64,000 nucleotides of DNA from positions 1 through 64,000 of the forward strand of contig JAIQFK010000029.1 in the NCBI GenBank assembly GCA_020073305.1. Direction: 5' to 3'. Source of the stretch: Terriglobia bacterium (GTDB taxonomy: Bacteria; Acidobacteriota; Terriglobia; Bryobacterales; Bryobacteraceae). The notes under the pieces were generated by a model. The model was not told the origin of the DNA. It saw only the letters and a list, made by a program, of their open reading frames with translations, and ran no database searches. Of the stretch, positions 1 through 64,000 are shown one piece after another. The position numbers and the translations under genes are program-made. Position 1 is the first letter of the stretch. Each line of letters opens with the position of its first letter.

Positions 1-228
1 CACTTCACGCCGACGTATTCGTCGTGGCTGAACCAGGTCGAGCTGTGGTTCGCCAAGATCCAGCGGGACGTGATTGCGCGCGGCGTATTCACCTCGGTGG
101 CAGATCTGGGCAAGAAGCTGCGGAAATACATCCGCGCCTACTCCAAATCGGCACGACCCTTCCGCTGGACCTACACCGATCCCAAACGAAGAATCACGGC
201 TAACAAAATCGCCGGGACAGCTTACTAG
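1..228 (+). CDS. IS630-family transposase, C-terminal fragment (cut by window edge)
   Basis: An open frame runs in from the window edge to a TAG at 226-228, about 75 codons. It begins HFTPTYSSWLNQVELWF, which closely matches the conserved block around the last catalytic acidic residue of IS630/Tc1-type DDE transposases (the E of NQVELWF). The tail has the usual basic residues (KKLRKYIRAY, then RPFRWTY). The 5' part lies outside the window, so whether the element is intact cannot be judged. No terminal inverted repeat was recognised just downstream. An identity as some other transposase is unlikely given this motif. Confidence 0.85.
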   Translation, partial: HFTPTYSSWLNQVELWFAKIQRDVIARGVFTSVADLGKKLRKYIRAYSKSARPFRWTYTDPKRRITANKIAGTAY

Positions 229-712
229 CCGGTATGATCGCTCTATGCCTCGGATTCCTAGATAGTTTTGAACAGGAAATCGAGCGATTTAGGGACCATG
301 TAAATACTTTGGACCGGATCGTGAATCCGCATCGTCATTCGAAACCGACGCCCGAATCGTCGTAACTGCCAAGACCGTTTCTGTCGGATAGCGGGCCGCT
401 CGGAAGTTGTGCAGATCGGTTTCATTTTACGGGAAAGGGGACAGACGCATTTATCGTACGTCAAACCGCTGGACTGCACCCCTGGAGCGTGATTCTACAG
501 GCGCGCTCCTGACCCGTTGTAGTGGCCGAGCATGCTCGGCCAGATCTGTCCTCGTACCTCCTGATTCTCTCTGTCCCGCCGCACTCTCTCATTAGCAAAG
601 GCGACAGCCTGACTCGCGCGCCCTCCCTAATTCCGCAAGATCCCCAAACTCAGCTCGATCCCCCCTAAACCTCCCCGCCCCTCCCACCGATTAAACACCT
701 GAGGAGTCGCTG
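229..712. other. Intergenic stretch without a convincing gene
   Basis: About 480 bases lie between the transposase tail and the SBBP protein. Short open frames exist on both strands, but none has a ribosome binding site or a recognisable product. The stretch around 430-450 (GGGGACAGACGCATTTATCG) resembles the start of dispersed extragenic repeats in this kind of genome, but no second copy was found in the window. A GAGGAG ribosome binding site for the next gene is at 701-706. Confidence 0.5.
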
Positions 713-3505
713 ATGATCGAGCGTGATCGCTTAGTACCGCAGTTCCCCACCGCCCGCTTCTGGATTGCCACCGCCTGGTGCGTCGCGTCGGGCTTCTTGG
801 TCCAGCCCGCGCAGGCCGGCTATGGAGAGATTCCCGTCTACTTCGTCGAAAACCGCGGCCAATTCGGCGCCGACCAAACCGCCAGCGCGCCGGTCCGTTA
901 CATGGTGAAGGGCCCGGCCCTCACGGGCTATTTCAGCGCCAATCAATTGATGCTCACCATGGGCCAGAGCAGCTTCCGCGTAAGTTTCCCCGGGGCGAAC
1001 CCCGCGCCCGCCATGGAGGGCATCCGCGCCATGGCGGCCCGCGTCAACTTCATGCTCGGCGCTCCCAGCGAGTGGCGTGTCGACCTCCCCACGTACGGCG
1101 GCGTCGCCTATCGCAGCATCTTCCCCGGCATCGATCTCGTCTACTCAACCTCCGGCGGACGCCTGAAGTCGGACTTCTTCCTCGCGCCCGGCGCCGATCC
1201 TTCCGCCATTCGTATGCAGTATGACGGCTCAGGCGTGGCGCATCTCGACGCAACGGGCGCGCTCGTGCTCGCCGGCTCGGCCGGCGAATTCCGCGAAAAC
1301 GCACCTGTCATTTATCAGGAAATCTCGGGCACGCGCCACAACGTCGAAGGAGCATTCCGCATCTGGCCCGATGGAACCGTCGGTTTCCGCATCGGTGCTT
1401 ACGATCCGGCGCGGCCGCTCGTCATCGACCCTGTCCTTTCCTACAGCACGTACCTTGGCGGAAGCAGCATGGACGCCCTCACGTCTGTCGCCATCGATAA
1501 CGCCGGTGACGCCTACGTCGCCGGATGGACCACCTCCTCCGATCTGCCCACCGTCAACCCCGTGCGCGCCCAGATTGGCGGCAGCGTCGACGCCGTTGTG
1601 GCCAAGCTCGGTCCCGGAGGCAACACCCTGATCTACTGCACCTATCTCGGCGGACGCGGCGATGATCGCGCCTTTGGAATCGCCGTCGATTCTTCCGGCG
1701 ACGCCTATGTCACGGGTTGGACCTCGTCATCGGCCTTTCCCACCGCATCCCCCATGCAATCCACTATGGCAGGCGCCAAGGACGCTTTCGTCGCCAAGTT
1801 GAACCCCGCCGGCAACACCCTCATCTACAGCACGTATCTCGGCGGCTCCAACACCGACAGCGGCAACGCCATAGCGGTGGACTCCGCGGGCAACTCCTAC
1901 GTAGCGGGCGGCACTTACTCGTTCAATTTCCCTGTTCTCAGTGCGTATCAAACCAGTATTAAGGGTCAGCAGAATGCGTTCATCACCAAACTCAGTCCGT
2001 CCGGAAGTCTGGTTTACAGCACATACCTCGGCGGCAACGGAAGCGATAGCGCCGCTGGGATTGCGGTGGATGCCGCAGGCAGCGCATACGTCACCGGCGG
2101 CACCACGTCCACCACTTTCCCCACCGCCTCGCCGGTGCAAGCCGCCAGCGGCGGCAACCAGGACGCTTTCATCACCAAACTGAGTCCATCGGGAAATGCG
2201 CTCACTTATAGCACGTACCTAGGCGGCTCGGGTGGCGCGGCCGGCTCGATGGAAGCCGGAACCGGCATCGCCCTCGATGCAACCGGCGCCGCGTACGTCA
2301 CTGGCAACACCAATTCCGCCAACTTCCCCGTCACCGCCGGCGTACTGCAAAGCGCCTACCTGGGCGGCGGAAGCGACGCCTTCGTGGCCAAGCTGAAGCC
2401 GGCCGGAAATGCGCTCGCCTATTCAACCTATCTCGGTGGCAGCAGTGTCGATTACGCCGCCGGAATCGCCGTCGATTTCCTCGGAAATGCCTACGTCGCC
2501 GGTTACACCGCCTCCTCCGATTTTCTCAGCCTGCGCGGCTTCCAATCCGGAAATGCGGGTTCGTATGACGCATTCGTTACCAAGCTGAACCCCGCCGGCG
2601 CAGCAGCCGTGTGGAGCACGTACCTGGGCGGTAGCGGCAGCGACGCCGGCTACGGGATCGCCGCCGATGCGCTTGGCAATGCCTATGTCGTCGGCCTCAC
2701 GCAATCGGGCGACCTGCCCCTGCTCAACCCGGTTCAGAATTTTAACGGAGGAGCTTACGGTGGCTTTGTTTCCAAGATCTCTTCGGGCTGGGTGGCCGGC
2801 GTCTTTTTGAACGGCTCCTGGTACGTCGACCGCAATCGCAACGGCGGCTTCGATGGAACGCCGCCCGGCGACCAGATCTTCACGTTTGGGCAGTCTGGCG
2901 ATGTTCCCGTCGTCGGAGACTGGACCGGTTCCGGCGCCGCCAGGATCGGCGTCTTTCGCAGCGGCCAGTGGCTGCTCGACTGCAACGGCAACGGCGTCTG
3001 GGACGGCGCTGCCGGTGGCGATTGCCTCTATACCTTCGGCCAAGCCGGCGACAAGCCGGTCGTCGGAGACTGGAATGGAAACGGCAAGACCAAGATCGGC
3101 GTCTTCCGCGGCGGCTATTGGATGCTCGATCTCAACGGCAACGGCCAGTGGGACGGCGCCAGTGCCGGAGATTCCGGCTTTTGGTTCGGGAACTCATCGT
3201 ATACGCCCGTGGTCGGAGACTGGACCGCCTCCGGAACAACCAAGGCCGGCCTGTTCCTCAACGGCACTTGGTACCTGGATACCAATGGGGACGGGATCGC
3301 GGATCAGACGGCGTACTTCGGCCAAGCCGGTGATATTCCAGTGGCTGGTGATTGGAGCGGTTCTGGAAAATCCAATATCGGCGTGTATCGTACCGGCTAC
3401 TGGATTCTCGACATGAACGGCAACTTCGCGCTTGACGGAGTCGGCATCGGCGAAGCTGCGTTCTGGCTGGGTAATGCGTCCTTCACACCCGTGGTTCTCC
3501 GTTAG
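713..3505 (+). CDS. Secreted SBBP-repeat / FG-GAP-like repeat protein
   Basis: A 930-residue exported protein. The ATG at 713 follows GAGGAG at 701-706. Residues 1-36 look like a signal peptide with a longish n-region, ending near QPAQA. A globular N-terminal domain (about 40-235, starting VYFVENRGQF) is the type usually found before SBBP repeats. Seven SBBP repeats follow, each opening YSTYLGG or a variant and continuing with a GIAVD..GNAYVAG type core, enough for one beta-propeller. The last 240 residues hold about five repeats with VGDW..G..IGVFR and LDxNGNG, like FG-GAP/VCBS calcium-binding propellers. No sortase or PEP-CTERM signal is visible at the C-terminus. Its role is unknown; surface adhesion or polymer binding is a guess. 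Confidence 0.85.
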   Translation: MIERDRLVPQFPTARFWIATAWCVASGFLVQPAQAGYGEIPVYFVENRGQFGADQTASAPVRYMVKGPALTGYFSANQLMLTMGQSSFRVSFPGANPAPAMEGIRAMAARVNFMLGAPSEWRVDLPTYGGVAYRSIFPGIDLVYSTSGGRLKSDFFLAPGADPSAIRMQYDGSGVAHLDATGALVLAGSAGEFRENAPVIYQEISGTRHNVEGAFRIWPDGTVGFRIGAYDPARPLVIDPVLSYSTYLGGSSMDALTSVAIDNAGDAYVAGWTTSSDLPTVNPVRAQIGGSVDAVVAKLGPGGNTLIYCTYLGGRGDDRAFGIAVDSSGDAYVTGWTSSSAFPTASPMQSTMAGAKDAFVAKLNPAGNTLIYSTYLGGSNTDSGNAIAVDSAGNSYVAGGTYSFNFPVLSAYQTSIKGQQNAFITKLSPSGSLVYSTYLGGNGSDSAAGIAVDAAGSAYVTGGTTSTTFPTASPVQAASGGNQDAFITKLSPSGNALTYSTYLGGSGGAAGSMEAGTGIALDATGAAYVTGNTNSANFPVTAGVLQSAYLGGGSDAFVAKLKPAGNALAYSTYLGGSSVDYAAGIAVDFLGNAYVAGYTASSDFLSLRGFQSGNAGSYDAFVTKLNPAGAAAVWSTYLGGSGSDAGYGIAADALGNAYVVGLTQSGDLPLLNPVQNFNGGAYGGFVSKISSGWVAGVFLNGSWYVDRNRNGGFDGTPPGDQIFTFGQSGDVPVVGDWTGSGAARIGVFRSGQWLLDCNGNGVWDGAAGGDCLYTFGQAGDKPVVGDWNGNGKTKIGVFRGGYWMLDLNGNGQWDGASAGDSGFWFGNSSYTPVVGDWTASGTTKAGLFLNGTWYLDTNGDGIADQTAYFGQAGDIPVAGDWSGSGKSNIGVYRTGYWILDMNGNFALDGVGIGEAAFWLGNASFTPVVLR

Positions 3506-3627
3506 CCCACCGGGACTGGCTCCAATCTCTTGAAAATAGCTGTAACCGACTGATCCACCGAAACCACACGTCGCGCGGCTTCATCGTGGACAGTCCAGCC
3601 TGTCCCCTCCTCAGTCCACAGCTTCCT

Positions 3628-4641
3628 TCAGCCGACTCTCGCCCGAACCTTGGGCTCGACACCCAGCAGCCGGCAGTCCGCCTCCACCATCTCGCGCACC
3701 AGCGCCTCAAAGCCGGTGCGGGGTGACCAGCCGAGCTTCTCCTTTGCGCGGCTGGCGTCGCCCAGCAGCACGTTCACCTCAGCCGGGCGAAAAAGTTCCG
3801 GATCCGGAGCCACGTAGTCCCGGTAATTCAGGCCGGCAAGCCCGAAGGCCAACTCGACAAACTCACGTACGGTATGTGTCTCACCGGTGGCAATCACGTA
3901 ATCGTCGGGCTGTTCCTGCTGCAGCATCAGCCACATCGCCTCGACATACTCGCGCGCGTGTCCCCAGTCGCGCTTGGCGTCCAGGTTGCCGAGCCGCAGC
4001 TCGCTCGAGCGCCCCGCCACCACCCTCGCCACGCCTGAGGTGATCTTGCGCGTGACAAATTCATACCCTCGCCGCGGAGACTCGTGGTTGAACAGAATGC
4101 CGTTCGACCCGTGCAGGCCATAAGCTTCGCGGTAATTGCGCGTCAGCTCGAATCCCGCCACTTTGCTGATGCCGTATGTCGACCGCGGGTGAAACCGCGT
4201 TCGCTCGTTTTGCGGCACCTCCTCCGCTTTACCGAACATCTCGCTCGATCCCGCAAAATAAAAGCGGCACTGCGGCACCACATTTTTTACCGCCGCCAGC
4301 ATGTAGTGTGTGCCGTTGATGTTCGCGTTCAAGGTGGAGAACTCATCATCGAACGAGTAACTCACGAAGCTCTGCGCCGCCAGGTGATAACATTCGTCCG
4401 GCCGCACATTCGCCACCACTTGGTGAATGCTGGCATAACTCTCGAGCGATGCCGCATGCAGCTTGATTCGGGAACGGATCGCGTCCAGCCGGGCCAGCCT
4501 GTGTTCCGGGTCCTCGATCGCCACCCGGCGCACAATACCGTGCACTTCGTACCCCTTGCCTAACAGAAATTCCGCCAAATACGAGCCATCCTGCCCCGTA
4601 ATCCCGCTGATCAGCGCCTTCGACTGCGACATAGCGAACAT
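3628..4641 (-). CDS. gmd: GDP-mannose 4,6-dehydratase
   Basis: This enzyme converts GDP-D-mannose to GDP-4-keto-6-deoxymannose, the entry to GDP-fucose, rhamnose and related surface sugars. It is a 337-residue extended SDR enzyme. The N-terminal NAD(P) motif GITGQDGSYLAEFLL is typical of Gmd, the Y-x3-K catalytic pair is in STYGISK, and the family block GILFNHESPRRG is intact. Length is normal. Two starts are possible, 4641 (MFAMSQ) and 4632 (MSQ); neither has a clear Shine-Dalgarno. It stands alone, with no fucose synthase (fcl) beside it, so the final sugar cannot be told from context. Confidence 0.95.
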   Translation of the reverse strand: MFAMSQSKALISGITGQDGSYLAEFLLGKGYEVHGIVRRVAIEDPEHRLARLDAIRSRIKLHAASLESYASIHQVVANVRPDECYHLAAQSFVSYSFDDEFSTLNANINGTHYMLAAVKNVVPQCRFYFAGSSEMFGKAEEVPQNERTRFHPRSTYGISKVAGFELTRNYREAYGLHGSNGILFNHESPRRGYEFVTRKITSGVARVVAGRSSELRLGNLDAKRDWGHAREYVEAMWLMLQQEQPDDYVIATGETHTVREFVELAFGLAGLNYRDYVAPDPELFRPAEVNVLLGDASRAKEKLGWSPRTGFEALVREMVEADCRLLGVEPKVRARVG

Positions 4642-4765
4642 GCTAGCACAACGGCATCTTGGGCTAAATCAAAGCAGGTGAATGCCTTGTCGGAAATCCA
4701 ACCCAGAACCGGAGTCGTAAGCCGACTTTTACCGGCTAAGTCGTTCTTTTTGTTAAAGAAAACTA

Positions 4766-4793
4766 TTGCATTCGACAACAGATCGGCTATATC
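4766..4793 (+). promoter_or_regulatory. Putative sigma70-like promoter
   Basis: TTGCAT at 4766-4771 and TATATC at 4788-4793 are separated by 16 bases in an AT-rich pocket, about 45 bases before the small gene that starts at 4838. This is a by-eye match to the consensus only. Confidence 0.4.
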
Positions 4794-4837
4794 TTATGTC
4801 TATCGGATAACACTTAGGAGTGAATAGGAAAAAACGC

Positions 4838-5098
4838 ATGCCTTACTCAGCACAAATTGGATTTGAAGACTCGATTGCCAGCGCGCTCGGAATGCTGTAT
4901 GAGCGAAAGGCACGGGGCACTCGATTAATCCGCGTTCTCGAAGACTACCGACGCTTCCATGCCGAAAAACCGAACCCGTATCGTGGTTCTAGCTCGTGCG
5001 CCGCGCCGCACTTGGCATTGGAACGCCTTCGTTTGCGCCGGGCGGCTCTGGAACACGTGATCCGCTCCATGGAAGCTTATTCACAACCCTCCTCCTAA
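4838..5098 (+). CDS. Small basic protein of unknown function
   Basis: An 86-residue basic, probably helical protein with no recognised domain. The ATG at 4838 was chosen because AGGA at 4826-4829 lies 8 bases upstream; a GTG at 4820 is an alternative that adds six residues. It is rich in Arg and Leu, with an amphipathic look in its second half (LALERLRLRRAALEHVIRSM). There is no signal peptide or membrane segment. It sits between gmd and the two-component pair with its own promoter-like sequence. Codon use is less GC-biased in its first third. It may be a lineage-specific gene. Confidence 0.55.
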   Translation: MPYSAQIGFEDSIASALGMLYERKARGTRLIRVLEDYRRFHAEKPNPYRGSSSCAAPHLALERLRLRRAALEHVIRSMEAYSQPSS

Positions 5099-5202
5099 AA
5101 TCCCGCCTTAAAATCCGCAGCCAACTTCAACACAACTTTCCTCCGGCGGGGGCTGCTCTCTGAGTGGCCTTCGCTGCCTTCTATCGACTAACGCCGCGAA
5201 CT

Positions 5203-5880
5203 TCAGGATGTGACTTGGGGGTTCGAAACCGAGGTGAGATTCCGGTTGATGGCGAATTTCACGAGTCCCACGAGGTCGTGGATACCCAGTTTGCGCATGA
5301 TGTTGGAACGATAGGTATCCACGGTCTTTGGACTGATATCCAACAGTTTGGCTATATCTTTGGGTCGCATGCCGTCCACCAGGAACGAGAACACCTCGTA
5401 TTCGCGCCGGCTCAACGAGCCCAGGGGATCTTCGACTGCCGGTTTGCGAGGGGCCTCCAGCAGATACTCGCGCCGCAGAAGCGGAGAGATGTAGACTCCG
5501 CCATCCTGGATGTAGTTGATGGCGTCGAGCAAATGGCGCGCCGGCCCGTCCTTCAGCAGGTAACCATTAGCACCCGCCCGTAACGCCTCAAGCACCATCT
5601 TTTCATCACGGCTGATGGAGAGAACCACCAGCTTAGATGGACAGTTCGCTTCCCGGACCTTGCGGATCACCTCAAGGCCGTGCAACTTAGGCATGTGAAG
5701 ATCAATGATCGCAAAGTCAGGAGCCAGCGACTTGATCATTTCTACTGCCGCCATGCCGTCCGAGCACTGTCCGGCAATGTGAAGCTCAGGGCGCGCGTCG
5801 CAAAATGCGGCGAGCCCCTCGCGAACGATGGAGTGATCGTCGGCCAGGACAATCGAAATCGGTTTAGGTTGCTGCGTCAT
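5203..5880 (-). CDS. NarL/FixJ-type response regulator
   Basis: A 225-residue cytoplasmic DNA-binding regulator. The N-terminal receiver has the acidic pair D14-D15 (VLADDH), the phospho-acceptor D60 (FAIIDLHMP), the switch Ser (VVLSISRD) and the invariant Lys (YLLKDG). The C-terminal LuxR-type helix-turn-helix (about 150-210) carries SRREYEVFSFLVDGM, then DIAKLLDISPKTVDTYRSNIMRKL. Its start overlaps the stop of the histidine kinase by 4 bases (ATGA at 5877-5880), so the two are translationally coupled and surely partners. Targets are unknown. Confidence 0.95.
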   Translation of the reverse strand: MTQQPKPISIVLADDHSIVREGLAAFCDARPELHIAGQCSDGMAAVEMIKSLAPDFAIIDLHMPKLHGLEVIRKVREANCPSKLVVLSISRDEKMVLEALRAGANGYLLKDGPARHLLDAINYIQDGGVYISPLLRREYLLEAPRKPAVEDPLGSLSRREYEVFSFLVDGMRPKDIAKLLDISPKTVDTYRSNIMRKLGIHDLVGLVKFAINRNLTSVSNPQVTS

Positions 5881-6995
5881 CGATTCTCCGTAATGGGGAG
5901 TGCGATTGCCAATCTTGTATTGCCCGGCATGCTGCGGACCTCAAATCGTCCTCCCAGCCCCAGCACTTCGTCGTGCATGGCACGGAGGCCGATGCCGCGC
6001 ATGGCGGGGTGCACGGTACCATGCAACACTTCCCGCGCGTCAAAGCCAATCCCGTTGTCCTCTAAAACCAGGGAAATCTGATCTTCTCCCTGACTCAGTT
6101 CCAGCCTTACCTCGGTGGCGCCGGAATGGCGTATCACGTTTGTCAGCCCCTCCTGGGCTGCGCGGTAAACTGTAAACCGAACCGCGTCAGGCAAATCCGA
6201 ATCAACAGGGTGGAGTTCAAGTGTAGCACGGGTTGCACCCAGTTTCTCCGGTATCCCGCTTGTAACCCATAGTGAGTGAATGGCTCCCGCCAGGTCCAGC
6301 CCCTGCCAATCTGGCGAGTGCCACCGTTGGGAAACCGACCGGACCTCGCTCTGCGCCTGATCGGTCAGCAACTGAATGGTGTCCAGGCGCTTCCGTGCCG
6401 CCTCGGCGAACTCTGGTGTCTCCCTGGCAATTAATTCCAGATGAAGCTTAATCCCCGCAAGAGCTTGGCCCACACCGGCGTGCAGTTCCCTGCCCAAACG
6501 TGTGCGTTCGGTTTCAAGGGCCTGTGAAATTCTGGCACCCACCGAACGCGATGACTGGCGAAGGCCCGCCAGCGACTCTTCCAGTTCCAGCAGACGGAAG
6601 TACTTGCGCACCGCATTGGATTGCAGGCCAAGGAGAACGCGGAGGATTTCGTGCTGCCGGGGAAGCTTGTCCGCCGACCTGGACCGAACTTCTGCCGAAA
6701 GGACCACCCGGTCCTGCAGGGACAGCAGCAGCACCAAACGAACCGGTATCCGCACTGGGCGGTCCGCGCTTTGCAGGGAGGAAAGCAGGGCGCACCCGTT
6801 CTCGGTCCTGGAGGCGATCAGTTTGCTGGCTTCAGGGACATGCTGGCTCGGAAGTGATGAAAACAAGCTCTCTACCGGGCCGAGGCGCGCCCGTGCCCGC
6901 TGGTTCATCCATAGGACGCGGCCTTGCTTGTCGCACTCCAAGAAAAGCCGTTCCCAAGCGGTGGCGCTGGACGCCGGGCCCGGAATCTGATCCAA
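5877..6995 (-). CDS. Soluble NarX/DegS-type sensor histidine kinase
   Basis: A 372-residue kinase that should phosphorylate the regulator encoded just downstream. Start: TTG at 6995, supported by AGGAG 8 bases upstream; no ATG fits. The N-terminal 100 residues look PAS-like (RLFLECDKQGRVLWMNQRA). The HisKA_3 dimerisation helix holds ERTRLGRELHAGVGQ with the phospho-His at H172, and the C-terminal HATPase has N-box EGLTNVIRHS and G-box DNGIGF. There is no membrane segment, so it senses something in the cytoplasm or at a partner. It could be redox- or ligand-sensing; no heme or Cys cluster is evident. Confidence 0.93.
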   Translation of the reverse strand: MDQIPGPASSATAWERLFLECDKQGRVLWMNQRARARLGPVESLFSSLPSQHVPEASKLIASRTENGCALLSSLQSADRPVRIPVRLVLLLSLQDRVVLSAEVRSRSADKLPRQHEILRVLLGLQSNAVRKYFRLLELEESLAGLRQSSRSVGARISQALETERTRLGRELHAGVGQALAGIKLHLELIARETPEFAEAARKRLDTIQLLTDQAQSEVRSVSQRWHSPDWQGLDLAGAIHSLWVTSGIPEKLGATRATLELHPVDSDLPDAVRFTVYRAAQEGLTNVIRHSGATEVRLELSQGEDQISLVLEDNGIGFDAREVLHGTVHPAMRGIGLRAMHDEVLGLGGRFEVRSMPGNTRLAIALPITENR

Positions 6996-7100
6996 TCCGA
7001 AATCTCCTAGTTAACCAAGGTTTACACACTAGGATGAACATTTAGGAGAAGATCTTACAAGCGGGTATATTCCTTAGTGGATTCTAAGAATTTTCTGTAG

Positions 7101-7106
7101 TATACT
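7101..7106 (+). promoter_or_regulatory. -10 element suggesting a leaderless transcript
   Basis: TATACT at 7101-7106 would start transcription near 7113, directly at the ATG at 7115. No Shine-Dalgarno precedes that ATG. The -35 (around TGGATT at 7078-7083) is weak. Confidence 0.35.
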
Positions 7107-7114
7107 CACCCTGT

Positions 7115-7675
7115 ATGCCGAGACTGAAAAACTTAGTCCAACACTCTGCCTTAATTCTGACGGGGATTTCGATTGGGGCAGCGCTTTGGAAAACACGCTC
7201 AACCGCCACCGCTTCCCCGGACTCCGGCCCTCTGCGGGAGTCCCTTGAGGACCTCAAGGCGAGGCTTGCGGAACTCGAGATTGCGGGGAACCGCCGCACG
7301 GCCACGGAAGCGAACAGTGATGGCCACTCTGCCGAGACGGTGGCTGCGATTGCGTCTCTGGAATCGACGGTGGCGACTTTGACCACCCGATACGATCACC
7401 GCCTGGCCGAGGTAGAGAACCGGCTCGGCGATCACGATGCCAAGCTGAAGGAACTGCCGACGCTGGCACAGGTGGTCAGCACCATGGAAGAGATGCTCTC
7501 GAGCACGATGTCGGGACTCGACAACAAGCTCTCCGAGCAGGTGCGCTCCATCGAGGTTCTGAAGACGACGGTGGCGCAAAGCGACGAACTGATGGAAAAA
7601 GTTCTCGACTCGATCTACTCCCTCCAGTCTCATGTAGTGGAGAGCGACAAGTCGGAAGTTCCGGTTTCAGTTTAG
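7115..7675 (+). CDS. Membrane-anchored coiled-coil protein
   Basis: A 186-residue protein of unknown function. Residues 8-25 (QHSALILTGISIGAALW) form a single N-terminal hydrophobic segment, probably an uncleaved anchor. The rest is almost all helical with heptad spacing (for example LRESLEDLKARLAELEI, then LDNKLSEQVRSIEVLKT). It is the same design as the N-terminal third of the 523-residue protein that converges on it from the other side: hydrophobic anchor, short polar linker, long coiled coil. The two may be distant paralogues acting together at the membrane. No ribosome binding site is seen; translation may be leaderless. Confidence 0.75.
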   Translation: MPRLKNLVQHSALILTGISIGAALWKTRSTATASPDSGPLRESLEDLKARLAELEIAGNRRTATEANSDGHSAETVAAIASLESTVATLTTRYDHRLAEVENRLGDHDAKLKELPTLAQVVSTMEEMLSSTMSGLDNKLSEQVRSIEVLKTTVAQSDELMEKVLDSIYSLQSHVVESDKSEVPVSV

Positions 7676-7702
7676 TCCGCACCGATCCTTAAACATTTTC
7701 TC

Positions 7703-7734
7703 AGCGCACACGAAAGTGTGCGCTGTTTTTGTTT
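7703..7734 (+). terminator. Rho-independent terminator
   Basis: A perfect 9-bp stem AGCGCACAC / GTGTGCGCT (7703-7711 and 7716-7724) closes a GAAA tetraloop and is followed by GTTTTTGTTT. It lies 28 bases after the stop of the small coiled-coil gene. It is oriented for the plus strand and separates the two convergent coiled-coil genes. Confidence 0.9.
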
Positions 7735-7755
7735 GAGGGTCCTATTTGCCGGGAG

Positions 7756-9327
7756 CTATTGCGACTTACTCGCTGAGGAGAGCTGATTGAGGACGGCGGC
7801 GCTCTCTTCGTATTTTTGTTCCTGATACAGCACGTCAGAGAGGCCCAGCGCGGCGTCGCGGTTGGCAGGGTTGGCTTCGAGGGCTGAGCGAAACGCCGCT
7901 TCGGCCTGCGCCCATTCCTTGCGGCGCGTATAATCGCGCCCCCGCGCCACGAGCGACGCAGCATTGGCGTTCGAAGCCGCCGACTCCCGTGAGCGTGGGG
8001 CGTTCGAGGCCTGGGAATCAGGCTCCGGAGCGGTAGAGGCCAGGGTGGAGGTTTGCTGCACAGCGCTGGAGCTGAGGAAACGCTGCAGCACTCCCGTGTA
8101 GAGCAGACCGGCAATCAGAATCAGACCCGCCACCAGCCCCACAGCCAACGGAAGGCGCCAGCCGAGCCGCGGCTTGGGTTGTGGCGTCAGCAGCTCGAGT
8201 CCGATTCGATTGACCCACTCGAAGGACTCCTCGGATTCGCCCGCCGATTCGCGCTTGGTCACCGCTTCGGCTGGGGGTGCTTCGGCGACAACCGGTTCGA
8301 CGGCTGGTTTCCCATTGCTGTGGATTTCCTCGACCTGAGGGGTATGCTCGATTACGGTTACCGGCGCCGGGGCTGAAATGCTGCGCGCTTCAGAAACCAG
8401 AACGGGTTCAGGCTCCGGCAGGCCCTCTTGGAGGTGCGGATTCACAACTTCCTGCCGAACCTGGGTCAAATGCGCGGCTATTTTTTCCGGCTGGTCGACG
8501 GCTTCTCGAAGCGCCTCTGCCGGTTCCGGGGCCGGCTCAGAAGGCTGCGCCGGAGAAACGACTAGAGCCTCCGGAGGGGCCTGCCGGGTTCGTCCCTGCT
8601 CCACCAGCCGCTCGATCCCCACCAGCATTTTCTGGAGATTTTCGTCGGTTCGCAGCGAAGTATCTCGCAATTTCCCGATGGCATCGGACTGGTCGGAAAG
8701 ATTCGTCTCAAGGGTATTGATGCGATTGACGACCTTGCTCTGCAGCGTCTCGACGAAGGCCGCCATGGACCGGCTCTGCGCTTCTTCAAAATCGTGCTGC
8801 AGTTCGCTCCGGACCTCCCGGAAGCGAACGTCGACGGTGGATTGGACGATCGCCGGGATCTCTATCACCTTGCTCTCGAAGGTCTCCACGAACGCCGCCA
8901 TGGACCGGTTCTGCGCTTCCACATAGCCCAGCTGCAGGTTGTTCTGAACGTCCCGGAAACGAAGGTCGACGGTGGATTGGACAATCGCCGGGATCTCCGC
9001 ATCCACTTCGCTCAGCCGTTTCTCGACGTGGCTCAACCCGCCGCGCACCTGCTCGACGTCTGCAAGCTGGGCGGCCAGTCTGGATTCGAACGCCGCGAGG
9101 GTTTGTTCAGCGACCATGGAGGGCATGGAAGCGGTTTGGGGGCGCGGCTCAGCCTCCATTTCAACGATCCGGCTCTCCACGCTCTTGAGGCGGTCTAGCA
9201 GCGGGTCGAGATCGACGGGCGGTTCGCGGCGGGATTTGGCGGGACCTTGCGTCAGCCGGATTCCGGCGCCCAGCGCGAGGCCGCCGCCGAAGCTGATCGC
9301 CAGCGTCTTGAGTACCGCTTTCATCAT
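7756..9327 (-). CDS. Two-anchor coiled-coil / TPR membrane protein
   Basis: A 523-residue protein of unknown function. An N-terminal hydrophobic segment (residues 7-24) is followed by a coiled coil to about 245 that contains a 44-residue internal duplication (111-154 and 156-199). Then come a Pro/Glu-rich disordered linker (about 245-385), a strong transmembrane helix (about 393-416, VGLVAGLILIAGLLYTGVL) and a C-terminal TPR-like domain (about 455-515, RRKEWAQAEAAFRSALEANP). With two membrane segments the coiled coil and TPR would sit on opposite ends of a loop. It lies tail-to-tail with the smaller coiled-coil protein. It may be a scaffold or envelope-spanning organiser; that is a guess. Confidence 0.8.
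   Translation of the reverse strand: MMKAVLKTLAISFGGGLALGAGIRLTQGPAKSRREPPVDLDPLLDRLKSVESRIVEMEAEPRPQTASMPSMVAEQTLAAFESRLAAQLADVEQVRGGLSHVEKRLSEVDAEIPAIVQSTVDLRFRDVQNNLQLGYVEAQNRSMAAFVETFESKVIEIPAIVQSTVDVRFREVRSELQHDFEEAQSRSMAAFVETLQSKVVNRINTLETNLSDQSDAIGKLRDTSLRTDENLQKMLVGIERLVEQGRTRQAPPEALVVSPAQPSEPAPEPAEALREAVDQPEKIAAHLTQVRQEVVNPHLQEGLPEPEPVLVSEARSISAPAPVTVIEHTPQVEEIHSNGKPAVEPVVAEAPPAEAVTKRESAGESEESFEWVNRIGLELLTPQPKPRLGWRLPLAVGLVAGLILIAGLLYTGVLQRFLSSSAVQQTSTLASTAPEPDSQASNAPRSRESAASNANAASLVARGRDYTRRKEWAQAEAAFRSALEANPANRDAALGLSDVLYQEQKYEESAAVLNQLSSASKSQ
8731..8997 (-). repeat. Internal tandem duplication in the coiled-coil gene (2 x about 132 bp)
   Basis: Two copies, 8866-8997 and 8731-8862, encode near-identical blocks beginning EIPAIVQSTVD and ending SMAAFVET..SKV. 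The middle has diverged (NNLQLGYVEAQ against SELQHDFEEAQ). The offset is 135 bases (45 codons), which keeps the frame. Confidence 0.9.
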
Positions 9328-9344
9328 AGGGCAACGTGCGCGCG

Positions 9345-9381
9345 AGATAGAAAAACTCTCGCGCTTTTCTATCTTATTATA
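9345..9381 (-). promoter_or_regulatory. Promoter with overlapping 10-bp dyad
   Basis: On the minus strand a consensus TATAAT (9381-9376) is followed at once by a perfect 10-bp inverted repeat, AGATAGAAAA / TTTTCTATCT (9374-9365 and 9354-9345) with a 10-base centre. The dyad covers the expected transcription start of the 523-residue coiled-coil gene, so it may be an operator or a 5' leader hairpin. The -35 (TTTACC, 15 bases away) is poor. Confidence 0.5.
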
Positions 9382-9491
9382 CTTCCAAAAAATCCGGGTA
9401 AACTACAGATTTTATACGACAAAAGTAAGGTATCCGGTTAGGCGGAACCGGGCAGATGCACGGAGCGGGCAGCGTGAAAGGGGGTGGGGAA

Positions 9492-9692
9492 TCAGTCCCC
9501 GGATGACGACTTGGCGGCGCTGGCCTCCTTCCCCACGGACGGACGGACCTTGGATTTCTGATCTTTGAGCCATGCGGGCGGGCGTCCGCGGCGCGGGCCG
9601 CTCCCGGCAGCCAGCCGTTCCAGGCTCATAATCGCCTCGTCAATCTGCTCCCGTTCCCGGCGCAGCTCTGCAAGGATTTTCGTCAAATTCAT
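9492..9692 (-). CDS. Small helical protein with AT-hook-like tail
   Basis: A 66-residue protein. The start is supported by GAGGAA just upstream of the ATG. Residues 1-28 (LTKILAELRREREQIDEAI) form an amphipathic helix, followed by GPRRGRPPAWL, which contains the RGRP core of AT-hook DNA-minor-groove motifs, and then a basic, Ser/Ala-rich tail. I recall similar small proteins as widespread, often multicopy, in soil Acidobacteriota; that is from memory. It is possibly a nucleoid-associated or regulatory peptide. It is monocistronic. Confidence 0.75.
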   Translation of the reverse strand: MNLTKILAELRREREQIDEAIMSLERLAAGSGPRRGRPPAWLKDQKSKVRPSVGKEASAAKSSSGD

Positions 9693-9943
9693 AATTTCCT
9701 CAACTTTTCGTAGCGCGAAGTCGAAACAATTCTCAAAGTTTCCGGAACTAAGCGACGCAATTTCCGGATCCTGATGCCTCCATTATAGGCAGATGGGGCC
9801 AACGCGATCCCTAGGATTATCCTTGAAAACAGGGTAAGTGATACCTGAATGTGGACCCCGGCTGCTGGTGGGCGCGCCAGGACCGATTTTCAGAGAATTC
9901 CGAGCGGCCGTACATCAATTTCGAAAAAAACAGGATAATTCGT
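9693..9943. other. Intergenic region, nothing recognised
   Basis: About 250 bases between the AT-hook protein and the hairpin behind the orphan regulator. It contains only AT-richer stretches and no open frame with a ribosome binding site. A minus-strand promoter for the AT-hook gene probably lies near 9700-9790. Confidence 0.5.
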
Positions 9944-9970
9944 GCGCGGCAGGAAGGATAGCTGCCGCGC
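9944..9970 (-). terminator. Stem-loop downstream of the orphan regulator
   Basis: A perfect 9-bp stem, GCGCGGCAG / CTGCCGCGC (9944-9952, 9962-9970), with a 9-base loop lies 25 bases beyond the regulator stop. On the minus strand a run of seven T follows only after about 14 bases, so it is an imperfect intrinsic terminator or a stabilising 3' hairpin. Confidence 0.5.
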
Positions 9971-9995
9971 GAGAAATCACCGGAAGCGATAGAAC

Positions 9996-10637
9996 TCAGG
10001 CTTCCACGAAGCCCTGACGGATAGCGTAACGGACCAAGTTGGCGGTCTGGTGGACGTTAAGTTTGTCCATGATGCGGGTGCGGTGGCAGTCCGCCGTCTT
10101 CACGCTGATACCCAAGCGGGCGGCGACTTCCTTGGTGGAATGACCCTCGGCGATCAAGGTCACGACCTGCCGCTCCCGATCGGTCAACTCGCTCACACGG
10201 CGGGAAGCGCCGTAAGTATAGGGCTCGAGCACCACCTGGGCAACGATGTGCGCAATTTCCGGCGAAAAGTAGGTGCGCCCCTGAGCCACTTCCTGAATGC
10301 TGCGCAGCAGTTCGTCGGCGGTGCGAGTCTTCAGCACGTAGCCGCGGATACCGAGTTCGATGGCTTCGCGTACGCGATATTCTTCGGTGTGCCGGCTTAA
10401 CAGGATGATGCGAGTGGCGGGGTCGTTTTCGAGAATCTGGCGAACGCAATCGAGACCCTTGGCTCCGGGCCCCTCGTAATCCACAATTACAATGTCGGGA
10501 TGAAATTGCTGGGCGAACTGCATGGCATCAGGGTTATCTTCGTGCCCCATGACGCGGAAACCTTCGCCCTCCATCAGCGCCTTGAGCGCCTGGAACAATA
10601 ATGGATAGCGGTAAATGAGTAAAATCCGAATCGGCAT
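9996..10637 (-). CDS. Orphan LuxR-type regulator with atypical receiver
   Basis: A 213-residue DNA-binding regulator. The start at 10637 (MPIRILL) is set by GGAGG 4 bases upstream; longer in-frame starts lack one. The C-terminal LuxR helix-turn-helix is canonical (LTDRERQVVTLIAEG, STKEVAARLGISVKTADCHRTRIM). The receiver keeps the acceptor D53 (IVIVDYEG), the Ser switch (IILLSRH) and the Lys (YVLKTR), but the acidic pair that binds magnesium is gone: where VDDH is expected it reads IYRY (Y9-R10-Y11). It probably does not undergo normal phosphorylation and may respond to another signal or be constitutive. No kinase is adjacent. Confidence 0.92.
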   Translation of the reverse strand: MPIRILLIYRYPLLFQALKALMEGEGFRVMGHEDNPDAMQFAQQFHPDIVIVDYEGPGAKGLDCVRQILENDPATRIILLSRHTEEYRVREAIELGIRGYVLKTRTADELLRSIQEVAQGRTYFSPEIAHIVAQVVLEPYTYGASRRVSELTDRERQVVTLIAEGHSTKEVAARLGISVKTADCHRTRIMDKLNVHQTANLVRYAIRQGFVEA

Positions 10638-10877
10638 CTGCCCTCCGAGTGACGCAAGTGGCGCAACGGGTTCCGCAAGATTCCTGGCTACGGTCGGCCG
10701 TGGCGCCTTTTTCTCTCGCCTCCTTGTGTTCCGCATACAGAACAAAATGGCGAGATTCGAAGCTCTACTCAGGTATTTATCAGAGTTTTTGGCTTCATTC
10801 AAGGATTTTGTTCCAAATTCAGAACAAAGGGAGTCCAGTACGATAGTTCTACTTGTAGGCCGGACCTGGTTTTGGTT

Positions 10878-10897
10878 TACAGTGGTAGTTCACTGTA
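10878..10897 (+). promoter_or_regulatory. Inverted repeat upstream of the phosphoesterase
   Basis: TACAGTG / CACTGTA, a perfect 7-bp dyad with a 6-base centre, lies 31 bases before the ATG of the phosphoesterase. It may be an operator or a small leader hairpin. Confidence 0.35.
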
Positions 10898-10928
10898 GCC
10901 TGGGTGTAATCGACGCAGGAGGATCGCG

Positions 10929-12017
10929 ATGAGGACGCTGGCCTTTCTTTGTGCCTCGGTAATACTAACCAATCAACTAGCTCTGGCAGACCACCCGGAT
11001 AGGGGGAGCCGGAACCGGTCCGCGCAGCAGCCGGGCACCTGGAGCGGCGTGGAGCGCATCGTAGCGATAGGGGACGTACACGGCGACTACGATCAACTGG
11101 TGGCGGTGCTGAAGACAGCCGGGCTCATCGACGACCAACTGAACTGGACAGGGGGGAAAACTCACCTGGTGCAGAACGGCGATGTCCTCGACCGCGGGCC
11201 GGATTCCAGAAAGGCGATGGACCTGCTGATGCGTTTGGAAAAGCAAGCGGCCGATGCTGGGGGCTACGTGCACGCGCTCATTGGCAACCACGAAGCCATG
11301 AATGTCTTCGGGGATTTCCGTTATACCTCGAAGGGTGAGTTCGCCGCGTTCGTGGATGAAAATTCCGAAAAACACCCCGCAGATCCGGCGCATCCGCCGG
11401 GCTATGCCGAACACCAGAAGCAGTTCAGCCCGGATGGCTATTACGGCAAGTGGATAGTTACCCACGACACGGTCATCAAGATCAACGACAGCCTGTTTCT
11501 GCATGCAGGCATCAGCGCGAAATACATGTCGACGAAGATCCGCGACATCAACGAGCGCGTGCGTGAGGAACTGACAGGCGACCCGGCCAAACTGGCGGGC
11601 GGCATTGTCAAGGACGGAGATGGCCCGCTCTGGTACCGGGGGCTGGCGCAGGGCGACGCAACGCTCGAGCCGTTGGTGGACAAGATTCGCAAGAATTTCG
11701 GGGTAGAACGTATTGTCCTCGGCCACACCTATGCGGACGCGGCGATCACGCCTCGCTTCGACGGCAAAGTGATCCTGGTCGATATCGGGCTATCGCGCGT
11801 TTATGACGGCATCGGGAAGGTGGGGTGCCTGGTGATAGAAGGCGAGAAGGTCTACGTGCTGCATCGCGGGACGCGGCTGGAATTACCCACGGATTCGGGA
11901 AAGGATTTGCTGCGATATCTGAAGCAGGCTGCGGCACTGGATCCGCCGCCCTCGCCGCTGGTGAAGCGGATTGCCGAACTGGAGTCGCAGCTGGGGGCGG
12001 GGGCTGGAGCGAAGTAG
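10929..12017 (+). CDS. Secreted calcineurin-like metallophosphoesterase
   Basis: A 362-residue protein with a cleavable signal peptide (residues 1-20, ending ALA). The ATG follows AGGAGG with 7-base spacing. The full set of PPP-type metal ligands is visible in order: GDVHGD (about 47), GDVLDRG (about 84), GNHE (about 117), HAG (about 190) and GHT (about 265). The layout resembles the bacterial Shewanella-like or ApaH-like protein phosphatases. With the signal peptide it would act in the periplasm, so it probably hydrolyses phosphoesters there rather than dinucleotides in the cytosol. It is monocistronic. The exact substrate is unknown. Confidence 0.9.
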   Translation: MRTLAFLCASVILTNQLALADHPDRGSRNRSAQQPGTWSGVERIVAIGDVHGDYDQLVAVLKTAGLIDDQLNWTGGKTHLVQNGDVLDRGPDSRKAMDLLMRLEKQAADAGGYVHALIGNHEAMNVFGDFRYTSKGEFAAFVDENSEKHPADPAHPPGYAEHQKQFSPDGYYGKWIVTHDTVIKINDSLFLHAGISAKYMSTKIRDINERVREELTGDPAKLAGGIVKDGDGPLWYRGLAQGDATLEPLVDKIRKNFGVERIVLGHTYADAAITPRFDGKVILVDIGLSRVYDGIGKVGCLVIEGEKVYVLHRGTRLELPTDSGKDLLRYLKQAAALDPPPSPLVKRIAELESQLGAGAGAK

Positions 12018-12066
12018 CCACTGAAGTCGCAAGGCACCGGGTGCACCGGACCTCCGGAAATCTACT

Positions 12067-12355
12067 TCACGGCAATCGCTTCCGGCGTTCTGCGACTTCC
12101 TTCCAAGTGGTCACGACGAAGCCTTTCTCTTTCAAAAATGCTTGAAATTCCGGGTCGAGCATGGCCAGCATGTCCGCTTTGCGGATGTCGCCGGAACCGG
12201 AAATGTGCGGGAAGACTTCGGTCGGCGCGGTGCAATGCATGATGACCATGGTCAGGCCCGGCTTCAGCTCTTGCAGCGTCTCCCGGTAGCGCTGCGCGCG
12301 CCGCGCGATCTTCGTAAGCGAGCCAAGAAGGTGGCGCGCCGTGGCGGCTAGGGCT
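12067..12355 (-). pseudogene. 3' remnant of a YdjC/ChbG-like deacetylase gene
   Basis: An open frame of about 95 codons without a good start begins at the stop of the aspartyl-protease gene and ends at a TGA at 12067-12069. Its sequence (YRETLQELKPGLTMVIMHC, then ADMLAMLDPEFQAFLKEKG) looks like the C-terminus of YdjC-type carbohydrate deacetylases, with the last catalytic-region His in MHCTAP. The N-terminal 150 or more residues with the metal site are missing. The gene was therefore probably truncated by a rearrangement at the 12350 junction. An ATG at 12249 could express 60 residues, but that would be non-functional. Confidence 0.55.
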
Positions 12356-13760
12356 CATGGCGATCGAAGTGTACCAGGCCGTCGCGGTAGTCGATGGTCA
12401 GCGTGAACAGACTGAGCACGGGAAGGCCGAGGAAGCCGGAGACTTCGGTTCCGAGGTTGCGGCTCTGCGGCCACAGATCCACCGCAGTCATACCCAGATT
12501 CTTTTGACGGAATCCCGCGAATTGCAGATACAGATTGCCGGTCTGATAGAGATCCGCCACCTGGCCATTGATTCCTGCAAGACGCATACGATCGTCGCGG
12601 CTGACGCGGCTGACCTCCGCGGCCATGTCGTAGGAAATGAGCGTGCGGTCGGCTCCGGTATCGAGGACAAACAAGACCTCGCGCGAATCGCTGACGCGCG
12701 TGGGGACCAGCAGCAAGTGACCGAATCGGAACACGGGTGCAAAGTGTTGCAGCTCGGGCAGCGTCGAGCGGTCGCGGAGTTCGTTGTCGCCGGGGTGGTA
12801 ACCGGGAAGCGGATCCAAGCGGAGCTTTCTGGCCGCGAAATCCAGCGTCACCAGGAACGGCGAGAAGACATTGGTTCCGATCAAGCCATCCGCCGTGCCG
12901 ACCGAGTCCTGGCTGGAAACGCTGATCAGAGCATCGCGAAATTCGACATCGCCGATGCGAAGGCGATCGACGATGCCGTGGTATCCGCCGGACGGCTTCG
13001 AGTTATCGCCCAAGCCGCCGAAGGTCGCGCCGGCCAGCTCCGCGACTCCGGCGCGGCTCGCGGCCCAACGCGGGATCAGAATGCCTGAGGCGCCGGTGTC
13101 CAGCACCAATCTCAATCTCGTACCGCCCAGGTTGACCTCCAGACCGTAGTAGAGCGTGTGCGTCGCGCTGTTGATCAGATTCACGAGCGGGATCTCGCAC
13201 TTCTGATATGGGCTGGCGAGCGCCATCACCACGCGCCCTTGGAGCGCCCTTTGCAGCCGGATGTGCTGGCGCAGCTCCTCCAACTGCTTCTCATCGCGGC
13301 CGGGATCGACCATGGACGCGTACTTCTCGATCGCTGCGATGCGCTGCCGGCCTGGCAATCGCGCGGCCCAGTCGCGAAAAATGCGCGGATCCCCGGGGTC
13401 GATGGAGTACGCACGTTGCAGGTCCGCGGCTGCCGTCTTGTGCATCGAACTGCATTCGGCAATTTGCGCGAGCCCCCACCAGGCTGAGGCAAAATTCGGA
13501 TCCAGTTTCAATGCCAGGTTGAATTCATCCCCGGCGGCCGCGAATTCACCGCGGCGGAACAGCACCTCTCCAGTCAATTCATGCGCGGCAGCCGACGCCG
13601 GCGCATCGGCAAGAGCTTTTTGAGACAACCGCCAGGCCGTCGCGACCCCTTCATTCATGAGCGCCTTGCGCGCCAAGACGAGGGTATCTTCGACCGGCGC
13701 GCCACTGAGAGCGGATGCGAAGAAAGCGATGGCAATGCGCGAAAGGCCCTGAATGTTCAT
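12348..13760 (-). CDS. Secreted TPR / tandem retropepsin-like aspartyl protease
   Basis: A 470-residue protein. The start at 13760 (MNIQGLSRIAIAFFASALSG) gives a clean signal peptide; a TTG at 13775 is possible. Residues about 35-170 are TPR-like helices (LKLDPNFASAWWGLAQIAE). Two copies of a retroviral-type aspartyl protease fold follow, each with its own motif: LVLDTGASG and FVLDTGADR. A tandem pair could form the two halves of one active site within the chain. It is probably periplasmic proteolysis or a repair-related factor; the substrate is unknown. It is divergent from lpxD. Confidence 0.85.
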   Translation of the reverse strand: MNIQGLSRIAIAFFASALSGAPVEDTLVLARKALMNEGVATAWRLSQKALADAPASAAAHELTGEVLFRRGEFAAAGDEFNLALKLDPNFASAWWGLAQIAECSSMHKTAAADLQRAYSIDPGDPRIFRDWAARLPGRQRIAAIEKYASMVDPGRDEKQLEELRQHIRLQRALQGRVVMALASPYQKCEIPLVNLINSATHTLYYGLEVNLGGTRLRLVLDTGASGILIPRWAASRAGVAELAGATFGGLGDNSKPSGGYHGIVDRLRIGDVEFRDALISVSSQDSVGTADGLIGTNVFSPFLVTLDFAARKLRLDPLPGYHPGDNELRDRSTLPELQHFAPVFRFGHLLLVPTRVSDSREVLFVLDTGADRTLISYDMAAEVSRVSRDDRMRLAGINGQVADLYQTGNLYLQFAGFRQKNLGMTAVDLWPQSRNLGTEVSGFLGLPVLSLFTLTIDYRDGLVHFDRHEP

Positions 13761-13879
13761 GACGGGTGCAAACAAATCAAGTGTATCGCCGGAAGCGCGG
13801 CCCCGGCAGTCTAAGCTTGGCTTTGTGGAAGACTCGGCGGACCGGCAGCGCCTGTCGTAAGGTAATCTGTAGCTTGGCG

Positions 13880-14899
13880 ATGAAACTCCGGGAAATCGCG
13901 CGCGCGCTGGGCTGTGAGCTGGTGGGAGACGGAGAAACCGAAATTACCGGCGTGGCGGGCATGGAGCATGCCGGGCCGGGTGAGCTGACCTTTCTCGCCA
14001 ACCCCAAATATGCGCACAAGGTGAAAGACACGCGGGCGAGCGCGGTCCTCACCGAGAGAGCACTGGACGATGCACCGATGGCGAGCCTGGTTTCGACGAA
14101 TCCGTATTTGGATTTCGCGCGCGCGCTCGAATTGTTTTATCAGCCGCCAAAACCGAAGCCGGGGATCCATCCGCTGGCGTCAGTGGCGGGATCGGCGCGG
14201 GTCGGAGAGGGCGCATCCATCGGGCCTTTTAGCGTGGTGGGCGAGCGGGTTCAGATCGGGCGCAACGCCGTGCTCCATCCGCACGTGGTGATCTATGAAG
14301 GAGCGGAGATTGGAGACGATTTCCTGGCGCACTCGCACGCGGTGGTGCGCGAATTCTGCCGCATCGGAAACCGCGTGACGCTGCAGAACGGGGTGGTGAT
14401 CGGCGGCGATGGGTTCGGATTCGCGAAGCGGGCGGACGGGACGCATTACAAGATCGTGCAGTCGGGCCGGACGGTGATCGAGGATGACGTGGAGGTGCAG
14501 AGTCTGACGTCGGTGGACCGGGCGACGGTGGGCGAGACGCGCGTCAAGCGAGGCGCGAAGATCGACAGTCTGGTGCAGATCGGCCACGCCTGCGTGGTGG
14601 GCGAGGACAACATCATCTGCGCGCAGACGGGCCTGGCGGGCAGCTCGGTGCTGGAGCGCAGCGTGCTGCTGGCGGGACAGGTGGGAATCTCGGGACATCT
14701 CACGATTCACGAGAATGCGGTAGTGTACGCGCAGAGCGGCGTGGGCGGCGACGTGGAGGCGGGCGCGCGGATCTCCGGTTCGCCGGCCTTCGCGGCAAGC
14801 GTCTGGCTGCGGGCGATTACGGCATTTCCCAAGCTACCGGAACTGATGAAGCTCGTGCGCGAGCTGAAGAAAAAAGTCGAGCAATTGGAAAAACAATGA
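13880..14899 (+). CDS. lpxD: UDP-3-O-acylglucosamine N-acyltransferase
   Basis: This enzyme transfers a hydroxyacyl chain from ACP to the 2-amino group of UDP-3-O-acylglucosamine, step three of lipid A synthesis. It is 339 residues, a normal length. The N-terminal uridine-binding domain is in MKLREIARALGCELVGD, and the left-handed beta-helix hexapeptide repeats run from about 100 to 310. The catalytic His is in the LAHSHAVV/NGVVIGGDGFGFA region typical of LpxD. A C-terminal helical extension ends KKKVEQLEKQ. ATG 13880 is chosen over upstream in-frame codons because homology begins there. The stop overlaps the next start by 4 bases. It stands alone without lpxA, lpxB or fabZ. Confidence 0.95.
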   Translation: MKLREIARALGCELVGDGETEITGVAGMEHAGPGELTFLANPKYAHKVKDTRASAVLTERALDDAPMASLVSTNPYLDFARALELFYQPPKPKPGIHPLASVAGSARVGEGASIGPFSVVGERVQIGRNAVLHPHVVIYEGAEIGDDFLAHSHAVVREFCRIGNRVTLQNGVVIGGDGFGFAKRADGTHYKIVQSGRTVIEDDVEVQSLTSVDRATVGETRVKRGAKIDSLVQIGHACVVGEDNIICAQTGLAGSSVLERSVLLAGQVGISGHLTIHENAVVYAQSGVGGDVEAGARISGSPAFAASVWLRAITAFPKLPELMKLVRELKKKVEQLEKQ

Positions 14900-15696
14900 G
14901 CGAGACGCGAAGCGACGGCCGACGGCCGGTCGCGTACAAAAACGACGAGTTTCTGAAGAGCCCGGATGCGCGGATTTTGAGGATTCTGTCCGAGTATCTG
15001 GAACCCCTGGGGCACTTCCGGCACGAGCACATTCGCGACACCATCGTGTTTTTCGGCTCGGCACGCGTCGAAGAAGACGGGCCGCTGGGACAGTACTACC
15101 GCGACGCGCGGACGCTGGCGCGGTTGATGACGGAATGGTCGAACCAGTTCGCGAATCATACGTACCGATTCGTGGTGTGCACGGGCGGAGGGCCGGGCAT
15201 TATGGAGGCGGCCAACCGGGGCGCGCGCGATGCCAGCGGCAAGACCATCGGGTTGAACATCGGGCTGCCGTTCGAGCAACTGCCCAACCCGTACATCAGC
15301 CCCGAGCTGAGCTTCGAGTTCCATTACTTCTTCATGCGCAAGTTCTGGTTCGCGTATTTATCGAAGGCGCTGGTGGTTTTTCCAGGGGGATTCGGAACCA
15401 TGGATGAGCTGATGGAAATCCTGACGCTGGCGCAAACCAAGAAGCTAGCCAAGAAAATCCTGATTGTGCTCTATGGTTCGCAGTTCTGGAAAGAGATCCT
15501 CAATTTCGACGCGCTGGTGAAGCACGGAGTGATCTCAGCCGAAGATCTGGAGCTGTTCCAGTACGCGGATGATCCGGAGACCGCATTCAAGATTCTGAGC
15601 GAAGGACTGATCCAGTACCACATCACGACGGAGACGGGGGAGACACCGGCCATCGCGCAGTCGCGAGATGCGCAGGACCCGGAGGGGAAGCTGTAG
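14896..15696 (+). CDS. LOG-family (TIGR00730) nucleotide-binding hydrolase
   Basis: A 266-residue cytosolic protein of the LOG / lysine-decarboxylase-like family, whose members cleave cytokinin ribotides or other nucleotide 5'-monophosphates to base plus phosphoribose. The family motif PGGFGTMDELME and the upstream CTGGGPGIMEAANRGA are both intact. It is translationally coupled to lpxD (ATGA at 14896-14899). A link to lipid A is not obvious; the pairing may only be transcriptional. The N-terminal 45 residues and acidic C-terminal tail are longer than in the shortest family members. Confidence 0.92.
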   Translation: MSETRSDGRRPVAYKNDEFLKSPDARILRILSEYLEPLGHFRHEHIRDTIVFFGSARVEEDGPLGQYYRDARTLARLMTEWSNQFANHTYRFVVCTGGGPGIMEAANRGARDASGKTIGLNIGLPFEQLPNPYISPELSFEFHYFFMRKFWFAYLSKALVVFPGGFGTMDELMEILTLAQTKKLAKKILIVLYGSQFWKEILNFDALVKHGVISAEDLELFQYADDPETAFKILSEGLIQYHITTETGETPAIAQSRDAQDPEGKL

Positions 15697-15713
15697 GCGA
15701 CCGGACGAAGAAT

Positions 15714-15807
15714 GGGGACAGGCAGCGCTGTCCACGCGCCGTGGAACGGTGTCACATTGGTTGACCGTTGGTGCGGCTTGGGACAGCGAAGCCAGTCCCC
15801 TTTTTTT
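15714..15807. repeat. Imperfect inverted repeat, REP-like, ending in a T-run
   Basis: GGGGACAGGCAGCGCTGTCC (15714-15733) and GGGACAGCGAAGCCAGTCCC (15780-15799) are reverse complements with three mismatches over about 20 bases, 46 bases apart. The right arm runs directly into seven T (15801-15807) that overlap the stop codon of the C45 gene on the other strand. It could act as a bidirectional terminator between the two convergent genes and as an extragenic palindromic element. Confidence 0.6.
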
Positions 15808-17227
15808 ACATGCCGGCGGTGAAGGTTTCCCAAGGATAGGAGTTCATGTCCTTGAGGGATTCCTTCTGCCAGGCGAATTCGGAATGCTTGCGCAAGTGCT
15901 CGGCGGCTTTGAAGTGAAGGCCGCAGGCGTGGCCGGCTGAGGCGGCGAGCGACAGCTTCTCTGCCATGGCGGAGTCGGTCACTTTGTTCTGGGCCGCGCC
16001 GGCGATGCCGTAAGGCTCCTGCCAGGGAAGCATGCCGCGAGCGGACAAATCGACGTGGCCGCACAGCGTCCGCTCGTCCGGTTCGATTTTTTTGTCGTAC
16101 GTATCATAGTGATCGGCGAGGAAACGCTCGGCCGCGGCGACGTCGATCCTGCCTTTATTCTCCGCCATCAACTGTTCCCAGCGTACGCGGCGCGCATTGG
16201 CGCTTTTCGAAGGGTCGCTCAAATTGAAATCGGTTTCTTCGCGCGCCATTTTCCCGCTGACCGGGAAATTCGATCCGACGAAGTAGCCGTCTTTGGTGCG
16301 CTGCAGGTTGACGTTCTTGAGGCCGAGCTCGAGATCGGCGATCTCGTTGGTCTTGCGGTCCGCCACCAGCCAGTTGTTGGCGTACCCGCCGTTATTGCCT
16401 TCGCTCATGATGCGGACGAAGTCGTCGATGGAGGCCGAATACTGCATGGCTTTGCGGCCGCGCACGAATTCGGGAACGCCGTTCGGATCCCAGCCGTGGA
16501 ACTGCGTGATGGTGGTTTCGGTGATCATCATACCGGCCGAGTTGACGCCGAAATCATCGCCGCTGTGAATGAATCCCGGGTAGCCGTCCATGATGAAGTG
16601 ATGGCCATGGGCAGGGACGACGTCGAAGATGATGGTCCAGCGCTCGCCGTCCAAGTACTGCGTCCAGGCGTTGTGGCCGATGACGACGCGGCCATCCTTG
16701 GTGTAGCTGCCGGTGGCCACGAAGGCGCTGCAGCGATCGGGCGCGGTGACCGACGGAGGCGACTGGATCTTGTGTTCCCGGTCGTACTCGTGCACATAGT
16801 ATTCCCATTCGAGCGCGGCGTTCAGCGCCACGATGTCCCACAGATCCACTTTCACGCCGTGCGCGTTGACGCCCTCAGTGATGCCTTTCAACTCGTCGCG
16901 ATATTCCTGCTCGATGTGAGGCCAGAGCATTTCCTGCGCGGTATGGCGGAAGAAGCCCCAGCTTTTGTGAATGTCGTGCGTCATCTCGAGCTGGATCACT
17001 TTGAAGCTGTCGCCGATTTCCGGCGCGAGCAGATAGCCGTGCTGGTATCCGATCTCGGCGGGCGTGCCCTCGAGGTGGACATATGTCCAGCCGCTCTTTT
17101 CGGGACGGCGCAACGCATTCTTCAGGCGAGGATCGGCCTGCGGCTCGCGGGAAGCGAGTAAGACCGCAACGAACAGCAAGGGCGGGGCCACCAGCAGCAG
17201 AGCGGTCTTCGTCGACGCACGGGGCAT
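15806..17227 (-). CDS. Exported C45-like Ntn hydrolase (phospholipase B / acyltransferase-like)
   Basis: A 473-residue protein. The start at 17227 follows GGAGGG 6 bases upstream; longer in-frame codons are spurious. Residues 1-28 (ALLLVAPPLLFVAVLLA) form a signal peptide or anchor. The motif DRCSAFVATGSYTKDGRVV is where C45/phospholipase B-like Ntn hydrolases self-process at a Cys nucleophile, and VVIGHN and GGYANNWLVADRKTNEI are family blocks further on. It is probably a periplasmic amidase or acyltransferase acting on a small amide. It is divergent from selD, with only 36 bases between. Confidence 0.85.
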   Translation of the reverse strand: MPRASTKTALLLVAPPLLFVAVLLASREPQADPRLKNALRRPEKSGWTYVHLEGTPAEIGYQHGYLLAPEIGDSFKVIQLEMTHDIHKSWGFFRHTAQEMLWPHIEQEYRDELKGITEGVNAHGVKVDLWDIVALNAALEWEYYVHEYDREHKIQSPPSVTAPDRCSAFVATGSYTKDGRVVIGHNAWTQYLDGERWTIIFDVVPAHGHHFIMDGYPGFIHSGDDFGVNSAGMMITETTITQFHGWDPNGVPEFVRGRKAMQYSASIDDFVRIMSEGNNGGYANNWLVADRKTNEIADLELGLKNVNLQRTKDGYFVGSNFPVSGKMAREETDFNLSDPSKSANARRVRWEQLMAENKGRIDVAAAERFLADHYDTYDKKIEPDERTLCGHVDLSARGMLPWQEPYGIAGAAQNKVTDSAMAEKLSLAASAGHACGLHFKAAEHLRKHSEFAWQKESLKDMNSYPWETFTAGM

Positions 17228-17263
17228 GAATTCCCTCCAGTGCCCTATTATAGTGGGGACAGT

Positions 17264-18286
17264 ATGGTCGCGCATAAGCTGACGGCGCACGTGAAAGCGG
17301 CGGGTTGAGCGTCCAAGCTGAGTCCAACGGTGTTGGACAAGGTACTGGCGGCGATTCCGCGCGTCACGAATGAAAACGTGCTGGTAGGGTTTGATACCGC
17401 CGACGATGCCGGTGTGTACAAGCTGACGGCGGAGCTTGCCCTGGTGCAGACGGTTGATTTCTTCACGCCGATTGTCGACGATCCTTACACCTTCGGCGCC
17501 ATCGCCGCGGCCAATGCACTGAGCGACGTGTATGCCATGGGCGGCAAACCGCTCTCCGCTCTTTCCATCCTGGCGTATCCGGCGAAGGGCGATCTGGACG
17601 ATCTCGGACAGATTTTGAAAGGCGGCGCAGACAAAATTCACGAATCGGGCTGCGTGATTCTGGGTGGACATAGCATCGCCGATGAGGAAGTGAAGTTCGG
17701 CTATGCCGTCACGGGGGCGGTGCACCCGGAGCGCTTCAAGGCGAACTCGGGGGCGAGGGTTGGAGACGCGCTGGTGTTTACGAAACGGCTGGGCACGGGA
17801 GTGATCACGACCGCGCTCAAACGCGAAATCGCGAGCGATGCACATGTGCAAGCGGCGATCGAATCCATGCTGATGCTGAACCGGGGCGCGTGCGAGGCGA
17901 TGCTCGAGTTCGAAGTTCATGGCTGCACCGATGTGACCGGCTTCGGATTGATCGGGCATGCGCGGGAGATGGCGATTGCGAGCGGCGTGACGGTTGAAAT
18001 CGACACGGCCGCGGTGCAGTTCCTGCCGGGAGCTGTCGATTACGCGCGCCAGGGCGCGTTGCCCGGCGGGTTGAAGAACAATCGCGAATTTGCCTCCTGC
18101 GTGGTGGAGATGGCGCGGAAGATTCCGGCTGAAATCGAGAGCCTGCTTTATGATCCGCAGACCTCGGGCGGATTGCTGATATCGATGACGGAAAAAGATG
18201 CAGGGCCGTTGGAGAAAAGGTTGCCGGGTGCGTACCGGATCGGGCGGGTGTTGGTGAAAGGTGCGAAGGCGATTCGATTAATTTGA
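17264..18286 (+). CDS. selD: Selenide, water dikinase, predicted selenocysteine-containing
   Basis: This enzyme makes selenophosphate from selenide and ATP for Sec-tRNA or selenouridine. The uninterrupted frame begins only at GTG 17330, but reading from ATG 17264 gives MVAHKLTAHVKAAG, a TGA at 17306-17308, then ASKLSP and on into LDKVLAAIPRVTNENVLVGF. In SelD this position is the catalytic Cys or Sec, three residues before the catalytic Lys; here the spacing is Sec15-x-x-K18. A perfect stem-loop follows the TGA at bacterial SECIS distance. The rest (DTADDAGVYKL, TVDFFTPIVDDP, the C-terminal DPQTSGGLL) is a complete SelD, 340 residues. It overlaps pyrF by one base. A true nonsense mutation is the alternative. 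Confidence 0.88.
17322..17338 (+). promoter_or_regulatory. Candidate bacterial SECIS stem-loop in selD
   Basis: GTCCAAC-GGT-GTTGGAC is a perfect 7-bp stem with a GGT loop. The loop G lies 21-22 bases after the TGA, inside the window known for bacterial SECIS elements, and a G/U loop agrees with SelB recognition. It overlaps codons 20-25, so it also encodes SPTVLD. Confidence 0.75.
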
Positions 18287-18987
18287 TGGCGGAACGGATG
18301 AATCCCATCATTGTGGCGCTGGACGTGGAGTCGGCGGAAGATGCGCGGGGGCTGGTGGCGCGGATCGGCTCCGAGGTGAACTTCTACAAAGTGGGCATGG
18401 AACTTTATGCGGCCGCGGGAATGGATTTCGTGCACGAACTGATAGACGGCGGCCGGGATGTCTTCCTCGATCTGAAGTTTTACGACATCGGCGAGACCGT
18501 GAAGCGGGCTGTCCGCCAAGTGGCGCGCACGGGCGTTCGCTTTCTCACGGTGCACGGCTCGAGCGCCGTGATGCGCGCGGCGGTGGAGGGGCGCGGTAAG
18601 TCGCCGCTCAAACTGCTTGCGGTCACGGTGCTGACCAGCTTCGATGAGCAGGACCTGGCCGATCTCGGCTATCGGTGCGCGCCGGCAGAACTGGTGGAAC
18701 TGCGCGTGCGGAAGGCGATGGAGGCGGGCATGGACGGCATTGTGGCGTCGCCCGTGGAAGCGCGTGCCATCCGCGCGCTCACGGGGACGCGGGCGATCCT
18801 GGTAACGCCGGGTGTGCGGTCGGCGGGAGCGGGCAAGGGCGATCAAAAGCGCGTGGCCACGCCCGCGGAAGCCATTCGAGACGGCGCCGATTATCTGGTC
18901 ATCGGCCGGCAGATTACCCGCGCGGCCGACCCTGCCGCCGCAGCTCGCGAAGTGCTGGATGAAATCCACGCAGTGACCCGCGCGTAG
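18286..18987 (+). CDS. pyrF: Orotidine 5'-phosphate decarboxylase
   Basis: This enzyme catalyses the last step of UMP synthesis, decarboxylating OMP. It is 233 residues, with the catalytic block DLKFYDIGETV (D-x-K-x-x-D type) at about 60-70, the substrate Lys near FYKVGMELY and the phosphate-binding end TPGVR...VIGRQITRA. The ATG at 18286 shares its A with the TGA of selD, so translation is coupled; ATG 18298 (MNPII) is an alternative that matches the usual family start. The association with selD looks like simple operon packing. Confidence 0.95.
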   Translation: MAERMNPIIVALDVESAEDARGLVARIGSEVNFYKVGMELYAAAGMDFVHELIDGGRDVFLDLKFYDIGETVKRAVRQVARTGVRFLTVHGSSAVMRAAVEGRGKSPLKLLAVTVLTSFDEQDLADLGYRCAPAELVELRVRKAMEAGMDGIVASPVEARAIRALTGTRAILVTPGVRSAGAGKGDQKRVATPAEAIRDGADYLVIGRQITRAADPAAAAREVLDEIHAVTRA

Positions 18988-18992
18988 GCTGC

Positions 18993-19583
18993 ATGGAAAC
19001 TGTCTTTCATATGATCTCGCAGTATGGCCTGATCGCGGTCTTCTGCCTCCTGGTGCTGGGAATTGTGGGGCTTCCGGTGCCTGACGAAACGCTGCTCACA
19101 TTTTCGGGATACCTGGTTTACAAAGGGCATTTTCACTTCTTGCCGACCGTTGCTTGCGCATTCGCCGGGAGCATTTGTGGAATCACGGTCAGCTACACGA
19201 TCGGCCGCACCGGCGGACTCTATCTGATCCACAAGTACGGGCCCTACGTGCGCCTTACACCAGAACGGCTGGCCAAGGTGCACCGGTGGTTCGAACGCAT
19301 GGGCCGGTGGGCGCTGTTCTTCGGATATTTCATGCCGGGCGTGCGGCATTTCACGGCGGTGGTGGCGGGCAGCTCCGAACTCGAACCGCACGTCTTCGCG
19401 GCGTTCGCTTACAGCGGCGGATTTCTCTGGGTGCTCACCTTCGTTTCGCTGGGCTATTTTCTAGGCGACCAGTGGTCGCGGATCGACCAGGAGATCCACG
19501 GTGTCCTGCTGTGGCTGACGCTGGCGATTGTGGCCGCCGGACTTTTGTATTGGTGGCTGCGGCGCCGGAAGGCCGCGGAGTAA
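18993..19583 (+). CDS. DedA-family membrane protein (VTT domain)
   Basis: A 196-residue integral membrane protein of the DedA/SNARE-associated family, implicated in undecaprenyl-phosphate or phospholipid translocation. Hydrophobic helices lie at about 8-30, 48-72, 130-155 and 165-188. The family motif of a Gly/Pro re-entrant region is visible in GLPVPDETLL, and GYFMPGVRHFTAVVAGSS carries the conserved F-x-P-x-x-R near the second half. It starts 5 bases after pyrF, third gene of the selD-pyrF-dedA run. A hairpin-rich repeat follows. Confidence 0.9.
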   Translation: METVFHMISQYGLIAVFCLLVLGIVGLPVPDETLLTFSGYLVYKGHFHFLPTVACAFAGSICGITVSYTIGRTGGLYLIHKYGPYVRLTPERLAKVHRWFERMGRWALFFGYFMPGVRHFTAVVAGSSELEPHVFAAFAYSGGFLWVLTFVSLGYFLGDQWSRIDQEIHGVLLWLTLAIVAAGLLYWWLRRRKAAE

Positions 19584-19604
19584 GCCGTTGCGTCGGAGAC
19601 TTTC

Positions 19605-19680
19605 GAAAAACGGCGCCGAGCGACCGACTCCCTTTGGTCGCGGCTCGGAAACTCGCTGACGACGCAGAGGGCCGTTTTTC
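19605..19680. repeat. Nested inverted repeat, terminator- or REP-like
   Basis: The outer arms GAAAAACGGC (19605-19614) and GCCGTTTTTC (19671-19680) are perfect complements. An inner hairpin, 19616-19648, pairs CCGAGC..GACC with GGTC..GCTCGG. The 12-mer GTCGCGGCTCGG (19637-19648) recurs in reverse at 36756-36767. It lies just behind dedA, so it may also terminate that transcript; the T5 in the right arm fits. Confidence 0.55.
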
Positions 19681-19688
19681 AACCGCCC

Positions 19689-19835
19689 CTAGAAATCCAC
19701 CGAATACCGCCGCATGCATTCGAGGCAGACGTAATGGCCTTGAACGGGCCGGGTGATTTTGTGATGCGTCCAACGGCACATGAAATTTCCGAGCCGCTGC
19801 AGGAAATTCGATTGGAAAGACACGTAACGCTTCAT
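19689..19835 (-). CDS. 48-residue Cys-containing small protein
   Basis: ATG at 19835 follows a strong AGGAGG with 7-base spacing; stop at 19689. The product starts MKRYVSFQSNF and has three cysteines, one in NFMCRWTHHK and a CxxC in YVCLECMRRYSVDF. With the two His of THHK this could be a small zinc ribbon. It has its own upstream space and is likely expressed. It is too short for ordinary gene finding. Function unknown; the ribosome binding site, the Cys spacing and lack of overlap with other genes are the evidence. Confidence 0.7.
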   Translation of the reverse strand: MKRYVSFQSNFLQRLGNFMCRWTHHKITRPVQGHYVCLECMRRYSVDF

Positions 19836-19979
19836 ACCCACACCTCCTGATTTCGGAAGGGTTTGCTTTCCCTGTTTCTAGAAGGTTAAAGGTTCAGGGC
19901 CCGAGTGGGCAATCCGGGAATGACCCGACCGCGATCTAAGCGTGGTGAAAAGACTGCGCTTACGCAAAAGGGCTAGTAC

Positions 19980-20687
19980 TCAGTTGGCGGCAGCGGACAT
20001 GGCCGCGCCCTGAGTTTCCTCGACAATGCGTCCGTCGAAGAGCCGGACCACGCGGTCGGCGATGCGCGCATAGCGAGGATCGTGGGTCACCATGCAGATG
20101 GTGGCGCCGGAGCGATGCAAATCCTGCAGCAGCTCCATGACGGCTTCGCCGTTGGCGGAATCCAGGTTGCCGGTGGGCTCGTCGGCGAGCAGGATGTTGG
20201 GATTGCCCACCAGCGCCCGCGCCACCGCGACACGCTGCTGCTGGCCGCCGGAAAGCTGCGAAGGATAGTGCTTCATGCGGTGCGACATGCCAACGCGTTC
20301 CAGGGCTTCCTGGACGTGCATCTTGCGCTCGCGCGACGGCATGTTGCGATAGGTGAGCGGGAGTTCGACATTCTCGTAGACGGTGAGGTCGCCAATCAAG
20401 TTGAAGGCCTGGAAAATGAAGCCGATTTCCCGGTTGCGGATGCGGGCGCGATCGCGCATATTGAGGGTCTCGACAGGCGTCTGGTTCAGGATGTACTTGC
20501 CGTCCGACGGCGTATCCAGCAGTCCCAGGATGGCCAGCAGAGTGGATTTGCCGCAACCTGAAGGTCCGGAGATGGAAATGTAATCGCCCCGGTTGATCTC
20601 CAGGTGGATCCCCGCCAGTGCGTGGGTATCCACTTCGTCGGTGGTGAAGACCTTAGTTACACCTTGTAGTTGTAGCAACGGTTCCAT
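19980..20687 (-). CDS. ABC transporter ATPase, LolD/MacB type
   Basis: A 235-residue ATP-binding subunit. The start at 20687 (MEPLLQLQGVTKVF) has GGAGG about 8 bases upstream. Walker A is SGPSGCGKST, the Q-loop lies in IFQAFNLIGDLTVYENVELPL, the signature is LSGGQQQR, Walker B is ILLADEPTGNLDS and the H-loop is MVTHD. The PTGNLDS form and length match the LolD/MacB/FtsE subgroup that works with FtsX-like permeases on lipoproteins or peptides. No permease is adjacent, so its partner is elsewhere. It is 73 bases behind the HEAT-protein operon and may be part of it. Confidence 0.92.
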   Translation of the reverse strand: MEPLLQLQGVTKVFTTDEVDTHALAGIHLEINRGDYISISGPSGCGKSTLLAILGLLDTPSDGKYILNQTPVETLNMRDRARIRNREIGFIFQAFNLIGDLTVYENVELPLTYRNMPSRERKMHVQEALERVGMSHRMKHYPSQLSGGQQQRVAVARALVGNPNILLADEPTGNLDSANGEAVMELLQDLHRSGATICMVTHDPRYARIADRVVRLFDGRIVEETQGAAMSAAAN

Positions 20688-20760
20688 CCAGTACCTCCAT
20701 TTGTCAGGATCTACGAATGCGTGGACGTAATTGTTCCCGAAAAAGTTCCGGGGGCGGGGT

Positions 20761-21831
20761 TCAACGCAACAAAATCTCCTCAAAAAACTGCACGGCCCGG
20801 GGATCTTGCGACTGGCCCAGCCAGAACATGGCCTGCTTGCGCACGGCGGGGTTCTTATTGCCACGGGCCACCTGAATCAACAGCGGCACGCCTTCGTCTG
20901 GCGGGAGCTGCTGGAGTGCGAAAACAGCCTTCTTCTTCACATCGGTATCGGGATCGGAATCGATGACTGCTGTAATCGCGGTTGCGGCCTTCTGCCCAGC
21001 CTTGTGCGCCAGCCAGAAGAGGGCTTGGCCGCGGACGTGGGTGCTGCGGTCATTCTTGGCTACTTCGATCATCGTGGCAACCGCTTCCGGCTCTGTGGTG
21101 ACGCTCAGGCCGAAGATGGCTTTTTCGCGCACATGCTCGCTAGGATCCTGAGCGACGATGCGGCGCAGAACCTCGTATCCACGGTGGGATCGTGCGCTGC
21201 CCAGCCAGAACGTGGCCTTCTCGCGCAGGGATTCGGGCTGACTCGGTGTAACAAGTGTTTCGAGCGCCTGGTCGGCGGCGGAGTCGGCATGCAGCGCAAT
21301 GGCGGCGATGGCGGGTTCGCTCCGGCGGTGACGGCCCTCGTCATCGGCCTCGTCGCGCGCGAACCGGGTCAGGAAAGTGACGCTTTCGGCGGCAGGTACG
21401 CCGGTGAGCCAGTGAAACGGCAACCCGCCGCCATCCAGCTCGCAGTCCGCCGAAAAGGTGCGGATGCGGTCGACGGCGCGGTTTTCAATCCGGAAGAGGA
21501 CGAAGATGTCGCCCCCGCCTTCGAGTTGAATGGGAGCCGGCGTGGCGCCCGAAACCGCCGCTCCGGCCCTGGCACCTTCAAGCGCGCAGCCGCGGCAGCA
21601 GCGGCTGCCGGCGCCGTCTTCGAACGAACTGTAACAGCACATCTGGTGCTGGCCGGGGATAGCGTGAACCGCGTAACCGATCCAAGCCGCGCCGTCATGG
21701 GCTGCGGCGATGGATTGAAACTCGCGCTCCAAGCCTGCAGCGACGGCGCGGGTATCGAATTTGGCGTTGGTGATCCGCGGCTGCTGGGCCCAAGCCAGGC
21801 CGGCCGCCGCCAGAAACAGAACGGCTCTCAT
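20761..21831 (-). CDS. Secreted HEAT-repeat protein
   Basis: A 356-residue protein with a signal peptide (residues 1-15, ending AWA). A Cys-rich patch lies at about 65-82 (MCCYSSFEDGAG, then RCCRGCALEG). HEAT-like repeats fill about 195-350, each around 31 residues, for example RGQALFWLAHKAG, VKKKAVFALQQLP and VRKQAMFWLGQSQ. HEAT repeats bind proteins, so it may be a periplasmic partner of the neighbouring factors. It is last of the tight run; its ATG overlaps the stop of the larger HEAT protein (ATGA, 21828-21831). Confidence 0.85.
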   Translation of the reverse strand: MRAVLFLAAAGLAWAQQPRITNAKFDTRAVAAGLEREFQSIAAAHDGAAWIGYAVHAIPGQHQMCCYSSFEDGAGSRCCRGCALEGARAGAAVSGATPAPIQLEGGGDIFVLFRIENRAVDRIRTFSADCELDGGGLPFHWLTGVPAAESVTFLTRFARDEADDEGRHRRSEPAIAAIALHADSAADQALETLVTPSQPESLREKATFWLGSARSHRGYEVLRRIVAQDPSEHVREKAIFGLSVTTEPEAVATMIEVAKNDRSTHVRGQALFWLAHKAGQKAATAITAVIDSDPDTDVKKKAVFALQQLPPDEGVPLLIQVARGNKNPAVRKQAMFWLGQSQDPRAVQFFEEILLR

Positions 21832-23444
21832 TTGTTTAACAGCTCCATCAGGTAATCCGTGCCCTCCTTCGATCCCATCACCGAAAGGTGCTGCACGATT
21901 TCCTTTTTCAGCGCGACATTGGTCTCTTTGCGCGCCAGCTCAACCAACGCGTGGCTGTTGCCCTGAACGAACAACGCATTAATGACCGCTTTGCGGATGC
22001 CCAGGTCCGACTCGTTCGCATACATGGAAACCAGCGCGGCACCGGTGTGCTCGGCGCCCATGGTGCCGAGGTGGTTAATGGCGTCACGACGCAATTCAGG
22101 CTCCTTGGCGGTGCGGGCGATCTCCAGCAGCCGGTCGGAAGCGCCACCCACAAAGAAAGCGTTCAGGAGCTGGCGCTTGACATCGAGCGACGGCTCCACC
22201 TGGTAGAGCTGCCAGAGTTCCGGCTGCGCGCCGAGAACACCCAACTGGTTGATGGCGACGCGGCGGAGTTCGGCATCCTTCTCGCTTTTGGCGGCAGTGA
22301 GAAGCTGGTCCTTCGCGCCCGCCACCATGAAGCTGTTCAGCACGGCGCGCCGCGCGGCCATGTCAGCGCTGGCGGCATAGATTTCGGCAAGTTCCTGGCG
22401 CGCGCCGAGCACACCCAACTGGTTAATCGCAGCACGTTGGAGATCAGGATTCTTCTCGCCTTTGGCGGCCGCCAACAGCTGGTCCTTGGCGCCCGCGATC
22501 ATGAAGCCGTTCAGCACGGCGCGTTTTACGGCCACATCATTCGCCGCACCATAAACCTCGCCCAGCTCCTTGCGTGCGCCCATCACGCCCAGATAGTTCA
22601 CGGCCTTCATCTGCAGGTCGGGATTGGAGCCGCCCTTGGCCACATCCACCACGAGCTGCCGCGCGCGCGACGAGCCGCTCTGCGTGAGAACGAACAGCGC
22701 CCGCTCTTTGACCTTGAGCGATTGCGAGCTGTGGAGCAGCTTCTCGAGCAGCGGAACGGCGCGATCGGGATCGGAGGCCATGAGGCCGTTCAAAGCCATG
22801 AGTTTCAAGTCTTCATCGCCGGCCGATTCTGGGCTGACCGGCTTGCCGGCTCCCTGGCGCACTTCCAGCTCGAGTGCTTTGGCGTCGTCCAGCCAGCGGC
22901 TGCTGGGATAACTCTTGCGCAGTTCGGCCAGCGAGGAAAGCGCCTCTTCGCGCCGGCCCAGTTTGTTCAGCGCGTAGGCCTTCCAATAGAGCGCTCCGTC
23001 AGCGCGCGAGCCGCCGCGGGCAGCCACTTCACTGAAGTCCGACAGAGCTTCGTCCCAGTGGCTCCGCTCGAGGCTGCGCTGGCCCCGCTCGTAGAGACGA
23101 TCACTCTCGTCCGAACGTGGCGGCCGGGGAGTTTGCAGCGCCAAGGCCATCGGGCCAAATTCCAACTGACTCGCGAGCGCAAACGAGGGTGGCAGCGGCG
23201 GAATGACGTCTGAGATTTCGCCACGGATGATGCCGCCTATGCCGCCCGGAATGCCGCCGGGCACACCGCCTGGCACACCGTTGATCACTCCGTCCAACGA
23301 TGGCGCAGACGGTTCGGGAGCGAGGCCCATGACCGGCCGTGGTGTGCCCGGCCCGGGCGGCAATGGCGCAAAATCCTGCGACCGCAGCGCCCCCGTACCC
23401 AGCGCAACCACGACAGCGAAACCCGTACTGATCAGTCTGTTCAT
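21828..23444 (-). CDS. Secreted HEAT/TPR-repeat protein
   Basis: A 538-residue protein. A signal peptide covers residues 1-22. A Pro/Gly-rich stretch holds a GGVPGGIPGGIGG run (about 55-72), then a TPR-like part (about 125-200, YERGQRSLERSHWDEALSD) and a long array of HEAT-like repeats of about 35 residues to the end (AVNYLGVMGARKELGEVYG, AINQLGVLGARQELAEIYA and so on, at least nine). The repeats are very regular, suggesting recent internal duplication. It overlaps both neighbours by 4 bases. It is probably an extracytoplasmic scaffold under control of the adjacent ECF sigma factor. Confidence 0.85.
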   Translation of the reverse strand: MNRLISTGFAVVVALGTGALRSQDFAPLPPGPGTPRPVMGLAPEPSAPSLDGVINGVPGGVPGGIPGGIGGIIRGEISDVIPPLPPSFALASQLEFGPMALALQTPRPPRSDESDRLYERGQRSLERSHWDEALSDFSEVAARGGSRADGALYWKAYALNKLGRREEALSSLAELRKSYPSSRWLDDAKALELEVRQGAGKPVSPESAGDEDLKLMALNGLMASDPDRAVPLLEKLLHSSQSLKVKERALFVLTQSGSSRARQLVVDVAKGGSNPDLQMKAVNYLGVMGARKELGEVYGAANDVAVKRAVLNGFMIAGAKDQLLAAAKGEKNPDLQRAAINQLGVLGARQELAEIYAASADMAARRAVLNSFMVAGAKDQLLTAAKSEKDAELRRVAINQLGVLGAQPELWQLYQVEPSLDVKRQLLNAFFVGGASDRLLEIARTAKEPELRRDAINHLGTMGAEHTGAALVSMYANESDLGIRKAVINALFVQGNSHALVELARKETNVALKKEIVQHLSVMGSKEGTDYLMELLNK

Positions 23445-23758
23445 CGGTCCTCCATTTCTTCTTGTTCAGCTTGCTCCTGCGCACGCTCCGCGGCCTCCTG
23501 GTCACGCTCCGCCGCATCCTGATCGCATTCCGCGAGTTCCTGGTCACGCTCCACTATCTCCTGATCGCGCTCCGCCATTTCCTGATCGCGGTCCACGGCC
23601 TGCTCCTCCATCTCGGCGGATGGATCATCGTCCGAGTCCGCATCTGCGCGCGACACACTGACGCTTTCCCGATTCGGCGCAGGCGTGGAAGCCTTCTGCG
23701 CCAGGATCAGACCGCCGATCCCAGCCGCTACAAACGTCAGAGTCGCGAACGTCTTCAT
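23441..23758 (-). CDS. Secreted heptad-repeat acidic protein
   Basis: A 105-residue protein. The start at 23758 (MKTFATLTFVAAGIGGLILA) is preceded by GGAGGAG. The first 20 residues are a signal peptide or anchor. After a Ser/Asp-rich linker the C-terminal half is a run of seven-residue units of the type AERDQEI/VERDQEL/AECDQDA. This is an ideal single, highly charged alpha helix or coiled coil encoded by a 21-bp tandem repeat. It lies 10 bases after the anti-sigma gene and overlaps the HEAT gene by 4. Charged helices of this kind often act as periplasmic rods or spacers. Function unknown. Confidence 0.75.
   Translation of the reverse strand: MKTFATLTFVAAGIGGLILAQKASTPAPNRESVSVSRADADSDDDPSAEMEEQAVDRDQEMAERDQEIVERDQELAECDQDAAERDQEAAERAQEQAEQEEMEDR
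23475..23600 (-). repeat. 21-bp tandem repeat, about six units
   Basis: Units starting TCCTG on the plus strand recur exactly every 21 bases from 23475 (23475, 23496, 23517, 23538, 23559, 23580), for example TCCTGATCGCGCTCCGCCAT. Because 21 is a multiple of 3 the unit count can change without a frameshift, so length may vary between strains. Confidence 0.85.
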
Positions 23759-23768
23759 TTCTCCTCCA

Positions 23769-24509
23769 TCAAATCGTGCCGGCCTTACCACGCGCCGGCG
23801 GCACTTCACGCTCTCTCAAATTAGCGCTGACCACGCGAATCTTGAACAGAATTCCCTGCCCCTCGATTTGCTTTCGTATCTGCTCGAGCCCCGCGGCATC
23901 CAGCTTCGACGGACTGTGGGCGATGTCGAGCAGAACGCGCTCGAGTTCATCCAGCACGCTGGACATGGCCCGGTCACCGCTCTTCAACGCCGCCTGGCGG
24001 TAAAGGCGGTTCTCACCAATCAGATCTTCGGCGCGCTGCTGCTCTTCCGAAATATCTACCGGCCCTTTGGACTCATTGTTCACCAGCTCAACCAGAATCA
24101 TCTGCGAGCGATCCAGATGTTCGCCCACGGCCACCAGCAGGATGCGTTCGCGCACCGGCGCCGAAAGGCCCGCCATCTGCCTGCGCTCGGACACCTTGCC
24201 CGCCAGAAATGCGCCGATCAACAGCGCAGCCATGGCCGCGGCCGCTACCAGGCGCCGGGGCGCAAACCATCCGGCCCACCAACGCGCAGGCGATGGCGCT
24301 AACTCCGGTGCAAGTCGCTGCCACACCCGGCTGCCATAGGCGTCGGAGGGCTCCGGGACCTCTAAGTCGTCCATGGCGTCGAGCACGCGCGTCAGCGATT
24401 CCAGATGCGCGCGGCAGTCTTCGCAATCCGCCAGATGCTGCGCGACGGCGGGGTCGGCATGTTCCCCGTAATAATGCAGAACCAGCTCGTCTTGATTCAG
24501 ATGCTTCAT
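23769..24509 (-). CDS. Zinc-finger anti-sigma factor
   Basis: A 246-residue membrane protein. The N-terminal anti-sigma zinc finger has HLADCEDC (H-x3-C-x2-C) at about 25-32, followed by a transmembrane helix at about 88-106 (AAAAMAALLIGAFLAG) and a helical periplasmic domain with many Glu/Arg residues (about 110-240). The start overlaps the stop of the sigma gene (24506-24509). It should hold the ECF factor inactive until an envelope signal arrives. The periplasmic part has no recognised domain and may be contacted by the HEAT proteins encoded next. Confidence 0.88.
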   Translation of the reverse strand: MKHLNQDELVLHYYGEHADPAVAQHLADCEDCRAHLESLTRVLDAMDDLEVPEPSDAYGSRVWQRLAPELAPSPARWWAGWFAPRRLVAAAAMAALLIGAFLAGKVSERRQMAGLSAPVRERILLVAVGEHLDRSQMILVELVNNESKGPVDISEEQQRAEDLIGENRLYRQAALKSGDRAMSSVLDELERVLLDIAHSPSKLDAAGLEQIRKQIEGQGILFKIRVVSANLREREVPPARGKAGTI

Positions 24510-25084
24510 GATGACGCCGAACTCAGCGCGGGCTCGAGCGCCCGGCGCAGCTTCTGCACGGCGCGAAACACGCTGTGCTTGGCCGCCCCGGTATTCACGC
24601 CCAGTGCCCTGCCAATCTCTTCAATACACATCCCCTCGTAATGCCGGAGGACGAAAGCGGTCCGCTCCATGGGACTCAAATGCTCGATCGCCGGGCGAAG
24701 CAACTCCTTTAGCTCGCCGCTGAAGGCCAGACGGTCGGGCGTGGGGTCCGCCGCGGCCACTGCTCCTGCCAGTTCCTCGCCTTCTTCGTTGACCGGCGTC
24801 TGCTGCTCCTGGCGGCGCTTGCGCACCCGGATGAGATCCAGCGAGCAGTTGGCCGCAATCCGGTACAGCCAGGTGCTGAAACTGGCCCGGCCATCGAACT
24901 TGCCAATCTGCCGGTATGCGCGCAGGAAGGTTTCCTGCACCAGGTCTTCGGCGTCTTGTTCGTTGCCCGTCATACGAAAGGCCAGACGGAACACACTTCG
25001 GCTATGGCGTTCCACCAGCACACGATACGCGTCGGGATTCCCAGCGCGGACCTGTGCGACTGCCGTGGCATCGCTTGGTTCCAT
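24506..25084 (-). CDS. ECF RNA polymerase sigma factor
   Basis: A 192-residue sigma70-family factor. Region 2 contains FRLAFRMTGNEQDAEDLVQETFLRAYRQ (positions about 31-58) and region 4 has LSPMERTAFVLRHYEGMCIEEIGRALGV, both canonical. ATG at 25084 is chosen because region 2 is then at the usual distance; upstream in-frame codons have no homology. The linker between regions 2 and 4 is long and acidic (NEEGEELAGAVAAADPTP). It is the first gene of a minus-strand operon of sigma, anti-sigma, heptad protein and HEAT proteins. It is divergent from the Ser/Thr kinase gene with 47 bases between, so the promoters overlap. Confidence 0.95.
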   Translation of the reverse strand: MEPSDATAVAQVRAGNPDAYRVLVERHSRSVFRLAFRMTGNEQDAEDLVQETFLRAYRQIGKFDGRASFSTWLYRIAANCSLDLIRVRKRRQEQQTPVNEEGEELAGAVAAADPTPDRLAFSGELKELLRPAIEHLSPMERTAFVLRHYEGMCIEEIGRALGVNTGAAKHSVFRAVQKLRRALEPALSSASS

Positions 25085-25131
25085 CCGGCTGCTCTTTAGA
25101 CTGTAGAATGGTTCGGCGGTTAGGTGAATGA

Positions 25132-27375
25132 ATGGGAATCCCGGAACGAATCGGCCACTATCGCCTGGTCCGGAAACTGGGTGAAGGCGGCATGGGTGTG
25201 GTGTATGCGGCACATGATGAGCGGCTCGATCGACCGGTGGCAATCAAAATGCTCCGCCAGGACGGTATGGACGAGCAGGCTGCCAAGCGGCTATGGCGGG
25301 AGGCGCGCATCGCGGCAGCCGTCAACCATCCGAACGTCTGTCAGATTTTCGAAATTGGCGAGGAAGCGGGCGAGCTGTTTATCGCCATGGAACTGCTCGA
25401 TGGTGAATCCCTGGCGCAGATTCTCGAGCGAGGCCCGCTCCCGGCGGCCGACGCAACGCAGATGATGCTGGGGGTCCTGGTGGCGCTGGAGACGATGCAG
25501 CGCCGCGAGATCGTGCACCGCGATCTGAAGCCCTCCAATATTTTTCAGACCGCGCACGGGATCAAGCTTCTGGACTTCGGCCTGGCTGCACCGGTGAGAT
25601 CCCTCAATCCGGATCTCGAAACGGAAACCGCGCTTACCGCGGCGGGAGCGGTGGTTGGGACCTGGAACTACATGTCCCCGGAGCAACTGCAGGGGCAGGC
25701 CGTCGACGTTCGGTCGGACATTTTTGCGGCGGGCGCCATTCTGTTTGAACTGCTGGCAGGGCGGCGCGCGTTCGCCGGCCGAACCATTCCGGAGGTATTT
25801 CACGCCATCCTGTACGAACAACCGCCGGCCCTGGCTGGTTCTGCGGCGATTGCGGCCGTGGACCGGATCATCCATGGCGCGCTGGCGAAGAAACCCGATG
25901 ACCGGTACCAGAGCGCGGATTCCATGGCGCAGGATTTGCGGAGCGCGCTGCTGGCGTCGGATACCGCCGTGCGCGTCCGCGCGCGCCCGATGACGCGCCT
26001 GATCGTTCTGCCCTTTCGGATTCTCAGGCCCGACGCCGAAACGGATTTTCTCGCCTTCAGTTTGCCGGACGCCATCACCAGTTCGCTGGCAGGCCTGGAG
26101 TCCCTGGTGGTGCGCTCCAGCATGGTGGCGTCGCGGTTCGCGGCCCAGGCTGCCGACTTGAAGGCCATCGCGGCGGAAGCAGAGGTGGACATCGTGCTCA
26201 CCGGAACCCTGCTGCGCGCCGGCGACCAGCTCCGTGTCTCGACCCAGCTCGCAGAAGCACCCAGCGGAACGCTGGTGTGGTCGCACACGTCGCAATCGCC
26301 TCTCCACGATATCTTCCAATTGCAGGACGATCTAGTCACTCGGATCATCGAATCCGTCGCGCCATCGCTGACCGCGCGCGAGCAGCGCATCCTGAAACAC
26401 GACGTGCCTTCAACCGCAAAAGCGTACGAGTTTTTTCTGCGGGCCAACCAGTTGGGCCAACGGCCGGAACACTTCATGCTGGCGCGGGATCTTTACCTTC
26501 GTTGCGTCGAAGAAGATTCTCAGTACGCACCGGCTTGGGCTCGTTTAGGAAGATGCTACCGCGTGATCGGCAAATATGGCGAGAGTCCCGAGGAAAACCT
26601 GCGGCAGGCCGAGGCTGCGTTCCAGCGCGCACTGGGCCTGAACCCGGAACTGGCTCTGGCTCACAATCTCTACACCCAGCTCGAGGCGGAACGCGGGCGG
26701 GCGGTGGAAGCCATGAAGCGGCTGCTCGAACGCGCGCGGGCGAACCAGAACGACCCGGAGTTGTTTGCTGGCCTCGTGCACGCCTGCCGGTACTGCGGGC
26801 TGGTGGAAGCGTGTGTCGCCGCGCACCACCAGGCGCGCCGCCTCGATCCGAACATTGTCACCACCGTGGGCAACGCACACCTGCTGATGGGCGATTATCA
26901 AGCGGCGCTCGAGACCGACGCGTCTGACTACATGCGGGTCCTTGCGCTCACGTTCATGGGGCGCGAACGTGAAGCGATCCGCTGCGTCGAGGAATCCAAC
27001 GCGAAAGACCTGCCAGCCATCAGCCGTTTGCTGATGACGACCATACGTACCGACTTGGAAGGCAGGAGAGAAGAAAGCATCGAGGCCGCAAACCTGATCA
27101 TCGCGCAGTTCACCGACCCGGAAGGGCTATACTACATGGCCCGGCATCTCAGCCACCTCGGGGAAACGGCCAAGGCGCTGGCCACGCTGAAGCGAGTAGT
27201 GGACGGTGGCTTTTGCTGTGTTACGGTCTTTGCACGCGATCCCTGGCTCGACCCGTTGCGAACTCACGCGGAGTTCGTGAGCCTTCTGCATCGGGCGGAG
27301 AAGCATCACCAGGAAGCTCGCGCTGTTTTCATCGAAGCGGGCGGCGAACGCCTGTTGGGCGGCCGGGCGCGGTGA
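25132..27375 (+). CDS. Ser/Thr protein kinase with TolB-N-like and TPR domains
   Basis: A 747-residue cytosolic protein. The kinase (residues 8-275) is complete: GEGGMGVVY glycine loop, K39, HRDLKPSN (129-136), DFG (148-150), GTWNYMSPEQ. A FlgO/TolB-N-like domain follows at about 285-425 (RLIVLPFRILRPDAETDFLAF, VVRSSMVASRF), then TPR repeats (about 435-720). There is no transmembrane segment, unlike PknB. This order (kinase, FlgO-like, TPR) is common in Acidobacteriota. It is divergent from the ECF operon, suggesting a joint regulatory locus. Confidence 0.93.
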   Translation: MGIPERIGHYRLVRKLGEGGMGVVYAAHDERLDRPVAIKMLRQDGMDEQAAKRLWREARIAAAVNHPNVCQIFEIGEEAGELFIAMELLDGESLAQILERGPLPAADATQMMLGVLVALETMQRREIVHRDLKPSNIFQTAHGIKLLDFGLAAPVRSLNPDLETETALTAAGAVVGTWNYMSPEQLQGQAVDVRSDIFAAGAILFELLAGRRAFAGRTIPEVFHAILYEQPPALAGSAAIAAVDRIIHGALAKKPDDRYQSADSMAQDLRSALLASDTAVRVRARPMTRLIVLPFRILRPDAETDFLAFSLPDAITSSLAGLESLVVRSSMVASRFAAQAADLKAIAAEAEVDIVLTGTLLRAGDQLRVSTQLAEAPSGTLVWSHTSQSPLHDIFQLQDDLVTRIIESVAPSLTAREQRILKHDVPSTAKAYEFFLRANQLGQRPEHFMLARDLYLRCVEEDSQYAPAWARLGRCYRVIGKYGESPEENLRQAEAAFQRALGLNPELALAHNLYTQLEAERGRAVEAMKRLLERARANQNDPELFAGLVHACRYCGLVEACVAAHHQARRLDPNIVTTVGNAHLLMGDYQAALETDASDYMRVLALTFMGREREAIRCVEESNAKDLPAISRLLMTTIRTDLEGRREESIEAANLIIAQFTDPEGLYYMARHLSHLGETAKALATLKRVVDGGFCCVTVFARDPWLDPLRTHAEFVSLLHRAEKHHQEARAVFIEAGGERLLGGRAR

Positions 27376-27426
27376 AGGTGGGATCTTCGGACTATTTGAC
27401 GCGCCGGCCGATTATCGAGGAACGCC

Positions 27427-30400
27427 TTATTTCACTTTCCGCCGCGTGATCACCCGGACCTTGCGGGCCTTCGACACCGCACCGAGCGTCAGTGCTTCGC
27501 GGGTGATTTCGGCCTGCTCTTCCTGGTGGCGTTTCAGTGAGCCCGTCGCGGGACTGGCGCTCTCGGGCCGCCCCACATAGCGCAGCTCGCGGCGTGTAGG
27601 TTCGAGCAGCGGGCGGAACTGCTCTGCGATGAAGCGCCACGCGCCCATGTTGCGCGGCTCTTCCTGCGCCCAGACCACTTCACACGTGACCGGGTAGCGC
27701 AGAAGCACGTCTTTGACGCGCGTTTCATCAAACGGATACAACTGCTCGATCCGCACGATGGCGGTGTTCTCCACCTTCTGCTCTTCCCGCGCGGCGATGA
27801 GGTCGTAGTAGATCTGTCCCGCGCAGAAAACCACGCGCGCCACGCGGCTGGTATCGAGCCCGGAGGTATCATCCAGCACCTCGCGGAAACCGCCGCCAGC
27901 CAGATCGGCAAACGACGAGGTGGCGCGCGGGTGGCGCAGCAGCCGTTTCGGCGTGAAGATGATGAGCGGCTTGCGCATCCCCCGGCGGTCCGCGCCGCCG
28001 CGCATCTGCCGCCGCAACAAATGGAAATATTGCGCGGGCGTCGAGCAGTTGGCAACCTGAATGTTCTGCTCCGCTGCAAGCACGAGGAAGCGCTCGATGC
28101 GCGCGCTCGAGTGCTCGGGTCCCTGCCCTTCGTAACCATGCGGCAGCAGCAGAACCAATCCGCTGGGCTGGCCCCATTTGCTTTCGGCCCCCGCGATGAA
28201 CTGGTCGATCATGATTTGCGCGCCGTTGGCGAAATCGCCGAACTGCGCTTCCCACATGACCAGCGTCAGAGGATCGGCGACGCTGTAGCCGAACTCGAAT
28301 CCAAGCACCGCATACTCGCTGAGAGAGCTGTCGTACACATCAAAACGCGCTTGATCCTTGGCGAGATACTGCAAGGGAATCTGCTTGCGCCCGGTCTCCG
28401 CGTCATAGAAGCAAAGGTGGCGCTGGCTGAAGGTGCCGCGGCCGGAATCCTGTCCGCTCAGCCGCACCGGCGTGCCTTCGAGCACCAGCGAGCCAAACGC
28501 GAGCGTCTCGCCAAACGCCCAGTCAATGGGCCCGCCCTTGGCAAACGCCTCCTGGCGCTTTTCGATGAAGCCGTGCAGCTTGGGGTGCAGGTGGAAATTC
28601 TCCGCGAACGTGGTGACGCCGCGCACCACCCGTTCGAGTGTCTCCGGGTCGACCGCGGGCGCGTGTGGAATGACGGCGATCTCTTCCTCGGGGACAGCGC
28701 TCAGCTCCTGAACTTCGAAACGCTCGGCGTTCTGCTGCGCGGCGTCGAAGGCTTCGGACAGCCGCCGGGACGCGCGTTTGCGCACCGCCTCGATGTCGGC
28801 CGCGGCCACCATCTGCTCGCGCGCCAGGCGCTCGCCGTAGAGCGTAGCCACCGAGGGATGTTCCTTAATCTTCCTGTAAAGCAGCGGCTGCGTGTAACTG
28901 GGATCGTCCGCCTCGTTGTGTCCCCACCGCCGGTAGCAGAACATGTCGATGACGACGTCTTTCTTGAATTCCTGCCGGTAGTCGAATGCGATTTGCGCCA
29001 CACGGATGGCCGCTTCCGGGTCGTCGCCGTTTACGTGGAAAATGGGCGCCTGCACCATGCGCGCCACATCGGTGGAATAGGGCGTGGAGCGCGCTTCGTC
29101 GGGCAGAGTGGTGAAGCCGATCTGGTTGTTGATGATCAGGTGAATGGTTCCGCCGGTCGAATAGCCGTCGAGCTGTGACAGGTTCAGCGTCTCCGCCACG
29201 ACCCCTTGGCCGGCGAAGGCAGCGTCGCCGTGAATCAGCAGCGGGATCACGCGCTCGCGCTCGGTATCGCCCAAGCGGTCCTGTTTCGGGCGTACGATGC
29301 CCTCGACCACCGGATCGACCGCCTCCAAATGGCTCGGATTCGGCGCCACCGACACCACAATTTCTTTCCCCGACGCCGACCGCCGCACGCCGCTCGCGCC
29401 CAGATGATATTTCACGTCACCTGAACCCTGCGTGCTGGCCGGATCGGTGTTTCCCTCAAATTCGGAGAAGACCTGGCCGAGCGGCTTGCCGACGATGTTG
29501 GCGAGCACGGTGAGCCGGCCGCGGTGCGCCATGCCCATCACCACTTCGTGAACGTTGCGCTCCGCGGCGCGGTCGAGCAGCTCATCCAGGATCGCAATCG
29601 CCGTCTCCGCGCCTTGCAGAGAAAACCGTTTCTGGCCCACAAAGCGCGCGTGCAGGAAATGTTCGAACTCTTCGGCGCCGATCAGTTCGTCCAGAATCCG
29701 CGTCCGCACTTCGCGGTCGAGCGGCCAGTTGTTGGCTTCCGGCTCCATGCGCTGCTGCAGCCAGCGCTTCTGCTCCGGATGCTGGATGTTCATGTACTCG
29801 CATCCGATCTTGCCGCAGTAGGTCTGGCGCAGCGTTTCGAGAATCTCGCGCAACGTGGCCACGGTCTTGGGAGCGCCTTCGCCGATCGCTTCGCCGAGCG
29901 TGCCAGTAAGAAATTCGCGGTCGAGGTCCCAGATGGTCAGGCCGTAACGCAGCGGATCGAGTTCGGGATGATAGCTGGGTTCGCCGCCCAGCGGATCGAG
30001 ATCGGCAATGAGGTGGCCGCGCACGCGATACGCGTTGATCAACTGCAGCACCGCGGCTTCCTTCGCCACTTCCGCGGCATGGCCGCTCGCGCCCGGCAGA
30101 CTCACCTGGCGGTCCGGCTCCCAGCGCACGGGGTTGTAGGGGAGCTTCAGATGCTCGAAGATCTCTTCATAGAATCCGTCGTCGCCGTTCACCAGCGCCT
30201 GCAACTTGCCCAGGAACATGCCCGACTCCGCGCCCTGGATAATGCGGTGATCGTAAGTGCAGGTCAGCGTCATGACCTTGCTAATGCCCAGCGTGGCTCG
30301 CATCTCGGGCGCCGTGCCCTGGTATTCCGCCGGATAGTCGATCGTGCCCACCGCGATGATCGAGCCCTGCCCGATCATCAAGCGCGGGATCGACTGCATG

Positions 30401-31092
30401 GTGCCCACCGTGCCGGGATTGGTGATGGAAATCGTGGTTCCCTGGAAATCTTCCGGAGTGAGTTTTCCGGCGCGCGCGCGGCTCACCAGGTCATCGAAAA
30501 CCGTGACGTACTGCTGGAAATCCAACTCGCCGGCGTTCTTGATGTTAGGAACCAGCAGGTTGCGTCCGCCGCCCTTACCCGGCACATCCACCGCAATGCC
30601 GAGGTTGATTCTCTTCCGCACCAGGCGAAACGGTTCGCCATTCTGTTCCGCGTACGCGTGATTCAGGCCGGGAAAATATTCGAGCGCGCGCACGATGGCC
30701 CAGCCGATGATGTGCGTGTACGAGACCTTGCTCTTGCCCAACAGCGCGCGGTGATGGTTGATGATGCGGCGATTCTCATCGATAACTTTGACCGGAATGG
30801 TTCGCTGCGAGGTCGCCAGCGGAATCTCGACGCTGGCATTCATATTTTGCGCGATACGGGCCGCCGCCCCGCGCATGGGGATCATCTCTTCCGCGGCCTG
30901 TAACTTAACTTCGGCTGTAACTGGCGCAGGCTCCGGCGACTTCGCTGGGACCGGGCTCCCGTTGCCCTTGGTCTGTTCGAACACGTGCTTCCAGCTCTCG
31001 TCCACAGCGCCATGATCGTTCAGATATTGTTGATATAGCTCGTCTTCGAGCCAGCTATTGATACCCTTTTGCGGGTCGGATTTCACTGCCAT
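27427..31092 (-). CDS. kgd: Multifunctional 2-oxoglutarate metabolism enzyme (fused E2-E1)
   Basis: A 1221-residue enzyme combining a succinyltransferase (E2) catalytic domain with a thiamine-dependent 2-oxoglutarate dehydrogenase/decarboxylase (E1). Residues 1-45 match the E1 N-terminal peptide (INSWLEDELYQQYL), about 75-320 are the E2 catalytic domain with TCTYDHRIIQGAESG (DHR at 281), and from about 350 on is the E1 with TPP-binding region GDAAFAGQGVV and the transketolase-like middle. There is no lipoyl domain. This is the architecture of actinobacterial Kgd/OdhA, which needs an external lipoylated E2p. It supplies succinyl-CoA or succinic semialdehyde for the TCA cycle. Confidence 0.95.
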   Translation of the reverse strand: MAVKSDPQKGINSWLEDELYQQYLNDHGAVDESWKHVFEQTKGNGSPVPAKSPEPAPVTAEVKLQAAEEMIPMRGAAARIAQNMNASVEIPLATSQRTIPVKVIDENRRIINHHRALLGKSKVSYTHIIGWAIVRALEYFPGLNHAYAEQNGEPFRLVRKRINLGIAVDVPGKGGGRNLLVPNIKNAGELDFQQYVTVFDDLVSRARAGKLTPEDFQGTTISITNPGTVGTMQSIPRLMIGQGSIIAVGTIDYPAEYQGTAPEMRATLGISKVMTLTCTYDHRIIQGAESGMFLGKLQALVNGDDGFYEEIFEHLKLPYNPVRWEPDRQVSLPGASGHAAEVAKEAAVLQLINAYRVRGHLIADLDPLGGEPSYHPELDPLRYGLTIWDLDREFLTGTLGEAIGEGAPKTVATLREILETLRQTYCGKIGCEYMNIQHPEQKRWLQQRMEPEANNWPLDREVRTRILDELIGAEEFEHFLHARFVGQKRFSLQGAETAIAILDELLDRAAERNVHEVVMGMAHRGRLTVLANIVGKPLGQVFSEFEGNTDPASTQGSGDVKYHLGASGVRRSASGKEIVVSVAPNPSHLEAVDPVVEGIVRPKQDRLGDTERERVIPLLIHGDAAFAGQGVVAETLNLSQLDGYSTGGTIHLIINNQIGFTTLPDEARSTPYSTDVARMVQAPIFHVNGDDPEAAIRVAQIAFDYRQEFKKDVVIDMFCYRRWGHNEADDPSYTQPLLYRKIKEHPSVATLYGERLAREQMVAAADIEAVRKRASRRLSEAFDAAQQNAERFEVQELSAVPEEEIAVIPHAPAVDPETLERVVRGVTTFAENFHLHPKLHGFIEKRQEAFAKGGPIDWAFGETLAFGSLVLEGTPVRLSGQDSGRGTFSQRHLCFYDAETGRKQIPLQYLAKDQARFDVYDSSLSEYAVLGFEFGYSVADPLTLVMWEAQFGDFANGAQIMIDQFIAGAESKWGQPSGLVLLLPHGYEGQGPEHSSARIERFLVLAAEQNIQVANCSTPAQYFHLLRRQMRGGADRRGMRKPLIIFTPKRLLRHPRATSSFADLAGGGFREVLDDTSGLDTSRVARVVFCAGQIYYDLIAAREEQKVENTAIVRIEQLYPFDETRVKDVLLRYPVTCEVVWAQEEPRNMGAWRFIAEQFRPLLEPTRRELRYVGRPESASPATGSLKRHQEEQAEITREALTLGAVSKARKVRVITRRKVK

Positions 31093-31215
31093 GAAGAGAA
31101 TGCGCCTTCTTTAATAGATGATACAGGAATGAGAAGAGAGGCGCGGGAGGTGAGGGAGCAAGTGCGCAGACCTACGGCGTGGTCATGCGCTACAAGTAAG
31201 GAAGTGAAGTTGCGC

Positions 31216-31710
31216 TTAGCCCATCAGGCTAAACAGGCTCGACGCCATGGAATTACCGGTGGCGTTCGCGGATGCGTACTGCGAAAACAGGCCGGATGAA
31301 GCGCTCGGTGCAGCCGCGTCGGCAGCAGTTAAATCAGCTTTGTGAACGTGATGACCGTGGTGGTGGTGTACACCAGAGGAACCCCCGTTTTGCGAGAGAA
31401 CCGATTGGAAGTCGCTTCTCATTTGGATGAAGTCCTTCTGGGCCTGGCTCAGGTTCCCAGTGTTGAGATCTTGTCCCAGCGTGGCGAAGTCCTGTTGAAC
31501 GGGATCGGATTTCGAAGCGGACGACGCACTGGATGTGTTCGTGGAAGCAAGGGCCTGCAGGTCGGAGTACGCCTGCTGCGCTCCGCTGGGGTCGCCAGAC
31601 TTGAGCGAACCGGCTAAGCTCTGGAAGTCCTGTTGCCGCTGGAGCCTCATTGCCTGCAAGTCCTGCACATTCGTGGGAGTGTTACTGAAAGAAATACTGG
31701 AGATGGACAT
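31216..31710 (-). CDS. Small protein with QDF repeats and a His-rich segment
   Basis: A 164-residue protein of unknown function. It contains two related helical repeats, QQDFQSLAGSLKSGDPSGAQ and QQDFATLGQDLNTGNLSQAQ, at about 26-45 and 71-90, and a His cluster VHHHHGHHVHK (about 115-124) that could bind nickel, zinc or copper. It is rich in Ser, Ala and Gln, with no signal peptide or membrane segment. The N-terminus (MSISSISFSNTPTNV) is Ser-rich. Repeated QDF proteins of this kind are, in my recollection, frequent in Acidobacteriota. It stands alone between kgd and the sugar genes. Confidence 0.7.
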   Translation of the reverse strand: MSISSISFSNTPTNVQDLQAMRLQRQQDFQSLAGSLKSGDPSGAQQAYSDLQALASTNTSSASSASKSDPVQQDFATLGQDLNTGNLSQAQKDFIQMRSDFQSVLSQNGGSSGVHHHHGHHVHKADLTAADAAAPSASSGLFSQYASANATGNSMASSLFSLMG

Positions 31711-31968
31711 TCACTTTCCTCAGTCTCCAGGGGAGCAAGTGGACCACCATCCAGCACCGCTCGCAAGTCGAAAAGAATCAGTGCAATAGGGCCTAGCGAT
31801 CGGCGAGAAGCGCGGCAAGAAAATGACACGTCAGGCGGTGTTCGTCACGCTTTTGGCCATGGAGCTCTATCTCTATTTTAAGGATCAAGCGCCTCGTTGC
31901 ACCCGCGGCTCAGCTACAACCGTTGCCCTTCTGATCCGCGACGGAACGGAGCGGTTGTTCAGGCTTCC
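31711..31968. other. Intergenic, nothing recognised
   Basis: Open frames here are short and lack ribosome binding sites. An AT-richer stretch near 31860-31880 could hold a promoter. No repeat or hairpin of note was seen. Confidence 0.4.
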
Positions 31969-33039
31969 CTACCCCCCATACTCTTTCGCGCTCGACGGTA
32001 TCGCCAGGATCACCTTCCGCTCCGGCACCGAGCGCCGCAGCATTTCGATCTCGTCCGCCGCTCCACTCAAGGGCAGCGCCACTTGCCCGCCCTGGGCCGC
32101 CGAACGGCAAAATGCCATCATGACTTCGAAGCCCTTGTATGCGCTCGTAAAGTTGCACGGGTGCACCTTCTTCTCATCATCCAGCCAGTCGGCCATCCCC
32201 TGGATGTAGGGCGGCATGTCGAGATCGTAATTCATGGACCCGCCGCCGGAGGACATGCCGTTCTTCGTCACCGCGCGCCAGCCGCCGCCGGTCAACACTT
32301 CGGCGAAGCCTTCGACGCCCTTCGCGCCAATCCTGCACTTGCGCCACCAGTAGTCGACCTCGGGCACGTCGGGTGCGCCCGCGCCGCACTCAATGACGCC
32401 GTGCACACCGTTGGCGAAATGAATGAAGCCGGCGATATAGTCGGGCGACGGGTGAATGTCCGTCAGCTTGCCGCGGCCGGCGGCCTGCGCCATCACCCAT
32501 TCGGCTTCGGCGTCGTTATTGAACCAGCGCAGATAGTCCACCAGGTGAGACAGCATGTGCATCATCCAACCGGTTGCCGTTCCGTAGACCGTCTGGATGC
32601 GGCCGAGCGCGCCCGAGGCCACGATTTCCCCGACCTTCTGATAGTGCGCGCCGTAACGGTGCTGATGGCTGACCACGGTTTTCACGCCGCTCCCGGCCAG
32701 CAGATCACGCACCTGGAAACCTTCGGCGCTGGTCAGCGCAATGGGCTTCTCCATGGCGATGAGCTTCGCGCCGCACTCGATGCCGATGCGCACCATGGAC
32801 GCACGGATGTTGGGCAGCGTGCAGAAGCAGAAAACGTCGGGCTTGGCGGCGCGGGCCACTTCGGCGGCGTCGGTTCCTTTGATGCCGACGCCGAGTTTGG
32901 CGGCCGCGTCATCCAGACGTTTCTGGTCGATCTCGCAAATGCCGGCAACTTCAAACCGCGGGTTGGCCTGAAACGCCGTGGCATGGTGCATGCCGCGCTT
33001 GCCCATGCCCACGACGACAACCTTGTACTTATTGGCCAC
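31969..33039 (-). CDS. Gfo/Idh/MocA-family oxidoreductase
   Basis: A 356-residue NAD(P)-dependent sugar oxidoreductase. The Rossmann motif is VVVVGMGKRG (8-17), the conserved MEKPIAL carries the catalytic-region Lys, and the C-terminal part has the family alpha/beta fold with the H motif in FIHFANGVHGVIECG. It lies 3 bases after the DegT aminotransferase gene, so one transcript makes both. The pair suggests oxidation of a sugar to a keto-sugar and its amination, as in UDP- or dTDP-3-amino-sugar synthesis (the WlbA/WlbE or WbpB/WbpE scheme), but no nucleotidyltransferase is nearby. Confidence 0.9.
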   Translation of the reverse strand: MANKYKVVVVGMGKRGMHHATAFQANPRFEVAGICEIDQKRLDDAAAKLGVGIKGTDAAEVARAAKPDVFCFCTLPNIRASMVRIGIECGAKLIAMEKPIALTSAEGFQVRDLLAGSGVKTVVSHQHRYGAHYQKVGEIVASGALGRIQTVYGTATGWMMHMLSHLVDYLRWFNNDAEAEWVMAQAAGRGKLTDIHPSPDYIAGFIHFANGVHGVIECGAGAPDVPEVDYWWRKCRIGAKGVEGFAEVLTGGGWRAVTKNGMSSGGGSMNYDLDMPPYIQGMADWLDDEKKVHPCNFTSAYKGFEVMMAFCRSAAQGGQVALPLSGAADEIEMLRRSVPERKVILAIPSSAKEYGG

Positions 33040-33042
33040 GCC

Positions 33043-34167
33043 TCACCCCACCGTCCGATCCCACTCGAGAGTCTTTAAGATCGTGTAATCGACCTCCTCC
33101 TGGGTGAGTTCGGGGAACATCGGCAGCGAGATGCAGCAGGCGGCGTTGCGCTCGGCGTTGGGAATGGGTCCAGCGATGCGCGCCTGTTTGCCCCACGGAT
33201 AGCCTTCCTGCTGATGGATGGCAATGTCGTAGTGGCACTTGGCGTCGACGCCGTTCTTCACCAGAAAATCGAGCAGCGCCTTGCGATGTTCCGGCCGCTT
33301 GGCCTCAATCACGTAGAGATGAAAGATGTGATGGTAACCGGGAACGGCGTATGGCAGCGTGATATTCTGCGCGTCTTTCAAGCACGCCGTATACCGCGCC
33401 GACCATTTGCGCCGCAGATCGTTCCATTCATCGATGTGCTTCAGCTTGGCGCTAAGGACTCCGGCGTGGATGTCGTCCAGACGGCTGTTGAAACCGTAGC
33501 TGTGGCACGAGCGCTTCTCCGATCCGTGATTGCGCAGCCTGCGCACCACCCGGTCGACGCTCTCGTTGTTGGTGACCACCGCGCCGCCATCGCCGAATGT
33601 GCCCAGGTTTTTCTGGATGATGAAGCTGGTGCAGACGGCGTCGCTTAACTCGCCGATTTTGAAACCGTCGCCGCGCGCGCCAATGCCCTGCGCGTTGTCC
33701 TCCACCACAAACAGCTTGTGCTTGTCGGCAATCTTGCGAATGGCCTTCATGTCGGCGCACTGGCCGTAGAGGTGCACGGGAACCAGCGCTTTGGTCTTGG
33801 GCGTGATGGCTGCTTCAATTTTGGAGGGATCGATGCAGTTGGTCTTCGGGTCGGAGTCGACGAACACGGCGGTTGCGCCGGCGATCCAGATGGCCTCCGC
33901 CGTAGCGAAGAACGTATTGGGATGCGTGATGCATTCGTCGCCGGGGCCAATGCCGAGCGCCATGAACGAAAGCCACAGCGCGTCGGTTCCGTTGCCGACC
34001 CCCACGGCGTACTTCGCGCCGTGATAATCCGCGAATTCCTTTTCAAATCGCTTGAGCATCGGCCCCATCACATACGAGCCGCTCTCCAGAACTTCATTGA
34101 GATTTTTGTCGATCTCGGCCTTGATGTTGTGGTACTGCCTGACGTGGCCGTAGAATGGCACGTTCAT
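33043..34167 (-). CDS. DegT/DnrJ/EryC1-family sugar aminotransferase
   Basis: A 374-residue PLP enzyme. The start at 34167 (MNVPFYGHVRQY) follows AAGGAG 8 bases upstream. The PLP-binding Lys sits in IIQKNLGTFGDGG; the canonical form is SKNLG, and here the preceding residue is Gln, a small deviation. GVGNGTDALWLSFMALGIG and VVEDNAQGIGA are the other family blocks. It transfers an amino group to a nucleotide-linked keto sugar, using Glu or Gln as donor. It is the first gene of the two-gene unit with the oxidoreductase. Confidence 0.92.
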   Translation of the reverse strand: MNVPFYGHVRQYHNIKAEIDKNLNEVLESGSYVMGPMLKRFEKEFADYHGAKYAVGVGNGTDALWLSFMALGIGPGDECITHPNTFFATAEAIWIAGATAVFVDSDPKTNCIDPSKIEAAITPKTKALVPVHLYGQCADMKAIRKIADKHKLFVVEDNAQGIGARGDGFKIGELSDAVCTSFIIQKNLGTFGDGGAVVTNNESVDRVVRRLRNHGSEKRSCHSYGFNSRLDDIHAGVLSAKLKHIDEWNDLRRKWSARYTACLKDAQNITLPYAVPGYHHIFHLYVIEAKRPEHRKALLDFLVKNGVDAKCHYDIAIHQQEGYPWGKQARIAGPIPNAERNAACCISLPMFPELTQEEVDYTILKTLEWDRTVG

Positions 34168-34246
34168 AGGAAGGTCTCCTTGATTTGGCGGTGAACACAT
34201 TATTATATCAGTAGCGACGCGACGTTGAAGATTACCTCATCCGATT

Positions 34247-34519
34247 ATGCCTTGCTGCCTGGTGATTGCCGTCCTGATGTTCCCGCGGATCGTGCTGGTG
34301 TGCCTGTTCCTGTTGTCCAATTACCTGGAACACGCGTATCACACCATGATCATTCCGCTGCTTGGCTTCTTCTTTCTTCCCACTACCACGCTGGCCTACG
34401 CGTGGCTCAGCAACACGCACCGGCCGCTCGAGGGCGTGAACGTGCTGATTCTCATTCTGGCCGTGCTGATCGACGCAGGCGGACTGGGCGGCGGCGAATA
34501 TCATCGGAGGAAGCGCTAA
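34247..34519 (+). CDS. Small integral membrane protein
   Basis: A 90-residue protein with three hydrophobic helices (about 5-22, 33-50 and 63-78; for example IIPLLGFFFLPTTTLAYAWL), a Gly-rich short loop and a basic tail EYHRRKR. The start is ATG 34247, or 34277 (MFPRIVLVCLF); neither has a clear ribosome binding site. The LGFFFLPTTTLAYA motif recalls a conserved family of tiny membrane proteins seen across several phyla. It may be a subunit or a regulator of a membrane enzyme. Function unknown. Confidence 0.65.
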   Translation: MPCCLVIAVLMFPRIVLVCLFLLSNYLEHAYHTMIIPLLGFFFLPTTTLAYAWLSNTHRPLEGVNVLILILAVLIDAGGLGGGEYHRRKR

Positions 34520-34739
34520 GCGGGATCCGGCGCCTCCGCAGTTCCGCATTCATGTCGCCCAGCGACGCGAACAATCCGACGTAGCTGGGATCGAGAACAT
34601 TGGGCGCTCGGTTCAGCGGATGAAAATCGCGCCGTTTGAAGAGGTCAGTCACGGCAATCACGGCGGTGCCCGCCGGCCGCGATTCATAAGTACCCTGCGC
34701 GAACGCGACCTCGCCCGCAATCCAAAGGCAGAAGCTCAT
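34452..34739 (-). CDS. Doubtful small ORF overlapping the membrane protein gene
   Basis: A 95-codon frame from ATG 34739; a perfect TATAAT lies 9-14 bases upstream, which would make the transcript leaderless. The first 70 residues (MSFCLWIAGEVAFAQGTYES, later LDPSYVGLFASLGDMNAELR) look protein-like, but the last 22 run antisense to the 3' end of the small membrane protein gene. It may be a decayed gene whose original end was lost. There is no ribosome binding site or known domain. Confidence 0.3.
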   Translation of the reverse strand: MSFCLWIAGEVAFAQGTYESRPAGTAVIAVTDLFKRRDFHPLNRAPNVLDPSYVGLFASLGDMNAELRRRRIPLSASSDDIRRRPVRLRRSARPE

Positions 34740-34785
34740 CCGTGGGACATTATAGGCGGGACCCCTTACCGCCCGTTCCCTCTCG

Positions 34786-36741
34786 CTACCGCGTGCCCAC
34801 GTTGGGATCGATCTTCCTGGCCAGCGCCATCTCTGCCTCCGCCTCGGCTGTCTTCTTTTCCCGTTCCAATGCCAGCCCCAGGCTGTAGTGAAGGGAGGCA
34901 ATGAGGGGACTTACGTTGATCCCCTCTCGATAGACCTTAATAGCGTCTTGGTACTGGCCTTTTTCATAGAGCGTGGCGCCCCAATTTATATAGTTCACGA
35001 CGAGATCGGGATCGATTTCCAGGGCGCGCCGGTATTCGGGGATTTCCTCCGCGTTGCCGATCGCGCCATAGGCCAGTGCGAGGTTAAAATGGGCATCGCT
35101 GTCCTCCGGATAGAGCCGGGTTGCAAGGGTCAGAATCCTGACACTAACGCTCGGATTGCCGCCTTGCGTGTACATGGCGGCGAGCCAGTTGAGGGCGCGT
35201 AGAAGCCGCGGATAGATTTTCAACGCTTCGAGCAATTGGTTGACGGATTCCTGCAGCTTGCCTTGCTTCCGCAGGTCCATCGCCTTGTTGAATACCGCGT
35301 CAGCCTCCTCGCGGAAGTTCCGCGGCAGACGCTGAAGGGTGAAGTACTTTCCGTTTGATTCGACTAGATTCGAGATCTCTCCGGGCTGGAGTTTCAACGC
35401 TGCCGCAGACAATGCGGGATCGAGCTGGCTTCGGTCGAGATCCCCGAGATAGCCGCCCTGGTCTGCCGTAGCGCGGTCGATCGAATTGGCCCTGGCAAGT
35501 TCGAAGAAAGATCCACCCGCGAGAAGCTGCTGGCGGACTGCCGACGCTTTTTCCCGGTCGTCCAAAACAATCATCCGGAGATACAAACGCTTCGGAGGAA
35601 TCTTCGTTCGCCAAGCCGGATTGTGAGCCGCGACGTCGATCTTTTGCTCGGGATGTACACGAATCCAGTGATCCGCCATTATGAACGCGCCGCGTGTCTG
35701 GTCGGGCATGTGACATCCAATGCAGCCTTTGATGCGATTCACCGGGCACAAAGCCGCATGATTCGTTCCGGTAGCGCTATGGCATCGCAAACACGTCTTT
35801 TCGGATTTGGCGGTCAGCACAAGAGGGGGCGCGTCCCGATGCGGGTCGTGACAGTCTGTGCACGTGAAGCCGCCGCCGCTTTGACGCCAGCACTCGGTAT
35901 TTTTTAACGCTGTCACTTGATTGGAAATCAGCGTGTCGTACGGCAGCGGATCTTCGACGACACTGGAGCCTGCATGACATTGCGAGCAGGGGCGCATCCG
36001 TTCAGCAACGGGCAGCTTCTTCGGGTTCAATATGCCGAGATCCTGCGAATGCGCGCCGAGGGCGGCTAAATGCTTTTGGCCTGGGCCATGGCAACTCTCG
36101 CAATCTACGCCGCTCTCGACGCGCGTTCCGTAAGTTCGCGGCGCGCCATGACAGGCGAGGCATCTCTTTTCAAGAACCGGAGTTAAGACCCGGCCCAAGG
36201 CCGTCTCATAAGTCGAGGGCTTCTCTTCGGGAAAACCGAGTTCGAGCGCCAGCCGGTTCTGTTGCGCATAGTGAAAGTACCGGGCTTCGACCAGAGCCGG
36301 ACGCGGCAGAGGCAAACCTTCCAGAGCGGTCATCCGGACCAGAAAACTGATCCCGTGGCGTTCGCCGCCGATCGTGGCTTCCACCGGAAAATCGAGCGGC
36401 GGCTGCCCTGGCATTTGCACGCGGTAGTTCATGTTCCGGCCGGTTCTGGCGAGCGAATACTCGATCACAGGCGCCGGTCCCTCCGCGTGCGTCTCGGAAT
36501 AATTCGCCGGGAGTTGCGGAGTGGCAACGCCCGGCCAGGCCCGCGCCATGTTCGTGCGGGACTGCGCGATCGCGATATCTTTGTGGCAGCCGGCGCATAC
36601 GTCGTGCCCCACGTAACCGCGTTCGCCGGTGCTCGCGAGCGACGAGACCATCAGCAACAGAGAGATCGCGCACACCAACCCGTTCGCCTTCACGCCCACG
36701 ATTTTATACACAATCGCGGACCGCTTTCCGCCTGTTCGCAC
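34786..36741 (-). CDS. Heptaheme cytochrome c / parvulin / TPR fusion protein
   Basis: A 651-residue exported protein. It opens with a hydrophobic signal (about 20-37). The cytochrome part carries seven CxxCH motifs: CAGCH (49-53), CLACH, CESCH, CSQCH, CTDCH, CLRCH and CIGCH, all in the first 345 residues. About 390-470 looks like a parvulin-type peptidyl-prolyl isomerase (LLAGGSFFELARANSIDRAT, GGYLGDLDRSQLDPALSAAA, LQPGEISNLVES). The last 180 residues are TPR repeats (ALEIDPDLVVNYINWGATLY). I know of TPR-cytochrome fusions in this phylum; the parvulin in the middle is unusual. It should sit in the periplasm, perhaps passing electrons while holding a client protein. Start codon uncertain. Confidence 0.88.
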   Translation of the reverse strand: MRTGGKRSAIVYKIVGVKANGLVCAISLLLMVSSLASTGERGYVGHDVCAGCHKDIAIAQSRTNMARAWPGVATPQLPANYSETHAEGPAPVIEYSLARTGRNMNYRVQMPGQPPLDFPVEATIGGERHGISFLVRMTALEGLPLPRPALVEARYFHYAQQNRLALELGFPEEKPSTYETALGRVLTPVLEKRCLACHGAPRTYGTRVESGVDCESCHGPGQKHLAALGAHSQDLGILNPKKLPVAERMRPCSQCHAGSSVVEDPLPYDTLISNQVTALKNTECWRQSGGGFTCTDCHDPHRDAPPLVLTAKSEKTCLRCHSATGTNHAALCPVNRIKGCIGCHMPDQTRGAFIMADHWIRVHPEQKIDVAAHNPAWRTKIPPKRLYLRMIVLDDREKASAVRQQLLAGGSFFELARANSIDRATADQGGYLGDLDRSQLDPALSAAALKLQPGEISNLVESNGKYFTLQRLPRNFREEADAVFNKAMDLRKQGKLQESVNQLLEALKIYPRLLRALNWLAAMYTQGGNPSVSVRILTLATRLYPEDSDAHFNLALAYGAIGNAEEIPEYRRALEIDPDLVVNYINWGATLYEKGQYQDAIKVYREGINVSPLIASLHYSLGLALEREKKTAEAEAEMALARKIDPNVGTR

Positions 36742-36745
36742 TCGC

Positions 36746-36780
36746 GACTCGCTGACCGAGCCGCGACGGGACGGAGCGGT
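36746..36780. repeat. REP-like element related to the one at 19616-19648
   Basis: CCGAGCCGCGAC (36756-36767) is the exact reverse complement of GTCGCGGCTCGG at 19637-19648, and flanking bases (GACTCGCTGA, then GGGACGGAGCGGT) also resemble that copy. It lies just upstream of the cytochrome fusion gene. Confidence 0.45.
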
Positions 36781-36867
36781 AGTTGCGATCTTCTAACGTG
36801 TTGCGCTCCCACACACCAAGCGTTCGTGCAGCACCTCTGACTAATAGTGGGCGTCCGGCACAAGCTC

Positions 36868-36897
36868 TTGACGACGTACGGTATAACCGTACATACT
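36868..36897 (+). promoter_or_regulatory. higBA promoter with palindromic operator
   Basis: TTGACG (36868-36873) and CATACT (36892-36897) are 18 bases apart. Between them lies GTACGGTATAACCGTAC (36876-36892), a perfect 17-bp palindrome (7-bp arms, 3-base centre). This is the expected place for HigA autorepression. The toxin reading frame starts 20 bases downstream. Confidence 0.75.
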
Positions 36898-36916
36898 GGA
36901 ATCGTGAAGGGAGGAG

Positions 36917-37208
36917 ATGCAGCTTACCGGCTTTCGTCACAAAGGGCTGAGACGACTCCATGCGGATGACAACGTCAAGGGGGTGCCGCCCGCCATGGCT
37001 GACAAGCTGCGCAAGCTTTTTATTCACGCTGGAGACGGCTGCCGACTTAGACCAGGTGAGCCGGTTTCCGGGTTGGAAGCTGCATCCGCTGAAACGCGAC
37101 TTGAAGGGATTATGGAGCCTGACCGTCACGGGAAACTGGCGCTTGATTTTCCGTTATGACGAAGACGCGAACAGCGCTGGCGATATCGACCTGATCGACT
37201 ACCATTAG
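36917..37208 (+). pseudogene. higB: higB toxin gene with a frameshift
   Basis: HigB/RelE-type mRNA interferase. The first frame from ATG 36917 reads MQLTGFRHKGLRRLHADDN and MADKLRKLF, the usual HigB start. The second half, WKLHPLKRDLKGLWSLTVTG, NWRLIFRY and DLIDYH, is in the +1 frame and ends at TAG 37206-37208. The two join perfectly if one T is skipped in the TTTTT at 37017-37021 (giving KLRKLLFTLETAADLDQV). Hence the toxin is a single-base frameshift mutant, or needs +1 slippage, or the run is a sequencing error. The antitoxin follows intact. Confidence 0.8.
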
Positions 37209-37217
37209 GAGGCCAAA

Positions 37218-37505
37218 ATGCCCACGAAGAACCCGCCCCATCCGGGCGACCTGATCAGAACCGAGATCATCGAACCCCTTGGCCTCAACGTTTCGAAGGC
37301 GGCAGAGATTTTGAAGGTCCGCCGCGCCACGCTCTCCGACCTTCTCCACGGCAAGGCCTCACTGACCGCGGAAATGGCCCTGCGCATCGAAAAGGCGTTT
37401 GGTCCGGACATGGACCACCTCCTGCGGATGCAACTCGCCTACGATGTGGCCAAGACGCGGCAGCACGCGCGCAACATCGCCATCAGGCGGTATGTCCCGG
37501 TCTAA
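37218..37505 (+). CDS. higA: HigA-type antitoxin / XRE regulator
   Basis: A 95-residue antitoxin. The start motif PPHPGDLIRTEIIEPLGLNV is diagnostic of HigA (VapI). The helix-turn-helix is SKAAEILKVRRATLSDLLHG, and a C-terminal helix follows. It begins 9 bases after the toxin stop with GAGG overlapping that stop region, so the two genes are one unit. It should bind the palindrome at 36876-36892 and repress. With the toxin broken it may persist only as a regulator. Confidence 0.93.
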   Translation: MPTKNPPHPGDLIRTEIIEPLGLNVSKAAEILKVRRATLSDLLHGKASLTAEMALRIEKAFGPDMDHLLRMQLAYDVAKTRQHARNIAIRRYVPV

Positions 37506-37537
37506 CTCTGCGGTCCGGTTCGCTACGTAGCGTTCCT

Positions 37538-38662
37538 ATGGCGCGACTAAAGAACGAGGTAGCGATACATCTGGAGAAGGCCCGTGACAGTGCGTTTCTG
37601 GCTGTCGAGACCTATAACAGGCCGAGGACGAGTTTTCGGTCTGGCGGTTACATTGTGATGATGTGCATTGCTTGGACGGCTCTATTCCATGCAATCTTTT
37701 TCAACCGGAATAGAAAGCCTTTTTATCGAAAGAAGAGCAATCGCAGACACTACGAGAGGCTCGACGGCGACAAGAAGGCGTGGGAACTCTCCCAATGCCT
37801 GGAGGAATTCTGGGGAACAGAACATCCTTCTATGAGGAAAAATCTAGAGTTTTTTGTCAAGCTAAGGAATAAGATTGAGCATCGTTCAATGCCAAGTCTT
37901 GACATTGCTATATTCGGCGAATGTCAGGCGCTGCTTTTCAACTTCGAGGACCTTATCACAAGGGAGTTCGGAAACAAGCACGCGCTAAACGAAAGCTTAT
38001 CCCTAGCCTTGCAATTTTCATGCTTCCGCAATGAACAGCAGGAACTAGCGATCAGGAAGCTACACAAGGGTCTCGCCAAAGACATCAGGTCCTATATCGA
38101 CGCATTCAGAACAAGCCTGAGCCCTGAACAATTGCAAGACATGCAATTCAGCTACAAAGTCTTTCTCTTTCCCAAGCCTGCGAACCATCAAGGCAGCGCG
38201 GACTTGGCAGTCGAGTTCATAAAGTACGACGCAACCAACCCCGACGAAATGGCGAGGATCAACCGCGCGGTGGCATTGATAAAGCCGCCGACAACAACTA
38301 TTGCTCAAGCGGCTGGACCCCTAACCACTGCGGCCGGGGGCGTACCAGTGCGGATCGTCACTGACCCGAGCGCGATAGCCGTCAGAGCAATCGACTACGA
38401 CTATTCTCATCCGTATCGGCAGAAGGATTTGCTGAACAGGATCAAGGAACTGCTCCCGGAGGGCACGCCAGTGAGCACTTATGACCTTACCGCAGTTAAG
38501 TACGCGTTTAACATTGTCGAGCGGGGGGACAACTACCACAAGTCGAAGTTCGGCTCAGCCCAGTACAGTGACTCTTATGCTCAATGGATTGCGCAAAGTT
38601 ACACCGCAAATCCCGAGTTCTTTCGTAAAGCGCGAGAAAGATACCGTGAGGACCATCACTGA
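37538..38662 (+). CDS. DUF3644 protein with R-X4-H (HEPN-like) motif
   Basis: A 374-residue cytosolic protein. The N-terminal half carries the DUF3644 signature: a helical domain with YNRPRTSFRSGGYIVMMCIA at about 26-45 and FFVKLRNKIEHRSMPSLD at about 105-122. R110-x4-H115 fits the R-X4-6-H catalytic motif of HEPN RNases. The C-terminal half is less conserved, with a late SYTANPEFFRKARERYREDHH end. Codon use is noticeably less GC-biased than in neighbouring genes, pointing to transfer. It sits 32 bases after higA, between two TA loci. Homologues are, as I recall, often near restriction or defence genes. Confidence 0.82.
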   Translation: MARLKNEVAIHLEKARDSAFLAVETYNRPRTSFRSGGYIVMMCIAWTALFHAIFFNRNRKPFYRKKSNRRHYERLDGDKKAWELSQCLEEFWGTEHPSMRKNLEFFVKLRNKIEHRSMPSLDIAIFGECQALLFNFEDLITREFGNKHALNESLSLALQFSCFRNEQQELAIRKLHKGLAKDIRSYIDAFRTSLSPEQLQDMQFSYKVFLFPKPANHQGSADLAVEFIKYDATNPDEMARINRAVALIKPPTTTIAQAAGPLTTAAGGVPVRIVTDPSAIAVRAIDYDYSHPYRQKDLLNRIKELLPEGTPVSTYDLTAVKYAFNIVERGDNYHKSKFGSAQYSDSYAQWIAQSYTANPEFFRKARERYREDHH

Positions 38663-38781
38663 GGCCGAAATCCTAGTTGCCTAGAAACGCGCTGGACGTA
38701 GAGGTGTCTGTGTCGGCAGCTCTGGCAGGAATGGCGTCCACCTCTTCGTTCAGTCGACGGACCTCAAGCACCAAACCTTTA

Positions 38782-39047
38782 TCACACGTACCGCTCCTCC
38801 CCCCACGGATCGCCGTGCATGTGATACCCGTTCCGCTCCCAAAATCCCGCTTGATCGCGATCCAGAAGCTCGACGCCAGATACCCACTTGGCGCTCTTCC
38901 AGGCATAGAGCCGTGGAACGATCAGACGCGCGGGTCCGCCATGCTCAGTCGAGATGGGCTCGCCATCGTGCAGAAAACGACCAATGCATCCTCGGTCAGA
39001 AGGTCTTCGAGCGGCATGTTCGCCATCCAGCCGCCAACGCAGCCCTG
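38782..39047 (-). pseudogene. Partial, frameshifted duplicate of the sulfite-oxidase-like gene end
   Basis: Its last 85 or so codons match the 3' end of the gene at 39569-40222 (shared [34 protein letters not shown]). Upstream the match continues in another frame ([15 protein letters not shown]) and shifts at about 38975-38980, where one base is missing against the full copy. The part with the molybdenum-binding Cys is absent. It cannot make a working enzyme. By eye the DNA copies are roughly 80% identical, so the duplication is not very recent. Confidence 0.85.
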
Positions 39048-39097
39048 AACCTGGCGTCCCATCGGCGCACCACGCGCCTGAAACCCCGCCCTGACCC

Positions 39098-39310
39098 TCA
39101 AGCCGGCAACTCCACCTCAATCTCCCGAAGCGTCGACGTCGGCGAGCGATCGATCGACACGCTCTCCCAATAGATTCGAATGGCTTCTCTTGCGCGGTCA
39201 GTCAGCTCGTCTATAGACTTGCCCGTTACCAGAATGGCTGGCAGCTCGGGCACGTAGGCGCTATAACCGTTCGCGTCGCCATCGATCACGAGAGAGTATT
39301 TCCTGGTCAT
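39098..39310 (-). CDS. hicB: HicB-family antitoxin
   Basis: A 70-residue protein with the HicB partial RNase-H-like fold: [20 protein letters not shown], then [20 protein letters not shown]. It lacks a C-terminal DNA-binding helix-turn-helix or ribbon-helix-helix beyond the beta strand end (REIEVELPA), so it is a short form. It overlaps hicA by 4 bases. It neutralises the HicA mRNA interferase and, in long forms, represses the operon; this short form may not bind DNA itself. Confidence 0.9.
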
Positions 39311-39507
39311 CGCTCGCCCTCCTGTATACCAGTTTGCCGCAAAATGGCACGATACGTACCAGGCCGAACATCATCTCCCTGACGGCCCGACACGACAGTG
39401 ATGCGGCCGTCAGAACTACGAAATACCCGATGATCACCCGACGTTCGCACGTGCCGCCAGCCCGCTTTTTCGAGCGTTTTGATCAACTCGCGAACCTTGA
39501 CTGGCAC
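39307..39507 (-). CDS. hicA: HicA-family mRNA interferase toxin
   Basis: A 66-residue toxin with a double-stranded-RNA-binding-like fold. It has the family start VRELIKTLEKAGWRHVRTSG and the catalytic His in SGDHRVFRS (normally GSHHxF), then the C-terminal PGTYRAILRQTGI. It is upstream of hicB, the usual HicAB order, with coupled translation (ATGA-type overlap). The frame is intact, so unlike higB this toxin is likely active. It lies exactly between the full and partial copies of the sulfite-oxidase-like gene. Confidence 0.92.
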   Translation of the reverse strand: MPVKVRELIKTLEKAGWRHVRTSGDHRVFRSSDGRITVVSGRQGDDVRPGTYRAILRQTGIQEGER

Positions 39508-39568
39508 TCCTTTAGGATACGAGGTCCTTTACTCGCCCGTGAAACGCGCTGGCCCTACGGCCGGACCT

Positions 39569-40222
39569 CTACCACCCGAACCTCTCCTCCCCCCACGGAT
39601 CCCCGTGCATGTGATACCCGTTCCGCTCCCAAAATCCCGCTTGATCGCGATTTAGAAGTTCGACGCCTGATACCCACTTGGCGCTCTTCCAGGCATAGAG
39701 GCGCGGAACGATCAGGCGCGCAGGGCCTCCGTGCTCGGTTGAGATGGGCTCGCCGTCATGCAGGAAGGCGACCAGCGCATCTTCGGCTAGAAAATCTTCG
39801 AGCGGCATGTTGGTGGTCCAGCCGCCGTCGTACCCATACGCTAGCGCAAAGTGCGCCTCGGGAAGCGCGCCGCCGGCCCGCTCGATCAAATCACGAGTAG
39901 ATATGCCTTCCCACAGATTCCCCAGCCGCGACCAGCGCGTCACGCAATGGAAATCGGAAAACACTTTTACGCGCGGCAGTTTCTGGAATTCCTCCCAGTT
40001 CCACTCAACCGGCCGCGCCACCCGCCCACCAATCGAGAATTTCCAGCGCTCTAGCGAAATCTCCGGCGGGCCGCTGGCATCGAGCACCGGCCACTTCTGG
40101 GTGCGCGATTGTCCAGGCGGCACGCGCTGGCTGCGGCGCGTATCCGGGCTCACAATCACGCCGGGCGGCAAACCGTCCGGCGAGAGAATCTCTTTTCCCT
40201 GTGCTTTGGGATCTTTGAACAT
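39569..40222 (-). CDS. Sulfite-oxidase-like molybdopterin oxidoreductase
   Basis: A 217-residue molybdenum-cofactor enzyme of the YuiH/MsrP-like branch. The start at 40222 (MFKDPKAQGKE) is chosen because the upstream in-frame part runs through an inverted repeat. The molybdenum ligand is the Cys in DFHCVTRWSRLGNLWEGI; other family blocks are GGWTTNMPLEDFLAED and [20 protein letters not shown]. There is no signal peptide, so it is cytoplasmic. It follows a NapH-like/flavin reductase fusion gene that probably feeds it electrons. A truncated second copy of its 3' end lies beyond hicAB. Confidence 0.9.
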   Translation of the reverse strand: MFKDPKAQGKEILSPDGLPPGVIVSPDTRRSQRVPPGQSRTQKWPVLDASGPPEISLERWKFSIGGRVARPVEWNWEEFQKLPRVKVFSDFHCVTRWSRLGNLWEGISTRDLIERAGGALPEAHFALAYGYDGGWTTNMPLEDFLAEDALVAFLHDGEPISTEHGGPARLIVPRLYAWKSAKWVSGVELLNRDQAGFWERNGYHMHGDPWGEERFGW

Positions 40223-40236
40223 GTTCAACCCGCCTA

Positions 40237-40298
40237 CCCCGCCCTGACGGGCGGGGCTGGAACGCCGTGTTCTGCCAGCCCCGCCCGTCAGGGCGGGG
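40237..40298. repeat. 24-bp perfect inverted repeat
   Basis: CCCCGCCCTGACGGGCGGGG (first 20 bases of 40237-40260) is matched perfectly in reverse complement by 40275-40298, with a 14-base spacer; each arm is 24 bases and also contains its own short palindrome. It sits between two co-oriented genes (the redox fusion and the sulfite-oxidase-like gene). It could be a REP/MITE element, terminate the upstream gene, or fold over the next gene's ribosome-binding region. Confidence 0.85.
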
Positions 40299-40318
40299 GC
40301 GAAAATTAGAAACTCCAC

Positions 40319-42565
40319 TCAACTCGCCTTCATCGAAATTTGCACCAACTCGGGCGACGCCACGCTCTGAAACGACAGCACACCCATGGGACAAACCGTC
40401 ACGCAGATACCACAGCCGATGCAGGAGCTATTGGCATTGGTGATCGGTTCCTGCTTCAATGCGTAAGTCATGACGTCGATACCCACCTGGCAGTTCCGCG
40501 TGCACTCCATACAAGCGATGCACTTCTCATTTGAATAGATGCTGAAGCGGCTCGCCCGGAAGCGAGTAAATGCCGCGCTGAATATCTGCATCAGCTTGGC
40601 CAGCGGGCACCAGTAGCGGCACCAGACCTTCCCGCCGAAAAACGGATAGAGCGTGACCGGGATGATGCCGACTAACCATACATCCGCGAACAGATGATAA
40701 TATTCCAGCCCGACGACGGCGGGCTTGGCGAAGATATGCAGCGTGTCGCGCGCCAGAACCAGGACCGTGACCAGAACCGCCGCGGCCAGCACGATTCCGT
40801 TCATGAACTCCCAGCGAACGCTGGTTTTGCCTTTGGGAGCCAGGTGGCGCCAACGATCGCCCAGCGTCTCGGCAAGGCCTCCACAACCGCAGATCCAGGA
40901 GCAGTAGCGCTTGCCGTGGAACAGCACGAGCACCGGAAGAATGACGAAGGCCAGCACGAGCCCCCAAACCACCCAGACCTCGCTCGGGTTCCCGAAGAAG
41001 GTATAAAAGAAGAGCGGCCAGGCATAGACCAGTCCGTAAGCGCGCCAGGCTTGCCCCGCGAAAACCGGATCGTGCGCCAGACGCGTGCCCACCCACTGAT
41101 ACTCCACCGCCCAGCGGAACAGAAACTCGGGAATCAGAAAGAAGAAAATCCACTGAAAACTGATGAGCGAAGCATAGCGCCAGATCTGAAAGCGATCGCG
41201 TTTGGCAAATCCCCAGCGCTTCATGGCCTGGAAGCCGAAGACGGTCATTACCGCGGTGTACAGGACGGTATACCAAAAGGACCACGGCCGGTTCCAAAAG
41301 GTTAGCGCCCGCGCCCCCCATCCGCGATAGGGCCAATACTCGAACCCTTCGGGCTGTTTGGCCGCGTAGATGGTGTAACAAATGACGAACGAGACGCCCA
41401 ACCAGGCGAACCGGCTGCCGCGCCGGGCCAGCACAACAAGGCTGGCCATTGCCCCGATCGCCAGCGCGCCGCCTGCCAGTCGAAGTCCCTCCGTAGTGCC
41501 GAACAGCCAAACGCCGGCCAATGCGGCGAATGCGAACACGGCCGCAGCGACCGGATTGCCGGTCCAGTCGTTCTCCAGCCGGATTCCTAGTGAGCGTAGA
41601 AGATCCGCGGGAGCGTCAGCACCAATCAGCACGAACGCGTGGTGGTAGGGAAGTGTAACGTTGCCGTGCTCAACTTCGAGCGAGCACACCCCGTCGCCAA
41701 AGCTCTTGACCCGGCTCTTGAGAAGGACATGGATCTTCCCCGCAGCAATCGCGGCATCGAGCTTGCGCCGGTTGTCCTTGAAAACACGGGCAAATTCGGA
41801 CCCGCGGTAGGAAAGCGTCACGCGGTTGTGTTCCGCCAGCGTCAAGGCGGCCTCAACGGCGCTGTTGCCACCTCCGACTACCAGGATATCCTCACCCTGG
41901 TAGTGTTTCGGGCTGTACAGCCGGTGGTAGACCTGCTCCCGGTCTTCACCGGGCACGCCCAGTTGCCGGGGATTGCCGCGTTGGCCGGTTGCCAGCACCA
42001 CACGAAGGGTGTGGTAGCGCTGGCGCAGAGTCACGATTTCGAACCTTCCATCCTTTAGTTTCCGAACGGCTTCGACGCCTTCTTCCGCGTGCACCTCGAG
42101 GTGGTTCTCGCGGATGATCTCGTGCCACCGGCCAATCAGGTCTTCCTTGCGCGCACCGTCAAGCCATAACTTGCCTTTCGGCGGGCGGGTGTCCGGCTCG
42201 GCGTAGATCCACTTCCCCTCGGGGAAGTCCTCGATGGTATTGGCGATCTTGTTCTTCTCGAGCACCAGAACCCGAAGGCCACGTCCTTGTGCGCCGAGGG
42301 CGGCGTTCAACCCCGCGGCTCCCGCGCCGATGACGACCAGGTCGTAAATATTTGGATCGCGGCTTTTGGCTTCCAGGGTGGACGCAATGTGGTCCGCAAC
42401 ATCACTGCCCTGCTCCATGGCCAACTTCACAACCGGGGCGCCGGCGAGATCGCCTATGACATATAAGCCCGGAACGTTGCTTTCGAAATTCGCCCGCAGC
42501 ACAGGCCGCTGGGTGGACATGTTCGGACTTTCCAACAATCGACGCAGGAGCGGAAAACTCAACAT
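40319..42565 (-). CDS. Fused flavin pyridine-nucleotide reductase / NapH-type ferredoxin membrane protein
   Basis: A 748-residue fusion. Residues about 17-345 form an FAD/NAD(P) oxidoreductase: an early VPGLYVIGDLAGAPVVKLAM segment that usually ends such enzymes, then the FAD Rossmann (YDLVVIGAGAAGLNAALGA) and the NAD(P) Rossmann (ILVVGGGNSAVEAAL). About 345-650 has several transmembrane helices of the NapH/CcoG kind, with KRYCSWICGCGGLAE and GGKVWCRYWCPLAKL. The C-terminus has two 4Fe-4S motifs, CIACMECTRNC and CIGCGICVTVC. The start may be 42565 or 42520 (MSTQRPVLR, with GGAAAG). It links NAD(P)H to membrane electron transfer, presumably to the adjacent molybdoenzyme. Confidence 0.88.
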   Translation of the reverse strand: MLSFPLLRRLLESPNMSTQRPVLRANFESNVPGLYVIGDLAGAPVVKLAMEQGSDVADHIASTLEAKSRDPNIYDLVVIGAGAAGLNAALGAQGRGLRVLVLEKNKIANTIEDFPEGKWIYAEPDTRPPKGKLWLDGARKEDLIGRWHEIIRENHLEVHAEEGVEAVRKLKDGRFEIVTLRQRYHTLRVVLATGQRGNPRQLGVPGEDREQVYHRLYSPKHYQGEDILVVGGGNSAVEAALTLAEHNRVTLSYRGSEFARVFKDNRRKLDAAIAAGKIHVLLKSRVKSFGDGVCSLEVEHGNVTLPYHHAFVLIGADAPADLLRSLGIRLENDWTGNPVAAAVFAFAALAGVWLFGTTEGLRLAGGALAIGAMASLVVLARRGSRFAWLGVSFVICYTIYAAKQPEGFEYWPYRGWGARALTFWNRPWSFWYTVLYTAVMTVFGFQAMKRWGFAKRDRFQIWRYASLISFQWIFFFLIPEFLFRWAVEYQWVGTRLAHDPVFAGQAWRAYGLVYAWPLFFYTFFGNPSEVWVVWGLVLAFVILPVLVLFHGKRYCSWICGCGGLAETLGDRWRHLAPKGKTSVRWEFMNGIVLAAAVLVTVLVLARDTLHIFAKPAVVGLEYYHLFADVWLVGIIPVTLYPFFGGKVWCRYWCPLAKLMQIFSAAFTRFRASRFSIYSNEKCIACMECTRNCQVGIDVMTYALKQEPITNANSSCIGCGICVTVCPMGVLSFQSVASPELVQISMKAS

Positions 42566-42858
42566 GTACTGAGCCGGTCCACGGGTGAAAAAGAGAACAG
42601 ACCGCCGCCGGAAGACCGCGCCGACCGCGTCATTTGGCGGTATAAATGGAAACAGCGATGTGTCAATTTTCTACAGAGAGCAAGGGCCCCGAGAATTGAC
42701 CTTTGTGGTTGGTACCAAGAACTCGGAATGTGGTTCTCAGGCAAGGTTTTGCTTGCAGTTTCGGAAAATAGGCAGATAATACCATTGTTATACGTGACGG
42801 GGAAGTGGTTCATTTGTTTCCTCCGCCCCTTGGAACCTCAGGTGCAGAGCCCGTGGTG
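42566..42858. other. Intergenic region between divergent genes, nothing certain
   Basis: An AT-richer region between the redox fusion and the next plus-strand gene; it should hold both promoters, but no single -35/-10 pair stands out. Short frames lack ribosome binding sites. Confidence 0.4.
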
Positions 42859-44100
42859 ATGAAAAGACAGCGTCGGTTGGGTGGCCGCTCTATGGGAACC
42901 CTGCTCGGCCTGACTTTGCTTGCGGTCACAGGGCTTAGGGCGCAATCGGTGATGCAGGGGTCGGGCCCCAACAGCCTCGTCCGCATTTTCAACACCGATT
43001 CCGCGGTCCTCGAATCCCAAGAGGTGCGCAAAGACCTCCCCTGTACGGTAACGCCGGTGAAACCGACGCTGGGCTTCGATCTGCGTTTCCACGCAGGATA
43101 CGAGGTCAGCATTCCACTCAAAGACCTGGCGGGATCCGAAGATCTGCTCACGATGATCTTCCGGGTGACGCCCGATGAACATAAAGACGACCCGGTCTAC
43201 TTCTCCCAACGGCTCAGCGTACCGGCCATCGAGGAAAGTGCAAAGGGCAGCGCCTACCTGGAGGGAGCGTTCGACCTGGGCGAGGGCACGTACCATGTCG
43301 ACTTTCTGATGCGCGACCGCAGCGAACGGGTTTGCTCGTTCTTCTGGGACGCGGAAGCGGAGCTGCCGCCGAAGGACAAGCAACTGGTGCTGATGGCGGC
43401 GCCCGGGACGATTCAGGCGGCCGACAGCGAGCCATTCAAAGACGAGCCGCCGGTGGAGCGCGAGGCCGAGAGCGGCCCGCTCAACGTGAAGGTGATCATC
43501 AACTTCGCCCCGCAGAATTCGCGCTCGGCGACGCTGCAACCGCTGGACACGAATGCGTTAGCCTCCATCTTGAAGAGCATCGCCCGGGAGCCGCGCATCC
43601 GGAAGTTCTCCATCGTCGCCTTCAATGTGCAGGAGCAGCGGGTGGTATATCGCCAGGAGAATACCGACCAGATCAACTTCCCGGCGCTGGGCGAAGCTTT
43701 GAGCTCGCTGAACCTCGGCACGGTCGACTTGAAGCGGCTCAGCCAGAAGCACGGGCAAACGGAGTTTCTGGCAGGTCTGCTTACCGATGAGGTAAACAAC
43801 GGCAAAGATCATCCCGATGCTGTGATTTTTGCCGGCCCCAAAGTAATGCTGGAGGAGAGTGTCCCCCAAGAGTCACTCAATCAGCTTGCGGATGTGGACT
43901 ACCCGGTCTTCTACATGAATTTCAACACCAATCCACAGGCAAACCCGTGGCGGGACGCCATTGGCAACGCTGTGAAGCGCCTGAAGGGATACGAGTACAC
44001 GATCTCACGGCCGCGCGACTTGTGGTACGCGTGGACGGAGATCATGTCCCGGATCGTAAAACTCCGGGTGGGTAAGTCCAACCCAGCGCCCTCGCAGTAG
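42859..44100 (+). CDS. Secreted protein of unknown function
   Basis: A 413-residue exported protein. The start is uncertain: ATG 42859 (MKRQRRLGG) or ATG 42892 (MGTLLGLTLLAV); both give a signal peptide ending near LRAQ. The N-terminal half (about 25-175) is a beta-rich domain (VSIPLKDLAGSEDLLTMIFR). The rest has alternating strands and helices like a Rossmann or von Willebrand fold (NVKVIINFAPQNSRSATLQP, FSIVAFNVQEQRVVYRQ), and DYPVFYMNFN and YTISRPRDLWYAW near the end. I know no named family. It is followed by an exported methyltransferase gene, 69 bases away. Confidence 0.7.
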   Translation: MKRQRRLGGRSMGTLLGLTLLAVTGLRAQSVMQGSGPNSLVRIFNTDSAVLESQEVRKDLPCTVTPVKPTLGFDLRFHAGYEVSIPLKDLAGSEDLLTMIFRVTPDEHKDDPVYFSQRLSVPAIEESAKGSAYLEGAFDLGEGTYHVDFLMRDRSERVCSFFWDAEAELPPKDKQLVLMAAPGTIQAADSEPFKDEPPVEREAESGPLNVKVIINFAPQNSRSATLQPLDTNALASILKSIAREPRIRKFSIVAFNVQEQRVVYRQENTDQINFPALGEALSSLNLGTVDLKRLSQKHGQTEFLAGLLTDEVNNGKDHPDAVIFAGPKVMLEESVPQESLNQLADVDYPVFYMNFNTNPQANPWRDAIGNAVKRLKGYEYTISRPRDLWYAWTEIMSRIVKLRVGKSNPAPSQ

Positions 44101-44169
44101 CGAGTTCCGCGATTTTTACTTAAAATTCCCCGTAATCTGTTGGCCTCGCGGCACGTATACTAATAAGGA

Positions 44170-44754
44170 GTGAATTCTCCTTCAGCGTTTATGCGGGCCT
44201 CTTCTCTGGTTGGATTCGTCGCGCCTCTGGCTTTTCTGCTCGGTTCGCCAGCTCTTCAAGCGCAGCGCTTCGGGAACCCCGACGTCCTCGCGCCCGATTT
44301 TCCTACTCCTGAAGTTGTCATCGAAAGGATGCTGACCCTCGCCCAGTTGAAGCCCGGCGAGACGCTTTATGACCTGGGAAGCGGTGAGGGAAGGATCCTG
44401 ATTACGGCCGCGCGAAAGTTCAAGGCGAAGGCGGTGGGTATCGAGCTTTCACCGGAGTTGTGCAAGGCCGCGATGGTGCACGTAAAGGCGTTGCGCCTGG
44501 AAGACCAGATCAGGATCATTCATGGCAACCTGCTGAAGGTCGACTTGAGTCCCGCGGATGTCGTCACCATTTATCTGCTGACCGCCTCCAACGATCTGCT
44601 CAGGCCAAATCTCGAACGCGACCTGAAGCCTGGCGCTCGGGTGGTATCGCACGATTACCAGATTCGCGGCTGGAAACCATCGGTGGTGGAAAAAGTGGAA
44701 GCCGAGGGACGGGCCCGCACGATCTACGTCTACGAAATCGGGCCGAAGAAGTAG
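44170..44754 (+). CDS. Exported class I SAM-dependent methyltransferase-like protein
   Basis: A 194-residue protein. The start is GTG 44170 (with AAGGA) or ATG 44191 (MRASSLVGF). Residues about 8-31 (SLVGFVAPLAFLLGSPALQA) look like a cleavable signal peptide. After that the methyltransferase core is clear: motif I YDLGSGEGRILITAARKF, post I VGIELSPEL, motif IV-like DVVTIYLLTASNDLL and a C-terminal strand IYVYEIG. SAM is thought to be cytoplasmic, so an exported enzyme is puzzling; the segment might instead anchor it on the inside. Substrate unknown. Confidence 0.82.
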   Translation: MNSPSAFMRASSLVGFVAPLAFLLGSPALQAQRFGNPDVLAPDFPTPEVVIERMLTLAQLKPGETLYDLGSGEGRILITAARKFKAKAVGIELSPELCKAAMVHVKALRLEDQIRIIHGNLLKVDLSPADVVTIYLLTASNDLLRPNLERDLKPGARVVSHDYQIRGWKPSVVEKVEAEGRARTIYVYEIGPKK

Positions 44755-44764
44755 CCACGCGCCC

Positions 44765-45517
44765 TTACTTCCGCTTTAACTCCTCGGGAAAGACAGCGTA
44801 GCCCTCCGGCGGCGGGAACAGCGAATGCAGCAGTTCCAGCCGCTTCCGCAGATACCGGCTGGGCATCTGGCGGGGACCGGTTTCCACATCAATATCGCAA
44901 CAGATGCCGTGCAGGTAGAGCGTGAGGGTGTCTTCGAAAGACTGCAGGGCGTACTCGCGAAATAGCTTGGTCTCGCGGCGGGCATTGGTCTGGCGGCGCA
45001 AGAGCGCTTGTTTGAGATGCCAGCTCTTTTCGTCGACCTCACCGTGGACTTCGCTGCTCAATTCCTCGCGCAACACCTGAAAAAAGCTCTCCTGGGTTTC
45101 CGGCGGCCAGGAGCGCGCGACGAGCGACGCGATGGCGTTGTAGAAACAGTAGTGATAATCGGAAACGTCCTCGTCCTTGATGGCAAACAAGAGCGTGGCG
45201 GCCTCGTCTGTAATGAACCGCGAGGCTACCATGTGCCGGCTTTCCGGGGGTTTCTCGTAGCTCACCAAGTCCCCCTCCTTGCCGTTGGCTTTTTCGAGAT
45301 AAGGAACGAGAATCACGCCGACCGGCGGCAGCATTTCGCCAAGGGCAGGCGGCAGCGCAGCAATGGGATCATCGAGATACTGCTTCAGATCTTCTTCCGC
45401 CACCGGCATGGCTGTGAAGTAGGAGAATCTGCTGTTGATGGGGACCATCTCCCCGCGAAATCGGTTCGCCAGATCCTCAACCGTGAGTTTGGAACGGTCG
45501 GTTTCGGTGGAGGGCAT
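44765..45517 (-). CDS. Cytosolic protein of unknown function
   Basis: A 250-residue protein starting at ATG 45517 (MPSTETDRSKLTVEDL). No domain was recognised. It has a helical, acidic N-terminal half (LANRFRGEMVPINSRFSYF, YLDDPIAALPPALGEMLPP) and a central part with HYCFYNAIASLVARS, then a tail with two neighbouring Cys (YLHGICCDIDVETGPRQMPS). There is no signal or membrane segment. The gene's last bases overlap no others. It may be a metabolic or stress protein found in this lineage; I cannot assign it. Confidence 0.7.
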   Translation of the reverse strand: MPSTETDRSKLTVEDLANRFRGEMVPINSRFSYFTAMPVAEEDLKQYLDDPIAALPPALGEMLPPVGVILVPYLEKANGKEGDLVSYEKPPESRHMVASRFITDEAATLLFAIKDEDVSDYHYCFYNAIASLVARSWPPETQESFFQVLREELSSEVHGEVDEKSWHLKQALLRRQTNARRETKLFREYALQSFEDTLTLYLHGICCDIDVETGPRQMPSRYLRKRLELLHSLFPPPEGYAVFPEELKRK

Positions 45518-45678
45518 TCCTATCGACTGATTGTAACAAACGGCTGCGAGGAGAACCCGCTCGCAAGTACTACGCCGCCTACGCCAAATCACCCCTGTTC
45601 CGGAGCCCGCCACCTCTGCTTTGGAAATACTCGCGGCAAACCAAAACCTATTTTTGGGTTCCGCGACTATGCTCAGCT

Positions 45679-46815
45679 ATGCGTATTATTCAACTGGCGA
45701 CGTTGTCGGCGGCTGTAGCCGGAGCCGTGTGGGCACAATTCCCGGGTCTGACTCTTCCGCCCAGTGGCGACAATCAAAAGGCGGCGGTCATTCAGTTCAT
45801 CGGCCCCGTCCGCGTGTCCATCGAATATTCCAGCCCTAAGGTGCATGGTCCCGACGGCAAGGACCGTCGCGGCCAGATCTGGGGCAAGCTGGTTCCCTAC
45901 GGTTTGAGCGATCTGGGTTTTGGCAACGGCAAACCCGATCCGTGGCGTGCCGGGGCAAACGAGAACACGGTCTTCGAGGTCTCGCACGACGTCACTATTG
46001 AGGGCAAGGCGCTCCCCGCCGGGCGGTACGGCTTGCACATGATCGCCGGTCCGGAAGAGTGGACCCTCATCTTTTCCAAGAATTCTGGGGCCTGGGGAAG
46101 TTTCTTCTACGACGAAAGCCAGGACGCTCTGCGCGTAACGATCAAGCCGAAGAAACACGACTACCGCGAGTGGCTCACCTATGAGTTCACGGCACGCCGG
46201 CCGGATGAGGCCACCGCGGAGCTTCAATGGGAAGATCTGGGGCTGCCCTGGGCGATCAAGGTCCCGAACGCCAACGAGATCTTTCTGGCGAAGCTGCGGC
46301 AGGAGCTGACCACCGTGCCGGGCTTCGGGTATCAAGGCTACGTGGCCGCCGCGCAGTTCACCGTCCAGAGCGGCGCTGACCTGGAACAGGGGCTGAAGTG
46401 GGCCGAAGCGGCTGTCAGCATGCCGTTCATCGGCCAGTCGAATTTCAGCACACTCAGCACGAAAGCGCAGGTGCTCGCAAAAATGGGGCGCCACGAGGAA
46501 GCCGAGAAGATCATGCAGACGGCGCTGAAGCTCCCGGGCACAACATCGTTTGAGATTCACCAGTACGGCCGGCAACTCCTTGGGGAAAAGAAGAACGCCG
46601 AGGCGCTGGCCGTGTTCCAGTTGAATGCCGAGCGAAATGGCGACACCTGGCCGGTCCATGTGGGGCTGGCACGCGGCTATGCGGCCGCGGGCGACACCAA
46701 GAAAGCGCTGGAACACGCCAAGATCGCCGTAACGCAAGCGCCGGACCCGGTGAACCGGCAAAATCTCGAAGCCATGGTGAAGGATCTTTCGGAAGGCAAA
46801 GCGATCAGCCAGTAG
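45679..46815 (+). CDS. Secreted DUF2911-TPR protein
   Basis: A 378-residue protein with a signal peptide (residues 1-19, ending VWA). The DUF2911 domain (about 38-185) carries FIGPVRVSIEYSSPKVHGPD, RRGQIWGKLVPYGLSDLG and WRAGANENTVFEVSHDV, all family hallmarks. The C-terminal part has TPR-like repeats (KWAEAAVSMPFIGQSNFSTL, AEKIMQTALKLPG, GLARGYAAAGDTKKALEHA). DUF2911 proteins are common in Bacteroidota and Acidobacteriota, in the periplasm. Function unknown. Confidence 0.9.
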   Translation: MRIIQLATLSAAVAGAVWAQFPGLTLPPSGDNQKAAVIQFIGPVRVSIEYSSPKVHGPDGKDRRGQIWGKLVPYGLSDLGFGNGKPDPWRAGANENTVFEVSHDVTIEGKALPAGRYGLHMIAGPEEWTLIFSKNSGAWGSFFYDESQDALRVTIKPKKHDYREWLTYEFTARRPDEATAELQWEDLGLPWAIKVPNANEIFLAKLRQELTTVPGFGYQGYVAAAQFTVQSGADLEQGLKWAEAAVSMPFIGQSNFSTLSTKAQVLAKMGRHEEAEKIMQTALKLPGTTSFEIHQYGRQLLGEKKNAEALAVFQLNAERNGDTWPVHVGLARGYAAAGDTKKALEHAKIAVTQAPDPVNRQNLEAMVKDLSEGKAISQ

Positions 46816-46844
46816 CAGAGCCGGCGAAGACCCGGCGCTGTGGC

Positions 46845-48500
46845 TTAGGGGATCAAAGCTCCGGTTTGGGTCCCGCGAGCCGGCAGGGTCTCTGGCTTAT
46901 CCTTCGGCTCACTCGCATTCCCATTGGGGAAGAAGCGCCGCTCAAGCCTGCGGCAGTACAAGGAAAATACGTTGAATTCCGCGATCTTCATGGGCGCGTC
47001 CAGCACCGCTGCGGGGTTACCGGAGATCTTGGCCGCCTCCGCATCCGTCGTGCGCTCGAAGCGCCGCCACAACAGATACAGCGTCACGGGTGCGAGCCAC
47101 ACCAGCAGCGGACCGCGAATGGCCCACGGGAGTGCTCCTTCGACCGCCGCGAGATGCGAGAAACGGTAGATCAGGGGCAGAGCTAAGATGGCAGCGCCGA
47201 TCAGGACTTCCCGATGGCGGCCGCGGAGGTGAACAAACTCGCGAGCCAGAACGGCCTCTGTCTCTTTGGTGTGTGGCATTTTCAACAAGGCATCCGACAA
47301 AAACAGCCGCCGCCTGCGAACCATGTACGGAGCGTCGAGACGTCCCTCGGCCGCGGGCAACAAGTAAATCTCGTTCAGCCTGATCCCGGCCTTCTGAGCG
47401 AGCTCAACGATATGGGAACGCAGCTCGCCCGTTGGAAGAGTGTAACGGCCTAGATTCTGAAATCGCAGCCACAGCCGGACAAGCAGCATGTGGCCCACAT
47501 ATGCGACCGCCAGACAAATCAACCCCAACAGGAGTTCGTTGAACAGCGTGAGGCACGCCACGCCCGCCAACAGGCTCAATAGCGGCCAGATGTTGACCGG
47601 TTCGTGCCAGAAAGCATGCTTCAAGGAAACCGGCAGCATCCACCGTTCACCGCTCACGCGCGCGAGAACCGCCCCGGACGTCAGGGTGCAGATGAGCTGC
47701 ACCAGAACCGGCGGCACGAGATAAAAGGCCACCTGGAGCAGCGGCGCCGCGGATGAATCGTTTAACAGGAAACGCGCCAGCGCGGCACAATCGAACACGG
47801 TTGAGCCCTGCACCCACAGCAGCCACGAGCCGGTAATGACCCAGCCAAACAAGCGCCAGTACGTGAACCAGACGACCACCGGGTCGGTGTTGCGGGCGCG
47901 CAGCGCCGCCCAGCGCGTGACCATCGTCAAGCCAACCGGAAACAGCAACAGGGTCAAGGGGAGAAAATTAATCGGGCGATATCCGAAGGCCAGATGAATT
48001 TGGGAAACGGGTGCGGACGTCGCTAAGGTCTTCGTGTACTCGAGCGACTGCGCCGTGGTCTCAAGCGCCCAGCCATTTTCCGCAAGCCGCGAGGACCCGG
48101 TTCGCGGATGGCGGATGATCACATCCAGGCGCTCGACTTGCGCCTCTTTGAGCGCCTCGACGAGGGGAGCGAATTGAAACTGCCCCCCGACCAGCAGTCC
48201 CCTCTTCCGAAATGCACCGGCGCACCGGCCGGAAAAAACCCAATCACCGGCGACATCGCGGTCCTTCGGATTTTCAAAATTGCAGCCCAGGACCTGGCTG
48301 ATGAGAGGCGTGAGCGGAGAGTGCAGGCTCGCCCCGGGAATCCGGAGGTTCACGGCGGCGGCGCCATAAGCGTCCAGACGGATCTCCATTTTCGCGGGAG
48401 CAGCAGTCTCGGCGGACTGCTCCTGGCCGGCGGCGGCACAAGCGAAGACCGCCGCCAGGCAAAGCCCGATTAGCTGCCGGCGGACCGTTCCGTAAGTCAA
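46845..48500 (-). CDS. Membrane M48-like protein with degenerate zinc motif
   Basis: A 551-residue protein. A signal peptide covers residues 1-25, a soluble part about 30-165 (LRIPGASLHSPLTPLISQVL), then several transmembrane helices (about 175-350), and a C-terminal M48/Ste24-like domain (about 365-500). The peptidase core should be HExxH; here it reads VLAREFVHLRGRHREV, so the first His is Arg. VRRRRLFLSDALLKMP, the typical strand before the motif, is conserved. It is therefore probably proteolytically dead and may act as a decoy or scaffold. It faces the DUF2911 gene tail to tail, 29 bases apart. Confidence 0.75.
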   Translation of the reverse strand: MTYGTVRRQLIGLCLAAVFACAAAGQEQSAETAAPAKMEIRLDAYGAAAVNLRIPGASLHSPLTPLISQVLGCNFENPKDRDVAGDWVFSGRCAGAFRKRGLLVGGQFQFAPLVEALKEAQVERLDVIIRHPRTGSSRLAENGWALETTAQSLEYTKTLATSAPVSQIHLAFGYRPINFLPLTLLLFPVGLTMVTRWAALRARNTDPVVVWFTYWRLFGWVITGSWLLWVQGSTVFDCAALARFLLNDSSAAPLLQVAFYLVPPVLVQLICTLTSGAVLARVSGERWMLPVSLKHAFWHEPVNIWPLLSLLAGVACLTLFNELLLGLICLAVAYVGHMLLVRLWLRFQNLGRYTLPTGELRSHIVELAQKAGIRLNEIYLLPAAEGRLDAPYMVRRRRLFLSDALLKMPHTKETEAVLAREFVHLRGRHREVLIGAAILALPLIYRFSHLAAVEGALPWAIRGPLLVWLAPVTLYLLWRRFERTTDAEAAKISGNPAAVLDAPMKIAEFNVFSLYCRRLERRFFPNGNASEPKDKPETLPARGTQTGALIP

Positions 48501-48608
48501 AAGGCCACCTTTCGACTTGGATTATAGCTTTTAGCGAAGATTTCTTGAAGTTAACGATGGTTATTTATTTCGATTTATCAGACAAATAGCCAGTGGATAA
48601 CCCGGCAT

Positions 48609-49631
48609 TTATTTATAAGAAACGATGATCTGCGCGGGAAGCCCGGTCACCGGATGCAATTCGCTGCGTCCAAAGCCGGCGTTGCGAAACATCGTCTGGA
48701 ACTGGGAGAAGGTGTACGCATCTCCGCTTTCGGTGGTGCCCAGCATGATGAAGCTGAAGGCGGCGGCCGTGGGAGGCGACACGCGATCCTCGTTGGGAAC
48801 AAATTCGAGCGTGACAACGCGGCCGCCCGGCTCAAGCGATGCGTGAATCTTGCGCAGCAGCGTTTCGCAGGTTGGCGGGTCGAAGTGATGCAGGAAATTC
48901 GTGAGCAGCACAAGATGATAGCCAGAGCCGAAGTCTGTTTCGAACGCGCTTCCGGGAAGCGTTTGATACCGGCCGGCAACGCCGGCCTTCGCGGCGTGTT
49001 CTCTGGCGACGTCAAGCACCCTGTGCCAGTCGGAAGCAACAATAGTCGCATTGGGATTGTGGCGCGCGATGGCGATGCCGAAAAGCCCGTGGCCGGCGGC
49101 AATATCGAGCACTTTCCATTTGGCGCCTTGGGGCGCGCCCACCAGGTTGGCAATGAACTCCGCCGGCATGGCCATCATGGGGGCCATGGCGCGCGCAAAT
49201 TCCACCCAGATGGGATGGTCCGGTTCCATGGTGCCGTGTGCGCTCATGACCGAACCGCCGTCGCGCACGATGGCTGGGACATCCTTGAAGGCGTCCATCA
49301 ATGTCGGCGCAGTGAGAAAGCGCTCGGCCGTGCCCATGTAGGCTGGAGACCGGCGATCCAGGAACATGGCGGTGTCCGGAGTGAGCCCGTAGTTCGCGCC
49401 GTCTTTGGTGAGAAATCCGATAATCACCAGGTAATCGCACAGAATGCGCATACCGCGCTCGGAAGTATCGCACCGGCCGGCAATGTCGGCGGCCGTGCTG
49501 TTGCCTTCCCCGATCGCGGTGAAAACATCTAAGTGGATCGCGCCTTTAATCGCGGCGGTCCGCTGGTAGGCATTCAGAGTGTCGAAAAACAGGGCCGGGC
49601 TGGGAGACTGGGTCTGCGGTGCGCTGCTCAT
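48609..49631 (-). CDS. O-methyltransferase, family 2 (winged-helix dimerisation type)
   Basis: A 340-residue SAM-dependent methyltransferase like plant caffeic-acid/hydroxyindole O-methyltransferases. The N-terminal dimerisation winged helix is about 12-85 (FDTLNAYQRTAAIKGAIHLD, TSERGMRILCDYLVIIGFL). SAM motif I is VLDIAAGHGLFGIAIARHN; the HH pair in LTNFLHHFDPPTCE is near the usual catalytic position. There is no export signal. Substrates of such enzymes are phenols or polyketides, so it may modify a secondary metabolite; no biosynthetic genes adjoin. Confidence 0.88.
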   Translation of the reverse strand: MSSAPQTQSPSPALFFDTLNAYQRTAAIKGAIHLDVFTAIGEGNSTAADIAGRCDTSERGMRILCDYLVIIGFLTKDGANYGLTPDTAMFLDRRSPAYMGTAERFLTAPTLMDAFKDVPAIVRDGGSVMSAHGTMEPDHPIWVEFARAMAPMMAMPAEFIANLVGAPQGAKWKVLDIAAGHGLFGIAIARHNPNATIVASDWHRVLDVAREHAAKAGVAGRYQTLPGSAFETDFGSGYHLVLLTNFLHHFDPPTCETLLRKIHASLEPGGRVVTLEFVPNEDRVSPPTAAAFSFIMLGTTESGDAYTFSQFQTMFRNAGFGRSELHPVTGLPAQIIVSYK

Positions 49632-49692
49632 AGCCTCTCAATATACACAATTCCAGATATTCTGCATTCTTCAGCCAGCTCTCGTGCGTACT

Positions 49693-50277
49693 ATGTCAAT
49701 GAGAGCGCGAGTGAGAGCGAGCGTCGTGGGAGGCACGGCAATCCGCATCGAGGAAGATCCCGAACAGGCAGCGCAGGGTGAGATCCCCGCTTTTGCCGAC
49801 ATTGTCCGGGAGCACCAGGGCATGGTTTTCGGCCTGGCGTACCACTTCCTGCACGACCGTGGGCTCGCGGAGGAACTGGCGCAGGAGGTTTTTCTGGAAC
49901 TGTACCGCCAGTTGGAAAGGATCGAGTCTCCGGCGCACTTAGTCTTCTGGCTGCGCAAGGTGGCCAGCCGGCGATGCATCGACCAGATACGGCGCCGCTC
50001 GTTCTGGCCGAAATTGCGGCTGGACGAAGTGCCCGAGCCCGCGACGAAAACGGACGGGAGAGACCCGATGCTTTCACGGGCGCTGGCGCGCCTGGTGGCA
50101 TCTTTACCGGAGAAGCCGCGGATGGTGGTCATCCTGCGTTACCAGGAGGATCTGGCGCCGGCCGAAATCGCGCAGGTGTTGGGCATGCCGGTGGCCACGG
50201 TGAAAAGCCATTTGCAGCGATCGCTGGATATGCTGCGTGACAAACTGGCGCGCGCAGTAGGGGAGATTGCAATATGA
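49693..50277 (+). CDS. ECF RNA polymerase sigma factor
   Basis: A 194-residue sigma70-family factor. Region 2 is FADIVREHQGMVFGLAYHFL with LAEELAQEVFLELYRQ, and region 4 is LPEKPRMVVILRYQEDLAPA with ATVKSHLQRSLDML. The start is uncertain: ATG 49693 or 49699, no ribosome binding site, and a TACTAT overlaps the ATG, which suggests a leaderless transcript. It is the first gene of a coupled plus-strand set: sigma, a membrane anti-sigma candidate (4-base overlap), a DUF4252-like exported protein and a LolA-like one. This is the second ECF locus in the window. Confidence 0.93.
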   Translation: MSMRARVRASVVGGTAIRIEEDPEQAAQGEIPAFADIVREHQGMVFGLAYHFLHDRGLAEELAQEVFLELYRQLERIESPAHLVFWLRKVASRRCIDQIRRRSFWPKLRLDEVPEPATKTDGRDPMLSRALARLVASLPEKPRMVVILRYQEDLAPAEIAQVLGMPVATVKSHLQRSLDMLRDKLARAVGEIAI

Positions 50278-50624
50278 GCTACCTGGAAGAAGATCTGAAA
50301 CGAACGCTGCGGCGCATCGAGCCTTCCGCGGGATTTGCCGAACGGGTGCTCGAACGAGCGAACGCGCCGGCGCCGCCGGAACCTTCGTGGTGGGAGTCCC
50401 TGGGGGTTCTGCTGCGTCCGCCGTGCGTGCAGTGGGTGGCGCTCAGTTTAGTCATCAGCTTTATGATCCCGGCGGCCGGAGTGTATCGCAAGGAACGCCA
50501 AACGCGCGCCGAAGGGGAACGGGCCAAACAGCAACTTATGTTCGCCGTGCGCGTAGCCGGAAACAAAGTGCACCGCGTGCAGCAGAGAGTTTTGGAAATG
50601 GGTCGAATGGACACCCGCATATGA
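50274..50624 (+). CDS. Small single-pass membrane protein, probable anti-sigma factor
   Basis: A 116-residue protein; the ATG overlaps the sigma stop (ATGA 50274-50277). Residues 1-40 are a short cytoplasmic part with an amphipathic helix (EEDLKRTLRRIEPSAGFAER), about 52-69 is a transmembrane helix (WVALSLVISFMIPAAGV) and 70-116 a charged periplasmic helix (RQTRAEGERAKQQLM). There is no zinc finger. Its place after an ECF gene and its topology support an anti-sigma role, but there is no sequence family hit that I recognise. Confidence 0.7.
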   Translation: MSYLEEDLKRTLRRIEPSAGFAERVLERANAPAPPEPSWWESLGVLLRPPCVQWVALSLVISFMIPAAGVYRKERQTRAEGERAKQQLMFAVRVAGNKVHRVQQRVLEMGRMDTRI

Positions 50625-51160
50625 AAATGTTTGGGATTCTTACGCTATGTATGTTGGTCGGCGCTGCCGGTTATGGGCAGGCGCTCGATCTGAAGCATTT
50701 GGACCGGCTAGCGGACAAGGCCAGCGAAAAGGTAGACGTAACGCTGGATGGCTCGCTGCTGAAAATAGCCGCCAAGTTTCTCTCCGCCGATGATCCCGAC
50801 GAGGCCAAGGTCAAGAAACTGGTCTCGGAGTTGAAGGGGATTTACGTCAAGACCTTCGAGTTCGAAAAGGAGGGCGAGTATACCGAATCGGACATCTCGT
50901 CAATTCGAAAGCAGCTCGAGTCGGGATGGTCGCGCATCGTCAGCGTGCAAAGCAAGAAGGACGGCGAGAACGCCGAGATCTACCTGAAGACGGGCAGCGC
51001 GGATGGCGGATTGGCGATCCTTTGCGCGGGCGCGAAGCAACTGACCGTCGTCAACATCGTCGGCAAGATCGACCTGGACCAATTGAGTGAGCTGGGCGGC
51101 AATATGGGCGTCCCGAAAATCGAGATGGAGAAGCCGAAGCCGCCCAAAAAGGATGACTGA
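50621..51160 (+). CDS. Exported DUF4252-like protein
   Basis: A 179-residue protein. The signal peptide is residues 1-19 (MFGILTLCMLVGAAGYGQAL). The mature part resembles DUF4252 proteins: DRLADKASEKVDVTLDGSLL, VKKLVSELKGIYVKTFEFE, WSRIVSVQSKKDGENAEIYL and a C-terminal Lys/Pro-rich tail. DUF4252 proteins are often found with ECF sigma factors, in line with this locus. It overlaps both neighbours by a few bases, so the four genes are one unit. Function unknown. Confidence 0.75.
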   Translation: MKMFGILTLCMLVGAAGYGQALDLKHLDRLADKASEKVDVTLDGSLLKIAAKFLSADDPDEAKVKKLVSELKGIYVKTFEFEKEGEYTESDISSIRKQLESGWSRIVSVQSKKDGENAEIYLKTGSADGGLAILCAGAKQLTVVNIVGKIDLDQLSELGGNMGVPKIEMEKPKPPKKDD

Positions 51161-52011
51161 TGACAGCCATTGTTCTGGCGGTGCTCGCCTGGTACGCCGC
51201 GAAGCAGCCCGAGCCGGCCGACCTCATCATGGCCAAGGTCGCGCTGAACCAGGACCGCGCGCAGGCAGCACGTTCCGCCTTCGTTTACCACCAGAGCCTG
51301 CTCGTTCGATTCAAGCGCGCCAACGGCAAGCTGGCCCGCGAGGAAGAACGCGAGTATGTCGTGACCCCAACCGAGAAAGGCTTCAAGAAGGATCTGGCGC
51401 ACTTCACGGGCAAATACGAAAAGGGCGGCAAGTTCATTGCGTACGATAAGCCCGGATACCAGTACAAGGGACTGGACATCGACGGCGACTTGGCGAACGA
51501 CATGGTCAATGACCTGACCAATGACAAAGATTCGCGCGACGGAATCACCAAAGACCTGTTTGCGCTGACCGCTGACAAGCAAAAGGGTTTCGTGTTTACA
51601 TTGCAAGGCAAGGAAGACTATCGCGGCCGGCAAGTGTACCACATCACATTCAAACCGAGGAAGCCTTCATTGCTGGACTGCGATGACGACGGCGCATCGA
51701 GTTGCTGGGCCGGAGAAGCGCTGATTGATCCGCAGGAATACCAGCCGGTGCTGGTCACAAGCTGGCTGGCCAAAGGCATCCCCATGGCCGTCCAGATTCT
51801 GCTGGGCACGAATATCAAACACCTGGGTTTCAAGGTGACGTACCAGAAATTCGATGAGGGGCTGTGGTTTCCGGTGACCTACGGAGGCGAGTTCTACGTG
51901 CGCGGGCTGTTCTTGTACAAGCGGACGATCGCCCTGTCGGCGGTGAATAGCGGCTTTCAGCGGGCGGACATCACCAGCACGGTCTCCTTCCAGCCGCCCA
52001 TTATTCCGTAG
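51160..52011 (+). CDS. Exported LolA/LppX-like protein
   Basis: A 283-residue protein. A short signal peptide covers the first 14 residues (MTAIVLAVLAWYAA). The rest is beta-rich with ADLIMAKVALNQDR, FTLQGKEDYRGRQVYHITFK, GEALIDPQEYQPVLVTSWL and GLWFPVTYGGEFYVRGLFLY, the pattern of an outer-membrane lipoprotein-sorting (LolA-like) half-barrel. The ATG overlaps the preceding stop by one base. It is last of the ECF operon. Its end overlaps the convergent zinc-peptidase gene by 11 bases. It may carry lipids or sense envelope state. Confidence 0.75.
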   Translation: MTAIVLAVLAWYAAKQPEPADLIMAKVALNQDRAQAARSAFVYHQSLLVRFKRANGKLAREEEREYVVTPTEKGFKKDLAHFTGKYEKGGKFIAYDKPGYQYKGLDIDGDLANDMVNDLTNDKDSRDGITKDLFALTADKQKGFVFTLQGKEDYRGRQVYHITFKPRKPSLLDCDDDGASSCWAGEALIDPQEYQPVLVTSWLAKGIPMAVQILLGTNIKHLGFKVTYQKFDEGLWFPVTYGGEFYVRGLFLYKRTIALSAVNSGFQRADITSTVSFQPPIIP

Positions 52012-52459
52012 GCGGAGGGGATTCGTGCTCGAGGTTCACCAGCGCGTCGGCGATCATGCTGACCACCTGCTCTTCCGCGGGGCGCGATGATTTATTGAGA
52101 GGCAGCACCGAGAGGTGGAGGTGAACCAGTTCATGGACCACGGACAGTTCCATATCCGCTGGAATCTTATCCTTGGGCAACTCATAATCGGAGGGGTTCA
52201 GCACCTTGATGGTCGCGGTCTTGTGGGGAATCGACCAGTCGATGTGCCCCAGCGTACCCTGCTCTAACTCCCAGACCCGAACGACCTTAACCTCGATCTT
52301 CCAGTCTTCCAGACGCAGGCGTTTCTGCCAGACGTGAAGCCAGTCATGAACCTGCTCATCCGTGACGACCGGCTTTAGGGTGGTGAAGCGATCTCGGGAA
52401 GCTGGTGCCGCGCTTCCCAAGCTGGCGCATAAAAGAAATAATGTGATTAATATCACCAT
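52001..52459 (-). CDS. Secreted HExxH small metalloprotease-like protein
   Basis: A 152-residue protein with a signal peptide (residues 1-18). The motif VVHELVHLHLSVLPLNKSSR (from about 107) holds HELVH, and AEEQVVSMIADAL at about 128-140 supplies a candidate third ligand Glu. The N-terminal part DEQVHDWLHVWQKRLRLEDW is helical. It could be a minimal zinc peptidase. It overlaps the LolA-like gene by 11 bases at the 3' ends. Substrate unknown. Confidence 0.75.
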   Translation of the reverse strand: MVILITLFLLCASLGSAAPASRDRFTTLKPVVTDEQVHDWLHVWQKRLRLEDWKIEVKVVRVWELEQGTLGHIDWSIPHKTATIKVLNPSDYELPKDKIPADMELSVVHELVHLHLSVLPLNKSSRPAEEQVVSMIADALVNLEHESPPPTE

Positions 52460-52621
52460 TGGCTTCTACTTAATTTTATCGGACTTTCCGAAGAAAGCTT
52501 CACAAAAATTTCCGCACTAGGTTAAATTGCTGATTCTTCGTGAGCGGCGGACGGCCGGCGGCGCCTCGACGCTAACCTTCGCAAGCATGCTACTCTTGAA
52601 GTTTCAGCAAATGTGGCGGAT

Positions 52622-53392
52622 ATGCCCGCTCGTGTGAGCGAAGCCATCGTCCTGGCAACTTACCCGTTCAAAGAATCGGATCTGGTGGTCAGCTTCCTGA
52701 CTCGGGACCAGGGGAAGTTGCGAGGCGTGGCCAAGCGCGCGCGGCGCCCGAAGAGCAATTTCGGTTCGGGCCTGGAGCGGCTCTCTCAGGTCAGGATGTC
52801 GTATTTCCAGCGGGAAACGAGAGAGCTGGTCAATCTGGATTCCTGCGAGTTGATCCAATCGCAGTTCGGACTACTGGGAGATTACGGCGCCGCGGTGGCA
52901 CTGGATTACCTGGCGGAAATTACAGAGCAACTACTGCCTCCGGCCGAGCCGAGCGAGCGCCATTTCCGGCTGTTGCTGGCGGTGCTCGAGCACTTGCGGT
53001 CGGGCGGCGAGGGGAAAGTATGGCGCGCCGTCACGTATTTCAGTTTGTGGGCGGTGCGCCTGGCGGGGATTCTGCCGGAGTTGCATGTTTGTCTGGCGTG
53101 CGGAAACTGGCTGGATAATCCGGAAGGCCGTGAGCCGGCATTTTTCAGCCGGTATCGCACCGGCCTCTACTGCGGACATTGCAGGGGAACCGCGGAACTG
53201 GGGAGGACCTGGGAGTTGAGCACGACGTCGAGGGACATCGCCAAAGAGATGCTGCAAAAGCCCGTGGGAGAAGCGGCGCCCGCGGACTGGCGGCGCGAGA
53301 CAGCAGCCGACCTGAGGCAGTTCCTGGTGCGGCAGATTGAGCATCACATTGAGCGGCGGCTCATCACCGTCCCCACATTGGAAGCTGCATAG
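52622..53392 (+). CDS. recO: DNA repair protein RecO
   Basis: A 256-residue protein that loads RecA on SSB-coated DNA with RecR. The OB fold is at the N-terminus (SEAIVLATYPFKESDLVVSF, GKLRGVAKRARRPKSNFGSG). The zinc-binding part has CLACG and CGHC. Start ATG 52622; GTG 52613 is possible. The next gene (glyQ) starts 3 bases after the stop. The recO-glyQ-glyS-ppdK order is a frequent arrangement. Confidence 0.93.
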   Translation: MPARVSEAIVLATYPFKESDLVVSFLTRDQGKLRGVAKRARRPKSNFGSGLERLSQVRMSYFQRETRELVNLDSCELIQSQFGLLGDYGAAVALDYLAEITEQLLPPAEPSERHFRLLLAVLEHLRSGGEGKVWRAVTYFSLWAVRLAGILPELHVCLACGNWLDNPEGREPAFFSRYRTGLYCGHCRGTAELGRTWELSTTSRDIAKEMLQKPVGEAAPADWRRETAADLRQFLVRQIEHHIERRLITVPTLEAA

Positions 53393-53395
53393 GGA

Positions 53396-54307
53396 ATGGA
53401 TTCCTACCAAGAGATTATTTTCAAGCTGAAGAAGTACTGGTCGGATCGCGACTGCATCATCCAGGAGCCTTACGACCTCGAAGTGGGCGCGGGCACTATG
53501 TGCCCGGAGACTTTCCTGCGTGTGCTCGGGCCCAAGCCGTATCGCGTGGCCTATGTGCAACCCAGCCGCCGCCCCGCGGACGGCCGCTATGGCGAGAACC
53601 CCAACCGGTTGTACAAGCACATGCAGCTTCAGGTGATTCTGAAGCCTGCGCCCGCGGACGTGATCGAACAGTACCTGGGCAGCCTGGGGGCGATCGGCAT
53701 CGATCTGCGCAAGCACGATATCAAGTTCGAAGAGGACAACTGGGAAGCGCCCACGCTGGGCGCGTGGGGCGTGGGCTGGCAGGTGATGCTCGACGGCCTC
53801 GAGATCACGCAGTTCACCTACTTTCAGCAGTGCGGCGGCATCGATCTGGACCTGGTGCCCGCCGAGCTGACGTATGGTCTGGAGCGCCTGGCGGCGTTTC
53901 TGCAATTCAAGGACAGCATCTACGACGTGGAGTGGGGTGGCGGAGCCAGCTACCGCGACGTGCGCTTCAACGACGAGTTGCAGTTTTCGGTTTACAACTT
54001 CGAAATGGCGAATGTTGAGACGCTGTGGAAGCTGTTTGAGCTGCATGAGGGGGAGGCGGCGCGGCTGCTGCGGTTGTTTGATCCGAAGTTATCGGACAAG
54101 AGCCGATTTCCGCTGTTACCCACGTACGAACACGTCCTGAAATGTTCTCACCTATTCAATACGCTCGATGCACGCGGCGCGATTTCGGTCACTGAGCGCG
54201 TAGCGGTGATCGCGCGTGTGCGTAAGCTGGCGGTCGGCTTGGCTGGAGCGTGGATGGACCAGCAGAATGCCGACGCGGCGACTGAGCCTGCGGAGGCTGT
54301 CCAGTGA
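53396..54307 (+). CDS. glyQ: Glycyl-tRNA synthetase alpha subunit
   Basis: A 303-residue catalytic subunit of the tetrameric (alpha2-beta2) glycyl-tRNA synthetase. Class II motifs are visible in [60 protein letters not shown] and [20 protein letters not shown]. It activates glycine and charges tRNA-Gly together with GlyS. It overlaps glyS by 4 bases. A short Ala/Glu-rich C-terminal tail extends past the usual end. Confidence 0.97.
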
Positions 54308-56280
54308 GTCTGCCGTTTCTGCTGGAGATCGGGACGGAAGAGATTCCGGACTGGATGATTGAGCCGTGGCTCGAGCAATTGAGGTTTCACGTTCAAGGCA
54401 TGCTTGACGGAAAGTCTCTGGGCGGGTCTGTTAGTTGGGCTGAGGCCACGCCCCGACGGCTTGCAGTTCGTGCTGATCATGTTGTGGAACGTCAGGTCAA
54501 CTCGCGCAAAACGAGTCGTGGACCAGCAGTATCAGAGGGCGAAACCGCTAAAATCAGATTCGCCGAGAGCATGGGGGTACGCGCGGAAGACCTCGCAACG
54601 ATACAGACTCCGAAAGGCGCGTATTTCATTGCGCACAAGGAGATCTCCGGGAAACCCGCAGCTGAAATTCTGACGAGCGAAATTCCCAAGGTGATCCTTA
54701 GAATACTGTGGCCGAAGACGATGTACTGGACTGGCAAGAACGGCCCGCGCTTCATCCGTCCCATTCGGTGGATTGTGGCCCTGCTGGGTGGCGAGGTGGT
54801 CCATTTCGGGATTGCCGACGTCGAATCGGGGAACGTTTCCGTGGGTCACCGGCAGCTCGGCGCGGCCCATGTACCAGTAACCATTGACACCTACGAATCG
54901 AAGCTGCGTGAGAACGGCGTCATCCTCTCCGCGGCCGAGCGGCGCGCGAAGATCGAGAAGGATATCGAGAATCTCGGAGTCCGCATCAAGCCCGACACCG
55001 CACTGCTCGAGACGCTGGTGTACCTCACCGAGTACCCGACCGCCATTCAAGGCAGCTTCGATCCTGAATTCCTGAAGCTCCCGGCGGAAGTGCTGGTGAC
55101 TGTGATGCGCCACCATCAGAGGTATTTCTCCGTCGAATCCGCGGATGGCACGCTCGCGCCCAAATTTGTCGCGATTATGAATACCAGCGCCGATCCCGAT
55201 GGCCTGGTGCGCCTCGGCAACGAACGCGTGCTGCGCGCGCGCTTCAACGATGCAAGATTCTTTTGGGAAACGGACCAGAAAAAGAAGCTGGCCGACCGCG
55301 TTGCCGATCTGGCGCACGTCACGTTTCAGGCCAAGCTCGGCTCGTATCTGGAGAAAACCGAGCGCATGATTGCCCTGGTGAAAGAACTGCATGGCGATCA
55401 TGCCGCAATTCGTGCCGCGCAATTGAGCAAGTGCGATCTCACGACCGAGCTTGTCAAAGAATTCACCGAACTGCAGGGCGTCGTTGGCGGTCTCTACGCG
55501 CGCGTGCAGGGTGAGCCGGACGAAGTTTGGCAGGCGATTTACGATCACTACAAGCCCGCCAGCATGGAAGATTCCATCCCTCGGAACCACGCAGGGCAAC
55601 TGGTCTCAATCGCCGACAAACTCGATACCTTGTTGGGCTGTTTCAAGATCGGCCTGATCCCTACCGGCTCGCGCGATCCATTCGCGCTGCGGCGCGCGGC
55701 GCAGGGTGTCGTCAAGATTCTGGTCGAAGGGGAATTGCGGCTGCCCGTTCGCAAGTTGCTGGGCGGCGATGCGAAGCTCGAAGAATTCGTGCTCGACCGC
55801 GTTCGGTATTACTTCAAAGACATTCGCGGCTTCAAATACGACGAAGTCAACGCCGTGCTGGCTTCGGGCTGGGACGACCTGGTGGATGTCGAAGAGCGGC
55901 TCGTCGCGATCCAGGCTGTGCGGCCGACCGAAGATTTCGAGCCGCTGGCGGCAAGCTTCAAGCGCATCCAGAACATTCTGAAGCAGGCGCAGTTTACGGG
56001 GAACGGCGGCATGATCGATGCCGCGCTGCTCGAACCCGGCCCGGAGGCGGATCTTTACAACGAGTTTCAAAACGTGCGCGGCACCTTGGCGAACCAGCCG
56101 TACCGGCCGGCGCTCGAATCGATCGCCTCGCTACGTCCGAAGGTCGATCTATTTTTCGATAAAGTGCTGGTCAACGCGCCGGACGCAAAGATCCGGCAGA
56201 ACCGGCTCATTCTGTTACAAACGCTGTTGAAAGAGTTTTCCACCATCGCGGATTTTTCCGAAATCGTTACTAACGCATAG
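54304..56280 (+). CDS. glyS: Glycyl-tRNA synthetase beta subunit
   Basis: A 658-residue beta subunit that binds the tRNA. It starts with GTG 54304 overlapping the glyQ stop. N-terminal [20 protein letters not shown] and later [40 protein letters not shown] and [19 protein letters not shown] are typical GlyS blocks. It is slightly shorter than the usual 690 or so residues. The C-terminus ([20 protein letters not shown]) is the normal DALR end. Confidence 0.95.
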
Positions 56281-56290
56281 GAGAACGTTC

Positions 56291-59023
<2,733 letters not shown>

Positions 59024-59031
59024 GTTAAAAG

Positions 59032-59050
59032 GGCCGGGTGATTCCCGGCC
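59032..59050 (+). promoter_or_regulatory. Hairpin between ppdK and epoxide hydrolase genes
   Basis: GGCCGGG-TGATT-CCCGGCC, a 7-bp perfect stem, ends 10 bases before the next start. No T-run follows, so it is not a classical terminator; it could lower translation or act as an RNA end. Confidence 0.5.
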
Positions 59051-59060
59051 ACTACGTCCG

Positions 59061-60209
59061 ATGGGCGTCGAACCCTTCGCGATCCCGTATTCCCAGGCCG
59101 CGGTGGACGATCTTCGCAGCCGCCTGGCGCGCACGCGCTGGCCCGATCCCGCTGCCGGGTCAGGTTGGGAATACGGCGCTGCACTCGCGTTCGTGCGTGA
59201 GATTTGCCGCTACTGGCAGGACCAGTTTGATTGGAAAGCGCAGATCGCGCGCATCTCGGCTTTCCATCACTACCGCTACACCGCGGACGGCTTCGGCATT
59301 CACTTCATCCACGAACGGGGCAAGGGCCCGGCTCCGCTGCCACTGGTCCTCACTCACGGCTGGCCGGGGTCGTTTCTGGAGATGCTCAAGATCATTCCCC
59401 TGCTGACCGACCCTGCCGGTCATGGCGGGGATCCCGCGGACTCGTTCGATGTCGTTGTTCCGTCTCTGCCCGGCTACGGCTTCTCCGATCGCCCCCAAAC
59501 GCCGAGTATGAACTCGTTCCGCATTGCCGAATTGTGGACGCACCTCATGCATGACTTGGGATACCGCCGCTTTGGCGCGCAGGGCGGCGACATCGGAGCC
59601 AGCGTGACGACCGTCCTGGGACTACGGCACGCCGAGTGCATCACGGGGATTCATCTCAACTACATTCCCGGCTCGTACCGGCCGTTCCTTCAAGCGGAGC
59701 CCACACTTGCGCCGGTGGAGATCGCTTTCTCAGCTGATGCCGAGCGCTGGTATAGCGAGAGCGGTGGGTATGCACATCTTCAAAGGACCACGCCTCTCAC
59801 CGCCGCTTATGGTTTGAACGATTCGCCCGCCGGACTGGCCGCTTGGATCTTGGAAAAATTCCACGACTGGTCCGACTGCTCGGGCGACCTCGAACGCCGT
59901 TTCACCAAAGATGAACTATTGAGCAACGTGACGCTCTACTGGATGACGGAAACCATCCACTCGTCATTCCGGTGGTACTACGAAACCAGGCTGGCGCCCC
60001 TGCAATTCAAAGAGGGCGAGCGCGTCGGCGTGCCGTGCGCCATCGCCCGTTTTCCCAAAGAGGCTCCGTTCCCGCCGAGAGAGTGGATCGAGCGCGGCTA
60101 CAACATTCAGAGGTGGACCGAAATGCCGCGAGGCGGACATTTCGCGGCAGCGGAGGAGCCGGAACTGCTGGCCGAAGATATGCGAGCGTTTTTTCGAGGG
60201 TTGCGGTAG
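59061..60209 (+). CDS. Epoxide hydrolase (EHN-type alpha/beta hydrolase)
   Basis: A 382-residue enzyme. The N-terminal EHN domain is FAIPYSQAAVDDLRSRLAR and WPDPAAGSGWEYG. The oxyanion motif is HGWPGS, the nucleophile elbow GAQGGDIGA (Asp), the acid region SGDLERRF and the catalytic His in RGGHFAAAEEPELL. It opens epoxides to diols, possibly detoxifying. It follows ppdK by 37 bases with a hairpin between and may be cotranscribed. No signal peptide. Confidence 0.93.
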   Translation: MGVEPFAIPYSQAAVDDLRSRLARTRWPDPAAGSGWEYGAALAFVREICRYWQDQFDWKAQIARISAFHHYRYTADGFGIHFIHERGKGPAPLPLVLTHGWPGSFLEMLKIIPLLTDPAGHGGDPADSFDVVVPSLPGYGFSDRPQTPSMNSFRIAELWTHLMHDLGYRRFGAQGGDIGASVTTVLGLRHAECITGIHLNYIPGSYRPFLQAEPTLAPVEIAFSADAERWYSESGGYAHLQRTTPLTAAYGLNDSPAGLAAWILEKFHDWSDCSGDLERRFTKDELLSNVTLYWMTETIHSSFRWYYETRLAPLQFKEGERVGVPCAIARFPKEAPFPPREWIERGYNIQRWTEMPRGGHFAAAEEPELLAEDMRAFFRGLR

Positions 60210-60250
60210 GTCCAAAATGGATGCGGCAGCGCAATGGTTAGAGTCGAACG

Positions 60251-60523
60251 ATGGCCCTGATCATCAAAAATGCGGCCGTGGAACGCCTTGCCACGGATGT
60301 GGCCGCGCTCGCTAAAGAGAGCAAGACTGAGGCCATCCGACGCGCCCTGACGGAACGCAAAGAGCGACTCATGACCCCTCGCCTCACGGCGGGAAAGCAG
60401 GAGCGGCTTGAAGCGCTCCTCAAGAATTGCATCTGGCCGCAGATACCTGCCAGTGTGCGCGGACGCCGTCTTTCCGGGCGACAGCGCGAAGCCGTCCTGC
60501 GCTATGGGCCAACGGGCGTGTGA
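60251..60523 (+). CDS. VapB-like antitoxin, apparently solitary
   Basis: A 90-residue protein with the ribbon-helix-helix-type start MALIIKNAAVERLATDVAAL and SKTEAIRRALTERKERL, and an end LRYGPTGV that closely fits the usual GYGPEGV tail of VapB/PSK-operon antitoxins. In typical loci a VapC PIN-domain toxin starts at or just after this tail. Here the downstream 250 bases contain no PIN start (no M-x-I-D-T-S type motif) on the plus strand. Either the toxin was lost or it is encoded elsewhere. Confidence 0.8.
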   Translation: MALIIKNAAVERLATDVAALAKESKTEAIRRALTERKERLMTPRLTAGKQERLEALLKNCIWPQIPASVRGRRLSGRQREAVLRYGPTGV

Positions 60524-60539
60524 GCGCGTCGGTCCCCCG

Positions 60540-60752
60540 TCACAACCGGCGCGCATAGGCGTCCCCCCGGCTCATGCGGCGGGCAGCGTCGACGCCCTTG
60601 ACTGGAGACATTTTCTTCCACTCTCGATAGGCTTGCCAATAGTCGTCGTTGGCAGGCATTTGGCTTTCAAGAATGCGGCCTACGAGTTTGGCTACCCAGA
60701 TATTCTTCTCGGCGGCTCTTCTAATAGCCCAAAGCGCGACGTTACTAGCCAC
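60540..60752 (-). CDS. Small protein of unknown function
   Basis: A 70-residue basic, helical protein from GTG 60752, with AAAGGG about 7 bases before. Sequence VALWAIRRAAEKNIWVAKLV and ANDDYWQAYREWKKM looks like a real short protein. It converges with the VapB-like gene, 16 bases apart. It is a candidate partner of the solitary antitoxin only by position; it does not resemble a PIN, RelE or HicA toxin. No membrane segment is convincing. Confidence 0.4.
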   Translation of the reverse strand: MASNVALWAIRRAAEKNIWVAKLVGRILESQMPANDDYWQAYREWKKMSPVKGVDAARRMSRGDAYARRL

Positions 60753-60787
60753 GATCCTACCCTTTCTTCATCACGAATCCTAAAATC

Positions 60788-63097
60788 TCACCATCCCGCC
60801 ACCACCCTTACCGACGCCATCCGGGGCGCGGCCAGCGCGGTGCCCGAGAACAGGCCCGCGAAGTTGATCACGTTCAGCCGGTTCGTGAGGTTCAGAACGT
60901 CGGCCTGCAGCCGGAGCGATCTCTTCTCGTGCTTCCAAAGCTCCACGCCGGCGGACGCATCCAGCGAGAAGGACGGCCGCACGCGGCCCCGGTCGAAATT
61001 GATGCGTTGAACCACAGCCTGACCGTATTGCGCGATCAACTGGTTGATATCGGCATCACTGTCGATCTCCACCGGCAGCCCACTGCCATAACTCGCTCCG
61101 ATCGCCAGCCAGACGCGCGAAGCCGCCTGATAACGCACGCGCCCGTGAGCCGTGTTGCGCTGGTCCTGCGTGACCGGGAAACTAGCGGTCGAGTGCAACA
61201 GACTCCCGGCATCCTCGAGAAACAGGCCGCCGGTTACGGGAAGGCTGCCGGTGCCGGCCATATTCGAGTAAGAAATGAATCCGGAGACCGGCCCCCAGCG
61301 CGGAATTTCCAACTTGGCTTCGTAGCCGTGGATCGCGGCGCTGGCGAAGGCGATCGGAAAGCTGATTCCGGTGTTGAGCAGCAGATCGTCATCGGAAAAA
61401 TTGCGGATGCGCCGCTCGAAATAGCTGGCTTCGAGCCGCGCGCGCCCCAACAGAGATTTGCTCAGACCGGCTTCGTAGAAATCGCCGCGCGAGGGATGCA
61501 CCGGCAGTCCCGTACCGGCATTCGTCAGGTGCTGCGCTGCCGCCGAACTGGCCAGCAGCAGGTTTTCAATCGCTGGAATTTCGAACGCGCGATCATACGA
61601 GGCGCGCAGCACCAGGCCCGCGCGGGGCCAGTACCAGGCGGCCGCCAGGCGCGGGCTCACTGCGGAGTCGTGAACCAGGAGTTGGTACCCATCCCAACGT
61701 ACGCCGGCGCTGAACGTCCAGTGCCCAACCTGTATCAGGTCCTGGGCGAACGCAGATTCCTCCAGGCCGCGGCGCCGGTCAGCAAACTGGAACTGTGGCG
61801 GCACAGCTTGCGGGAAAAAGCTCGCGTCGGTGATCTGATAGGCGAAGTTCTCGTGGATGGAAGTCCAGATCGCCTCGCCGCCCGCCTTCATCTCATGAAT
61901 GCCGCGATGTGCGGAAACCGCGCCCCCCACGTACGACTCGCGAAAGCCCCGGTCCTGGTTTGCCAGAATCGGGGTCGCGAGCGGATTCGACCATAGGTCA
62001 GCGGAGAAATCTCTCACCATCGCGCGGATGCTGGCAAGCAGCCAGGGCGCCAGGGTGTGCTGGTAGGAGATCTGACCCGATGTTTCGTCACTGCGGCGGT
62101 CCTGCCGCTGGCCGGCTTCGTATTGCAGCAATTCATCCGGCACCAGAAAATCGGCACGCCGGCTGCTCACGGCCAGGCTCAGCCGGCTCTTTTCGCTCCA
62201 GCCGGTTGCGAAACGCGCACTGGCCCCGCCGGCTGTAGCTTTGTTCGTGAAATTCTGATCGACGGGCGGGTCGAGATACCGATCCGTGTGCGCGGAATCG
62301 ACGCTGACTCCCGCCACCGTGCCCCCCCGCGAATACTGAGCGGAGACGTCGCCGCTGGCGGTCAAAAAACTGGCGCCATCGAAGACCGCCGAGCCGTGCC
62401 AGCCGGCGCGAGTATCTTCCAGAGTCGTGACTTCAATCACGCCACCCAATTTGCGCCCGTACTCCGCCGGGTACCCGGCCGTGCGAACGTTCATCGACTG
62501 GACCTCGTCGGCATCGAGGCCCGGCGCAAATGCGGGCGACCGGTTGTCCACCACGGGGAAACCGTCGATCACGTACTGCGTGTTGTACTCCGCCCCGCGC
62601 GGGTGGAGCACGCCGTTGGCTTCTAGCAGCCACCCCGGCTGGGCTTGTACCAGATCGATCACCGCGCGCGCGGGCGCTGCAGCCGCGCGATCGTGCAGGG
62701 TGTCTTCGCCGACGCGATACGCCGGAGACGTGCGGTGCGGATCAAGGAGCGTGTCGGAGTCCTTTACGACCACCGCGGTCTCGATCTGCGCGACGCGCAG
62801 CGTCACCGTGTACTCGAGCGGCACTTCGGATTGAATCGCGACGAGCGTGGATACCGGGCTGAAGCCTTGCCGCTCGATATTCAGGCGGTAGACGCCGAAT
62901 GGCAGGTGACGCGCCGTGTAGCGGCCCTGATTGTCCGTCGTGAAATTGAGCCGGAGCTGAATCGCATGGCTGAGCAGCGAGCCGGAAGCTTCGACACCGG
63001 CACCCGTGTCATCCAGCGCGGAAAGGCGCAGCTCACCGGTCCCACGCTGAGCGTGCAGAACGGTCGCGAACAGCAACAGGGCCCATCCAAGCCGCAC
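60788..63097 (-). CDS. TonB-dependent receptor with carboxypeptidase-regulatory domain
   Basis: A 769-residue outer-membrane protein. The start at GTG 63097 (then RLGWALLLFATVLHAQ) has GGAG 9 bases before; GTG 63112 is possible. A signal peptide is followed by a carboxypeptidase-regulatory-like domain (about 25-100; DNQGRYTARHLPFGVYRLNI), a plug (about 110-220; YVIDGFPVVDNRSPAF, AEYGRKLGGVIEV) and a 22-strand-type barrel. There is no obvious TonB box. This is the SusC-like/OAR-like type abundant in Acidobacteriota. It may import a sugar or peptide. It is followed at a distance by an amidohydrolase gene on the same strand. Confidence 0.88.
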   Translation of the reverse strand: MRLGWALLLFATVLHAQRGTGELRLSALDDTGAGVEASGSLLSHAIQLRLNFTTDNQGRYTARHLPFGVYRLNIERQGFSPVSTLVAIQSEVPLEYTVTLRVAQIETAVVVKDSDTLLDPHRTSPAYRVGEDTLHDRAAAAPARAVIDLVQAQPGWLLEANGVLHPRGAEYNTQYVIDGFPVVDNRSPAFAPGLDADEVQSMNVRTAGYPAEYGRKLGGVIEVTTLEDTRAGWHGSAVFDGASFLTASGDVSAQYSRGGTVAGVSVDSAHTDRYLDPPVDQNFTNKATAGGASARFATGWSEKSRLSLAVSSRRADFLVPDELLQYEAGQRQDRRSDETSGQISYQHTLAPWLLASIRAMVRDFSADLWSNPLATPILANQDRGFRESYVGGAVSAHRGIHEMKAGGEAIWTSIHENFAYQITDASFFPQAVPPQFQFADRRRGLEESAFAQDLIQVGHWTFSAGVRWDGYQLLVHDSAVSPRLAAAWYWPRAGLVLRASYDRAFEIPAIENLLLASSAAAQHLTNAGTGLPVHPSRGDFYEAGLSKSLLGRARLEASYFERRIRNFSDDDLLLNTGISFPIAFASAAIHGYEAKLEIPRWGPVSGFISYSNMAGTGSLPVTGGLFLEDAGSLLHSTASFPVTQDQRNTAHGRVRYQAASRVWLAIGASYGSGLPVEIDSDADINQLIAQYGQAVVQRINFDRGRVRPSFSLDASAGVELWKHEKRSLRLQADVLNLTNRLNVINFAGLFSGTALAAPRMASVRVVAGW

Positions 63098-63153
63098 CTC
63101 GCCAGTCTCCACTCTTGATCTTATTAGGAGTCACGCCAATCCACCAACCGCCG

Positions 63154-63984
63154 TTAGCAGAGCCGGTAAAACTTCTGCGCCGTGCCGCCAAGCAGCTTGT
63201 CACGCGCTTCGATAGGCTGCGGGCCCATGGCTTGCGTGAACGCAGCCAGCACTTCCTTCCAGGTTCCGGCGAGGGTGCAGACCGGCCAGTCGCTGCCGAA
63301 CATCAAACGGTCCGGGCCAAATAGCTGCATCACGTGCGTGACGTAGGGCCGCAAGTGCTCGGCTTTCCAGGCACGCGGATCGGCTTCGGTGATCATGCCG
63401 GAGAGCTTGCAATAGACGTTCGGGATTTTCGCGGCGGCGGCCATATCCTCCGCCCAGCCGTCCATCTGCTGTGCGGCGATCGGCGGCTTGGCGATGTGAT
63501 CGATAACCATGAACAGATCGGGCGCCTTTTCAGCCAGGCGCGGCACCAGCTTCAAATGTTGCGGACGCACCAGCAGGTCATACGGGATGTGGCGGCGCGC
63601 CAGCTCGCGTAACCCGCCAAGCACGTCTTCACGATGCAGCCAGTTGACATCCGGCTCATCGTGCACCAGGTGCCGCACGCCTTTGAATTTCGGATGGCGC
63701 TGGAACTCGTCGAGCGCCGCTCCAAGCCGGGGATCGGTCAGATCCGCCCAGCCCACCACGCCGCGGATGAATTCGTGCGCGGAGGCAAGATCCAGGAGCC
63801 AGCGTGTCTCGTCGAGAATGATGTTGGCCTGCACGATCACCGATCCCTCGAAGCGATTGCGCTTCAGGATCGGCTCGAGATGCTGTGGAAGAAAATTCCG
63901 CCGCAACGGCGAGGCGCCCGACGGCATCCACGGATACTGAAAACGGTCAACATCCCAGAAATGCTGGTGCGCGTCGATCCGCAT
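63154..63984 (-). CDS. Amidohydrolase 2 family, L-fuconolactonase-like
   Basis: A 276-residue TIM-barrel metal-dependent hydrolase. The metal motif is IDAHQHFWD at the start; later are FKGVRHLVHDEPDVNWL, LFMVIDHIAKPP and MFGSDWPVCTLAGTW, which match the fuconolactonase/galactonolactonase subgroup. It probably opens sugar lactones in the cytosol. It is 57 bases upstream of the TonB-dependent receptor gene on the same strand, so both may be one uptake and catabolic unit for fucose- or rhamnose-like sugars. Confidence 0.9.
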   Translation of the reverse strand: MRIDAHQHFWDVDRFQYPWMPSGASPLRRNFLPQHLEPILKRNRFEGSVIVQANIILDETRWLLDLASAHEFIRGVVGWADLTDPRLGAALDEFQRHPKFKGVRHLVHDEPDVNWLHREDVLGGLRELARRHIPYDLLVRPQHLKLVPRLAEKAPDLFMVIDHIAKPPIAAQQMDGWAEDMAAAAKIPNVYCKLSGMITEADPRAWKAEHLRPYVTHVMQLFGPDRLMFGSDWPVCTLAGTWKEVLAAFTQAMGPQPIEARDKLLGGTAQKFYRLC

Positions 63985-64000
63985 GGGTCCATGATAAGGG

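Follow-up and report, generated by a model that had tools for sequence, protein, structure and literature searches.

The window (the whole 64,000-nt stretch of contig JAIQFK010000029.1 that was analyzed) includes a gene for selenophosphate synthetase, selD, with a TGA in frame at codon 15 (Table 1). Its product matches TIGR00476 over profile positions 1 to 310 of 311, with a score exceeding the curated cut-off of 125 bits, and contains both AIRS and AIRS_C domains; the best solved relative is 3u0o (246 bits over residues 5–309, by phmmer), which we take to be the SelD of E. coli. Apart from the TGA at codon 15 the frame is intact, and a second TGA terminates it. The ATG of the next gene, which resembles pyrF, overlaps this terminal codon by one base (TGATG, 18284–18288), and of the 73 acidobacterial loci that extend 900 bases or more past selD, 33 have a relative of the pyrF-like gene after it. 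On the other side, at about 15806–17228 on the minus strand, selD is adjoined by a divergent gene that by eye encodes a secreted hydrolase-like protein.

Table 1. Features of the selD locus and predicted selenoproteins elsewhere in the same genome.
Feature	Position	Strand	Remarks
selD, selenophosphate synthetase (selenide, water dikinase)	17264..18286	+	340 aa including Sec15; TIGR00476, 374.1 bits
selD N-terminal part missed by ordinary ORF calling	17264..17329	+	listed ORF opens at GTG 17330
In-frame TGA, predicted Sec15	17306..17308	+	aligned to the Cys of GAGCGCK in 3u0o (phmmer)
Predicted bSECIS stem-loop	17322..17338	+	7-bp stem, GGT loop, 20 nt past TGA
selD terminal stop TGA	18284-18286	+	
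pyrF-like gene (named by eye)	18286..18987	+	3' of selD
L174, L175, predicted selenoproteins	contigs C1 and C4		motif FGSYTUPPF, in-frame TGA
L165, L166, L168, L173, L169-L172, predicted selenoproteins			eight genes; four peroxiredoxin/TlpA-like, four CxxU AhpD-like
L170 (one of the preceding eight)	C36:134696-134944		on the contig of the window, outside the window

As the preliminary description had pointed out, a mechanical ORF list shows this gene as open only from GTG 17330, which is 22 codons late and leaves out the catalytic residue. Read from ATG 17264, as was there proposed, the translation is MVAHKLTAHVKAAG-U-ASKLSPTVLDK, the profile match is full-length, with position 1 of TIGR00476 aligned at residue 5, and the TGA falls opposite a catalytic-site Cys. 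This ATG agrees with the start region of selD relatives; farther 5' in the same frame are an alternative start at GTG 17240 and the first stop, TAA 17159. The segment U-A-S-K is aligned to C-G-C-K of 3u0o, in which Cys replaces Sec, and the Lys expected three residues after the TGA is there. Sec15 is also aligned to the Cys of SSGCAAK in the solved chain 2yye (2yye/2zod, 209 bits over residues 8–312, by phmmer), SSG-C-AAK in that protein corresponding to AAG-U-ASK here. We take 2yye/2zod to be the SelD of Aquifex aeolicus, the natural form of which presumably has Sec where the solved chain has Cys.

The TGA is widely shared. Two collections together gave 110 selD loci, with duplicates counted; 95 have Sec at this site, 13 have Cys, and two were unread. 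In a tree of 114 unique selD genes from several phyla, 90 have TGA at the same codon and 24 have Cys, a ratio that leans toward Cys because Cys genes were added by choice (of 15 stretches added to the set, 14 came from genomes in which no TGA lies within the selD match). The relatives collected were the best 80 of 582. Six duplicate pairs between the collections were merged for the tree, one Sec-type locus (L119), misread as Cys by one reading pattern, was left out of it and of all later counts, and the catalytic site was unread in four of 125 selD loci (L098, L136, L158, and L159). All of these readings were made with patterns that demand Lys at +3, one of which also demands U or C at the site itself, so that other residues cannot show there. 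A sample of 121 genomes from the family includes 102 with selD. The match contains a single TGA in 83 of them and no TGA in the other 19 (two of these 19 matches begin past the site); both same-genus relatives carry the TGA. It had been suggested beforehand that close relatives with a Cys codon and no TGA would point to a nonsense mutation. A Cys type does exist in the family, yet the 83 genomes with TGA are the great majority, and the full hairpin described below is missing from 21 of 22 Cys genes. According to PMC4561486, 19% of the SelD genes in a reference set of prokaryotes have Sec, the position of which never varies; by that comparison, the family studied here is rich in Sec-SelD.

Two side observations concern other SelD sequences. 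One gene from a record titled Alphaproteobacteria (L076, SCTB01000118.1) falls within the acidobacterial clade of the tree, perhaps as a mislabelled bin or a transfer. A search of the phylum also returned TGA-less SelD-like matches in open frames of some 750 to 1150 codons (for example in G237, G209, and G228), which are perhaps oxidoreductase-SelD fusions as in TIGR04369.

Downstream of the TGA, the preliminary description had reported a 7-bp stem with a GGT loop, and this is indeed present: arms GTCCAAC (17322–17328) and GTTGGAC (17332–17338) enclose GGT (17329–17331), with 20 bases between TGA and loop. These values lie within the bSECIS model as given in PMC13188914, which calls for an apical loop of 3–9 nt whose first two positions include G, 16–37 nt after the UGA. 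Taken by itself the hairpin is weak evidence, since an equal or better bSECIS-like hairpin lies behind 45 of the 1725 TGA triplets on the two strands of the window, and since single-sequence folding is unremarkable (z from −0.9 to −1.8). A search of Rfam gave no match at 17200–17450 with E up to 10. Synonymous recoding of the same peptide, on the other hand, never reached the hairpin, either in 300 trials with the gene's own codon usage or in 1000 trials that followed the usage in five of the window's genes.

Comparison among genes separates the two types of selD. Of 68 acidobacterial Sec-type genes, 65 have all six tested bases paired (mean 5.85, null 3.01), vs. one of 22 Cys-type genes (mean 3.09, null 2.73); in the three Sec-type exceptions (L110, L116, and L120) the best hairpin is 33 nt away. 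With these three left out, the Sec-type genes gave an alignment of 59 distinct rows (A1), in every one of which the six tested pairs are formed, the seventh, loop-adjacent pair being open in 17. In this alignment 95.9% of cells are paired, a value not reached in any of 500 shuffles, and pairing falls to 18–58% when the partner is slid. Two-sided changes occur at four of the seven pairs, two of these in one row only, and account for 36 cells, vs. 10.9 in shuffles. It is this comparison, and not the single hairpin, that decides the matter, indicating that the selD hairpin is under selection. One Cys-type gene (L033, from genome G064) has kept a SECIS-like hairpin of 6 bp where the Sec genes have theirs, apparently a remnant of a change from Sec to Cys such as PMC1794560 describes; its host genome has a formate dehydrogenase with a TGA.

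The genome itself (6.98 Mb in 51 contigs, 99.89% complete, 4.96% contamination) contains selA (508 bits; 508.6 on the protein), selB (359 bits), and selC, the gene for tRNA-Sec (76.5 bits vs. a gathering score of 47, with anticodon TCA according to ARAGORN). The preliminary description had held that all three must be present if UGA is read as Sec, and that a lack of selB and selC would speak against such a reading. Another locus matching the tRNA-Sec model (L017, 48.0 bits) was set aside, being a tRNA-Ser by ARAGORN. There is one selD over the cut-off, the other four matches scoring at most 62 bits. Across the family sample of 121 genomes selB is found in 95 of the 102 with selD and in eight of the 19 without (Fisher p = 1e-6; counts compiled by hand from the two search tables), so that selB and selD are lost together. 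Six of the 83 TGA-type genomes have no selB match at E 1e-60, and three of these six are less than 90% complete.

Two other users of selenium were looked for. The selenouridine synthase ybbB/selU (TIGR03167) had no match in the genome at E 0.001; among 14 control genomes, the same search gave matches in seven, and in one of these a match exceeded the cut-off. Formate dehydrogenase, put forward earlier as a possible further UGA-containing selenoprotein, did not bear out that suggestion: no alpha subunit over the family cut-off was found in the genome, the best of seven matches having 61.5 bits vs. 814.2.

The gene, the TGA at its catalytic site, the covarying hairpin, and the presence of selA, selB, and selC thus agree with the original proposal that this TGA is a selenocysteine codon. 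On the strength of these comparisons we consider it nearly certain that this is a working selD with UGA15 decoded as selenocysteine, most likely through the ordinary SelB mechanism. A rival reading is that a selD of Cys type acquired a nonsense mutation and is now dead or shortened at its N-terminus. Cys-type SelD does exist in the family, but the occurrence of TGA at this codon in 90 of 114 unique genes from several phyla, the intact remainder of the frame, a hairpin under selection, and a genome equipped with selA, selB, and tRNA-Sec make this explanation extremely improbable. Much the same low probability attaches to a true start at GTG 17330, with the TGA in a leader and a clipped SelD as product. 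This start is what an ORF finder lists, but the clipped form would be without catalytic residue and Lys, the TIGR00476 match begins at residue 5, two solved SelD chains align 5' of the TGA, and upstream residues such as KLTAHVKAAG are found again in relatives. The count of residues at the site in relatives is no independent test of this start, because the pattern demanded Lys.

Reading of the UGA as some other amino acid, by a near-cognate tRNA or by reassignment, is compatible with the DNA taken alone. It becomes very hard to credit in an organism with a tRNA-Sec(UCA), selA, and selB, and in a gene family in which the full hairpin accompanies the TGA type and is nearly always missing from the Cys type; in addition, selD's own terminal codon is TGA.

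If UGA15 is decoded as selenocysteine, the established bacterial pathway suggests how. SelB-GTP carrying Sec-tRNA-Sec would bind the hairpin and deliver Sec at UGA15, where delivery would compete with release factor 2, and the terminal UGA would end translation; a single gene would thus contain two UGA codons with different fates, the first recoded and the last a stop. SelD would convert selenide and ATP to selenophosphate, from which SelA would make Sec-tRNA-Sec. Since SelA needs the selenophosphate made by SelD, SelD would be required for its own full-length synthesis, in a positive loop. The selenophosphate would serve to supply Sec for SelD and for at least 10 predicted thioredoxin-fold and AhpD-like selenoproteins, and would not be used for tRNA selenouridine or, apparently, for formate dehydrogenase. 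Compared with the known Sec-SelD proteins (TIGR00476, UxxK), the gene is alike in family, in having Sec three residues before Lys and a bSECIS downstream, and in the accompanying selA, selB, and selC; there is no difference in kind, the genome here being without a selenouridine synthase or an FdhA over the cut-off. The gene is an ordinary, well-supported member of this large known selenoprotein family.

The preliminary description had also called for a search for other UGA-containing genes, and ten were found, of thioredoxin-fold and AhpD-like types. Two families were searched, so the number is a lower bound: an in-frame TGA is present in four of 11 CMD matches and six of 29 AhpC/TSA matches in the genome. 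By motif, the ten candidates are peroxiredoxins with TPGUT and TGGUT, oxidoreductases with WUPFC and WUSFC, two proteins with GSYTUPPF, and four AhpD-like proteins with CxxU. The GSYTUPPF pair (L174 and L175) match the Pfam family T4_deiodinase (iodothyronine deiodinase) with 117 and 89 bits, over its cut-off of 27, and the NCBIfam deiodinase family with 190 and 188 bits, below its cut-off of 250. Deiodinase-like, peroxiredoxin-like, and CMD-like selenoproteins are all listed families in Table 1 of PMC13188914. Hairpins as good as those of three candidates (L165, L173, and L169) were reached by at most 5% of 1000 synonymous recodings, and those of the other seven by 13–89%, which suggests that the SECIS elements of these seven are weak or of another shape. 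Since none of these hairpins makes as good a case as the one in selD, the prediction of all ten depends chiefly on where the TGA lies, at redox positions. These ten genes argue against the idea that SelD might be the sole selenoprotein of the genome.

Exchange between Sec and Cys appears to have been frequent in this lineage. The selD tree requires 12 Sec/Cys changes, at least seven of them on well-supported branches (the bootstrap is not fully settled). Among its 90 acidobacterial genes, the residue at −2 (codon 17300–17302) is Gly in 21 of 22 Cys-type and none of 68 Sec-type genes, 67 of the latter having Ala; the next-best column differs by only 0.57 between Sec and Cys genes, and some selection enters into the result, since −2 was the best of all columns scanned. 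The supported branches provide six independent Sec/Cys pairs, which on average agree in direction in 5.9 of six (sign test, median p 0.03, near the limit for six pairs). A phylum-wide Ala/Gly coupling had been expected. In the other families of the phylum that were read, the coupling fails, with Gly at −2 in six of 34 Sec genes vs. four of 14 Cys genes; these come from 60 hand-picked SelD stretches, 20 without and 40 with TGA, of which 48 could be read and 12 fell outside the pattern.

That the active site of SelD has switched between Sec and Cys several times around this lineage, and that these replacements are tied to Ala or Gly at −2, is a proposition to which we would give about an even chance. 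Gly may be explained by a loop that needs more freedom with a weaker thiolate nucleophile, and Ala at −2 may favor UGA decoding. The titles and abstract openings returned by a literature search contain no earlier mention of an Ala/Gly coupling; priority is not claimed.

Of 17 Cys-type genomes in the family, 16 have kept selB. FdhA is over the cut-off in eight of the 16, each with one TGA, and present as a fragment in one; in the remaining seven, a search for formate dehydrogenase at E 1e-40 gave no match. Five of these (G065, G020, G002, G097, and G068) are at least 91% complete, and two (G084 and G087) are less complete. According to PMC1794560 (2006), Sec-decoding organisms without FdhA have Sec-SelD. 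The seven genomes look like exceptions to that rule as it is stated there, with the reservation that draft assemblies may miss genes.

With the start of selD corrected, the organism can be counted among Sec users, with 11 or more predicted selenoproteins, selD and ten others, and without an FdhA over the cut-off or a selenouridine synthase. If the coupling at −2 is causal, a change from Sec to Cys would be a two-residue switch, and the lineage would provide a natural experiment on the reasons for retaining Sec. A family in which Sec and Cys forms of SelD exist side by side, with selB kept, is suited to tests of Sec retention at SelD.
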